Assembly (NCBI GenBank): GCA_016869145.1
Contig: VGEU01000016.1
Coordinates: forward strand, 1 to 45,167
DNA length: 45,167 bases
DNA from: Alphaproteobacteria bacterium
GTDB lineage: Bacteria > Pseudomonadota > Alphaproteobacteria > MPNO01 > VGEU01
Direction: 5' to 3'
A model generated the notes under the pieces. The model saw only the letters and a program-made list of their open reading frames with translations. It searched no databases and was not told the origin of the DNA. How positions within the stretch are numbered: position 1 is the stretch's first letter; the number at the start of each line of letters is the position of its first letter. Position numbers and translations under genes: made by a program. Of the stretch, positions 1 through 45,167 are shown in pieces.

Positions 1-2
1 CG

Positions 3-431
3 ATCGCGGCGACACTCGCCTGGGCCTTCCTCGGCATCGTCGTCGTCGTCGTCGCCGGCGGGATCGTCCTCTTCCGCGATCACGTGGTCGCGGCGCTCCC
101 GGCGGCGGCACCGATCTATGCCGCGGTCGGGCTGATGGAGGACCCGCATGCCGGGCTCGAGCTCCGCCGCGTGACCTCGCGCGAAATCTCGCGCAACGGC
201 GCGCGCGTCCTGATGGTCGAGGGCGAGGTCGCCAACAACACCGCCAAGCAACGCGAGGTGCCGCGGATGCGCGGGCGGCTGTTCGACGAGCGTGACGGCG
301 AGCTCCGCAACTGGACCTTCTCGGTGCCCGACCCACGGCTGTCGCCGGGTGAGAACACGCGGTTCCTGACCGAGCTCGAGAACCCGCCCGCCGGCGCCGT
401 CCGCCTCACGATCCTGTTCGACGCTCCCTGA
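3..431 (+). CDS. DUF3426 domain protein, C-terminal part (5' end outside window)
   Basis: The reading frame is open from the first bases, so the gene begins before the window. It first encodes a membrane helix (AWAFLGIVVVVVAGGIVLF) and then a soluble domain of about 100 residues. The domain carries the DUF3426 pattern: a GARVLMVEGEV strand, then an asparagine pair (VANNT), and near the end a SPGENTRF turn followed by ENPPAGA. In the family an N-terminal MJ0042-type zinc ribbon precedes the helix, but that part is not visible here. The GTG at 84 lies inside the frame just after the helix and is unlikely to be the true start. The hpt gene follows after only two bases, so the two are probably co-transcribed. 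The exact function of the family is unknown. Confidence 0.8.
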   Translation: MAATLAWAFLGIVVVVVAGGIVLFRDHVVAALPAAAPIYAAVGLMEDPHAGLELRRVTSREISRNGARVLMVEGEVANNTAKQREVPRMRGRLFDERDGELRNWTFSVPDPRLSPGENTRFLTELENPPAGAVRLTILFDAP

Positions 432-433
432 GG

Positions 434-997
434 GTGCGCCGCACGGTGGCCGAGGCGCCGACGATCGTTCCCCTCCATTCCGCCGGCGAGATCGCCGCCC
501 GCATCGATGCGCTGGCCGTCGAGATCGCGGCGACCGCGCCGCGCGATCTCCTCGTCGTCGTGGTGCTCAAGGGGAGCTTCGTCTTCGCCGCCGATCTCCT
601 GCGCGCGCTCGAACGCGCAGGCCTCAGCCCGACGGTCGATTTCCTGACGCTCGCAAGCTACGGCACGGGCACGCGCTCGACCGGCACCGTGACGCTCGCG
701 CGCGACCTCGCCGAGGACGTCGCCGGCCGCCACGTCCTTCTCGTCGACGACATCCTCGATTCGGGCCGCACGCTCCTGTTCGCGCGCGAGCTCCTCCTCG
801 GGCGCGGCGCCGCCTCCGTCCGGAGCTGTCTCCTCCTCGCCAAGGAAGGCCGCCGCGAGGTCGCGATCGAGGCCGATCATGTCGGCTTCACCATCGGCGA
901 TCTCTTCGTCGTCGGCTACGGGCTCGACCTCGCGCATCGCTTCCGCGGCCTGCCCTATATCGGCGTCGTGACGGCGACGGCGCGCGCCGACCGTTAA
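434..997 (+). CDS. hpt: Hypoxanthine phosphoribosyltransferase
   Basis: The product is a 187-residue cytoplasmic type I phosphoribosyltransferase. It should convert hypoxanthine or guanine plus PRPP to IMP or GMP in purine salvage. The PRPP-binding signature VLLVDDILDSGRT is at residues 101–113. The LKGSF loop near residue 45 and the SYGTGTRSTG flexible loop near residues 75–84 are also typical of bacterial Hpt. Length matches the family (about 180 residues). The start is GTG, two bases after the preceding stop, which suggests translational coupling to the DUF3426 gene. The assignment is firm at family level; guanine versus hypoxanthine preference cannot be read from the sequence. Confidence 0.93.
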   Translation: MRRTVAEAPTIVPLHSAGEIAARIDALAVEIAATAPRDLLVVVVLKGSFVFAADLLRALERAGLSPTVDFLTLASYGTGTRSTGTVTLARDLAEDVAGRHVLLVDDILDSGRTLLFARELLLGRGAASVRSCLLLAKEGRREVAIEADHVGFTIGDLFVVGYGLDLAHRFRGLPYIGVVTATARADR

Positions 998-1056
998 CCG
1001 CTCGGCAACCAGTCCTCTTCACACTCCGCGCCCGTTGGGAGAACCGGGATCGAACC

Positions 1057-1440
1057 GTGGCCAGCATCCTGATCGCCGAAGACGACAATGCCGTCCGCGA
1101 GTTCGTGTCGCGCGCGCTCCGTCAGGAGGGGCACGAGGTCGTGGCCGTCGGCGACGGCCTGCAGGCGCTCGGCGCGCTGGAGACCCAGACCTTCGATCTC
1201 GTCCTCGCCGACATCGTGATGCCGCAGCTCGACGGGATCGCGCTCGCGCTCAAGGTGGCGCGCGACTGGCCCGACACGCCGGTCCTCCTGATGACCGGCT
1301 ACTCCGCCGAGCGTCAGCGCGCGCACAATCTCGAGGCGCTGATCTGCGACGTGCTGCCGAAGCCGTTCTCGCTCAAGGAAGTGTGCGCGGCGGCTAATCG
1401 CGTCCTCGCCTCGCGCGCGCGGGCCTCGCGGCTCAACTGA
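1057..1440 (+). CDS. cpdR: Single-domain response regulator CpdR
   Basis: This is a 127-residue stand-alone receiver domain. It has the acidic pair E8/D9–D10, phospho-acceptor D52 (LADIVMP), T80 (LLMTG) and K102 (PKPFS). The stretch MTGYSAERQRAHNLEALICDV is close to CpdR of Caulobacter and Sinorhizobium. In those organisms unphosphorylated CpdR directs ClpXP to its substrates during the cell cycle, downstream of the CckA–ChpT phosphorelay. It has no output domain. A TTAACC half-site of the CtrA type lies about 60 bases upstream (994–999) but lacks a good second half. The gene is followed at once by a short hairpin and the convergent DUF4175 gene. Confidence 0.9.
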   Translation: MASILIAEDDNAVREFVSRALRQEGHEVVAVGDGLQALGALETQTFDLVLADIVMPQLDGIALALKVARDWPDTPVLLMTGYSAERQRAHNLEALICDVLPKPFSLKEVCAAANRVLASRARASRLN

Positions 1441-1459
1441 GGGCGCCCGCTCGGCGCCC
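1441..1459. terminator. Hairpin between convergent cpdR and DUF4175 gene
   Basis: Immediately after the cpdR stop, GGGCGCC (1441–1447) and GGCGCCC (1453–1459) form a perfect 7-bp stem with a 5-base loop. It sits between convergent genes and could serve both strands. No U-tract follows on either side, so it is a candidate transcription end or RNA-stabilising stem rather than a proven intrinsic terminator. Confidence 0.4.
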
Positions 1460-1473
1460 AACGGCCGCGGCGG

Positions 1474-3978
1474 TCAGAACCGGTTGAGCAGCCGGTCGAT
1501 ATAGTCGAGCTCGAGCTGCGGGCGGAAGCGCTGGCCGGCGCGCCGGCGCAGCTCCTCGAGGATCCGCTGCGCGCGCTGGATGTCTCCCTCGTCGGGGATC
1601 TGGACGTCGTTGGTATCCATCTCGCCCTGGTTGGGGAGATAGCGGCCGAGCGGATCGCGCTTGCCCTGCAGCGGGTTGAACTGGCCCTGGAAGCCGAAGC
1701 CCTGCTGCTGGCCCATCTGCTCCATCATCTGCTGCATCATGCCCTGGCCGAGCTGGCGCAGCTGGTCGAGCGCCTGGCCCTGCGGCCCGACCGCATCGCC
1801 CGGCTGGCCGCGCTCGAGCGCGCGGAGCGCATCGCCCATGGCGCGATCGGCGCCCTCCATGGCGCGGTTCATGTCGCCCGGCATGTTGCCCATCTGGCTC
1901 ATCATCTCGCGCAGCTGGCGCAGCATGTCCTGGATCGAGCGCTGCTCACCGGCGCCCTGTTGGCCTTCGCCTTGCTGGCCCTGCTGGCCCTGCTGGCCGC
2001 GCGACTGGCGGAAGGTCTGATCCATGAGCTGCTGCTGGCGGCGCATCATCTCCTGGAGCTGGCGCATCGCCTGGTTCTGCTGGCCGGCGCCTTGCGGCAT
2101 CGGCATGAGCCGCGCGTTCCGCATCATCTCCATGAGGTTGCGCAGCTGCGACAGCATCTCGCGCGCGGCGTCGCGGGCGCCGGCGCGCATCATCTCGCGC
2201 ATCTGGTCGAACATGCGCTGAATGTCCTGCGGGTCGAGGACCTGCATGTTCGGATCCATCGGCATCTGCTGGAATGCCTCGGGGTTCTGGCGCATCTGCT
2301 CGGCGAGCGCCTCGAGGAAGCGGTTCATCGCCTCCTGCAATTCGCGCATGAGCCGCTCGAGCTCGGCATCGGGCGCGCCCTCGGCGAGCGCCCGCCTCAA
2401 CGCCTCCTCGGCGCGCCTGAGCTCGCGCTCGACGAGCGACAGCCGGCCGTCCTCGACCCGGAGCGCGGTGTCCCACAGGAGATCGCGCACCGGCGCGATC
2501 GCGCTCGGCTCGCGCTCGAAGATGAGCCGCGAGCGCGCCATGACGAGGGCGAGGAAGACGACCGTGTCGTGGTCGAACGCGCCGGGCCGGCGGGCGATCT
2601 CCTCGATCGCGTCGGCGATCTGCGACCGCCGCTCGGGCTCGGTGGTGAGCTTCTTGCGCTCGGCGACGATCGCGCGCGCGACGGGGTGGCGGAACTCGCG
2701 CTCGGGGAGCGTGAGCGCGATCTCCTCGCTGGTGCCGGTCTGGCCGATGGCATCGGTCGCGACGAGCTTCATGACGACGGCGAGCCCGGCCCAGGGATGC
2801 GGCGCGAGGTCCTGGAACGTCGTCTCCTTGGCGCGCCGGGCCTGGAGCGCGGGCAGCGGCAGCGCGAGCTCCAGCACCTCCTTGCCGATCACCGCGCCGC
2901 CCTCGTAGCTCCGTCGGATCTCGGCCTTGGCCTGGACGACGCCGTAGTCGTCGCCGGCGGTGTATTGGAGAACGAGCGCGGCGGTCGGCGTCGCCTCGGG
3001 CTTCTCGGCGAAGGCGATCGTCGGCGGGTTGTCGGGCGTCACCGCGATCGGCCACTCGGCGAGGCGGCGCCCGTTCTGCTCGACGGCGAGCCGGCTGCCG
3101 GTCTCGATCCGCGCCTCGATCCGCGCGTTGGCGGGATCGGGGCGCTCGAAGACCGTCTTCGCATCGCCGACGATGAGCGTGGGCGTGGCGCGCTCGCCGC
3201 CGCTGATGCCGCCGACCTGCGCGGTGACGATGCTCCCGATCGGGACCGCGATTGGCTTGCCCGGCTCGACGGCCTTGGGGAAGATCGGCGCGATCGCGGT
3301 GTATTGCGGGGGCGTGATCCAGACCTCGAGGCTCGGCGGCACGGCCTCGGCGATCCAGCCGAGATCGGGCTTGAAGGCGCGGGCGAAGCGGTCGCCGGCA
3401 TCGCTCCAGCCGACCGCGACACCGACGGCGAGGAGAAGGACGACGATCGCGCGGAGGCTCCGCGGGTCGCGGCGGGGGAGACCGGGCGACGGCGTGCCGA
3501 CCCGGAGGCGGGCGACCGTCTCGGCCATCCGGCGCCGGTGTGCCTCCCAGAGCGCGCGCGAATCGGGGTTGTCGGCGCCGGCGGCGAGCGAATCGTCGAG
3601 CGCGGCGAGCGGGCGATGGGCGAGGCCGCTCGCGACCTCAAGCCGGCGCCGCGCCCCGGTCGCATCGGGCCAGGCGAAGCGGCGGAGCAGGGTCCAGAGC
3701 GCGGCGCCGAGCGCGGCGGCGAAGACGGCGAGCAGGGCGGCGTGGAGCCAGCCCGGCAGACGCGGCAGGACATCGAACAGCGCGGCGACGGCGAAGAGGC
3801 CAGTGGCGGCGAGCGCCGGCCACAAGGCCGGCCACAGCCGCTCCCAGGCGATCGCGAGGCGGGCGAGGCCGAGCCGGCGGCCGAGGCTCCGCGCCACCCG
3901 CTCCGTGCCGTCCTTGTCCCGGGCTTTGTCCCGGGCTTTGTCCCGGGCTTTGTCACGAGATCCTAACGGGTCTTGCAT
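1474..3978 (-). CDS. DUF4175 / TIGR02302 family membrane protein
   Basis: The product has 834 residues. Two hydrophobic helices lie near residues 50–75 and 80–100, and a third near 175–192 (AIVVLLLAVGVAVGW). A long periplasmic region of beta-rich segments follows, then a helical region, and finally a striking Gln/Met-rich C-terminus (repeats such as QQGQQGQQG and MMQQMMEQMGQQQG). This layout matches the alphaproteobacterial TIGR02302/DUF4175 family, whose function is not established. It is the last gene of an argH–lptM–lysA–DUF4175 order common in Alphaproteobacteria and starts 24 bases after the lysA stop. The N-terminus contains a charged tetrapeptide repeat (RDKA) encoded by a 12-bp DNA repeat. 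Confidence 0.88.
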   Translation of the reverse strand: MQDPLGSRDKARDKARDKARDKDGTERVARSLGRRLGLARLAIAWERLWPALWPALAATGLFAVAALFDVLPRLPGWLHAALLAVFAAALGAALWTLLRRFAWPDATGARRRLEVASGLAHRPLAALDDSLAAGADNPDSRALWEAHRRRMAETVARLRVGTPSPGLPRRDPRSLRAIVVLLLAVGVAVGWSDAGDRFARAFKPDLGWIAEAVPPSLEVWITPPQYTAIAPIFPKAVEPGKPIAVPIGSIVTAQVGGISGGERATPTLIVGDAKTVFERPDPANARIEARIETGSRLAVEQNGRRLAEWPIAVTPDNPPTIAFAEKPEATPTAALVLQYTAGDDYGVVQAKAEIRRSYEGGAVIGKEVLELALPLPALQARRAKETTFQDLAPHPWAGLAVVMKLVATDAIGQTGTSEEIALTLPEREFRHPVARAIVAERKKLTTEPERRSQIADAIEEIARRPGAFDHDTVVFLALVMARSRLIFEREPSAIAPVRDLLWDTALRVEDGRLSLVERELRRAEEALRRALAEGAPDAELERLMRELQEAMNRFLEALAEQMRQNPEAFQQMPMDPNMQVLDPQDIQRMFDQMREMMRAGARDAAREMLSQLRNLMEMMRNARLMPMPQGAGQQNQAMRQLQEMMRRQQQLMDQTFRQSRGQQGQQGQQGEGQQGAGEQRSIQDMLRQLREMMSQMGNMPGDMNRAMEGADRAMGDALRALERGQPGDAVGPQGQALDQLRQLGQGMMQQMMEQMGQQQGFGFQGQFNPLQGKRDPLGRYLPNQGEMDTNDVQIPDEGDIQRAQRILEELRRRAGQRFRPQLELDYIDRLLNRF
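3913..3954 (-). repeat. 12-bp tandem repeat in the DUF4175 N-terminus
   Basis: About three and a half copies of a 12-bp unit (CCCGGGCTTTGT on the plus strand) lie at the 5' end of the DUF4175 gene. They encode repeated R-D-K-A just after the start codon. Because the unit is a multiple of three, copy-number change would add or remove four residues without a frameshift. The repeat precedes the first membrane helix. Confidence 0.85.
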
Positions 3979-4002
3979 GACGCGGACTCCGCCGACGAAA
4001 CG

Positions 4003-5268
4003 CTATGGTCCGAGCCAGTCCGGCATGCGGTCAAGGCCCAGCATCGATTCATAGGTAGGGCGCGGACGCACCACCGCGTAGTGGCCGCCCTTGACCAGAA
4101 CCTCGGGCACCAGCGGCCGGCTATTATACTCGGAAGCCATGACCGCCCCGTAAGCGCCCGCCGACCGGATCACCAGGAGCGCGCCCGCCGCGACCGGCGG
4201 CAGCACGTGCTGGGCGGCGAAGAGATCGCCCGTCTCGCATACCGGGCCGACCACGTCGACCGGGTCGAGCGGCGCCCCGGGGGCAGGGGCGAGGACCGGG
4301 TCGATGCCGTGATAGGCGTCATAGAGGGTCGGCCGGATCAGGTCGTTCATCGCCGCATCGACGATCACGAAGCGCTGCGACACGCCGTCCTTGACGTAGA
4401 GGACGCGGGTCAGAAGGACGCCCGCGTTGCCGACCAGGAAGCGGCCCGGCTCGAAGACCAGCCGGCAGCCGAGGCCGTCGGCCGCCTCGCGCGCGATCGC
4501 GGCATAGAGGGCGAGGTCGGGCAGCGGCTCGTCGCGGTAGGTGATGCCGATGCCGCCGCCGAAATCGAGCCGGTCGATCGGATGGCCGCCGTTCCGGAGC
4601 GCACGCGCGAGCGTGCCCACGACGTCGAAGGCGGCGCGGAACGGCGCCACGTCGAGGAGCTGCGAGCCGATGTGGACGGCGAGCCCGCGGACGGCGAGGC
4701 CGGGCAGCGCGGCGCCGCGGCGGAACACGTCGGCCGCGTGCGCGAGGTCGATGCCGAACTTGTTCTCCTTGCGTCCGGTCGTGATCTTGGCGTGCGAGCC
4801 GGCGTCGACGTCGGGGTTGATGCGGAGCGCGACGGTCGCAACGAGGCCGAGCCGCGTCGCGATCCGCGACAGCGCGATCATCTCGGGCTCGGATTCGACG
4901 TTGAACTGGCCGATGCCGGCGCGGAGCGCGAATTCCATCTCGGCCTCGGTCTTGCCGATGCCGGAGAAGATGATCTTCGACGCCGGAACCCCGGCCGCGA
5001 GCGCACGGCGAAGCTCGCCCTCGGACACCACGTCGGCGCCGGCGCCGCGGCGGGCGAAGGTGCGGATCACGGCGAGATTGGAGTTCGCCTTGACGGCATA
5101 GCAGACGAGCGCGTCGAGCCCGGCGAGCGCGCCGACGAGCGCGTCGTACTGCGCCTCCATCGCGCTCGTGGCATAGACGTAGACGGGCGTCCCGACCTCG
5201 GCCGCGATGCGGGCGAGGGCGACGTCCTCGGCGTGGAGCGCGCCCTCCCGGTAGGTGAACGCCGTCAT
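4003..5268 (-). CDS. lysA: Diaminopimelate decarboxylase
   Basis: This is a 421-residue PLP enzyme of the group IV (alanine racemase-fold) decarboxylases. It decarboxylates meso-diaminopimelate to L-lysine, the last step of the pathway. The PLP-binding lysine is K60 in CYAVKANSN. The phosphate-binding GGGIGITY, the EPGRFLVGNAG segment and the active-site CETGDLF motif are all present. Length is normal for LysA. Its ATG overlaps the stop of the small lipoprotein gene by four bases (ATGA), which implies translational coupling. The argH–lptM–lysA order supports the assignment. Confidence 0.96.
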   Translation of the reverse strand: MTAFTYREGALHAEDVALARIAAEVGTPVYVYATSAMEAQYDALVGALAGLDALVCYAVKANSNLAVIRTFARRGAGADVVSEGELRRALAAGVPASKIIFSGIGKTEAEMEFALRAGIGQFNVESEPEMIALSRIATRLGLVATVALRINPDVDAGSHAKITTGRKENKFGIDLAHAADVFRRGAALPGLAVRGLAVHIGSQLLDVAPFRAAFDVVGTLARALRNGGHPIDRLDFGGGIGITYRDEPLPDLALYAAIAREAADGLGCRLVFEPGRFLVGNAGVLLTRVLYVKDGVSQRFVIVDAAMNDLIRPTLYDAYHGIDPVLAPAPGAPLDPVDVVGPVCETGDLFAAQHVLPPVAAGALLVIRSAGAYGAVMASEYNSRPLVPEVLVKGGHYAVVRPRPTYESMLGLDRMPDWLGP

Positions 5269-5393
5269 CGCGGATATTGCCGCGGGAAGTCGCTCTTCTG
5301 TCCGGGTGGCGGCTCGAGATCGGCCTTCTTGCCGCAGGCGGCGGCGGTGCCGGTGAGCGCGAGGAGCGCGAGGACCAGAACGAGATGGCGCAT
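5265..5393 (-). CDS. lptM: Small lipoprotein, LptM (YifL) family
   Basis: This 42-residue protein is typical of LptM/YifL. It has a short basic N-terminus (MRH), a hydrophobic run, a lipobox-like TAAAC with the acylated cysteine at residue 20, then CGKKADLEPPP and a short polar tail. In E. coli LptM assists assembly of the LptDE lipopolysaccharide translocon at the outer membrane. That role is inferred here from family and the conserved place between argH and lysA. Its stop overlaps the lysA start (ATGA), and it starts 17 bases after the argH stop. The lipobox lacks the usual leucine at −3, but the pattern is otherwise good. Confidence 0.88.
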   Translation of the reverse strand: MRHLVLVLALLALTGTAAACGKKADLEPPPGQKSDFPRQYPR

Positions 5394-5410
5394 GATCTCC
5401 GCCCTCCGGC

Positions 5411-6829
5411 CTAGAGGAAACGACGGCGCGCCCGGCGGCACGCGGCGCGGACGCGGACGGGCGCGGTGCCGCCCTCGCTCACCCGGCTCGCGACCGCGCG
5501 CTCGACGGTCAGCACGCGAAAGACGTCGCGCGTGATGCCGGGCTCGACCCGTTGCATCTCGGCGAGCGGCAGCCGGGCGAGATCGACGCCCCGCTCCTCG
5601 GCGAGCCGGACCAGCGTGCCGGTGACGTGGTGCGCCTTGCGGAACGGCATGGCGAGGACGCGCACCAGCCAGTCGGCGAGATCGGTCGCGGTGACGAAGC
5701 CGACATCGGCGGCCGCGCGGAGGCGGGCGGCGTCGACCGTGAGCGCCGACACCATGCCGGTCATCGCCGCGATCGCGATCGCGATCGTGTCGGCGGCGTC
5801 GAACACCGGCTCCTTGTCCTCCTGCATGTCCTTGGAATAGGTGAGCGGCAGGCCCTTGATCACGGTGAGAAGGCCCAGAAGCGCGCCGAGGACGCGCCCG
5901 GTCTTGCCGCGCACCAGCTCGGCCGCGTCGGGGTTCTTCTTCTGCGGCATGATCGAGGAGCCGGTGGTGAACGAATCCGGCAGCCCCACGAAGCCGAACT
6001 GCGGCGTGCACCAGAGGACGAGCTCCTCGGCGAGCCGCGATAGGTGCACCGCCGCGATCGCGCTCGCCGACAGGAACTCGAGCGCGAAGTCGCGGTCGGA
6101 GACGGCATCGAGCGAGTTCGCCGCCGGGCGGTCGAAGCCGAGCGCGGCGGCGGTCCGCCGGCGGTCGATCGGGAACGAGGTGCCGGCGAGCGCGGCGGCG
6201 CCGAGCGGGCATTCGTTGAGGCGCCGGCGCGCATCGGCGAAGCGGCCGCGGTCGCGCCCGATCATCTCGACATAGGCGAGGAAATGGTGGCCGAGCGTGA
6301 CCGGCTGCGCCGGCTGGAGGTGGGTGAAGCCCGGCATCACGGTCGCCGCGTGGCGCTCGGCCTTCTCGATCAGCGCGCGCTGCAGATCGCGGAGCGCGGC
6401 GTCGGTCGCATCGATCGCATCGCGCACCCAGAGGCGGACATCGGTCGCGACCTGGTCGTTCCGCGAGCGCGCGGTGTGGAGCCGGCCGGCCGCCGGGCCG
6501 ATCAGCTCGGCGAGCCGGGCCTCGACGTTGAGGTGGATATCCTCGAGCTCGGTCTTGAAAACGAAGCGGTCGCGCTCGATCTCCTCGAGCACGCGGTCGA
6601 GCCCGGCGGCGATCGCCGCGCCGTCCTTGCGCGCGATGATCTTCTGGCCGACGAGCATGGCGCAATGCGCCTTGGACGCGGTGATGTCCTGACGGTAGAG
6701 CCGCTTGTCAAACGCGATCGACGCATTGATCTTCTCCATCAGCCGGTCGGGGCCGGCGGCGAAGCGGCCGCCCCACATCGGGTTGATCGAGCGCGTCGTC
6801 TTGCGCGAGGACCGGGGCTTCGAGGTCAT
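5411..6829 (-). CDS. argH: Argininosuccinate lyase
   Basis: The 472-residue product belongs to the fumarase/aspartase superfamily and should cleave argininosuccinate to arginine and fumarate. The family signature [12 protein letters not shown] is at residues 289–300 and contains the catalytic serine loop. HTARSRND (118–125) and GFTHLQPAQ with H170 are the other conserved blocks. The N-terminal MWGGRF motif is at residues 18–23, so the first 17 residues are a non-conserved extension and a later start is possible. It heads the argH–lptM–lysA operon. Only 18 bases separate its start from the divergent TlpA-like gene. Confidence 0.96.
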
Positions 6830-6847
6830 GGGGTTGGGTGGGCCGTG

Positions 6848-7411
<564 letters not shown>

Positions 7412-7413
7412 CG

Positions 7414-8220
7414 ATGCGGATCGCGATCGTCGGCGCGGGCGCGATCGGGTGCTTCTGCGGCGGCAAGCTCGCCGCATCCGGCGCCGATGTCCGCTTCCTC
7501 GCGCGCGGCGCGATGCTCGAGGCGCTCCGCGACCGCGGGCTCCGCATCGAGAGCGCGACCGGCGATGTCGTCCTGCCGCGCGTCGTCGCCGACGAGGCGG
7601 CCGCCCTCGGCCCGGTCGATGCCGTGCTGTTCGCCGTCAAGCGCTATGACACCGCCGCCGCCGCCGCGGCGGCCCGTCCGCTCCTCGGCGCCGCGACGCC
7701 CGTCGTCACGCTCCAGAACGGGATCGGCGCCGCCGAGGCGATCGAAGCCGTCGTCGGTCCCGGCCACGCGGTCGGCGGCACCGCCTACATGGCGGTCGCG
7801 GCCGGGCTCGCGGCCTCGGTCGCGCCCGACATCGCGCGCGTCCTGTGGCGGAAATTCGTGCTGCTGTCGGGCACCAGCGCGATGACCGCGTTGACGCGCC
7901 GGCCGATCGGCGTGGTGCGCGGCGATCCCGCGCTCCGCCGTGTTCTTCACGCCGCGATCGCCGAGACCGCCGCCGTCGCCATCGCGCGCGGCATCGGCCT
8001 TACCGACGGGATCGTCTCCGAGACGCTCGCCGCGATCGATGCGATGGCGCCCGACATGAAGGCGTCCCAGCTCGTCGATCTCGAGCGCGGCCGGCGGCTC
8101 GAGCTCGACTATCTGTCGGGCGCGATCGTCGCGATGGGCGAGGCGGCGGGCGTGCCGACGCCGGTGCATGCGACGGTCTATGCCGCGCTCCGGCCGTTCC
8201 GCGACGGCGGTGAGCCTTGA
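7414..8220 (+). CDS. 2-dehydropantoate 2-reductase-like protein, internally short
   Basis: The N-terminal NADP-binding motif GAGAIG (residues 7–12), the FAVKRYDT block (K76), LQNGIG near residue 100 and the catalytic-lysine segment LWRKF (K147) identify the PanE/ApbA (ketopantoate reductase) family. The C-terminal helical domain is complete. The protein has 268 residues, about 30–40 fewer than usual. The gap lies between GGTAYM (121–126) and APDIARVLWRKF, where homologues carry a strand region of roughly 30 more residues. This looks like an in-frame internal deletion, so activity is uncertain. The gene starts two bases after the TlpA-like stop. Pantothenate synthesis or reduction of another 2-keto acid are possible roles. 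Confidence 0.8.
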   Translation: MRIAIVGAGAIGCFCGGKLAASGADVRFLARGAMLEALRDRGLRIESATGDVVLPRVVADEAAALGPVDAVLFAVKRYDTAAAAAAARPLLGAATPVVTLQNGIGAAEAIEAVVGPGHAVGGTAYMAVAAGLAASVAPDIARVLWRKFVLLSGTSAMTALTRRPIGVVRGDPALRRVLHAAIAETAAVAIARGIGLTDGIVSETLAAIDAMAPDMKASQLVDLERGRRLELDYLSGAIVAMGEAAGVPTPVHATVYAALRPFRDGGEP

Positions 8221-8275
8221 CCGGATCGTCGAGATAGAAGAACCCTCCGACGCGGCGCCGGCGAAGCGGCGGCGA

Positions 8276-9283
8276 TCACGGGCGGGCGAGCACCGTGATC
8301 ACGCCGCCGACGTCGGCACCGGCCTCGGTGCGGAGCACCGCGTCGCTCACCGAGTGGACGGCGAAGCCGGCCGCCGCCGCGGTCGCGGCGACATAGGCGC
8401 GGGCGTGCGCGTAGCGTCCCTCGGGGAGGAGCCGCCAGCCCGTTCCCTCGTCGCGCTCGGCGGAGAAGGCGAGGAACCCGCCCGGGCGCAACGCGGCGAA
8501 GGCGGCGGCGAAGACCGGCGCGAGATCGCCGAAATAGACAATCACGTCGCAGGCGACGATCACGTCGTAGCGCGCCGGACGGTCGCGGAGGAGGGCGATC
8601 AGCTCGGCGACCTCGAGCGCGTCATAGAGGCCCTTGGCACGCGCCGCCGCGATCATCCGGGGCGACAGGTCGATGCCGTCGAGCCTTCGCGCGAGGCTTC
8701 GGAGAAAAGGTGCCGCGAGCCCGGTGCCGCAGCCGGCATCGATCACATCGCACGGCGTCGCCCGGTCGCCGCGGGCGGCGCGCACGGTGGCGGCGACGAG
8801 CTCGGGCGCGCGATAGCGGAGCCGGCCGACGAGATGCTGGTCGAAGGTCGCGGCATACTGGTCGAACAGCGCCGTGACGACCGAATCGGGCGTGCGCGCC
8901 GGCACCGCGCCGTCGCCGATGCCGGCGAGGAAATAGCCGGCGGCCTCGTTGCCATCGATCGCGAAGCTCTGCCGCGCCGCGGCGGCGGCACCGTCGTCAT
9001 CGCCCTGCATGCGGAGCGCGCCGGCGAGGCGGAGGTGGAGGGCCGCATCGCGCGGATCGGCGGCGAGCGCGCGGCGCGTGTCGGCGATGGTCGCGGCGAG
9101 AAAGGCCTGGAGCTTGGTGTCGCCAGCGGGTGGCCGAGCGGGCGTTGCAGCGGGCGTCCCAGCGGGACTTGCCGTCTTCGCGGGCGGCGCGACGATCGCG
9201 GGCGTCTTCTGTCCGGTGATGCCGAGGAGGGTCGCGGCGAGTCCCGCCGGGCGCGGCGGCTTCCCGGGCGTCTCGCCCGCCAT
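8276..9283 (-). CDS. TPR-containing SAM-dependent methyltransferase
   Basis: The 335-residue product begins with a Pro/Ala/Thr-rich low-complexity stretch (residues 1–55). A tetratricopeptide-like helical pair follows (about 65–115). The rest is a class I methyltransferase domain with motif I VIDAGCGTGLA at 180–190, then GIDLSPRMIAAAR, YDVIVACDV and a LRPGGFLAFSAE strand. This arrangement is that of predicted TPR-methyltransferases. The substrate is not known. It lies three bases downstream of the hbd stop on the same strand, so it could be the last gene of the etfBA–hbd transcript. It converges with the PanE-like gene. Confidence 0.85.
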   Translation of the reverse strand: MAGETPGKPPRPAGLAATLLGITGQKTPAIVAPPAKTASPAGTPAATPARPPAGDTKLQAFLAATIADTRRALAADPRDAALHLRLAGALRMQGDDDGAAAAARQSFAIDGNEAAGYFLAGIGDGAVPARTPDSVVTALFDQYAATFDQHLVGRLRYRAPELVAATVRAARGDRATPCDVIDAGCGTGLAAPFLRSLARRLDGIDLSPRMIAAARAKGLYDALEVAELIALLRDRPARYDVIVACDVIVYFGDLAPVFAAAFAALRPGGFLAFSAERDEGTGWRLLPEGRYAHARAYVAATAAAAGFAVHSVSDAVLRTEAGADVGGVITVLARP

Positions 9284-9286
9284 GCC

Positions 9287-10225
9287 TCAGCGCGTCGGCA
9301 CCGGCTGCGGGCCGGAATAGTCGTAGAAGCCGCGACCGGTCTTGCGTCCGAGCCAGCCGGCCTCGACGTATTTCACGAGGAGCGGGCAGGGGCGATATTT
9401 CGAATCGGCGAGGCCCTCGTAGAGCACCTGCATCACCGAGAGCGCGGTATCTAGGCCGATGAAGTCGGCGAGCTCGAGCGGACCCATCGGGTGGTTGGCG
9501 CCGAGCTTCATCGACGTGTCGATCGCGACCACCGTGCCGACGCCCTCGTAAAGCGTGTAGACCGCCTCGTTGATCATCGGCAGGAGGATGCGGTTGACGA
9601 TGAAGGCGGGGAAGTCCTCCGAGATCACCGGCGTCTTGCCGAGCTTGAAGGTGAGCTCGCGCAGCGTCTCGAAGGTGTTCTCGTCGGTCGCGATGCCCTT
9701 GATCAGCTCGACGAGCTGCATCGCCGGCACCGGGTTCATGAAATGCATGCCCATGAACTGGCCGGGACGGTCGGTCGTCGCCGCGAGGCGGGTGATTGAG
9801 ATCGAGGACGTGTTGGTCGCGACGATCGCGCGCGGCTTGAGCTCGGGCACGAGCTTCTTGAAGATCTCGCGCTTCACCGTCTCGTTCTCGGTCGCCGCCT
9901 CGATCACGAGATCGCAGTCGACGAATTGCTGGTAGCCGAGACCGGTCTCGATGTTGGCGAGCGCGCGCTCCCGCTCCTCGGTCGTGATCCGCTTGCGCGA
10001 GATCTGGCGGTCGAGGTTCTGGCCGATGCGCTCGATCGACTTGTCGAGCGAGTCCTGGCTCACGTCGGCGAGCCGCACCTTGACACCGGCGAGCGCGCAG
10101 ACATGGGCGATGCCGCTCCCCATCTGGCCGGCGCCGATCACGCCGACGCGACGGATCGATTCGGCGCGCGGGAGTTCGAAGGTGCCGCCCGTTACGGGAC
10201 GCAGGACGGCGGCTGGCTGGCTCAT
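9287..10225 (-). CDS. hbd: 3-hydroxybutyryl-CoA dehydrogenase
   Basis: The 312-residue protein has the NAD-binding motif GVIGAGQMGSGIA near residues 28–40 after a 25-residue non-conserved leader. DLVIEAATEN, the NTSS block and the catalytic-histidine segment MGMHFMNPVP follow. The C-terminal dimerisation domain includes NHPMGPLELADFIGLD. It should interconvert acetoacetyl-CoA and 3-hydroxybutyryl-CoA in fatty acid or polyhydroxybutyrate metabolism. It lies 68 bases downstream of etfA on the same strand, an arrangement often seen in Alphaproteobacteria that links acyl-CoA oxidation to ETF. Confidence 0.94.
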   Translation of the reverse strand: MSQPAAVLRPVTGGTFELPRAESIRRVGVIGAGQMGSGIAHVCALAGVKVRLADVSQDSLDKSIERIGQNLDRQISRKRITTEERERALANIETGLGYQQFVDCDLVIEAATENETVKREIFKKLVPELKPRAIVATNTSSISITRLAATTDRPGQFMGMHFMNPVPAMQLVELIKGIATDENTFETLRELTFKLGKTPVISEDFPAFIVNRILLPMINEAVYTLYEGVGTVVAIDTSMKLGANHPMGPLELADFIGLDTALSVMQVLYEGLADSKYRPCPLLVKYVEAGWLGRKTGRGFYDYSGPQPVPTR

Positions 10226-10293
10226 GGCGTACGCTTTCCTTTGTGTCGGGCCAGGTGTCGCGGGCGTGGTGAGACGGGCCTTGTGTATCGGGC

Positions 10294-11247
10294 TCAGCGC
10301 GGGCGGATGCCCTGCTTGTCGAGTTCGGCGGCGAGTTCGGGGACCGCCTTGAACAGATTGGCGACGAGGCCGTAGTCGGCGACCTGGAAGATCGGCGCCT
10401 CCTCGTCCTTGTTGATGGCGACGATGACCTTGCTGTCCTTCATGCCGGCGAGATGCTGGATCGCGCCGGAGATGCCGACCGCGAGATAGAGCTCGGGCGC
10501 CACGACCTTGCCGGTCTGGCCGACCTGGAAGTCGTTCGATTTGAAGCCGGCATCGACGGCCGCGCGCGAGGCGCCGATCGCGGCGCCGAGGCGGTCGGCG
10601 ACCGCCTCGAGGATCTTGAAGTTGTCCCCGCTCTGCATGCCGCGGCCGCCCGAGACGATGACCCGGGCGCTCGTGAGCTCGGGCCGCTCCGACTTGGTGA
10701 GCGCGTGCTCGACGAATGTCGAGAGCCCCGGATCGGCCGGCGCGGCGATCGCCTCGATCGGCGCCGCATTGCCCTTCGCCTCGGCCTTGGGGAAGGCGGT
10801 CGAGCGGACCGTCATCACCTTGACCGCGTCCTTCGACTGCACGGTCGCGAGCGCGTTGCCGGCATAGATCGGGCGGACGAAGGTGTCCTCGCCGACGACG
10901 GCGACGATCTCGGAGATCTGCTGCACGTCGAGGAGGGCGGCGACGCGCGGCATGATGTTCTTGCCGACCGTCGTCGCCGCCATCAGGACGTGCGGGTGGC
11001 TCCTGGCGAGCGCGACGACGAGGGGCGCCACGGATTCGGCGAGCATGACCGCGAAGCGTGCGTCGTCGGCGACGAGCACCTTGTCGACGCCGACGAGACC
11101 GGCCGCCTCGACGGCGACCGGCTTGCAGTTGTGCCCGGCGACGAGGACGGTGACGCCGCCCGGGATCCTGGTCGCGGCGACGATCGCGTGCAGCGTCGCG
11201 GACTTGAGCGCGGTGTTGTCGTGGTCGGCGACGACGAGGGCGGCCAT
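10294..11247 (-). CDS. etfA: Electron transfer flavoprotein subunit alpha
   Basis: The 317-residue product shows the C-terminal FAD-binding half of Etf[13 protein letters not shown], then [11 protein letters not shown], then the [24 protein letters not shown] signature region and [10 protein letters not shown]. EtfA pairs with EtfB to carry electrons from acyl-CoA dehydrogenases to ETF:ubiquinone oxidoreductase. Its start shares one base with the etfB stop (TGATG), so the subunits are translationally coupled and probably made in equal amounts. Confidence 0.97.
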
Positions 11248-11996
11248 CAGATCACTCCCGCCTCGTCGCGGAGCTTCTGCACGAGCTCGGCAATGTCGGC
11301 GACCTTGCGGCCGCCGGTGCGTGGCGGCGGCTCATCGACCTTGAGCGTGACGAGGCGCGGCGTGATGTCGACGCCGAGCGCCTCGGGCGTGAGCGCCTCG
11401 ATCGGCTTCTTCTTGGCCTTCATGATGTTGGGAAGGGACGCATAGCGCGGCTCGTTGAGGCGGAGGTCGGTGGTGACCACCGCCGGCATCTTGAGCGCGA
11501 CCGTCTCGAGCCCGCCGTCGACCTCGCGCGTGACCGTGACCGAGGCGCCGTTCGGCGCGATCTTCGAGGCGAAGGTGCCCTGCGCCCAGCCGAGAAGGCC
11601 GGCGAGCATCTGCCCGGTCTGGTTCGAATCGTCGTCGATCGCCTGCTTGCCGAGAATGACCAGGTCGGGCTTCTCCTTGGCGACGATCGCCGCGAGGAGC
11701 TTCGCCACCGCGAGCGGCTGCAACTCCTTGTCGGTCGTGACGTGGATGCCGCGGTCGATGCCCATCGCGAGCGCGGTGCGGATGGTCTCCTGGCAGGCCT
11801 GGATGCCGAGCGAGATCGCGATCGTCTCGGTCGCCGTGCCGGCCTCCTGGAGGCGGACCGCCGCCTCGACCCCGATCTCGTCGAACGGGTTCATGGACAT
11901 CTTAACGTTGGCGGTCTCGACGCCCGTCCGGTCGGCCTTGACCCGGACCTTGACGTTCGGGTCGACGACCCGCTTGACCGCGACCAGTACCTTCAT
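11247..11996 (-). CDS. etfB: Electron transfer flavoprotein subunit beta
   Basis: The 249-residue protein starts [15 protein letters not shown] and has the [16 protein letters not shown] block. It also has [27 protein letters not shown], which holds the AMP-binding loop typical of group I EtfB, and the C-terminal recognition-loop region. It forms the ETF heterodimer with EtfA. It is the first gene of the etfB–etfA–hbd run. The leader of about 85 bases upstream of the ATG follows a sigma-70-like promoter flanked by an inverted repeat. Confidence 0.97.
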
Positions 11997-12079
11997 ACCG
12001 CACCTGCGGAAGTTTTTTGGACGTTCAACGGCCGTGGCCCGGCCGGGCCGAAAACCCGTGCCGGGTCGCGGTCTTTTCG

Positions 12080-12116
12080 CAGGTGCACACTATGCGCGCT
12101 GCAATGCACCTGTCAA
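12080..12116 (-). promoter_or_regulatory. Probable etfBA promoter with overlapping palindromic operator
   Basis: Read on the minus strand, TTGACA (12116–12111) is a perfect sigma-70 −35 box. It is followed after 18 bases by TAGTGT (12092–12087), a weak −10 match. A perfect 8-bp inverted repeat, CAGGTGCA/TGCACCTG (12105–12112 and 12080–12087 with a 17-base spacer), starts within the −35 and ends within the −10. A dimeric regulator bound there would cover the promoter. The predicted start is roughly 80 bases before the etfB ATG. The palindrome is seen directly; the repressor role is inference. Confidence 0.55.
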
Positions 12117-12149
12117 CGTCCGGTGGTATTCTGGTCGATGCCGGTACGG

Positions 12150-12347
12150 CTAGCGTTTGAGGACCAGGAACGCGATCCCGATCAGCCCGATGGCGATCAG
12201 CTGCATCAGGACCCGGAGCCGCATCAGCCGGTTGCCGTATTTGCGGTTGAACTCGCCACCCCGCAGCATCGCGATGATGCCGACCGCGAGCACCGCGAGC
12301 GTCGCTACGACGGCGACGATGACCAGGATCGGCAGCACTTTCTCCAT
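12150..12347 (-). CDS. HIG1-domain twin-transmembrane small protein
   Basis: This 65-residue protein is two membrane helices (about residues 5–28 and 46–63) joined by a short basic loop containing RGGEFNRKYGNRLMRLRVLMQ. That loop and the second helix match the HIG_1_N (hypoxia-induced gene 1) pattern of small alphaproteobacterial twin-transmembrane proteins. Relatives are linked to cytochrome c oxidase assembly or stability, and the role here is inferred only from family. It lies just upstream of etfB on the same strand, separated by the etfBA promoter, so it is likely its own unit. Confidence 0.78.
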   Translation of the reverse strand: MEKVLPILVIVAVVATLAVLAVGIIAMLRGGEFNRKYGNRLMRLRVLMQLIAIGLIGIAFLVLKR

Positions 12348-12433
12348 GCCGGCACTATAGGCCGAACGAGGGCCGCCCGACAGGGCGCACCGCCGCCGCC
12401 GCCGCGGCCATCACCGCCACCGCCGCCACGGCC

Positions 12434-12449
12434 TTAACGATCGGTTTAC
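12434..12449 (+). promoter_or_regulatory. CtrA-like site in the divergent intergenic region
   Basis: The 248-base gap between the divergent HIG1 and lipoprotein genes (12348–12595) is GCC-rich and codes for nothing I can support. Within it, TTAA-CGATCGG-TTTAC (12434–12449) differs in one base from the CtrA consensus TTAA-N7-TTAA(C). A purine-rich ribosome-binding site (GGGGGAG) lies at about 12575–12581, 15 bases before the lipoprotein ATG. CtrA control is a hypothesis, supported only by the motif and by cpdR elsewhere in the window. Confidence 0.3.
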
Positions 12450-12595
12450 CAAGCGCTGCCGCGATCTGCCATTCACCCCGACCGCCGTCTCGGTGTAGGG
12501 TTCGAGGCTTTCTGGTTGGTGTTCGCGGCCGCGGCAACGGGGTCGTCCGCGGGATCGTCCGCTGCGCCGCAATCGGGGGAGAATTCGCTGTGATC

Positions 12596-12919
12596 ATGTC
12601 GCGCCTTGCCGTTCCGACGCTCGCGCTCGCGGGCCTCGCGCTCGCCGGCTGCATGTCGGAGACCACGATGGGCACCAACCAGGGGCCGGTGACCGGCGCC
12701 GCCGGGCCCAGCGGGGCGCAGGGCGCCTCGGCGCAGCTCGAACGCTGCGACCGCGCGCTCGGCACCATCGCCCTCGTCGAGGGCCAGGACCCGGTCCTCG
12801 CCCAGCGCCTCGCCGGCTCCCTCGTCCGCACCACCGGCAACGCCGCCGGCGAGTGGTGGGAGGTCGAATCGGGCGAGTTCATGGGCTGGGTCTCCTCGCG
12901 CAGCCTGCGCCCGAACTGA
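12596..12919 (+). CDS. Small lipoprotein: CsgG-like N-terminus joined to an SH3-like tail
   Basis: The 107-residue product has a lipoprotein signal (LAGLALAGC, lipobox LAGC near residue 18). A low-complexity Gly/Ala segment follows. Next is AQLERCDRALGTIALVEGQD, which resembles the start of CsgG/HfaB-type lipoproteins. The last 30 or so residues (GEWWEVESGEFMGWVSSRSLRPN region) instead look like the end of a bacterial SH3 domain. Neither domain is complete, so this is either a short chimera produced by deletion or a novel small envelope protein. The ATG at 12596 was chosen over the GTG two codons upstream. No function can be assigned. Confidence 0.62.
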   Translation: MSRLAVPTLALAGLALAGCMSETTMGTNQGPVTGAAGPSGAQGASAQLERCDRALGTIALVEGQDPVLAQRLAGSLVRTTGNAAGEWWEVESGEFMGWVSSRSLRPN

Positions 12920-12996
12920 GCGCAGGCTCCGGAACGCGCGGCTCTCCGGCATCGGGGGCCGCGCGTTTTCCTGTCCCGCCCGAGCGGGGATCGCCG

Positions 12997-13842
12997 GTGT
13001 CGTTTCTCGACCGCATCGCGGAGTGCAACCGCCACGATCTCGCGGGTTTCGTGCGGTTCGTCGTCGCCGGGACGCCGGTCGGCTGGGTGAAGCGGTCGTT
13101 CGCCGCGCGGCTCACGGGCTTCCCCGACGTCTTCACCGTCGATGACGAGACCGTCGCCATCTCGCCTCTCCTCGCGACCTATGAGGCGCGCACCCGCGCG
13201 GTCGCCGACGCGCTCCGCGGCTTCGCCGCCGACGGCACGATCAAGGGCTGGCGCGGCGAGCTCTATCCGGTCGGTGCGGGCTTCCACGGACCTCATCTCC
13301 TCGCCATGGAACGCACCGCGATCCCGTTCTTCGGCGTGCGCGCCTATGGCGTCCACGTCAACGGCTTCGTCCGCCGCGCCACCGGCCTCGAGATGTGGAT
13401 TGGCCGGCGCGCCGTCGACAAGCCGACCTTTCCCGGCATGCTCGACAATTTCGTCGCCGGCGGCCAGCCGGTCGGCATCGGCCTCCTCGACAACGTGATC
13501 AAGGAGGCGGACGAGGAGGCCGGCGTTCCCGCCGCGCTCGCCCGCCAGGCGCGCCCGATCGGGCTCGTCTCCTACTGCCAGGAGACCGCCGACGGCCTCA
13601 AGCCCGATGTCCTGTTCAACTTCGACCTCGAGCTACCCGACGATTTCGCGCCGATCAATCGCGACGGCGAGATCGCTGCGTTCCATCGCTGGCCGGTCGA
13701 GCGGGTGATGGCGATCACCGAGACGACGCGCAAGTTCAAGTTCAACTGCAACCTCGTCAACATCGACTTCTTCGTCCGCCACGGGCTGATCCCGCCCGAC
13801 CATCCCGACTATGTCGAGATCGTGCGCGGCCTGCACGGCTAG
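12997..13842 (+). CDS. DUF4743/Nudix hydrolase
   Basis: The 281-residue protein begins VSFLDRIAECN and has an N-terminal DUF4743-like region (about residues 1–115). A Nudix domain follows. The Nudix box is GGQPVGIGLLDNVIKEADEEAGV, with lysine in place of the usual arginine in the REUXEE core. The combination is that of the fungal/bacterial thiamin-pyrophosphokinase-related Nudix family, some members of which hydrolyse oxidised thiamine diphosphate analogues. Substrate here is not provable. GTG at 12997 was chosen because the frame upstream runs through the lipoprotein gene and the conserved region begins right after it. Confidence 0.85.
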   Translation: MSFLDRIAECNRHDLAGFVRFVVAGTPVGWVKRSFAARLTGFPDVFTVDDETVAISPLLATYEARTRAVADALRGFAADGTIKGWRGELYPVGAGFHGPHLLAMERTAIPFFGVRAYGVHVNGFVRRATGLEMWIGRRAVDKPTFPGMLDNFVAGGQPVGIGLLDNVIKEADEEAGVPAALARQARPIGLVSYCQETADGLKPDVLFNFDLELPDDFAPINRDGEIAAFHRWPVERVMAITETTRKFKFNCNLVNIDFFVRHGLIPPDHPDYVEIVRGLHG

Positions 13843-13854
13843 GGACCGACGACG

Positions 13855-14502
13855 ATGCCGCGACCGACCGTGCTCACCGCGCCGCGTCTCGCTGCGGCGA
13901 TCGCCGAGCTCACCGCGCGCGATGCCGATCTCCGCCGCGTCGTCACCGCGTTCGGCGCGCCGCCGATGTGGCGCCGCGACGGCGGCTTCGCGACGCTCGT
14001 CCTCCTGATCCTCGAGCAGCAGGTCTCACTCGCCTCGGCGCGTGCGACGTTCGAGAAGCTCGCCCAGCGCGCCGGGACGCTCGCGCCCGCCCGCGTGCTC
14101 GCGCTCGATGACGCCGAATTCCGCGCCGCCGGTGTCAGCCGGCAGAAGACCGCCTATGTTCGGGCCCTCGCGGAAGCCGTCGCGGCCGGCACGCTCGACG
14201 TCGACAGCCTGCCGCGCCTTTCCGACGAGGCGGTGCGCGCTGCGCTCGTCGCGATCAAGGGCATCGGGCCGTGGACGGTCGATGTCTATCTCCTGATGGT
14301 GCTGCGCCGCCCCGACGTGTGGCCGAGCCGCGATCTCGCGCTCGCGGTCGCGGCGCACGAGGTCAAGGGGCTCCGGGCGCGCCCGGCGATCGAGGAGCTC
14401 GATGCGCTCGGCGAGGCGTGGCGGCCGTGGCGCGCCGTCGCCGCCCGCATCCTCTGGCACCACTACCTCAATACGGTGCGCCAGCGGCGCGCCGCGCGAT
14501 AG
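13855..14502 (+). CDS. AlkA-like DNA-3-methyladenine glycosylase (HhH-GPD)
   Basis: The 215-residue product is a helix-hairpin-helix–GPD DNA glycosylase. The hairpin is AIKGIGPWTVDVY (about residues 133–145) and the catalytic aspartate is D160 in WPSRDLAL. The LILEQQVS segment near residue 52 is the usual substrate-pocket helix. It lacks the iron–sulfur cysteines of the EndoIII branch and the N-terminal extra domain of E. coli AlkA, as in many short bacterial AlkA-type proteins. It should excise alkylated purines. It begins 12 bases after the Nudix stop, so the two may be co-transcribed. Confidence 0.9.
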   Translation: MPRPTVLTAPRLAAAIAELTARDADLRRVVTAFGAPPMWRRDGGFATLVLLILEQQVSLASARATFEKLAQRAGTLAPARVLALDDAEFRAAGVSRQKTAYVRALAEAVAAGTLDVDSLPRLSDEAVRAALVAIKGIGPWTVDVYLLMVLRRPDVWPSRDLALAVAAHEVKGLRARPAIEELDALGEAWRPWRAVAARILWHHYLNTVRQRRAAR

Positions 14503-14639
14503 GCCTCGTCCTATTCGGGTATGTATTAACCACAAATCAATCAAAGGTTGTGAAATCGCTTTACGGCGGGCGCAGGCCACGGCAAATTTGGAGAACATTT
14601 AACGAACATTTGCCACGATTGCGCGAGGAGGAATTGATC
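14503..14639 (+). promoter_or_regulatory. AT-rich leader of the metalloprotease gene with repeats
   Basis: This 137-base gap is clearly more AT-rich than its surroundings. GGCAAAT (14582–14588) and ATTTGCC (14609–14615) form a perfect 7-bp inverted repeat. Between and overlapping them lie two direct copies of GAACATTT (14594–14601 and 14605–14612), one helical turn (11 bases) apart. A shorter repeat CACAA/TTGTG lies at 14531–14552. A strong Shine–Dalgarno sequence (GAGGAGG, about 14625–14631) precedes the ATG at 14640. It looks like a regulated promoter or leader; the regulator is unknown. Confidence 0.5.
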
Positions 14640-16337
14640 ATGGCGACCCCGCGCGCCGGTCTTGTCCCGAGGTCCGGCAATCCGCTGATCGACGGCGTGC
14701 TTTCCGGCGCGGCGTGGAACACGGCCGCGAGCAACGTGATCACGTGGGGCACGGCCGACATCTACGGGTTCGGCATGTTCTGGCCGAGCCCGTCGACCGC
14801 CGCGGCGGTGATCGACTATGGCCTCCGCGAGATCGAGAAGGTCGCCAATCTCGACTTCGTCTATGTCGGCCACTACGCCGATCCGACGTTCTCGGCCGGC
14901 GACATCACGTTCACGATCGCCGACACCAGCCTGATCGTCGCCGCGTTCGGTCTGCCCTTCGCCGGTCTCGCGGTTTTTCCCAGCGTCGTCGCGGGCAACC
15001 AGTTCCTCGCCGCCCTCGGCCTCACGCGCGCGCAATATCCGCAGCCCGAGGGCGATGTCCTGATCAACCGGGACATCCCGACCTTCAACACGCCGGTGTC
15101 GGGCACCGAGGCGTTCGCGACCGGTCTGCACGAGCTCGGCCACGCGCTCGGGCTCAAGCACCCGCACGATTCGGGCGGCCTCGGCCCCTATCCGACCTTC
15201 GCCCAGCTCGGTCTCAAGGCCATCGACTACGACATCTACACGGTGATGAGCTACAACGAGCTCAACAACACGTGGCCGTTCGCCGGTCATCCGGCGACGC
15301 CGATGCCGATCGACATCCTGGCGCTTCAATATCTCTACGGCGCCAACACCAGGACCGCGACCGGCAACGACACCTATTTCCTGCAGGACGACGGCGTGTT
15401 CCGCACCGTGTGGGACGCGGGCGGCACCGACACGTTCGACGCCTCCTGGTTCGCGGCGCCGAACGGTCTCCGCATCGATCTCCGCGAGGGCGCGATGACA
15501 TTCGTGACGTCGGTCTCGGGGACGGCGATCGCGTTCAACACCGTGATCGAGAACGCGGTCGGGACGATCGGCCCGGATGTCATCATCGGCAACAGGGCGG
15601 CGAACCGGATCGAGGGCGGGCCGGGCAACGACCACATCGACGGCGGCGCCGGCACCGACACCGCGGTCTATGTCGGCGGGCGCAACGAGTTCGTCGTCAC
15701 GGTGCAGGGCAATGCCGTCCTGGTGCGCGACACGGCGGCGCTCTTCAACCAGGGCACCGACACGCTGTTCAACATCGAGTTCCTGCAGTTCACCGACACC
15801 ACGGTTTCGGTCGGGCTCGAGACCGGCGGCGCCGTCGGCGTCGGCCAGCCGGTGACGGGCGGCCTCGGCGCGGGCGCCGCGGCTCCGGTCTACCGTTTCT
15901 ACAACACCCACACCGGCGTCCACTTCTACACCGGCTCGACGCAGGAAAGAGACACCGTCATCGCGACGCTGCCGCACTTCAACTACGAAGGTGCTGCCTT
16001 CGCCATCCCGGCCGCCGCCCCGTCCGACGTGATCCCGGTCTATCGCTTCTACAACACCGCGAAGGGCGTCCACTTCTATACGGCATCGGCCTCCGAACGC
16101 GACCACATCGTCGCGAGCACGAACGATCCGTTCCTCGCCGCATTCGCGCTTGAGGGCGTCGGGCTGTACGGCTTCTCGGCGCCGGGCGCCGATACGACGC
16201 CGCTCCACCGCTTCTACAACGATCTCACCGGCACGCATTTCTACACCGCGAGCGAAGCCGAGCGCGCCGGCATCGTCGCCAACCCGAGCGGCAATCCGTT
16301 CCTCGCCCATATGCACTACGAGGGCGTCGCGTTCTAG
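14640..16337 (+). CDS. Secreted M10 (serralysin-like) metalloprotease with DUF5648 repeats
   Basis: The 565-residue protein has no N-terminal signal peptide. A metzincin catalytic domain contains the zinc motif HELGHALGLKH (H164, E165, H168, H174) and the Met-turn VMSY (M203). A short RTX-like segment follows (near residues 310–345), with GNRAANRIEGG and GPGNDHIDGGAGTD calcium-binding turns. Three DUF5648-type repeats then run to the C-terminus. Serralysins leave the cell by type I secretion, guided by a C-terminal RTX signal. Here the RTX block is short and internal. No T1SS genes are nearby. The start is set by the GAGGAGG site just upstream; the longer frame crosses the glycosylase gene. 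Confidence 0.88.
   Translation: MATPRAGLVPRSGNPLIDGVLSGAAWNTAASNVITWGTADIYGFGMFWPSPSTAAAVIDYGLREIEKVANLDFVYVGHYADPTFSAGDITFTIADTSLIVAAFGLPFAGLAVFPSVVAGNQFLAALGLTRAQYPQPEGDVLINRDIPTFNTPVSGTEAFATGLHELGHALGLKHPHDSGGLGPYPTFAQLGLKAIDYDIYTVMSYNELNNTWPFAGHPATPMPIDILALQYLYGANTRTATGNDTYFLQDDGVFRTVWDAGGTDTFDASWFAAPNGLRIDLREGAMTFVTSVSGTAIAFNTVIENAVGTIGPDVIIGNRAANRIEGGPGNDHIDGGAGTDTAVYVGGRNEFVVTVQGNAVLVRDTAALFNQGTDTLFNIEFLQFTDTTVSVGLETGGAVGVGQPVTGGLGAGAAAPVYRFYNTHTGVHFYTGSTQERDTVIATLPHFNYEGAAFAIPAAAPSDVIPVYRFYNTAKGVHFYTASASERDHIVASTNDPFLAAFALEGVGLYGFSAPGADTTPLHRFYNDLTGTHFYTASEAERAGIVANPSGNPFLAHMHYEGVAF
15880..16337 (+). repeat. Three DUF5648 repeats in the metalloprotease C-terminus
   Basis: Three protein repeats of about 45–50 residues each start with PVYRFYNTHTGVHFYT, PVYRFYNTAKGVHFYT and PLHRFYNDLTGTHFYT. 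Each continues through an S-x-x-E-R segment to an EG(A/V) ending. The third ends at the stop codon. This RFYN…HFYT pattern is the DUF5648 repeat found in secreted and surface proteins; its ligand is unknown. Confidence 0.85.
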
Positions 16338-16438
16338 GTGCACGCGGTCTGATCGCGGCGGCCGATTACGCTGGATCGCGGCGCGCGAACGGGCGATGAA
16401 TAGCGGATCGTCCGTCCAGACGCCGCGAGGCCCACGCC

Positions 16439-17122
16439 ATGCCCGACACGCTTTCCGGCCCGTCGCTCGCACCCGCCTCGGGCGGCGCGGCGCGGAGCCT
16501 CGTGATCCTCCTCCACGGCGTCGGCGCCGATGGTGACGACCTGATCGGGCTCGCACCCTATTTCGCCCGCGCGCTCCCGGACGCGCGCTTCGTTGCGCCG
16601 AACGCGCCCGATCGCTGCGAGTTCTCGCCGTCCGGCTATCAGTGGTTCTCGATCCAGACGCCCGATCCGGCGGCGCGGCTCGCCGGCGCGCGGCGCGCGG
16701 CGGCGCTCCTCGACCGCTTCATCGACACCGAGCTCGCGCGCGCCGGCCTCGCCGAGGACCGGCTCGCCCTCGTCGGCTTCTCGCAGGGCACGATGATGTC
16801 GCTCTTCGTCGCGCCGCGCCGGGCGCGCGCGGTCGCGGGCGTCCTCGGCTATTCGGGCCGGCTCGATTCGCCCGATGCGCTCGCCGCCGAGGCGCGGAGC
16901 CGCCCGCCGGTCGTCCTCGTCCACGGCACCGAGGACGAGCTCCTGCCGGTCCGGCTGATGGCCGAGGCGGCGCGCGGGCTCGAGGCGGCGGGGCTCGCGG
17001 TCACCACCCACGCGCGGCCCGGCCTCGGCCACGGGATCGACCCGGAAGGGGTCGCGATCGGCACCGCCTTCCTCGCCAAGGTGCTCGGATCCCAGGCCCC
17101 CGAACGGGGCCAAAGCGCCTGA
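16439..17122 (+). CDS. Alpha/beta hydrolase, carboxylesterase/phospholipase family
   Basis: The 227-residue protein has the LLHGVGADGDDL oxyanion loop, the nucleophile elbow GFSQG (about residues 119–123), a late aspartate in VHGTEDELLPV and the final histidine in GLGHGIDPEG. This is the Est/YpfH-like carboxylesterase (acyl-protein thioesterase-like) family, cytoplasmic and acting on short acyl esters. Length is typical. It stands alone with about 100 featureless bases before it. The physiological substrate is unknown. Confidence 0.9.
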   Translation: MPDTLSGPSLAPASGGAARSLVILLHGVGADGDDLIGLAPYFARALPDARFVAPNAPDRCEFSPSGYQWFSIQTPDPAARLAGARRAAALLDRFIDTELARAGLAEDRLALVGFSQGTMMSLFVAPRRARAVAGVLGYSGRLDSPDALAAEARSRPPVVLVHGTEDELLPVRLMAEAARGLEAAGLAVTTHARPGLGHGIDPEGVAIGTAFLAKVLGSQAPERGQSA

Positions 17123-17187
17123 TATCCTGAAATTAATTGCGCCTCGCCGGGACTTCCTGTAGGAGCGTCGCAGCGAGGATCGACGCC

Positions 17188-17748
17188 TTGGGAACGCTGC
17201 CTGACTCGCCCGCGTTGGTGCTGAACGCCGACTTCCGGCCGCTCAGCTATTTCCCCCTGTCGCTATGGCCGTGGCAGGAGACGATCAAGGCGGTCTTTCT
17301 CGACCGCGTGAACATCGTCTCGGAATATGACCGCGAGGTGCACTCGCCGTCGTTCTCGATGCGCATTCCGTCCGTCATCGCGCTCAAGACCTACGTCCCG
17401 GTGCCGCGCCGGCCGGCGCTGACCCGGTTCAACGTGTTCCTGCGCGACCGCTTCTCCTGCCAGTATTGCGGCGATCCGTTCCCGGCCGCCGATCTCACCT
17501 TCGACCACGTCGTGCCGCGCTCGCGTGGCGGGCGCACCGGCTGGCACAACGTGGTCACCGCCTGCTCGGGCTGCAACCTGACCAAGGGCGCGAGCCTGCC
17601 GCATGAATGCGGCATGTATCCGCGCCGCAACCCGTCCGAGCCGACCAACCGGCAGCTGCAGGAGAACGGGCGTCGCTTCCCGCCCAACTATCTGCACGAG
17701 AGTTGGCGCGACTATCTCTACTGGGACACCGTCCTCGAGCCGTCGTGA
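17188..17748 (+). CDS. HNH endonuclease family protein
   Basis: The domain order is an N-terminal PALVLNADFRPLSYFPLSLW segment, then a zinc-binding pair CQYC (91–94), DHVVPRSRGG with H107, WHN near 119–121 and a second pair CSGC (126–129). This is the HNH fold with a structural zinc. The same architecture is a widespread single-copy alphaproteobacterial protein of unknown role, usually not tied to mobile DNA. TTG at 17188 is chosen because GAGG lies at a good distance upstream and the conserved region begins just after it. A TTG at 17137 would add 17 non-conserved residues. Confidence 0.87.
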   Translation: MGTLPDSPALVLNADFRPLSYFPLSLWPWQETIKAVFLDRVNIVSEYDREVHSPSFSMRIPSVIALKTYVPVPRRPALTRFNVFLRDRFSCQYCGDPFPAADLTFDHVVPRSRGGRTGWHNVVTACSGCNLTKGASLPHECGMYPRRNPSEPTNRQLQENGRRFPPNYLHESWRDYLYWDTVLEPS

Positions 17749-17836
17749 CCGCGGCGCCGCCCGGCGGCGAGAGCCCGATCCATCTGGCCGGTTCCTGCTC
17801 TACACTCGGCGATCGGAACCGCGGCAGGAGGACGTC

Positions 17837-18223
17837 ATGGCGAGGCGCACCGTATCGGCGGGCAAGCCCTATGAGGACAAGCAGCGCCACAGCCCCGGCG
17901 TGATCGCCGACGGCCGCGTGCTCCACACCTCGGGCATGGTCTCGCGCGATGCGGCCGGCAACCTCGTCGGCGCCGGCGACATGGTGGCGCAGGTCAAGCA
18001 GGTCTTCGCCAATCTCGACGACGTGTTCAAGGCGGCCGGCACCGACGCCTCGAGGGTTGTCAAATACACGATCTTCGTCACCGACATCGATGCGTTCCAG
18101 AAGGCGCGTGGCGCGGTCGATCATTTCTTCGCCGCCAAGCCGGCCTCGACGCTCCTCCAGATCTCGCAGCTCGCCGATCCGCGCTTCCTCGTCGAGGTCG
18201 AGGCGATCGTCGCCCTCGACTGA
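17837..18223 (+). CDS. RidA (YjgF/YER057c/UK114) family protein
   Basis: The 128-residue protein follows the RidA fold pattern: an early HTSGMVSRD strand, a NLDDVFKAAGTDASRVVKYTIFVTD core and a C-terminal LVEVEAIVALD strand. Canonical RidA deaminates reactive enamine intermediates using an arginine in a PARS segment near residue 105. Here the matching position reads PASTLLQI, with no arginine. It is therefore likely a non-RidA subfamily member with another activity. AGGAGG at about 17826 is a strong ribosome-binding site. It is 12 bases upstream of the flavin monooxygenase gene and probably in its operon. Confidence 0.88.
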   Translation: MARRTVSAGKPYEDKQRHSPGVIADGRVLHTSGMVSRDAAGNLVGAGDMVAQVKQVFANLDDVFKAAGTDASRVVKYTIFVTDIDAFQKARGAVDHFFAAKPASTLLQISQLADPRFLVEVEAIVALD

Positions 18224-18235
18224 CCGGCGACCCGC

Positions 18236-19243
18236 ATGCGTTTCGGATTCTGGCCCGCCGTCTACGGCAACTGGCTGCCGTCCGATCAGGCGGCGGAGAA
18301 CGACGCCTCCTTCGCGCACGCCGCGGCGGCGACTGCGGCGGCCGAGCGTGCCGGCTTCGCGACCATGCTGATCGCCGAGCATTTCATCAACCCCAACGGT
18401 GAGGGGCGCGACCAGCTCGATGCGTGGACGACCGCCGCCGCGCTCGCCGCGACGACGACGCGGATCGAGATCATCGCCGCTGTCAAGCCCGGGCTCCGCG
18501 CGCCGGGCGTGATCGCCAAGATGGGGGCCAACATCGACCGCATCTCGGGCGGACGCTTCGCGATCAATCTGGTCTCGGCCTGGTGGCCGCCCGAATACGC
18601 GATGCTCGGCGCCGAGGTACTCGACCACGACGACCGCTATGCGCGCGCGCGCGAATATCTCGAGGTGATCCGCGGCCTGTGGACGACCGAGCGCTTCGCC
18701 TATGACGGGCGCTATTATCGGATCGCCGGCGCGACCATCGCGCCGCGGCCGGTGCAGCGCCCGCATCCGCCGATCTATGTCGGGGGCGAATCCGAGGCCG
18801 GCCGCGCGCTCGGCGCCGCGGTCGCCGACATCTTCCTGATCAACGGCCGGCCGATCGCCGAGCTCGCGTCGATCATCGCCGACATGCGGGCGCGCGCCGG
18901 CGCCCGCGGCCGCACGCTCCGCTTCGGGACCACGGCCTTCGTGGTCTGCCGCGACAGCGAAGCCGTCGCGGCGGCCGAGTTCGAGCGGCTCGCCGATCTC
19001 CGCCGGCTCGACGTCAAGGGCGCCGACCCGGCCGTCGAGATGATGAAGCACGCCCCGCTCGAGGGCCGCCGGCTCGGCACCAATGGCGGCTCGCGCGCCG
19101 GGCTGATCGGAACCCCGGCCGCGATCGCCGAGCGCATCCGTGCGCTCGAGGCCATCGGCATCGAGACGCTCCTCCTCCAGTTCCACCCGCTGGTGCCCGA
19201 GCTCGAGCGCTTCGCGGCCGAGGTCTTGCCCCGGCTCCGCTGA
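18236..19243 (+). CDS. LLM-class flavin-dependent monooxygenase (SfnG/SsuD-like)
   Basis: The 335-residue luciferase-like protein starts MRFGFWPAVYGNWL and has AERAGFATMLIAEH, ANIDRISGGRFAINLVSAWW and HDDRYARAREYLEVIRGLW. Later it has PPIYVGGESEAG and a GLIGTPAAIAERI ending. These blocks are closest to dimethylsulfone monooxygenase SfnG and alkanesulfonate monooxygenase SsuD. Such enzymes use reduced FMN and oxygen to release sulfite or sulfinate from organosulfur compounds. The immediate RidA-like neighbour upstream and the two BisC-type reductases downstream suggest one sulfur-oxide utilisation unit. The true substrate is not shown by the sequence. Confidence 0.85.
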   Translation: MRFGFWPAVYGNWLPSDQAAENDASFAHAAAATAAAERAGFATMLIAEHFINPNGEGRDQLDAWTTAAALAATTTRIEIIAAVKPGLRAPGVIAKMGANIDRISGGRFAINLVSAWWPPEYAMLGAEVLDHDDRYARAREYLEVIRGLWTTERFAYDGRYYRIAGATIAPRPVQRPHPPIYVGGESEAGRALGAAVADIFLINGRPIAELASIIADMRARAGARGRTLRFGTTAFVVCRDSEAVAAAEFERLADLRRLDVKGADPAVEMMKHAPLEGRRLGTNGGSRAGLIGTPAAIAERIRALEAIGIETLLLQFHPLVPELERFAAEVLPRLR

Positions 19244-19245
19244 CC

Positions 19246-19261
19246 GGCGGGCCTCCCCGCC
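19246..19261 (+). terminator. Hairpin after the flavin monooxygenase gene
   Basis: GGCGGG (19246–19251) and CCCGCC (19256–19261) form a 6-bp GC stem with a CCTC loop, two bases after the monooxygenase stop. No U-tract follows. It may be an attenuator or RNA-stability stem between the monooxygenase and the first BisC-like gene. Confidence 0.3.
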
Positions 19262-19310
19262 CCGGCGCGGGCCGTGCTATCGTCGCCGGCCGGACAACAA
19301 GGTGGGGCCG

Positions 19311-21626
19311 ATGGCGAGCGTCGCACGCACGATCACGGGATCGCATTGGGGCGTCTATGGCGCGGTGGTGCGCGACGGCCGGCTGGTCGCGACCGAGCCG
19401 TTCCCGAAGGACACCGATCCCTCGGCGCTGATCGGCGCCATGCCGGGCGTCGTCTACGACCGGACCCGGATCGCCCAGCCGATGGTGCGCGCGGGCTGGC
19501 TTCGCGACGGCATCGCGGGCGACCGGTCGCGGCGCGGCGCGGAGCCGTTCGTCCCGGTGTCGTGGGATCGCGCGCTCGATCTTGTCGCGGCCGAGCTCGC
19601 GCGCGTCAAGGCGGCGTTCGGCAACGACGCGATCATGGGCGGCTCCTATGGCTGGGCGTCGGCCGGCCGGCTGCACAATGCGCGCACGCTGACGCACCGC
19701 TTCCTCAACGGCTTCGGCGGCTGCGTGCACCAGTCGGGCAACTACTCCTTCGGCGCCGCGATCGTCCTCCTGCCGCACGTGCTCGGGACCGCGCAGCCGG
19801 CCGCCGGCCAGCTCACCGCGTGGGAATCGATCTTCGAATCGACGCGGCTCCTCGTCGCCTTCGGCGGTCTCGCGGTCAAGAACATGCAGATCGAGATGGG
19901 CGGCGTCGGCGAGCACGAGGGGGTGTGGCGCATGCGCCGGCTCGCCGAGGCGGGCGTCGAGGTCGTGAACATCGGACCGATCCGCGAGGACGTCGATGCG
20001 CGCGTCGGCCCGACGTGGCTTCCGATCCGGCCCAACACCGATACCGCGCTGATGCTGGCGCTCGCCCACACGCTGGTCGCCGAGAACCGCCACGATCGCG
20101 ATTTCATCGCCCGCTACACCGCGGGCTTCGAGCGCTTCCGCCCCTATCTGATGGGCGAGAGCGACGGCACGCCGAAGGACGCCGACTGGGCGGCGGCGAT
20201 CTGCGAGATCCCGGCAGAGACCATTCGCGCGCTCGCCCGGCGCATGGCCGCGACGCGCACGATGATCTCGGTGAGCTGGTCGATCCAGCGCGCCGACCAC
20301 GGCGAGCAGCCCTACTGGATGGCGATCGTGCTCGCCGCGCTCCTCGGCCAGATCGGGCTGCCGGGCGGCGGGTTCGGCTTCGGCTACGGCGCCTCCGGCG
20401 GCAACGGGCGCGGGCGGCTCAACGTGCCGCAGCCGACGCTCGCGACGGGCCCCAACCCGACCGGCGCGATCATCCCGGTCTCGCGCATCGCCGATGCGCT
20501 CCTCGAGCCGGGCGGCGCCTACGACTTCAACGGCAAGACCCAGACCTATCCCGACATCCGCCTCGTCTACTGGGCCGGCGGCAATCCGTTCCACCACCAC
20601 CAGGATCTCAACAAGCTCCTGCGCGCCTGGGCGCGGCCGGAGACGATCGTCGCGCACGAGCCGTTCTGGACGCCGCTCGCGCGCCACGCCGACATCGTGC
20701 TGCCGGCGACGACGACGCTCGAGCGCAACGACATCGGCGCCGGCGGGCGCGACCGCTATCTCTACGCGATGAAGAAGGCGATCGAGCCGGTCGGCGCGGC
20801 GCGCAACGATTTCGACATCTACGCCGCGCTCGCGACGCGGCTCGGCTTCGCCGACGCCTTCACCGAGGGCCGCGACGAGATGGGCTGGCTCCGCCATCTA
20901 TACGACGTCGCGCGCCAGCAGGCGGCCGAGCACCAGATCGAGATGCCGGATTTCGACGCGTTCTGGGAGGCCGGGCACATCGAGTTCCCGCGGCCGGCGA
21001 CGCATCCGGTGCTGTTCGCCGACTACCGCGCCGCGCCCGAGGCGAAGCCGCTCAACACGCCGTCGGGCCGGATCGAGATCTTCTCCGACAAGATCGCGGC
21101 CTTCGGCTACGACGACTGCGGCGGCCACCCGATGTGGTTCGAGCCGGCCGAGTGGCTCGGCGGCGCCACGGCCGCGCGCTACGGCCTCCACCTCGTTTCG
21201 AACCAGCCGGCGACGCGGCTCCACAGCCAGATGGACAACGCCGCCGTCAGCCGAGCGAGCAAGATCAAGGGCCGCGAGCCGGTGCTGATCAACCCGGCCG
21301 ACGCCGCCTCGCGCGGCATCGCCGACGGCGACATCGTGCGGCTCTACAACGACCGCGGCGCCTGTCTCGCCGGCGCGGTCGTCACCGACCGCATCCGGCC
21401 CGGCGTTCTCCAGCTCTCGACCGGCGCCTGGTACGACCCGGCCTCGCCCGGCGTCGTCGGCACGCTCGACCGCCACGGCAACCCGAACGTGCTCACGATC
21501 GACAAGGGCACCTCGAAGCTCGCCCAGGCGCCGATCGCCCAGACCGTGCTGGTCGAGATCGAGCGCTATGACGGCGCGCCGCCGCCGCTCGCGATCGCCG
21601 ATCCGCCCGCGACGACCACGGCCTGA
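19311..21626 (+). CDS. BisC/TorA-type molybdopterin oxidoreductase, first copy
   Basis: The 771-residue protein is a DMSO-reductase-family enzyme of the single-subunit BisC/TorA/DorA branch. SYGWASAGRLHN near residue 110 holds the serine that ligates molybdenum. No N-terminal [4Fe-4S] cysteine cluster is visible. MPT-binding segments include IRPNTDTALMLALAHTL, GQIGLPGGGFGFGYG, and the C-terminal HLVSNQPATRLHSQ and YNDRGACLAGA. No Tat signal is present (it begins MASVARTITGSHWG), so it is likely cytoplasmic like biotin-sulfoxide reductase. It should reduce an S-oxide or N-oxide. It shares close sequence with the next gene, from which it is separated by ten bases. Confidence 0.92.
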   Translation: MASVARTITGSHWGVYGAVVRDGRLVATEPFPKDTDPSALIGAMPGVVYDRTRIAQPMVRAGWLRDGIAGDRSRRGAEPFVPVSWDRALDLVAAELARVKAAFGNDAIMGGSYGWASAGRLHNARTLTHRFLNGFGGCVHQSGNYSFGAAIVLLPHVLGTAQPAAGQLTAWESIFESTRLLVAFGGLAVKNMQIEMGGVGEHEGVWRMRRLAEAGVEVVNIGPIREDVDARVGPTWLPIRPNTDTALMLALAHTLVAENRHDRDFIARYTAGFERFRPYLMGESDGTPKDADWAAAICEIPAETIRALARRMAATRTMISVSWSIQRADHGEQPYWMAIVLAALLGQIGLPGGGFGFGYGASGGNGRGRLNVPQPTLATGPNPTGAIIPVSRIADALLEPGGAYDFNGKTQTYPDIRLVYWAGGNPFHHHQDLNKLLRAWARPETIVAHEPFWTPLARHADIVLPATTTLERNDIGAGGRDRYLYAMKKAIEPVGAARNDFDIYAALATRLGFADAFTEGRDEMGWLRHLYDVARQQAAEHQIEMPDFDAFWEAGHIEFPRPATHPVLFADYRAAPEAKPLNTPSGRIEIFSDKIAAFGYDDCGGHPMWFEPAEWLGGATAARYGLHLVSNQPATRLHSQMDNAAVSRASKIKGREPVLINPADAASRGIADGDIVRLYNDRGACLAGAVVTDRIRPGVLQLSTGAWYDPASPGVVGTLDRHGNPNVLTIDKGTSKLAQAPIAQTVLVEIERYDGAPPPLAIADPPATTTA

Positions 21627-21636
21627 GGGGCGCACC

Positions 21637-23949
21637 ATGGCTGATCGCCGGAGCGTGCCGACCGCCTCGCACTGGGGTCTCTACGACGCGGTGGTCGAGG
21701 GCGAGCGCCTGGTCGACGTCAGGCCGTTCGCGCGCGACCGCGATCCGTCGCCGTTGATCGCGGGCATGCCCGGCCTCGTCCACGACGAGAGCCGGATCGC
21801 CCAGCCGATGGTGCGCGCCGGCTGGCTCGAGCGCGGCCCGCTCGGTCACGACCGCACCCGGCGCGGCGCCGAGCCCTTCGTCCCGGTGTCGTGGGATCGC
21901 GCGCTCGCGCTCGTCGCGGACGAGCTCGCGCGCGTCAAGGCGGCGCACGGCAACACCGCGATCTTCGCCGGCAATTACGGCTGGGCGAGCGCCGGGCGGC
22001 TCCACGCGGCGCGCGATCTCACCTACCGTTTCTTCAACGGCTTCGGCGGCTATACCGGGAGCGTGTTGAGCTACAGCTACGGCGCCGGGCTCGCGATCGC
22101 GCCGCACGTCTTGGGCTCGGTCGCCGCCGTCATGGGCGCCTCGACCGCCTGGCCCGTGGTCGCCGAGCATACCCGCCTCCTCGTCACGTTCGGCGGGCTG
22201 CCGATGAAGAACGCTCAGATCGACCACAACGGCAGCGCGCTCCACGGCTTCGCCGACTGGCTCCGCGCGCTCCGCGACAAGGGCGTCCGCGTCGTGTCGG
22301 TGAGCCCGTGCCGCGACGACACGCCCGGCTGGCTCGGCGCCGAGTGGCTGCCGATCCGGCCCAACACCGACACCGCGCTGATGCTCGCGCTCGCGCACAC
22401 CCTCGTCGCGACGGGGCGCGCCGACACCGAGTTTCTCGCGCGCTACACCGTCGGGTTCGAGCGTTTCCGCCCCTATCTGATGGGCGAGCGCGACGGCCAG
22501 CCCAAGGACGCCGATTGGGCGGCGCCGATCTGCCAGATCCCGGCCGAGACCATCCGCGGCCTCGCGCGCGCGATGGCGCAGACCCGCACCATGATCAACG
22601 CGAGCTGGTCGGTGCAGCGCTGCGATCACGGCGAGCAGCCCTACTGGATGACGGTCGCGCTCGCCGCGATGCTCGGCCAGATCGGGCTGCCGGGCGGTGG
22701 ATTCTCCTTCGGCTACGGCGCGACCGCCAATATCGGCAACCCGCGGCCGAAGATGCCGCGGCCGACGATGCCGTCGGGCAGCAACCCGACCGGGCGGTTC
22801 ATCCCGGTCTCGCGTATCGCCGACATGCTGCTCAACCCCGACGCGACCATCGACTTCAACGGCCAGCGCATCACCTATCCCGACATCCGCCTGATCTACT
22901 GGGCCGGCGGCAACGTGTTCCATCATCACCAGGACATCAACAAGCTCCTCGCCGCGTGGCGACGGCCCGAGACGATCGTCGTGCACGAGCCGTTCTGGAC
23001 CCCGGTCGCGCGCCACGCCGATATCGTGCTGCCGGCGACGACGACGCTCGAGCGCAACGACATCGCGGCGTCGGCGCATGACCGCTTCCTGTCGGCGATG
23101 AAACAGGCGGTGCCGCCGCAGGGCGAGGCGCGCAACGACTTCGACATCTATGCCGCGCTCGCCGAGCGTCTCGGCTTCCGCGCCGCCTTCGACGAGGGGC
23201 GCGACGAGGCGGGCTGGCTCCGTCATCTCTACGATCTGACGCGCCAGCAGGCCGCGCGCGCCGGCCACGAGATGCCGTCCTTCGATGCGTTCTGGGCGGC
23301 GGGCCACCACGAGTTCCCCGAGCCCGCCGAGCCCTTCGTCGCGTTCGACCAGTTCCGCGCCGATCCGGTCGCCAACGCGCTGCCGACGCCGTCGGGGCGG
23401 ATCGAGGTCTTCTCCGACCGCATCGCGGGCTTCGGCTATGACGACTGCGCCGGCCACCCGACCTGGTACGAGCCGGTCGAGTGGTTGGGCGCCGCGAAGG
23501 CCGAGCGCTACCCGCTCCATCTCATCACCAACCAGCCGCGCACGCGGCTGCACAGCCAGCTCGACAACGCGCGCGCGAGCAAGGAATCGAAGATCCGCGG
23601 CCGCGAGCCGATCATGATGCACCCGCGCGACGCGGCGCGTCGCGGCATCGCCGACGGCGATGTCGTGCGCGTCCACAACGACCGGGGCGCCTGCCTCGCC
23701 GGCGCGCTGGTGTCGGATTCGGTGCTGCCCGGCGTCGTGATCCTCGCCACCGGCGCGTGGTACGACCCGGCCGAGCCCGGGCGCATCGGCACGCTCGACA
23801 AGCACGGCAGCGCCAACGTGCTGACGCGCGACAAGGGGTCGTCAAAGCTGAGCCAGATGCCGATCGCGCAATCGGCGCTGGTCGAGATCGAGCGCTATGA
23901 CGGGCCGCCGCCGCCGGTGACCGCGTTCACCCCGCCGCCCATGCGCTGA
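21637..23949 (+). CDS. BisC/TorA-type molybdopterin oxidoreductase, second copy
   Basis: The 770-residue paralogue has the same blocks as its neighbour: NYGWASAGRLHA with the Mo-ligating serine, RPNTDTALMLALAHTL, GQIGLPGGGFSFGYG and HLITNQPRTRLHSQ. No Fe–S motif and no Tat leader are seen. The two proteins align end to end with scattered substitutions, so they arose by tandem duplication and have since diverged. Differences cluster near the active-site entrance (for example TGSVLSYSYGAG versus HQSGNYSFGAA), which suggests different substrates. Ten bases separate the genes, so they are co-transcribed. Confidence 0.92.
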   Translation: MADRRSVPTASHWGLYDAVVEGERLVDVRPFARDRDPSPLIAGMPGLVHDESRIAQPMVRAGWLERGPLGHDRTRRGAEPFVPVSWDRALALVADELARVKAAHGNTAIFAGNYGWASAGRLHAARDLTYRFFNGFGGYTGSVLSYSYGAGLAIAPHVLGSVAAVMGASTAWPVVAEHTRLLVTFGGLPMKNAQIDHNGSALHGFADWLRALRDKGVRVVSVSPCRDDTPGWLGAEWLPIRPNTDTALMLALAHTLVATGRADTEFLARYTVGFERFRPYLMGERDGQPKDADWAAPICQIPAETIRGLARAMAQTRTMINASWSVQRCDHGEQPYWMTVALAAMLGQIGLPGGGFSFGYGATANIGNPRPKMPRPTMPSGSNPTGRFIPVSRIADMLLNPDATIDFNGQRITYPDIRLIYWAGGNVFHHHQDINKLLAAWRRPETIVVHEPFWTPVARHADIVLPATTTLERNDIAASAHDRFLSAMKQAVPPQGEARNDFDIYAALAERLGFRAAFDEGRDEAGWLRHLYDLTRQQAARAGHEMPSFDAFWAAGHHEFPEPAEPFVAFDQFRADPVANALPTPSGRIEVFSDRIAGFGYDDCAGHPTWYEPVEWLGAAKAERYPLHLITNQPRTRLHSQLDNARASKESKIRGREPIMMHPRDAARRGIADGDVVRVHNDRGACLAGALVSDSVLPGVVILATGAWYDPAEPGRIGTLDKHGSANVLTRDKGSSKLSQMPIAQSALVEIERYDGPPPPVTAFTPPPMR

Positions 23950-23976
23950 GCCGCGCGACGCGCCGCCGGCGGCCGA

Positions 23977-24672
23977 CTAGGTGCGGCCGGGCGTCGCGGG
24001 CGGGCGCGCGAGGCGGTCGACGACGATGCGGACCGCCGCCTCGTTCTGCAGCATCGTGACGTGGCGGCCGGCGACCTCGACGTTGTCGGCCGTCGGCGAC
24101 GGCTCGCGGCAGCACATCCAGGCGCAGATGCCGTCCTCCCTCGAGTAGATCGCGGTCGAGGGCACGGGCGGGGGCGCCGCGATCTCGGCCGCGATCGCAC
24201 GGAGATCGACGCCGGGCCACAGCCCGAGGAAGGGCGCGAGCGGCACGAGGAGGCTGTCGGCGGGCCGGTGGATCGGGCTCGTCAGCGTGACGACCCGGCG
24301 GACCAGCGTCGGATGGCGGTGGGCGAGAAGTCGCGCGAAGAGCCCGCCCATGCTGTGGCCGACGAGGCTGACCGGTCCATCGCGGCGCGCGATCGCCTCG
24401 AGCTGCGCCGTCGCGCCGGCGATCAGCCGCGCCGTCGGGCCGCGATTGAGGCCGAGCGCCCAGCCATGCGCCGTATAGCCGAGCCGGGCGAGGAGGGCGC
24501 GGAAGTCGCGGCTGTAGCCGTCGCTGTTGAACACCGCCGGCAGGACGAGCACCGCGTGGCCGTCGCCCCGCGGCAGCCTCGCCGCGTCGTCGAAGGCGGG
24601 AAACGGCGCCGGGCGGATGAAGGCGACGAACTCGCCGGCCGCGCCGGAGAGCCCGGGCGGGCGCGGGGTCAT
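23977..24672 (-). CDS. Alpha/beta hydrolase
   Basis: The 231-residue protein has the HAVLVLPAVFNSDGYS N-terminal strand and the nucleophile elbow GHSMGG (about residues 104–109) followed by LFARLLAHRHP. It also has TLTSPIHRP, and a final histidine in AGRHVTM. It is a cytoplasmic serine hydrolase of the triacylglycerol-lipase/PGAP1-like group with unknown substrate. An ICAWMCC cysteine pair before the late histidine is unusual. Its ATG overlaps the coq7 stop by four bases (ATGA), so it is the third gene of the dsbB–coq7 string. Confidence 0.82.
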   Translation of the reverse strand: MTPRPPGLSGAAGEFVAFIRPAPFPAFDDAARLPRGDGHAVLVLPAVFNSDGYSRDFRALLARLGYTAHGWALGLNRGPTARLIAGATAQLEAIARRDGPVSLVGHSMGGLFARLLAHRHPTLVRRVVTLTSPIHRPADSLLVPLAPFLGLWPGVDLRAIAAEIAAPPPVPSTAIYSREDGICAWMCCREPSPTADNVEVAGRHVTMLQNEAAVRIVVDRLARPPATPGRT

Positions 24673-25232
24673 AGGCGGGTCGAGAGCCAGATCGCGACCC
24701 GCGAGCCCGCCTTGATCGCCTCGGTGAGAAGCGTATAGGCGGGCGCCTCCGCCGCGCCGTGGTCGAGCGCGGTCTCGCGGTGCTCGATCTCATCGGCGCG
24801 GAAGCGCTCGATCGTGGCGCGCAGGCCGGGCTCGTCGTCGCCGAGCCGGTCGGCCTGTTCGGCGTAGTGATTGTCGATCACGTCCTCGACCGCGGCCGTG
24901 CACGCCATCGCCGCACGCTCGCCGAGTAGCGCGGTCGCGGCGCCGAGCGCGAAGCCCGCGACATGCCAGAGCGGCATCAGCGCGGTCGGTCGCGTGCGGC
25001 GATCGGCGACGAGCGCATCGAAGCACGCGAGGTGCTCGGTCTCCTTGACCGCCATGGCGCGGATCGCCGCCGCCGCCGGGCGGTCGCCGAGGACGGCGAG
25101 CTGGCCGGCATAGATGCGGACCGCGCCATACTCGCCGGCGTGGTCGACCCGGATCATGCGCGCGATCAGCGCCTCGCGCGTCGGGTCGCCGGGAAGGCGG
25201 TCCTCGGCCGTGATGCGGGGGCGTTCGGTCAA
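24669..25232 (-). CDS. coq7: Demethoxyubiquinone hydroxylase (di-iron)
   Basis: The 187-residue protein has the full Coq7/UbiF-replacement di-iron ligand set: E34 (GEYGA), E64 and H67 (KETEHL), E116 (AVEDVI), and E148 and H151 (DEIEHRE). It hydroxylates demethoxyubiquinol in ubiquinone synthesis at the inner membrane. The TTG start at 25232 overlaps the dsbB stop (TTGA). It gives a protein of normal length beginning LTERPRITAEDRLPG, since no ATG lies ahead of the conserved DHAGEYGA segment. The longer open frame upstream runs through dsbB and is not real. Confidence 0.93.
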   Translation of the reverse strand: MTERPRITAEDRLPGDPTREALIARMIRVDHAGEYGAVRIYAGQLAVLGDRPAAAAIRAMAVKETEHLACFDALVADRRTRPTALMPLWHVAGFALGAATALLGERAAMACTAAVEDVIDNHYAEQADRLGDDEPGLRATIERFRADEIEHRETALDHGAAEAPAYTLLTEAIKAGSRVAIWLSTRL

Positions 25233-25714
25233 GCTTTCCTCGGCGCGAGCGTGGCGGCGAAGGCGACCGCGGCGAGCACCGCCGAGGCGATCAGATTGTA
25301 GCCGGCGATGGAAATTCCGAACAGCGACCACGGCACGGCGTCGCAGCGCACGGGCGCGGTCTCCATCAGCGCCTTCTTGAGGTCCTCGATCGAGGAGGCG
25401 CCGAGCGTCGATGCGCCCGAGCATTCGCCGAGGCCCTGCCACCAGCCGGCCTCGACGCCGACATGGAAGAAGGCGATGCCGCCGCCGATCAGGAAGAGGA
25501 GGCCGAGCGCGCCGGTCGCGAGCCGGAGGCGGTGCGCGGGGAGGGCGAGGAGCGCGACAAGCCCGACCGGGATCGCGATCGCGTAGGGCCAGCGCTGCCA
25601 CAGGCAGAGCGGGCACGGTGCGAGGCCGCCGAGATATTGCGCGGCGAGCGCGGCGAGGAGCGCCGCCACGCTGGCCGCGGTGCCGAGGATGAGGATCGCG
25701 CGCGCATCCGTCAT
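25229..25714 (-). CDS. dsbB: Disulfide bond formation protein B
   Basis: The 161-residue protein has four membrane helices. The first periplasmic loop carries CPLC (C34, C37) followed by the LWQRWPY segment, and the second carries C98 and C124. This is the DsbB pattern: it reoxidises DsbA and passes electrons to ubiquinone. Its stop overlaps the TTG start of coq7, which makes the quinone. It follows the DedA-family gene by 54 bases on the same strand. Confidence 0.94.
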   Translation of the reverse strand: MTDARAILILGTAASVAALLAALAAQYLGGLAPCPLCLWQRWPYAIAIPVGLVALLALPAHRLRLATGALGLLFLIGGGIAFFHVGVEAGWWQGLGECSGASTLGASSIEDLKKALMETAPVRCDAVPWSLFGISIAGYNLIASAVLAAVAFAATLAPRKA

Positions 25715-25768
25715 GGCCGAGATATAGGGCCGGGCCGCGGCAGCCGGAAGGCCGGTGGCGAGAAGCGG

Positions 25769-26389
25769 CTAGAACAGGTAGCGCACGGCGACGAACCCGC
25801 CGAGGAGAAGGGCGAAGAAGACGAAGGTCAGGAGCCCGAGATTGCGCTCAATGAAGACCCGGATCGGCGGCCCGAGCCAGTAGAGGAGGCCGGCGACCAG
25901 GAAGAAACGCGCGCCCCGCGACAGCACCGAGGCGATGCCGAAGGTGAGGAGGTCCATGTGGACCACCCCGCTCGCGATGGTGACGATCTTGTACGGGAAC
26001 GGCGTGAAGCCGGCGCCGGCGACGATCCAGGCGCCCCATTCCTTGTAGTAGTTCTGGAACTCGGCGAAGCCCTCGGTCTGGCCGTAGAACTCGACGACGG
26101 TACGCCCGACCGCCTCGAACAGAAAAAAGCCGATCGCATAGCCGGCATAGCCGCCGAGGACCGAGGAGACGGTGCAGACCGTCGCGATGAACCACGCCTT
26201 GGCGCGCTGGACGAGCACCATCGGGATCAGCATCACGTCGGGCGGGATGGGGAAGAACGAGCTCTCGGCGAACGAGACGCCGGCGAGCGCCCAGTTGGCG
26301 TCGCGGCGCGCCGCGAGCCCCATGACCCAGTCGTAGAGGGCGCGGAGGAATCCCTTCTTCGCGGCCGGCGCGGGCACGGTGTCGGTCAT
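25769..26389 (-). CDS. DedA/YqaA family membrane protein
   Basis: The product (about 206 residues) has several membrane helices. It carries the DedA/SNARE-associated domain pattern FAESSFFPIPPDVMLIPMVL, then GGYAGYAIGFFLFEAVGR and a conserved GAGFTPFPYKIVTIASGVVHM segment. The YqaA branch shares this FTPFPYK block. DedA proteins are linked to undecaprenyl-phosphate or phospholipid flipping, and the role here is inferred. ATG at 26389 is preferred; an upstream start at 26434 would add 15 non-conserved residues. It heads the minus-strand run DedA–dsbB–coq7–hydrolase. Confidence 0.87.
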   Translation of the reverse strand: MTDTVPAPAAKKGFLRALYDWVMGLAARRDANWALAGVSFAESSFFPIPPDVMLIPMVLVQRAKAWFIATVCTVSSVLGGYAGYAIGFFLFEAVGRTVVEFYGQTEGFAEFQNYYKEWGAWIVAGAGFTPFPYKIVTIASGVVHMDLLTFGIASVLSRGARFFLVAGLLYWLGPPIRVFIERNLGLLTFVFFALLLGGFVAVRYLF

Positions 26390-26577
26390 CGGTGGGTCCG
26401 GATCGGCGGGCTTCGGCTGGGCCGCGCGCAGCATAGGGAAATCCCCGTCGTTTGCACAAGGCGGAGCCTAGGGCGCGACCGTTAACGCTTGTTGAGGATT
26501 GTCGCCACGCCGGCCGCTCGCGGCGCCGGCATTGACGCCCCGGGGCCCGCCGCTATCATCGCCGCGCATCCGACGGG

Positions 26578-26663
26578 GCCCCTGTGGCGGAACGGTAGAC
26601 GCGGCAGACTCAAAATCTGTTGTCCTTACGGACGTGGGAGTTCGAGTCTCCCCGGGGGCACCA
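26578..26663 (+). tRNA. tRNA-Leu (CAA anticodon)
   Basis: The acceptor stem pairs GCCCCTG (26578–26584) with CGGGGGC (26653–26659), followed by A and an encoded CCA. The D arm reads GGCGGAACGGTAGACGC. The anticodon loop CTCAAAA gives anticodon CAA between CAGA and TCTG. A long class II variable arm follows. The T arm is GGGAG-TTCGAGT-CTCCC. The class II arm and the anticodon fit tRNA-Leu decoding UUG. Confidence 0.95.
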
Positions 26664-26726
26664 CGGAGAGCGCGGCCGCGACGTTGCGGGCGGACGATAC
26701 GGGCCTGGTCGCGTCCTTTCCCGGTC

Positions 26727-27632
26727 TCAGTCGAGTGTCATGACGCTGCCGTCGGCGCGCGGGTCGGCGCCGCCGTCCTGCGTGCCGTCGGGGTGGAGCA
26801 TCACCGCCTGCGCGGCGCCGAGGAGGCCGAGCGGCTGATCGCCGATCACATGGCCACGCCGGCGGAGGCCGTCGATCAGCCGAGGGTCGAGGCGCGGATC
26901 GACGCGGAGCTCGTACGGCTCGTCGAGATTGGCCGGATCCGTTCCCGGCGTGAGCTCCCAGCGCGGCGCATCGATCGCGGCCTGGGCGGAGAGGCCGCGG
27001 CGGAACACCGCGTCGAGCACCTGCACGTTCCACTGCGCCTGCCCGTCGCCGCCCGAGGTGCCGCCGACGAGGCGCGGGCCGCCCTCGTCGCAGACGACAT
27101 AGGCGTGGAGCGTCGACATCGTCCGCTTGCCGGGCGCGAGCCGGTTGGGCGAGGCGGGGTCGAGCGAGAAGCCGCGCCCGGTCCGGTTGTTCATCAGGAC
27201 GCCGGTGCCGTCGACGAACTCGGCCGCGCCGAACGGCGCCGACAGGCTGGTGATCCAGGCGACCGCGTTGCCGTCGCGGTCGGCGGCCGCGAGGCAGGTT
27301 GTGTCGCCGGCGCCGGCCAGCGCGCGGTCGCGCGCGGTACCCGTCCACGCCGTGTCCGGCTCGATCGACGCGGCGTGCGCGCCGAGCGCGGCAGGCGCGA
27401 GGAGGCGCTCGGTCGCGTCGGCGACGAAGTTCGGATCGCCGGCGAAGCGGTTGCGGTCGGCGAAGGCGCGCTTCAGCGCCTCGATCGTGCGGTGGACGCG
27501 CGCCGCCTCGCTCTCGTCGTCGGATGCCGCGCGCCCGGCCTCGAGAATGCCGAGCGTCTCGAGGAGAATGATGCCCTGGCCGACCGGCGGGTTGCTGTAG
27601 ACGACATGGCCGCGCCAGCGGCTCGCATTCCT
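26727..27632 (-). pseudogene. ggt: Gamma-glutamyltranspeptidase, C-terminal fragment
   Basis: The frame is open from 27632 to the stop at 26727 (302 codons). It encodes the C-terminal part of a gamma-glutamyltransferase. Visible are [21 protein letters not shown], the catalytic-threonine region (GDTTCLAAADRDGN), FGAAEFVDGTGVLMNNRTG and the closing PRW…GHVIG blocks. The N-terminal half of the proenzyme is absent. No ATG or GTG occurs before 27194. At about 27.61–27.63 kb the homology stops exactly where an RtcB fragment on the other strand begins. It is therefore a remnant or the edge of an assembly join. It could not make an active proenzyme. Confidence 0.85.
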
Positions 27633-28107
27633 CTACGACGTCTCGCACAACACCTGCAAGCTCGAGCGCCACGACATCGACGGCGCCTCGCGTCTCCTCT
27701 ACGTCCACCGCAAGGGCGCGACGCGGGCGTTGCCGCCCGGCCATCACGATCTGCCGCCCGCGCTCCGTGACGCGGGCCATCCGGTACTCATCGGCGGCAG
27801 CATGGGGACGGCGTCCTATGTGCTCGCGGGCGCGGCCGGTGCCGATCCGCACGCCTTCGCTTCTGCCTGCCATGGCGCCGGGCGGGCGCTGAGCCGCCAC
27901 GATTCGCTCCGCCGGTGGTCGGGCCGCTCGGTCGCCGACGCGCTCGCCGCGCGCGGCATCGCGGTCAGGTGCCCCTCGCTCCGCGGGCTCGCCGAGGAGG
28001 CGCCGGGCGCCTACAAGGATGCCGCCGAGGTGGTCGCGGCGGCGGAGGCGGCGGGGCTCGCGCGCATCGTCGCGCGGCTCGAGCCGTTGATCTGCATCAA
28101 GGGCTGA
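27601..28107 (+). pseudogene. rtcB: RtcB RNA-splicing ligase, C-terminal fragment
   Basis: The frame from 27601 reads [18 protein letters not shown], then [37 protein letters not shown] (containing the histidine that is guanylated in RtcB) and ends in CIKG. This is the C-terminal 160 or so residues of RtcB, the 3'-phosphate/2',3'-cyclic-phosphate RNA ligase. The N-terminal half with the metal-binding cysteine and histidines is missing. No good start precedes the homology (first TTG at 27730). It abuts the ggt fragment head to head, so both lost their 5' ends at one point. Confidence 0.85.
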
Positions 28108-28170
28108 TCCGGTTGTGACGACGCCCGACCGGGGGCATAGTCGCGGCGCCGACGATCCGGGCGAGGGGCG

Positions 28171-28608
28171 ATGACGATGACGTTGATCCGGGCGGTGCTC
28201 GCAACGGCGCTCGCGATCGGCGCGGCGGCGCCGCTCGCGGCCCTGTCGTTCGACGGCGTCTGGCAGGGCGAACTCCACTGCGAGACGATCCCGCAGGTGA
28301 CCTCGGGCCCGCTCCGCGGCAAGCTCACGCTCACCGTCGAGGGTACCGCCGCACGCTACGAGCGCCACATCTTCAATCCCGATTCCGACGTGCCGTCGGG
28401 CAATGTGGAGCGCGGCACCGGCACGGTCGGGCGCGACGGCGCGGTGAAGCTCGACGGCCGCGCGTCGGGGCGCACATGGTCGCTGACCGCGACCTATGCC
28501 GGGCGGCTCGAGGATCGGCGGGCGCGTCTCACCGGCGCGCAGGACTGGTGGTTCGACCGCCGCGGCGGCACCTTCCACCGCACGTGCTCGATCGCGCTCG
28601 CACGCTGA
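28171..28608 (+). CDS. Small secreted protein of unknown function
   Basis: The 145-residue product begins with a clear signal peptide (MTMTLIRAVLATALAIGAAA, cleavage likely after PLAALS or earlier). The mature part is predicted beta-rich: FDGVWQGELHC, a KLTLTVEGTAARYER strand, GTVGRDGAVKLDGRA and WSLTATYAGRL. Two cysteines near the ends could form a disulfide. This repeating-strand pattern resembles small periplasmic lipocalin- or avidin-like barrels, but I do not recognise the family. The start is the first of two close ATGs. It stands between the rtcB fragment and the terminator of the convergent operon. Confidence 0.7.
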   Translation: MTMTLIRAVLATALAIGAAAPLAALSFDGVWQGELHCETIPQVTSGPLRGKLTLTVEGTAARYERHIFNPDSDVPSGNVERGTGTVGRDGAVKLDGRASGRTWSLTATYAGRLEDRRARLTGAQDWWFDRRGGTFHRTCSIALAR

Positions 28609-28640
28609 GGGTGGCGCGGGGCGACGCCCGCCGACGCCCC

Positions 28641-28673
28641 AGAAAAAAGAAGCGGCGGGCCTTGGCCCGCCGC
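28641..28673 (-). terminator. Intrinsic terminator of the molybdenum hydroxylase operon
   Basis: A perfect 10-bp inverted repeat, GCGGCGGGCC-TT-GGCCCGCCGC (28652–28673), lies 27 bases past the stop of the large subunit gene. On the minus strand it is followed by a T-rich run (complement of AGAAAAAAGAA, 28641–28651). This is a textbook Rho-independent terminator for the minus-strand operon. Confidence 0.9.
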
Positions 28674-28699
28674 GGGGCATTCCTCGATGACGCGATCGC

Positions 28700-30973
28700 T
28701 CAGCGCTTCTGCGCGGCCTCGATCCAGTCGAGCACCTTGGGCGGCGACATTGGGAGCGAATCCGGCCAGATGCCGGCCGCGGCGTGGATCGCGTTCGCGA
28801 TCGCCGCCATGGTCGGCACCACCGGTACCTCGCCGACGCCGCGGAGCCCGTAGGGGTGGTTCGGGTTCGGCACCTCGACGATCACGGTGTCGACCATCGG
28901 CACGTCGGAGGCGACCGGCATGCGGTAGTCGAGGAAGCCCGGGTTCTGCAACCGTCCGTCCGCGCCGTAGACATATTCCTCGTTGAGCGCCCAGCCGACG
29001 CCCTGGATCGCGCCGCCTTGGTACTGGCCCTCGACCTGGAGCGGGTGGATCGCCTTGCCGGCGTCCTCGATGACGGTGTAGCGCTTGATGTCGACGCGCC
29101 CGGTCTCCTTGTCGACCTCGACGTCGACGATGTGGAGCCCGAAGCCGGGGCCCTCGCCGGTGACGTTCATCTCCGAGTGGCCGGAGATCGCGCCATGGCT
29201 CACGCTCGTCTTCGCCGCGATCTCGGCGATCGACAGCGGCGCGAACTCGCCGACATTTGAGCTCGCCGGCTTGCAGAAGCCGTCCTCGAACACGACGCCG
29301 TCCTCCGGCACCTTCCAGATGATCGCCGCGCGCCGGCACAGCTCCTTGATGACCTTGCGAGCGCTGTCGATGATGACCATGCCGGAGGAGAACGTGGTCC
29401 GGCTGCCGGCCGTAACGCGGTTGTTGCCAATCGAGGAGGTGTCGGCGAGGATCGCGCGCACCTTGTCGAGCGGCACGCCGAGCTCCTCGGCCGCCATCAT
29501 CGAGATCGAGAGCCGCGAGCCGGCGACGTCGGAGGTGCCGAGCATCAGCGTCACCGAGCCGTCCGGCGTCACGGTGAGCGAGCCCGTGGTGTCGCCGCCG
29601 CGGTTGAACCAGAAGCCGGCGGCGACGCCGCGGCCCTGGCCCTTCGGCACCGGCGAGCGGTAGTGATCGCATTTCTTCGACGCTTCCAGCGTCTCGACGA
29701 AGCCGATCGGGCCGAAGGTCTGGCCGTAGATCGTGGTGTCGCCCTGCTTCATCGCGTTCTTGAGCCGGATGTCGATCGGGTCAATGCCGATCTTCTCGGC
29801 CAGCTCGTTGATGATCTGCTCGACGCCGAACACGATCTGCGGCACGCACGGCGCGCGGAACGAGTTCACCTTGGGCCGGTTCGACACGACCTCGTAGGAG
29901 ACGGTGCGGATGTTCTTGAGCGCGTAGCGGGTGAACATCGCCTGCGGCGCGTTGAAGTACATCGAGCCGGTGAAGGCGCCGGTCTGGAACAGGAGCTCGG
30001 CGTCGGCGGCGGTGATGCGGCCGTCCTTGGTGCAGCCCATCTTGACGCGGTAATGCGTGCCCGACACCGGGCCGGTGCCGCGGAACACCTCGCTCCGCGT
30101 CAGCACGATCTTGACCGGACGGCGCGCCTTCTTCGACAGGACGACCGCGAGCGGCTCGGCGTAGAAGCCGGTCTTGCCGCCGAAGCCGCCGCCCATCTCC
30201 GACTGGGTGACGCGGATCTTCGCCGATTCCATCTTGAGGATCTCGCCCAGGCGGTCGCGGAAGACATGCGTTCCCTGGGTGGTGCACCAGAGGTCGACCT
30301 GGCCGTCGTCGGTCCAGTTGGCGACGCAGCCCTGCGGCTCGATATAGCCCTGGTGCATCGGCTGGCTGTCGAAGGTGCGCTCGATGACGACGTCGGCCTC
30401 GGCGAAGCCCTTGTCGATGTCGCCGACCGCGAGGACGAGGCGCTCGACGACGTTGGTCTGCTTGTCGGCGGCGCCCTCGACGCCCTTGGTGCGGAGCGTC
30501 GGATGGAGGACCGGCGCGCCCGCCTTCATCGCGTCGCGGACGTCGATCACGTGCGGCAGCACCTCGTAGTCGACCTTGATCAGCTTGAGCGCCTTCTTGG
30601 CGATCGCCTCGCTGGTCGCCGCGACCGCGGCGACCGCGTGGCCGTCATAGAGCGCCTTCTCGCGCGCCATGATGTTGCGGCTGAGATCGCCCGGCCCGGT
30701 GCCGAAGGGCAGCTCGGGAAAATCGGCGCGCGTCACGACGGCGCGGACGCCCGGAACCTTCTCCGCCGCCGAGGTGTCGATCGAGCGGATGTTGGCGTGC
30801 GGGTGCGGGCTCCGCAGTACCTTGCCGAACAGCATGCCCGGCAGCATCAGATCGGCGCCGAACTTGGCGCGGCCGGTCACCTTGTCCGGCCCGTCGTGCT
30901 TGACCGGGTTGGTGCCGACGATCTTGAGCTTCTTGTCGGGGTTGAAGCCGCTCTTCTCCAGGATCGATGCCAT
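28700..30973 (-). CDS. Molybdenum hydroxylase large subunit (CoxL/XdhB-like)
   Basis: The 757-residue protein is the molybdopterin-cytosine-dinucleotide subunit of the xanthine dehydrogenase family. Visible are TGRAKFGADLMLPGMLFGKVLRSPHPHA, SEMGGGFGGKTG (Mo-cofactor loop), the VNSFRAPCVPQ segment and the C-terminal GVGEVPVVPT holding the catalytic glutamate. Such enzymes hydroxylate an electron-poor carbon, often in an N-heterocycle or aromatic thioester. The SFRAPCVPQ loop has Cys-Val where relatives usually carry Gly-Gly or Gly-Ala. It lacks the CoxL-specific AYRCSFR motif, so it is not a form I CO dehydrogenase. It lies one base after the small subunit and is the last gene of the operon. 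Confidence 0.92.
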   Translation of the reverse strand: MASILEKSGFNPDKKLKIVGTNPVKHDGPDKVTGRAKFGADLMLPGMLFGKVLRSPHPHANIRSIDTSAAEKVPGVRAVVTRADFPELPFGTGPGDLSRNIMAREKALYDGHAVAAVAATSEAIAKKALKLIKVDYEVLPHVIDVRDAMKAGAPVLHPTLRTKGVEGAADKQTNVVERLVLAVGDIDKGFAEADVVIERTFDSQPMHQGYIEPQGCVANWTDDGQVDLWCTTQGTHVFRDRLGEILKMESAKIRVTQSEMGGGFGGKTGFYAEPLAVVLSKKARRPVKIVLTRSEVFRGTGPVSGTHYRVKMGCTKDGRITAADAELLFQTGAFTGSMYFNAPQAMFTRYALKNIRTVSYEVVSNRPKVNSFRAPCVPQIVFGVEQIINELAEKIGIDPIDIRLKNAMKQGDTTIYGQTFGPIGFVETLEASKKCDHYRSPVPKGQGRGVAAGFWFNRGGDTTGSLTVTPDGSVTLMLGTSDVAGSRLSISMMAAEELGVPLDKVRAILADTSSIGNNRVTAGSRTTFSSGMVIIDSARKVIKELCRRAAIIWKVPEDGVVFEDGFCKPASSNVGEFAPLSIAEIAAKTSVSHGAISGHSEMNVTGEGPGFGLHIVDVEVDKETGRVDIKRYTVIEDAGKAIHPLQVEGQYQGGAIQGVGWALNEEYVYGADGRLQNPGFLDYRMPVASDVPMVDTVIVEVPNPNHPYGLRGVGEVPVVPTMAAIANAIHAAAGIWPDSLPMSPPKVLDWIEAAQKR

Positions 30974-30974
30974 A

Positions 30975-31454
30975 TCAAGCCCTCCTCATTTCGGCCGCCG
31001 CCGCGAGCACGGAGCGGATCACCTTGTCGTAGCCGGTGCACCGGCAGAGATTGCCGGCGAGCCAATAGCGGACCTCGGTCTCGGTCGGGTCCGGGTTGCG
31101 CTCGAGGAGCGCCTTCGCCGCGATCAGGATCCCGGGCGTGCAGATGCCGCATTGGAGCCCGTTGAGCTCGAGGAAGTTGCGCTGCAACGGATGCAGCGTC
31201 TCGCCGTTCGCCATGCCCTCGATCGTGTCGATCCGGCGCCCGTCGGCCTCGATCGCGAGCACGAGGCAGGAGCACACGAGCTCGCCGTCGAGCCTGATCG
31301 AGCACGCGCCGCAGTCGCCGGTCGAGCAGCCTTCCTTGGTGCCGGTGAGCTGGAGCTCGTTGCGGAGTGCATCGACCAGGGTCTGGCCCGGATCGACCAA
31401 CGCCTCGTACTCGTCGCCGTTCACCGTGAGCGTGACATGCGCCTTCTTCGCCAT
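30975..31454 (-). CDS. Molybdenum hydroxylase small subunit, 2Fe-2S
   Basis: The 159-residue protein has two [2Fe-2S] clusters. The N-terminal plant-type cluster is CSTGDCGACSIRLDG with a later C. The C-terminal four-helix cluster is QCGICTPG with a GNLCRCTGYDKVI pair. Length and motifs match CoxS/XdhC-type small subunits that pass electrons from the molybdenum site to the FAD subunit. It starts ten bases after the medium-subunit stop and ends one base before the large subunit. Confidence 0.96.
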   Translation of the reverse strand: MAKKAHVTLTVNGDEYEALVDPGQTLVDALRNELQLTGTKEGCSTGDCGACSIRLDGELVCSCLVLAIEADGRRIDTIEGMANGETLHPLQRNFLELNGLQCGICTPGILIAAKALLERNPDPTETEVRYWLAGNLCRCTGYDKVIRSVLAAAAEMRRA

Positions 31455-31464
31455 CGTCGGTCCC

Positions 31465-32334
31465 CTAGTTCGCGCGAGCGCGTTCGAGCGCCTTCTCGGC
31501 CGTCCGCCGCGCGATCACCGCGGCGGTCTTGATGCGATACTCCTTGGTGCCGCGCTTGTCGCTGATCGGCCGGCAGGCCGCGCTCGCCGCCGCCGCCATC
31601 TTGGCGAGCGCCGCCGCATCGACCTTGGTGCCGACGAGCGCCGCGCCCGCCGCGGCGACGAGAAGAGGGGTCGGCGCGACCGCGCCGAGCGCGACGCGCG
31701 CCGCGGTGCAGGTTCCCGATCCGTCGAGGGTCAGGCTGACGCCGACGCCGACGACGGCGATGTCCATCTCGGTCCGCGGCGTCAGACGGAGATAGCAGTC
31801 GCCCGAATGCGGTGCGCGGGCGGGAAAGAAGAACGAGGCGATGATCTCGCCCTTGGCGAGCGAGGTCTTGCCCGGGCCGGTCACGATGGTCTCGACCGGC
31901 GCCTCGCGACGGCCGTTCGGGCCGACGATGGTGCACACCGCGCCGGCCGCGATCAGCGCCGGCACGCTGTCGGCCGCCGGCGAGGCGTTGCACAGATTGC
32001 CGCCGATCGTGGCGCGGCCCTTGACCTGGACCGAGCCGATCAGCGCGACGCCCTCGATCACGCCGGGCCAGGCGGTGGCGAAGGCCTTGTGGTCGAGGAT
32101 CTTCATCGCCGGCATCGCGGCGCCGACGCGAAAGCCGCCCTTCTCGGCGGCGATCGAGCGGACCTCGGGGATGTTCTTGATGTCGACCAGAAGCTCGGGC
32201 TCGATCAGATCGGCATGCAGCTGGACGATCACGTCCGTGCCGCCGGCGAAGACCTTCGCCCCGCCGGTCCTGGCGAGGAGCGCGACCGCCTTGTCGAGCG
32301 TGTCGGGCGCTGCATAGTTAATATCGACCATCAA
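31465..32334 (-). CDS. Molybdenum hydroxylase medium subunit, FAD-binding
   Basis: The 289-residue protein has the FAD-binding motifs of the CoxM family. These are AGGTDVIVQ near residue 31 and a TIGGNLCNASPAADSVPALIAAGA block near residue 109. A CO dehydrogenase flavoprotein C-terminal domain follows (VGVGVSLTL…). It accepts electrons from the 2Fe-2S subunit and passes them to a quinone or other acceptor. It is followed closely by the small and large subunits, giving the medium–small–large order of CO-dehydrogenase-like operons. Confidence 0.94.
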   Translation of the reverse strand: MMVDINYAAPDTLDKAVALLARTGGAKVFAGGTDVIVQLHADLIEPELLVDIKNIPEVRSIAAEKGGFRVGAAMPAMKILDHKAFATAWPGVIEGVALIGSVQVKGRATIGGNLCNASPAADSVPALIAAGAVCTIVGPNGRREAPVETIVTGPGKTSLAKGEIIASFFFPARAPHSGDCYLRLTPRTEMDIAVVGVGVSLTLDGSGTCTAARVALGAVAPTPLLVAAAGAALVGTKVDAAALAKMAAAASAACRPISDKRGTKEYRIKTAAVIARRTAEKALERARAN

Positions 32335-32389
32335 CGATCTCCCTGCGGTCCTGTTCTCGTCGCGCCGTGCCGTCCGCCGCGAACGGCGG

Positions 32390-33406
32390 TCACGAGCCCG
32401 GCGCGGTCTCCTTCACGACCTGCTTGACGAGGTCGTAGAGCTGGCGGTTGCCGGCATCGCGCATCAGGATGCGGTCGGTCGCGGCCTGCACGGTCTCCAT
32501 CATCCCGGGATGGTCCTGCGCCTTCCATTCGGAGAAGACACCGCCGCCCGCGATCCAGTCGGCCTTGGCGCGGCTCTGATGCTCGACCATCCAGCCGAAC
32601 AGCTCCGGCTCGACGGCCTTGCCCTCCTCGAGGATGATCTTCTGGAGATCCGCCGGCAGCTTGTCGAACCACACCTTGCTGACGAAGGCGGTGTCCATGT
32701 GGATCTGCCAGTTCGATTCGATGTGGTACTTGGCGATCGACTGCATCTTGAAGGCGGCGGCGACGGTGACCGAGGCGGCGGCGCCGTCGACGACGCCCTG
32801 CTGGATCGCGGCCGTCACCTCGCCGAGCGGCATCGGGACGCCGGTGGCGCCGAAGGCCTTGACCGGCTCGGTCTCGATCTCGGAGCCGAGCACGCGGATC
32901 TTCTTGCCCTTGAGCGCCTGCGGGTTGGGCAGCGGGTCGCGCATCTCGAACCCGCCGGGTCCGTAGACGAAGAGGCTGACGCCGATCACCCCCTTGGCCT
33001 CGCCGATCTTGAGCACGGTCTCGCGGATGCGGGGATCGCTCGCGACGCGGCGGGCGTGCTCCAGGCTCTGATAGAGGCCGGGTCCGGCGATGACCTGGAA
33101 GCGCGGGTCGACACCGACGAGATATTGCGGCGGCGAGACCATGAACTCGATGGTGCCGAGCTGGAGGCCCTCGATCTGGCGCGGCGTGATGCCGAGCTGG
33201 CTCGACGGATAGACGCGCGGCTTCAGCCGACCATTGGACCGGCTCTCGAGCCGGTCGCGGAAACGCTTGCCCCACTCGTCCTGGACGTCGTTGATCGTCG
33301 CATAGGCGATCTTGACGTCCCAGGTCTGCTGCGCCGCCACCGGTGCAGCCGCTGCCGTCGCGGCCAGAACGGCGCCCGCCGCGATCACTCTCGTTGCGAT
33401 GGTCAT
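32390..33406 (-). CDS. TRAP transporter substrate-binding protein (DctP family)
   Basis: The 338-residue protein begins with a signal peptide (MTIATRVIAAGAVLAATAAA, cleavage near PVAAQ). The DctP-fold domain has SSQLGITPRQIEGLQLGTIEF, the GKKIRVLGSEI segment and the VDGAAASVTVAAAFKM block. It binds an organic acid in the periplasm for the TRAP membrane subunits. No DctQ/DctM genes lie in the window, so it is an orphan binding protein here. ATG at 33406 was chosen because it begins the signal peptide; the longer frame adds 19 charged residues. It lies between the TauD and Mo-hydroxylase genes, so its ligand is probably the operon substrate. Confidence 0.91.
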   Translation of the reverse strand: MTIATRVIAAGAVLAATAAAAPVAAQQTWDVKIAYATINDVQDEWGKRFRDRLESRSNGRLKPRVYPSSQLGITPRQIEGLQLGTIEFMVSPPQYLVGVDPRFQVIAGPGLYQSLEHARRVASDPRIRETVLKIGEAKGVIGVSLFVYGPGGFEMRDPLPNPQALKGKKIRVLGSEIETEPVKAFGATGVPMPLGEVTAAIQQGVVDGAAASVTVAAAFKMQSIAKYHIESNWQIHMDTAFVSKVWFDKLPADLQKIILEEGKAVEPELFGWMVEHQSRAKADWIAGGGVFSEWKAQDHPGMMETVQAATDRILMRDAGNRQLYDLVKQVVKETAPGS

Positions 33407-33477
33407 GGTGTCTTTCCCGCTCGTCGCCCTTGCCGGGCGTTCTTTCGAGGGCCGATCGTGCACCCAAGTGGGGCCGG

Positions 33478-33492
33478 GCGCAACCCTTGCGC
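33478..33492 (-). promoter_or_regulatory. Small hairpin between the TauD and TRAP-protein genes
   Basis: GCGCAA-CCC-TTGCGC (33478–33492) is a perfect 6-bp stem with a 3-base loop, 14 bases past the TauD stop on the minus strand. The 100-base gap is otherwise empty. It may limit decay or partly end transcription, but no U-tract is present. Confidence 0.3.
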
Positions 33493-33506
33493 GGCCGGTC
33501 CGGGCC

Positions 33507-34394
33507 TCAGGCGGCGCGCTCGAGGACCGTGGTGCGGCGCATGTCGCGGCGATGGACGGTGTCGTCGAAGAGTGTGCCCCGGTGCATGGTCGCGAGATTG
33601 TCCCAGATCACGAGATCGCCGGCCCGCCAGCGATGGCGGTAGACGAGCTCGGGCCGGGTCGCGTGCTCGGTGAGCGCGCGGAGGAGGGCTCGGCCCTCCG
33701 CGATCGGCATGCCGAGAATGTGCGAGGCGTGCGAGGCGAGGTAGAGCGAGTTCCGCGTCGCGCCCCGGCGCATGTGGACGAGGCGGTGATGCGCCGGCGG
33801 GCGCGTCATCTTCTCCGCCTCCGACACCTCGCTCAGCCCGCCCAGCGCCCGCGAATACCAGATCGAGTGCTCGGCGACGAGGTCCGTGATCCGCGCCTTG
33901 GTCGCCGCGGGGAGCGTGTCATGGGCCGCACGCATGTCGGCGAACTCGGTATCGGCGCCCGACGGCGGCACGACATGGGCGTTGAGGAAGGAGAACGTCG
34001 CGCGGTTGTCGTCGAAGGAGACGTCGGTGTGCCAGAGCTCGTTGCCCTTGTTGAAGGCGCGTCGCCGGTCGCCGGCGGCGAGGATACGGCCCTCCTCGTC
34101 GAGATTGCCGACATCGACGAGCTCGGGGTAGCGCATCCGTATTGTCGCCTTGCCGGTGTCGGCGCGGCCCAGCATGTTGAGCATCTTCATCTGTTGCAGT
34201 GGGCCGAAGCGGCCGGTGAAGGCGATCTGCTCCTCGTCGCCGAGCGGCACGGCGTTCCGGATCACCGTCACGGCGTTCCGGATAAACGCCGCCTCGAGCG
34301 CATCGCGCGCGCGGTCGTCGAAGGGATCGCGCGGGTCGAGGCCGGTGATCTCGGCGCCGAACAAGGGATGGAGCTTGGTCTCGGTCCAGGTCAT
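33507..34394 (-). CDS. TauD/TfdA-type 2-oxoglutarate dioxygenase
   Basis: The 295-residue protein has the iron facial triad of the family: H122 and D124 in LWHTDVSF and the distal histidine about 271 in ATMHRGT. An arginine shortly after (RRDMRRTTVLE) is placed to bind 2-oxoglutarate. GDLVIWDN is also typical. It begins MTWTETKLHPLFGAEITGLD, like TfdA-type enzymes. It would hydroxylate an unactivated carbon, often next to a heteroatom. Its ATG lies 17 bases after the hyuB stop; the long frame through hyuB is not real. Placement in a catabolic operon suggests it helps remove a side group from the operon substrate. Confidence 0.9.
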   Translation of the reverse strand: MTWTETKLHPLFGAEITGLDPRDPFDDRARDALEAAFIRNAVTVIRNAVPLGDEEQIAFTGRFGPLQQMKMLNMLGRADTGKATIRMRYPELVDVGNLDEEGRILAAGDRRRAFNKGNELWHTDVSFDDNRATFSFLNAHVVPPSGADTEFADMRAAHDTLPAATKARITDLVAEHSIWYSRALGGLSEVSEAEKMTRPPAHHRLVHMRRGATRNSLYLASHASHILGMPIAEGRALLRALTEHATRPELVYRHRWRAGDLVIWDNLATMHRGTLFDDTVHRRDMRRTTVLERAA

Positions 34395-34411
34395 CGGGCC
34401 GGCGCCGTCGT

Positions 34412-36613
34412 CTATTCCGCGGCGGCGCGCGGTGCGGCGCGGCGTCCGTCGGCGAGCACAGTGTCGTAGAGGATCGGATCGTCCTTCCGCCGCACCTGGG
34501 TCGCGAGCTGGTGCGCGCAGGCCGGGCAGAAGAACTCGCGCACCACGATCTCGCCGACGAGGCCGAAGCGGTTCCACGGGCTCAGCCGGTCGATCGCGGT
34601 CTCGCGCACGGCCGCCCCGGATTTGGGGTCGTCGTGGCCGGCGCAGAGGACCGTGCCGCAGTCCTGGCAGGCGAACACCGAGCCGGCGTCGGTGTCGACG
34701 AGCGCGACCGCGTCGGCGATGCGGAGAACCGCCTGGTCGAGCGCGACGCGCCGGATCGGGCGATCGGATGCGGGCGGGCGCGCCTCGGCGAGGCGGGCCT
34801 GCCGGATCGCGTGGCGGGCGGTCTCGGTCGCGGCGGCGTCGATCGCGCCGGACGGATCGAGGACGACGCCGTGCACCGCGCGCGCGACCGCGGCCGAGAC
34901 GAGCCCGGCCTCGACGTCCTTCGCGACCGCGTCCGGCTGACGCTTCAAGGGATCGCCATAGCCGCCGCCGCCCGTCGTCATCATGACGATCGCATCGGCG
35001 GGCGCGACGGGCGTTCGTTCCTTGGCGGCGAGCGCGACGAGGTGTCCGCCCGCCTCCTCGATCGAGGCCGGCATGCGCCCGGCGGTGAAGCCCGCGGCGA
35101 GGTCGGCCGCGCGGAGGAGGAGACGCACCTGCACGCTCGACGGATAGCCGCCCGAGAGCCCCTGCGCTTCCGGCTGGCTCGCGCCGTGGCAGAGGACGGT
35201 GAGATCGATCGGGCCGTCGGCGCGGTGCGGCACGATCATCGCCTCGGTGCCGACGCCGCCGCGATAGCGGCCGGGGCCGCCGGAATCGGGCGCCTGGCGG
35301 CGATAGACATAGAGGATCGGGTACTACGCCTCGTAAGTCTCGACATTGGCGATCCCCATCGCCGGCGTGCCGGGAAGCCCGCCCGTGTCGGGCCCGTCCT
35401 TCCAGCTCCGCGCGCCGCCGCCGCCGGCCTGGTCGAGGAGGACGGCGGTGAACGGCCGTCCGTCGTCGTGGTGGCCGGCCATGGTCGAGCCGAGCCAGGC
35501 CGGCGTCCAGTTGGCCTGGATCTCCTCGCGCAAGGGCGAGCACGACAGCATCTTGGCGATCGCGAGCGAGGTGACGTGCGAGGTCGCGAAGGTGGCCGAG
35601 ATCGTCGCCATGCTGACCGCGGCCGGGTGGCGCGCGTTGTTGATCGTGCCTTCCTCCGACACGATCTCGACGAGCGGCATGATGCCGCCCGGCGACCACG
35701 GCATGTCGTAGCACAGCATCGGCATGATCGCCGACAGGATGCCGCTCTCGAGCCCGACGCGGGTGCAGTTGATGCTGCCGCGCGCCTGCTTCGCGGTGCC
35801 GGTGAAGTCGAACTTGAGCCGCGCGCCGGTCTTGGTCATCGCGAGCCGGATGCGGTAGAGCGTGTTGGTGTTGCCGTCGTGGTCGAGGAAGCCCTCGACG
35901 GTCCAGGTGCCGTCGGGCAGCCCCTCGAGACGGCGCGCGAGCGAGTCCTCGGTCAGCGCGAGAATGCGCGTCTGCACCGCGAGGAAGGCGTCGAGCCCGT
36001 ATTCGGTGATCACCTCGTGGATGCGCTGGCGGGTGCGGTTGATCGCAGCGACGCGGGCGCGGAGGTCGAGGCCGTTGAGCTGGCTGGTGCGCGAATTGCG
36101 GATCACCCAGGCCTCGATGTCGTCGCGGATCTTCCCCTTCTCGACCATGCGCACGGGCGGGATCAGCGGCGGCTCGCCGAACACGTCGGGCGTGCCGACG
36201 GTGAAGCTCCCCGGGTTGGGGCCGCCGACGTCGACCTCGTGCATGGCGAGCCCGGTCCAGCACACCAGCCGGCCCTCCCAGAAGATCGGCGCCACCATCA
36301 GGATGTCGTTCTGGTGCGCCGAGCCGGCCCACGGGTCGTTGGTGACGAACGCATCGCCCTCGGCGAAGCCGAGGCTCTCGCCGAAGCGCGCGATCACGGT
36401 CTGGACCGCGACGTTGAGGCAGAGCGAGAGCCGGGTGACGTAGACGCCGATGAACAGGCTGTCGCCCTCGGGCGTGAGGAGCGCGGTGTTGAAGTCCTTC
36501 GCCTCGTAGACGACGGGCGAGCCCGAGAGCTGCGCCGCGACGCGCCCCTGCTCGTCGTTGATCATCCACAAACGGTGGCGCAGCACCTCGACGGTGATCG
36601 GATCGATCGTCAT
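34412..36613 (-). pseudogene. hyuB: HyuB fused to an acetone-carboxylase-gamma-like domain, with one in-frame amber stop
   Basis: The first part (36613 to 35327) is hydantoinase B/oxoprolinase/acetone-carboxylase-alpha-like, beginning MTIDPITVEVLRHRLWMINDEQGRV, with FVTNDPWAGSAHQNDI and VGGPNPGSF. At 35326–35324 a TAG stop interrupts it after NVETYEA. The same frame continues as YPILYVYRRQAPDSGGPGRYRGGVG, exactly as in intact HyuB. The second part then adds a C-terminal zinc-ribbon-like domain with CQDC and CPAC pairs, resembling the gamma subunit of acetone/acetophenone carboxylases. The downstream part could restart at ATG 35239. The intact protein would have about 732 residues. Its start overlaps the hyuA stop by four bases. 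It may be a pseudogene, a readthrough product or a sequencing error. Confidence 0.88.
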
Positions 36614-38742
36614 CGCTCGGCTCCCGGGACGCCCGGCTCGACGGCCACGTCGAGGACGACATTACCATAGGCATCGACCGCGGCCGACGCGAAGGCCGGC
36701 AAGACGATGGTATCGCCCATCCGCTCGACCACCGCGGGGCCGGCGAGCCGCATGCCGGGGCGGAGCCGCTCGCCGTCATAGATCGCGGTCGCGACGGCCC
36801 GGCCGAGGTCGGGGAAATGGACCGGGCGCGTGCCCGTGGCGGCGGGCGCCGGGTCGGCGGGCGCAAGCGTCGCGCTCGGCGCGAGGCGCGGCGTCACGGT
36901 CGCGGCCCGGCCGTCGAGCTTGAGCTTCAGGATCTCGATCCCGGCGGCGCGGTAGCCCGCGCTCTCACCGTAGAGCGCGTGGTACTGGTGCTCGAAGGCC
37001 GCGATCAGCTGGTCCTGGTCGTCGGCGCCGATGTCGTCCTCCAGGCGCACCGGAAGCGCCGTCGGCTGCATGCGGTACTTGACGTGGACGAAGGCCTCGA
37101 AGGCTCGGTCGGCGGGCGCGATCGCCTCGGCATCGAACAGCCGGTCGAGCCGGCCGCGCAGCTCGGCGAAGCGCGCGACCATGCCGGCCCACCCGGCCGC
37201 CGCCATTGGCAGCGCGCGCGGGAACGAGATCTCGGCCGAATGGAGAATGCCGCCGGTCAGCATGCCGACGGCGGAGAACACGGTGGCGAAGGACGGGACA
37301 TAGACCCGCCCGATGCGGAGCTCGCGCGCGAGATAGGCGATATGGAGCGCCGCCGCGCCGCCATAGGCGAACAGCACGAAGTCGCGCGGGTCGCGGCCAC
37401 GGTCGATCGAGCTCCGGCGCATCAGATCGGCCATATGTGCGTTGACGATGCGGAACGCGCCGGAGGCGACCGCGAGCCGGTCGATCCCGAGCCGGCGCGC
37501 AATCCGGTCGACGGCCTGTTCCGCGGCGCCGGCGTCGAGCGCCATCGTGCCGCCGACGAGCCCGGCGCCGCCGAGGAAACCGAGGACGAGGTTGACGTCC
37601 GTCACCGTCGGTGCGGCGCCGCCGCGGCTGTAGCAGGCCGGGCCGGGGAAGGCGCCCGCGCTCTCCGGTCCGACGCGGAGAAGCCCGTTGTCGTCGACCC
37701 ACACGATGCTGCCGCCGCCGGCGCCGATCGATTCGACCGCGACCTTGGGGAAGAGATAGCTGTACTGGGCGACCACCGGCTCCTCGTCGAGGACGGTCTG
37801 GCCGCGCTCGATCAGGCTCACGTCGAAGGTGGTGCCGCCCATGTCGGCGCAGAGCACGTTGGGCTCGCCGTAGACCGCGCCGAAATAGCGTGCGCCGAGG
37901 ACGCCCGACACCGGCCCCGAATCGAGCGTCAGCAGCGGGCGCACGCGCACCTCCTCCATGGTCGTGAGCCCGCCCATGCAGTGCGCGAGGAGGAGGGGAT
38001 AGCGGTAGCCGAGCGCGCCGAGCCGGCCGGCGAGCCGCTCGAGATAGCGCGTCACCGCCGGCCCGACATAGGCGTTGGCGACCGTCGTCACGGTGCGCTC
38101 GTACTCGCCGAGGACGGGTGCGAGCGCGTGCGAGGCCGAGACGTAGAGATCGGGCCGCCGGGCGCGCAGACGGTCGAGGACGCGCGCCTCGTGCGCGTCG
38201 TTGAGGAACGACCATAGGAACGAGACCGCGACCGCCTCGACGCCCTCGGCCGCGAGCCGGTCGATCGCGCGGTCGATCTCGTCGTCCTCGAGCGCGACGA
38301 CGACCGCGCCCAGCCGGTCGATCCGCTCGGTGAGGCCGAACACCCGTCGGCGCGGCACGATCGGCGGGTCGGCCTTGTCGAGGCGGGCCTGGTGCGTCAT
38401 CGCGCGCTCGGACTGGCCGGCGACCTTCTGCACGACCTTGCCGATGAAGATCGCGTCCTCGTGGCCCTTGGTGGTGAGGAGCGCGGTCGGCACGCCCTTC
38501 CTCTCGACCATCGCGTTGGTCGCGATCGTGCAGCCGTGGACGAACAGCCGGCAGTCGGCGAGAAGCGCCTCGGTCGCGACGCCGAGCCGCGCCGCCGCCG
38601 CGGCGACGGCCTCGATCACGCCCTCGGCCGGATCGTCGCGGGTCGAGGTGGCCTTGGCGATCGCGGCGATCCGGCCGCCGTCGTCGAGGACGGCGCAGTC
38701 GGTGAAGGTGCCGCCGATGTCGATGCCGATATAGACGCCCAT
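36610..38742 (-). CDS. hyuA: Hydantoinase/oxoprolinase/acetone carboxylase-type ATPase subunit HyuA
   Basis: The 710-residue protein begins MGVYIGIDIGGTFTDCAVLDD, the actin-like ATPase phosphate loop. A second ATP-loop region is VLCADMGGTTFDVSLIERG, and later blocks are SIGAGGGSIVWVDDNGLLRVGPESAGAFPGPACY and FGGAGLVGG. With HyuB it would drive ATP-dependent hydrolysis of a lactam or imide ring (hydantoinase, oxoprolinase) or carboxylation of a ketone. An alternative TTG start at 38778 is less likely. It is followed by hyuB with an ATGA overlap. Confidence 0.94.
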   Translation of the reverse strand: MGVYIGIDIGGTFTDCAVLDDGGRIAAIAKATSTRDDPAEGVIEAVAAAAARLGVATEALLADCRLFVHGCTIATNAMVERKGVPTALLTTKGHEDAIFIGKVVQKVAGQSERAMTHQARLDKADPPIVPRRRVFGLTERIDRLGAVVVALEDDEIDRAIDRLAAEGVEAVAVSFLWSFLNDAHEARVLDRLRARRPDLYVSASHALAPVLGEYERTVTTVANAYVGPAVTRYLERLAGRLGALGYRYPLLLAHCMGGLTTMEEVRVRPLLTLDSGPVSGVLGARYFGAVYGEPNVLCADMGGTTFDVSLIERGQTVLDEEPVVAQYSYLFPKVAVESIGAGGGSIVWVDDNGLLRVGPESAGAFPGPACYSRGGAAPTVTDVNLVLGFLGGAGLVGGTMALDAGAAEQAVDRIARRLGIDRLAVASGAFRIVNAHMADLMRRSSIDRGRDPRDFVLFAYGGAAALHIAYLARELRIGRVYVPSFATVFSAVGMLTGGILHSAEISFPRALPMAAAGWAGMVARFAELRGRLDRLFDAEAIAPADRAFEAFVHVKYRMQPTALPVRLEDDIGADDQDQLIAAFEHQYHALYGESAGYRAAGIEILKLKLDGRAATVTPRLAPSATLAPADPAPAATGTRPVHFPDLGRAVATAIYDGERLRPGMRLAGPAVVERMGDTIVLPAFASAAVDAYGNVVLDVAVEPGVPGAER

Positions 38743-38788
38743 CGCGCCGATATCAGCAGCGACCAGGGGCGCGGTCAATGCCGCCGGC

Positions 38789-40186
38789 TCATCGTCGGCG
38801 CTTCTCGGCGATCAGGCGGGCGAGATCGGCGATGGTCGGCGCGGCGTCGAGCACGGCGGACAGCTCCAGGACGACGCCGAACACCTCCTCGATCGCAGCG
38901 ATCAGGCGCATCGCCGCGATCGAATCCCCGCCCGCTTCCCAGAAATCGGCATCGCCGCCGGCCGTCCAGCCCAGGATGTCGGTCCACAGCCCCGCGATCG
39001 CGGCCTCGAGCGCGGAACGCGCCGGCGCGCGTGATGCGGGCGGCGCCTCGGGCGCAGGCGCGGGCAGCGCCTTGCGGTCGATCTTGCCGTTGTCGTCGCG
39101 GGGCCAGTCCTCGAGGCGGACGAACGCCGCAGGGAGCGCAACCGGCGGCAGATCCGGACGCAGGCTCCGCCGCGCCGCGCGCACATCGAACCGGGTGTCG
39201 GCGCCGACGAGATACGCGACGAGGCGGCTCGTGTCGTCCGTCCCGCGCCAGGTGCGGACCACCGCCTCGCGCGCCAGACCGCGGCCAACGATCGCCGCCT
39301 CGACGGCGCCGACGTCGACCCGCTCGCCGCGGATCTTCTCCTGGAAATCGGCGCGGCCGAGATGGGTGATCGCGCCGTCGGCCGCCATCACGCCGAGATC
39401 GCCGGTCCGGTAGCGGCGCCGTGTGGGCGAGCCGGGCACGGCGGCGAATGCGGCCGCGGTCGCCGCCTCCTGCCGCCAGTAGCCGCGCGCCAGATAGGCG
39501 CTCGTCACCACGATCTCGCCGATCGTCCCGGCCGGCGCGGGCTCGCCCGCCTCGTCGACGATCGCGACCGACATGTCGGGCACCGCGTGACCGATCGGGA
39601 GCGGACCGGGCGCGCCCGGGGTGTCGTGGCCGACGAAGAACTGTCGCACCAGACCGCATTCGGTCGCGCCGAGCCCGTTCACCAGGACGCAATCCGGCGC
39701 GAACGAGGCGCGAAGGCGCGCAGCGTCGACCGCCGCGGCGAGATCGCCCTCGAGCCGGATCACGCGCACCGACGGAAAGAGCGCGGCGCCGGCGGTGAGC
39801 ACGCGGAAGATGCCGGGCACCGAATGCCACATCGTGATCCCCGACCGCCGCACCCAGTCGGCGAGCCCGCCCAGCCCGTCGCGGTGGAGGTCCCACGGGT
39901 GGATCGAGGCGCCGTTGAGGATCGCGCCGAACAGGCTCGACACCGCGCCGCTGAAGCTCGGCCCCTGGATCAGCGTCAGACGGTCGTCGCGCGCGATGCG
40001 GAGCGTGTCGGTGTAGCGGAGGATGTTGTGGAGGACGTTCCGGTGCGTGTCGACGACGCCCTTGGGTCGGCCGGTCGAGCCCGAGGTGTAATAGACATAG
40101 GCGTCGTCGTCGGCGCCGACCGCGATCTCGGGCGGGCCACGGCCATCGCCCGCCGTGATGTCGCCCACCTTGATGTCGGTCCCGTG
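38789..40186 (-). pseudogene. Adenylation–carrier (NRPS-like) protein lacking its N-terminus
   Basis: The frame encodes core motifs from A3 onward: YYTSGSTGRPKGVVDTH, NGLGATE (A5), YRTGDLG (A7), GRADFQEKIRGERV (A8) and DNGKIDRKAL (A10). A carrier domain follows with GGDSIAAMRL holding the phosphopantetheine serine. The first 150 or so residues of an adenylation domain (A1–A2) are missing. The frame has no ATG upstream and meets a stop at about 40204 after RAHSIHGTDIKV. The only available start, GTG at 40168, would give a truncated product. The divergent kinase gene begins right at this point. It is most likely a truncated gene or a join artefact. Confidence 0.83.
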
Positions 40187-40188
40187 AA

Positions 40189-42636
40189 TTGAGTGAGCCC
40201 GTCATCCTCGACACCGCCACCCTGCCGCCGCGGCCGGACCCGGCGCGCGTGCGTGCAAGAGGCGGCGCGCTCGGGCGCGTCATGCGCTGGCGTCTCGGCT
40301 GGCGCATCGCGCGCGTCGTGTTCCTGAGCCTCCTGATCGTCGAGCTCCTCCTTTTTCTGCCCTATCGTGCGCGCTACGAGGCCGAGCTCGTCCAGCAGCT
40401 CCATGCCGTCGGCGAGGCGGCCTTCGCGCCGCTCCTCGGCCCCGATGCCGACCGCCTCGGCTCGAGCTTCTACTACGCCCTGCAATACGTTCCGGCGGTG
40501 AAGGGCGGCCGTATCTGCCGCGAGGACGGCGAGTGTCCGCGCGGCTTCGGCGAGAGCCCGGCGTTGATCGCGCTCGGCGAGGCGACCGGCGAGCCCGCGC
40601 TCGCGCGGCGGAGCGGCGACGGCACCCGCTACGAGATCGCCTGGTCGGCGACGGACGAGCGCAACGCCTCCGGCCTCGTCGTCTTCGCCCGCCTCGATTC
40701 GACCCATGTGGATGCCGCGCTCGCCCGTTTCGCCATCGACTGGCTTCTGATCTTCCTCGCGCTCGCGATCGTCCTCACCGCGACGCTCCTGCTCGCGATC
40801 GGTCCGCTCGCGCTCTATCCGGTGCTCCGGCTGCGCGAGAGCCTGATCGCTGCGAACCATGATCCGCGCGAGCCCGAGGCCTATCTCATCGCGACCGAGC
40901 GCAACGACGAGGTCGGCGAGGTCATCCGCGCGCACAACCATGCGCTCCTCGAGGGCGCGCGCCGGCTCGTCGATCTCGACCGCACGCTCGAGCGGCTCGG
41001 CGAGGCGAACGCCGAGAGCGCCGCCAAGTCGCAGTTCCTCGCCGCGATGAGCCACGAGATCCGGACGCCGATGAACGGCGTTCTCGGCATGACCGAGCTC
41101 CTGATGCGGACGCGGCTCGATTCCCGCCAGCGCCGGCTCGCGCGCATCATCGACCAGTCGGGGCGCCTCCTCCTCCGGCTGATCGACGACGTGCTGGATT
41201 TTTCCAAGGCGTCCGCCGGCCGTCTCTCGCTCGAGGCGGTCGACTTCGTGCTCGCCGATGCGCTCCAGTCCTGCTGCGCGCTCTATGCCGAGGAGGCCGA
41301 TCGCCGCGGGCTCGCGTTCGTGACCGAGATCGAGCCCGATCTCCCCGCTGCCGTCGTCGGCGACCCGGCGCGGCTCCGCCAGGTGCTGGGCAATCTCCTC
41401 TCCAACGCGATCAAGTTCACCGAACGGGGTGGCATCACCGTGGCGATCGGGCGCGAGCCCGACACGGACGGCTTCGTGACGCCCCGCGTCGCGATCACCG
41501 ACACCGGCATCGGCATCAGCGAAGCGGCGCAGGCAACCCTGTTCAAGGCCTTCGCGCAGGCCGATGCCTCGACGACGCGGCGCTTCGGCGGCACCGGCCT
41601 CGGGCTGGTGATCGCGAAGGAGCTGGTCGAGCGCATGGGCGGCACGATCGGGTTCACGAGCGCGCCGGGCCGCGGCTCGAAGTTCCATTTCACGGTGCGC
41701 CTTTCGATCGCCGCAGGCACGATCGCCGCCGAGGACCGGACCGCCAATGTCGGCGCGCAGGATGCGATCTCGATCGCCGGCCGCCGCGTCCTCGTCGCCG
41801 AGGACAATCTCGTCAACCAGGAGGTCGTGCGCGAGGTGCTCGAGGGGCTCGACTGCGTGCACGACATCGTCGAGGACGGCGAGGCCGCGGTCGCGCGCTG
41901 GCGGCAGGGCGCCTACGACCTCGTGCTGATGGACTGCCGCATGCCCGTTCTCGACGGGTTCGACGCCACGCGCGCGATCCGCCGGATCGAGGCCGAGGAT
42001 GGGCGGAGGCCGACGCCGATCGTCGCGCTGACGGCGAATGCGGCCCGGACCGACATCGAGGCCTGCCTCGCGGCGGGCATGGATGCGCATCTCGCCAGGC
42101 CGTTCACGATCGACGAGATGCGCCGGGTGATCGCGCTTCACGCATGGGCACCCGCATCGTCCCCCGCATCGTCCCCCGCATCGTCCGGGGTGTCCGGGGT
42201 GCGAGAGCCCACGCCCGTATCGCTCGAGGCGCCCCGGATCGAAGCCGTCGTGGCCCCGCCCGAGGCGGCGCTCGACCGCGCTGCGCTCGACAACATCCGC
42301 GCGCTGCAGCGTCCCGGTGCGGCCGACATCCTCGACAAGATCGTCCGGGTCTATCTCGACAAGTCGCCGGCGCTCGTCCGCGCTCTCGACGGTGCGGCGC
42401 GCGCCGACGACGTTCGTGGCGTCGAGGTCGCGGCCCACTCGCTCAAGTCGAGCAGCGCCAATCTCGGTGCCCAGGGCCTCGCCGCGCTGTGCCAGGCGCT
42501 CGAGATCGCCTGCCGCAGCGGTCGGCTGCGCGATCCTGCCGCCAGCGCGGGCGAGATCGCGACCGAGTTCGAGCGCGTCCGCGTCGCGCTCGAAGCCGAG
42601 TGCTCCGTCCGGCGCGACGTCGAGCGCGCCGGTTGA
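40189..42636 (+). CDS. Tripartite hybrid sensor histidine kinase
   Basis: Domain order: a first membrane helix (residues 40–58); a periplasmic sensor segment with a C-x5-C pair (GRICREDGECPRG); a second helix (about 185–210); a HAMP-like linker (ATERNDEVGEVIRAHN); HisKA with H289 in MSHEIRTP; HATPase_c with NLLSNAIKFTERG and GGTGLGLVIAKEL; a receiver domain with D582 in LMDCRMP; and an HPt domain with H750 in AHSLKSSSANLG. This is the BarA/ArcB-type His–Asp–His layout. No cognate response regulator is nearby. The TTG at 40189 is the earliest start; ATG at 40282 would still keep both helices. A Pro/Ser linker separates receiver and HPt. Confidence 0.9.
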   Translation: MSEPVILDTATLPPRPDPARVRARGGALGRVMRWRLGWRIARVVFLSLLIVELLLFLPYRARYEAELVQQLHAVGEAAFAPLLGPDADRLGSSFYYALQYVPAVKGGRICREDGECPRGFGESPALIALGEATGEPALARRSGDGTRYEIAWSATDERNASGLVVFARLDSTHVDAALARFAIDWLLIFLALAIVLTATLLLAIGPLALYPVLRLRESLIAANHDPREPEAYLIATERNDEVGEVIRAHNHALLEGARRLVDLDRTLERLGEANAESAAKSQFLAAMSHEIRTPMNGVLGMTELLMRTRLDSRQRRLARIIDQSGRLLLRLIDDVLDFSKASAGRLSLEAVDFVLADALQSCCALYAEEADRRGLAFVTEIEPDLPAAVVGDPARLRQVLGNLLSNAIKFTERGGITVAIGREPDTDGFVTPRVAITDTGIGISEAAQATLFKAFAQADASTTRRFGGTGLGLVIAKELVERMGGTIGFTSAPGRGSKFHFTVRLSIAAGTIAAEDRTANVGAQDAISIAGRRVLVAEDNLVNQEVVREVLEGLDCVHDIVEDGEAAVARWRQGAYDLVLMDCRMPVLDGFDATRAIRRIEAEDGRRPTPIVALTANAARTDIEACLAAGMDAHLARPFTIDEMRRVIALHAWAPASSPASSPASSGVSGVREPTPVSLEAPRIEAVVAPPEAALDRAALDNIRALQRPGAADILDKIVRVYLDKSPALVRALDGAARADDVRGVEVAAHSLKSSSANLGAQGLAALCQALEIACRSGRLRDPAASAGEIATEFERVRVALEAECSVRRDVERAG
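42151..42186 (+). repeat. 12-bp tandem repeat in the kinase linker
   Basis: Three perfect copies of CCCGCATCGTCC lie between the receiver and HPt domains of the hybrid kinase. They encode repeated Pro-Ala-Ser-Ser in a linker that should be flexible. Copy-number change would alter linker length in four-residue steps. Confidence 0.88.
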
Positions 42637-42672
42637 CGCGACGATGACTCGCCGCCCCGGCGGCGCGAACCG

Positions 42673-42688
42673 TTAACCTCGCGTTAAC
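42673..42688 (+). promoter_or_regulatory. CtrA-binding-site consensus upstream of the PEP-CTERM-like gene
   Basis: TTAA (42673–42676) and TTAAC (42684–42688) are separated by exactly seven bases, matching the CtrA consensus TTAA-N7-TTAAC. Each TTAA sits within a larger CGTTAACC direct repeat (42671–42678 and 42682–42689) with an 11-base period. The site is about 90–105 bases before the ATG of the PEP-CTERM-like gene and about 40 bases past the kinase stop. A −10 sequence is not obvious. The remaining gap (42637–42777) shows no other clear element. Confidence 0.65.
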
Positions 42689-42777
42689 CATGCCCGGACT
42701 AGACCGGGCGAAACCGGCCGGTCGCCAGGGGTGGGGGCACGGGCGGGTTCAAAATCGTCGTGCGAGGGGGCTCGATC

Positions 42778-43707
42778 ATGCGGATCTCGTTCTACCGACG
42801 CCTTGTGGCCGTCGCGCTCGCTTTCCCGGTGGTTGGTCTCGCGACGCCGTCGCCGGCGCTCGTCCTCACCAACTGCGACGGCGCCGGCTTCATCGCCGGC
42901 ACCACCTGCACGCTCGGGGCGCTGGTCGCCAACCGCGGCGCGATCCGCGTCGAGGACAAGGTGTTCGAGGCCTGGGGCTATGTCATCGAGGGCATCGGCT
43001 TCTCGGTCGCCGAAGGCGCCGCGCGCGCCGCGAATGCCGACCTCGTCCAGGTCCAGGGCCTCGACAGCGGCGGGCCGGTCGGGCTCCGCTTCACCGGCAC
43101 CCAGTCGACCTTCGAGATCGCGCTCGGCGGCGACGACGGCGACGGCCAGGGCGGCTCGCAGCTGAGCGCCTTCCGCTACGCCGTCCGCGTCCTCGATCCC
43201 GGCCAGGCGATCGTCGGCAACGTGCTCCGCCTGACCGATGCGACGGTGACGCTCACCGACGGCACCGACGCGCTCCTCGGCGATTCGACCGCACTCGCCC
43301 AGATCGCCGAGACGCCGACGGCGGCGGGCGGCGATCCCCTGTCGGCGACGGCGAAGCTGGTGGGGCGGCGCCAGGCGCTGTCGCAATCGGGGGCGCTCAC
43401 CACCCCGTTCGACGACGACGAGGACAGCCGCCTCTTCGCCATGGAAGGCGTGGTCGATGTCGAGACCCAGGTGTTCCTCGACCTCGCGCTCGCCGACTTC
43501 GCCGGCGGCTCGCTGTCGGGCCTGGTCCGGCTGGGGAGCTTCGAGCAGCGCTTCGCTCAGGCGCGTATCGCCGAGCCGGGGACGCTCATGGTCTTCGTCG
43601 CGGCGCTCGCGCTTCTCGTCCTCCACCGGGTCCGGCGCGATCGCCGCCCGGCACCGGTCCGCCGCGGGCCGCGCCCTTACCGCCGGCCCCGGCCCGGTTT
43701 AGACTGA
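42778..43707 (+). CDS. PEP-CTERM-like secreted protein of unknown function
   Basis: The 309-residue product has a signal peptide (MRISFYRRLVAVALAFPVVGL, cleavage near PSPALV). A long beta-rich acidic ectodomain follows, rich in Gly, Asp and Thr, with a cysteine pair (TNCDGAG…GTTCTLG) near the start. At about residue 267 the sequence AEPGTLMVFVAALALLVLHRVRR is an EPGTL motif plus a hydrophobic helix and arginines, the pattern of PEP-CTERM sorting signals processed by exosortase. Unusually, about 19 Pro/Arg-rich residues follow that block. No exosortase gene is in the window. It is preceded by a CtrA-like site. I do not recognise the ectodomain family. Confidence 0.75.
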   Translation: MRISFYRRLVAVALAFPVVGLATPSPALVLTNCDGAGFIAGTTCTLGALVANRGAIRVEDKVFEAWGYVIEGIGFSVAEGAARAANADLVQVQGLDSGGPVGLRFTGTQSTFEIALGGDDGDGQGGSQLSAFRYAVRVLDPGQAIVGNVLRLTDATVTLTDGTDALLGDSTALAQIAETPTAAGGDPLSATAKLVGRRQALSQSGALTTPFDDDEDSRLFAMEGVVDVETQVFLDLALADFAGGSLSGLVRLGSFEQRFAQARIAEPGTLMVFVAALALLVLHRVRRDRRPAPVRRGPRPYRRPRPGLD

Positions 43708-43768
43708 CCGCGCAGGGCGCGCGCGCCGGAGCAGGTCCGGTGCCCCGCGTCTTCCGGAGCCCCGAGCG

Positions 43769-44164
43769 ATGCATGCCATCACTGTTCGCGATCTCGTCGA
43801 GTTTGATCCCGGCAAGCGGATCAAGAAGCGGGTCGTCCTGACCGAGAACCTGATCACCGAGCTTCTCTGCTACGAGCCGGGACAGGGCACCGTCACCCAT
43901 CACCACGTGCGGGAGGACGAGGCCTTCTACGTGATCGAGGGCCGCGGCACGATCACCGTCGACGGGCTCGTCCATACGGTCGGGCCGACCGATCTCGTGT
44001 TCGCGCCCGCCCCCCTCGACCACGCCCTCCAGGCCGCCCCCGACAGCCGGTTCGTGGTCATCTATTTCCGCGCCCCGGGCCGCAAGTCGGCCCATCCCGG
44101 GATCGTCGCGACGCCCGGCGAGACCGCGGCCGCCGCGGACGAGATCGCCGCCCGCGATCGGTGA
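43769..44164 (+). CDS. Cupin domain protein
   Basis: The 131-residue protein is a single conserved cupin barrel. Motif 1 is THHHVREDEAFYVIEGRG, with metal-ligand histidines and glutamate, and motif 2 is a GPTDLVFAPAPLDHALQA segment with the final histidine. It is cytoplasmic and probably binds a divalent metal. The ligand is unknown. It lies 61 bases after the PEP-CTERM-like gene and about 200 bases before the sigma factor gene. ChrR-type anti-sigma factors carry a C-terminal cupin, so a functional link to that pair is possible but unproven. Confidence 0.87.
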   Translation: MHAITVRDLVEFDPGKRIKKRVVLTENLITELLCYEPGQGTVTHHHVREDEAFYVIEGRGTITVDGLVHTVGPTDLVFAPAPLDHALQAAPDSRFVVIYFRAPGRKSAHPGIVATPGETAAAADEIAARDR

Positions 44165-44368
44165 TCCGAACGGCCGACCGGCCCGTACCCCCAGTGCCTC
44201 CCCCGCTCACGGGAGCGCCCGTTGATGGACGGACTGGACATGACGACCGCGATTGCAGGATATGGCTCCCGTCCGCCGGCGCGGACCTGGCGGCTCGACC
44301 GATGGGTCGGGCGGGTCGGTCGGTCGGCCGGCGTCGTGGCGCGTCCCGCGGCGGGTCGGAGTAACGGG

Positions 44369-44920
44369 GTGACCAACGACGAGCTGTGCCGGCTGATCGA
44401 GGCGATCGCGCTCCGGCGCGACCGCGCGGCGTTCGCCGACCTGTTCGACCATTTCGCGCCGCGGCTCACGGCGTTCGGGCTCAAGAAGGGCGTCGACGCT
44501 GCCGCCGCCGAGGAGCTCGCGCAGGAGACGATGCTCGCCGTCTGGCGCCGCGCCGACCGGTTCGACCGGACGCGCGCCAGCGCCGCGACCTGGATCTACA
44601 CCATCGTCCGCAACAAGCGGATCGACCTCTACCGGCGCGAGGGGCGGATCGATGTCGACCTCGATGCCGTGGACGACATCGTCGACGACGCGGCGCGGCC
44701 CGATGACCGGTTCGCCGCGAGCGAGACCGGCGTGCTCCTCAAGACCGCGATCGCGGCCTTGCCCCCGGAGCAGGTCGAGGTACTTCAGAAGGCCTTCTAC
44801 GAAGACAAGCCGCACAGCGTGATCGCGGACGAGCTTCGCCTGCCGCTCGGCACCGTCAAGTCGCGCATCCGCCTCGCCTTGGCGCGGCTCCGCGTCGCCA
44901 TTCCGGAGCAGGGCCGATGA
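44369..44920 (+). CDS. ECF RNA polymerase sigma factor (RpoE/ChrR-type group)
   Basis: The 183-residue product has sigma region 2 (FADLFDHFAPRLTAFGLKKG, then AEELAQETMLAVWRRADRFD and ATWIYTIVRNKRIDLYRR). Region 4 is LPPEQVEVLQKAFYEDKPHSVIADELRLPLGTVKSRIRLALARLR. These resemble the ECF sigma of Rhodobacter that answers singlet oxygen and organic peroxides. The GTG at 44369 was chosen: a GGAG site lies eight bases upstream and the family begins close by; an ATG at 44222 would add 49 unrelated residues. The stop overlaps the next gene's start (ATGA). A TGATCC–N18–TACCCC element at 44162–44191 resembles an RpoE-type autoregulated promoter. Confidence 0.88.
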   Translation: MTNDELCRLIEAIALRRDRAAFADLFDHFAPRLTAFGLKKGVDAAAAEELAQETMLAVWRRADRFDRTRASAATWIYTIVRNKRIDLYRREGRIDVDLDAVDDIVDDAARPDDRFAASETGVLLKTAIAALPPEQVEVLQKAFYEDKPHSVIADELRLPLGTVKSRIRLALARLRVAIPEQGR

Positions 44921-45167
44921 TCGCGCACCACCCGCCCGAGGATCTCCTCGCCCAATTCGCGGCCGGCACGCTGCCGATGCCACTCGCGCTCGCGATCGCC
45001 GCCCATGTCGAGCTCTGCCCCGAGTGTCGGGCGAGCGTCGCCGCGAGCGAGGCGGTCGGCGGCGCCATGCTCGAGGCGCTCGCGCCGGTCGCGGTCTCGG
45101 CGTCGGCGCGGTCCGCCGTTCTTGCCCGCCTCGACGAGCCGGCGGTGCCGGCGCGCGCGTCGACGGA
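44917..45167 (+). CDS. ChrR-family anti-sigma factor, N-terminal part (3' end outside window)
   Basis: The visible 83 residues begin MIAHHPPEDLLAQFAAGTLP and have the zinc-binding set of the ChrR anti-sigma domain: H5, H30, C34 and C37 (AAHVELCPECRAS). In Rhodobacter ChrR this zinc-bound domain holds the ECF sigma factor until reactive oxygen disrupts it, while a C-terminal cupin senses the signal. Translation overlaps the sigma gene by four bases, so the two are made together. The C-terminal domain lies beyond the window. Confidence 0.9.
   Translation, partial: MIAHHPPEDLLAQFAAGTLPMPLALAIAAHVELCPECRASVAASEAVGGAMLEALAPVAVSASARSAVLARLDEPAVPARAST

Follow-up and report, generated by a model that had tools for sequence, protein, structure and literature searches.

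A probable recent nonsense allele in a hyuB-like gene with a fused AcxC-like tail from an uncultured alphaproteobacterium

Could a lone stop codon inside an otherwise intact bacterial gene be a fresh mutation, a codon that is read through, or an error of the assembly? This question is raised by a hyuB-like gene in the window analysed here, that is, the whole 45,167-nucleotide stretch that makes up contig C16 of a draft metagenome-assembled genome (MAG). The source organism is an uncultured alphaproteobacterium in a family related to Defluviicoccus, and its genome comprises 3.93 Mb in 247 contigs and is 99.2% complete. The GC content is 69%, at which chance long open reading frames (ORFs) are common. 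A first-pass annotation had described a HyuB–AcxC-like gene split by a single TAG but otherwise intact, and had left all three options standing.

The hyuB-like frame runs along the minus strand for 733 codons, from the ATG at 36613 to the terminal TAG at 34414..34412. Its sole internal stop is the TAG at 35326..35324, and no frameshift was found (Table 1). Consequently, the annotation was right that about 300 open codons follow this TAG, the exact number being 303 up to the terminal TAG, and that 2.2 kb of sequence contain no further lesion. The read-through frame matches the Pfam profile PF02538 (Hydantoinase_B) over its residues 4-555 in one stretch that spans the stop (profile 1-519 of 519), with 385.9 bits against a gathering threshold of 26.8, so the frame as a whole is a full-length member of this family and the description of one split gene holds. 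The downstream part carries the GGGGYGDP motif in its HyuB end and two Cys pairs in its tail. The label "AcxC-like" for the tail stands with a qualification: PF08882 (Acetone_carb_G, acetone carboxylase gamma) exceeds its cut-off in the downstream ORF, weakly (21.6 vs. 21.0 bits, profile 6-101 of 113), and was not listed when the whole read-through protein was scanned at E 0.001. Judged by these profile scores, the predicted membership is marginal.

Table 1. Features of the hyuB-like locus in the window, and single in-frame stops at other loci (sign after the position, strand)
Feature	Position	Strand	Remark
hyuA-like partner (Hydantoinase_A), intact	36610..38778	-	4 bp overlap with hyuB start
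Upstream part of hyuB-like gene, 429 codons	35327..36613	-	HyuB domain profile 1-412 of 519
In-frame TAG interrupting the hyuB-like gene	35324..35326	-	codon 430
Downstream part, 303 codons, HyuB end and AcxC-like tail	34412..35323	-	terminal TAG 34414..34412
Sole post-stop restart ORF, 275 aa	34412..35239	-	first in-frame start ATG, 28 codons downstream of stop
TauD-family dioxygenase gene	33507..34394	-	start 17 bp past terminal TAG of hyuB-like gene
Single in-frame stops, conserved and mostly accessory genes	L117 4085-, L154 889+, L101 11333+, L138 1115-, L094 9624+, L093 3600+
Single in-frame stops, further	L093 4272+, L093 15240-, L105 5353-, L102 15922-, L152 15478-
Single in-frame TAA stops	L110 14638-, L125 19637+

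Within the tauD gene, ARAGORN calls a tRNA-Thr(GGT) at 33631-33708 of the window, which the Rfam tRNA model does not list; it is probably a false call.

Seven full-length homologues of the same architecture were found, three in Defluviicoccus MAGs (67% identity to the hyuB-like protein over 728-737 residues) and four in Chloroflexi MAGs (44-55%). None of the seven has an internal stop. Their homology extends past the TAG in both directions, which marks the downstream frame as genuine coding sequence rather than a chance ORF. The unbroken homologues also argue against a natural two-gene split, the case that the first-pass annotation had named as counting against its claim. Such a split would mean two cooperating polypeptides, the second translated from the ATG at 35239, and the restart ORF is indeed present. 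However, such a break lies inside the HyuB domain, and neither piece would contain a stretch of 28 conserved codons (YPILYVYRR...RGG). Moreover, only a GAGG lies upstream of this ATG, at 2 nt, too near for an ordinary ribosome-binding site, and a well-placed one is absent. A natural split thus has a negligible probability.

At the position of the TAG, for which an alignment of homologues had been proposed, the three closest homologues have Glu (GAA), three others Leu and one His, while the paralogues show Lys, Gln, Thr, Asn, Glu, Arg and others. Codon 430 is a variable, non-catalytic site, and a special residue there gets no support from the alignment. It should be noted that hyuA lies directly upstream of the hyuB homologue in every homologous locus that extends to this point; neither tauD nor dctP was detected beside the homologues. 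The combination of HyuB with a fused AcxC-like tail and an adjoining hyuA occurs in Defluviicoccus-related and Chloroflexi/Dehalococcoidia MAGs, and horizontal spread of the fused gene is possible. In one Dehalococcoidia MAG, a separate second AcxC-like coding piece is located downstream of the fused gene (L005:4945-5118).

Then, how old is the lesion? Per-region identity to an outgroup homologue (L004) was compared between the source genome (G000) and an intact Defluviicoccus protein (L001). The values are 64.8% vs. 65.1% for residues 1-428, 48.8% vs. 54.0% for the region just past the stop, 47.1% vs. 40.7% for the linker and 41.5% vs. 41.5% for the AcxC-like tail, where both Cys pairs are retained. 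Upstream and downstream of the TAG alike, the interrupted gene thus keeps pace with its intact relatives and shows no acceleration, which points to a young lesion. In addition, a random substitution in this gene creates a stop with a probability of 2.35%, and the absence of a second stop in 733 codons limits the neutral divergence to less than about 0.058 per site (95%). On these comparisons the lesion would be young, or else not real, and the earlier suggestion of a recent event is borne out by both the relative rates and the lack of a second lesion. Belinky et al. (2021; PMC7918605) concluded that in-frame stops in bacterial genes generally last no longer than polymorphisms within a population.

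Is TAG still read as a stop in this organism? The RF1 gene prfA is present (508.6 bits against a curated cut-off of 423.25), and TAG terminates 152 of the 595 long coding-like ORFs in 1.46 Mb, including the hyuB-like gene. The proposed search for suppressor tRNAs yielded no CUA-anticodon tRNA among the 38 tRNAs of the draft, an incomplete set from which several standard tRNAs are also missing, and ARAGORN found no further one on 1.4 Mb of genome stretches. For the pyrrolysyl-tRNA synthetase (PylRS) there is only a sub-threshold match (28.6 vs. 178.15 bits), located in a protein that, by inspection, reads as a threonyl-tRNA synthetase. These results bear on a real but leaky TAG, where near-cognate or suppressed readthrough would still yield some full-length protein. 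The even evolution of both flanks would fit such leakiness, and Belinky et al. (2021; PMC7918605) put forward low-level readthrough for many in-frame stops of bacteria. However, RF1 is present and a CUA tRNA was not found, the stop is common to no relative, and the variable site carries no functional residue, so that a leaky codon seems quite unlikely. Still less credit is given to a lineage-wide form, in which amber codons in accessory genes would be tolerated in unusual numbers because RF1 is weak or a suppressor has escaped detection; if it were true, small amounts of full-length HyuB and of a dozen other proteins would still be produced.

The genome contains other stops of this kind. Over 1.46 Mb, or 37% of the genome, we searched for stops flanked on each side by in-frame coding sequence, and the strict set contains 12 (10 TAG and 2 TAA), the hyuB-like one included, or 8.2 per Mb. 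In the control G011, a related MAG with the same GC content, no strict stop occurs in 0.40 Mb where 3.3 would be expected at the source-genome rate, a difference that is suggestive only; G007, with a GC content of 50%, is unsuitable as a control for codon scans. The genes bearing single stops are conserved and mostly accessory. The Pfam domains that run across a stop are GGDEF, MBOAT, Na/H exchanger (2 stops), DUF547, subtilase, TctC, SLT, alpha/beta hydrolase, cell-wall hydrolase and LonB-type AAA. For a second, divergent FtsH, sequence matches run across the stop, and the canonical FtsH copy is intact. Either real gene decay or consensus errors may be the cause of these stops.

More than ten in-frame TAGs in conserved domains within 37% of a genome, among them those in FtsH, GGDEF, DUF547, MBOAT and the antiporter, raised amber recoding as a candidate, with TAG decoded throughout the lineage as pyrrolysine or a standard amino acid. 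However, the homologues have different residues at these sites: Glu at the TAG of FtsH (10 of 10 homologues among the matches listed), Gln for DUF547 (3/3), Ser for the S8 protease subtilase (2/2), Ser/Thr for the TPP enzyme, Ser and Gln for the Na/H antiporter (one homologue), Lys for Slt (one homologue), Ala/Asp/Glu for the AMP ligase and Ala for TctC. At the TAA stops they have Phe (GlgB) and Leu/Ser (Lon). As the residues differ even where conservation is high, TAG cannot have one meaning as a sense codon, and the pattern is that expected from random one-step nonsense changes. Furthermore, the codon usage of the genome leads to an estimate that a random single-base change to a stop would yield TAG in about 69% of cases, TAA in 16% and TGA in 15%, so a majority of TAG is to be expected. 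An excess of TAG in same-frame stop pairs (31/78 vs. 152/595 terminators) was also considered and set aside as weak, since the TAG:TAA ratio is similar (31:5 vs. 152:23); the low TGA count in such pairs probably arises from genes ending in TGA, whose stop is frequently part of an ATGA overlap with a following gene in a different frame. With RF1 present, PylRS absent, no CUA tRNA found, and TAG a common terminator that also ends the hyuB-like gene, a sense-decoded TAG is highly improbable. Indeed, the authors of Codetta noted that in-frame stops of pseudogenes can mimic reassignment, and that the bacterial reassignments known before their screen all concern UGA (PMC8629427).

The first few targets (Glu, Ser and Tyr, guessed from motifs) hinted at GC-to-TA changes from oxidation or a mutator. 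This idea was dropped, because Gln, at DUF547 and at one site of the antiporter, and Lys, at Slt, call for other changes, and because MutY and the main MutM of the source genome are intact. In a second MutM/Nei-like gene (G000:C83:4737-5536; L223, L224), the fpg profile matches two adjoining pieces in different frames, and this gene may be frameshifted. In the related single-contig genome G007, a TGA lies in a Rieske-type motif, VNRCAH*GNLVC (L183:8522), where homologues have Arg/Lys. A plasmid search for locus L086 gave no match.

Could the TAG exist only in the assembled sequence? An error of the metagenome consensus, or a minority-strain base that entered it, would leave the gene intact in the population. 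The draft state of the MAG, with its 247 contigs and an estimated contamination of 2.7%, is consistent with this, and so are the otherwise perfect frame, which evolves like its intact relatives, and the further isolated nonsense codons in otherwise intact genes, at 8.2 per Mb against none in the 0.40 Mb of G011. However, if all 12 strict cases were errors, and 2.4% of substitutions in coding sequence make a stop, the consensus would have to contain some 3-4 errors in every 10,000 bases, which seems high for a short-read consensus. The identified cases lie in accessory or duplicated genes (the second FtsH, TctC, Slt, MBOAT, GGDEF, GlgB), the pattern that selection on real mutations would leave. 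An excess of frameshifts is also absent (3 vs. 3 in a homology-based count that is noisy, with antisense ORFs among the queries). A consensus error is consequently the main rival, unlikely in itself and less likely than a fresh nonsense change.

Taken together, a recent single-base nonsense substitution in a formerly functional HyuB-like gene, seen in the genome consensus, is the probable explanation. Of the three options left by the first-pass annotation it is the favoured one, while decoding of the TAG as sense is disfavoured by RF1, the tRNAs and PylRS. The lone stop, the unbroken homologues, the lack of a second lesion or of acceleration, the presence of RF1 and the failure to find a suppressor tRNA all support it, and intact orthologues together with one disabling codon make the gene a candidate pseudogene by nonsense mutation. 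One counter-point is that the rest of the gene shows no decay, whereas a pseudogene without expression would eventually accumulate some. As the event may be pictured, one base change recently turned a sense codon at position 430 into TAG, where RF1 would terminate translation. The product would be a 429-residue fragment missing the whole tail and the final fifth of its HyuB domain. In cells carrying the allele, the HyuA/HyuB-type enzyme would therefore most likely be inactive.

The finding thus probably amounts to a single nonsense allele, in an accessory gene of an organism that is uncultured, which is ordinary. It also carries a caution: in a GC-rich genome, where one-base nonsense changes mostly give TAG, a run of in-frame TAGs can mimic amber recoding, and the homologue residue at each TAG is a quick way to tell the two apart. 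The in-frame-stop alleles of Belinky et al. (2021; PMC7918605) are likewise single young stops in constrained genes, not common to relatives; the hyuB-like stop differs in being known from a single genome. Among the ATP-dependent enzymes of HyuA/HyuB type, we compared caprolactamase CapAB (6yra), acetophenone carboxylase ApcD (5l9w), acetone carboxylase alpha (5m45, 5svb) and N-methylhydantoinase (7hk5). The HyuB part aligns over nearly its full length with CapB, ApcD and acetone carboxylase alpha, and the hyuA partner adjoins. The fused HyuB–AcxC-like protein matched none of the NCBIfam equivalogs at cut-off, scoring 206.5 bits against 1000 for CapB and 194.9 bits against 1500 for ApcD. In contrast to the enzymes compared, the hyuB-like gene has the AcxC-like domain fused at its C-terminus and is interrupted by the TAG.
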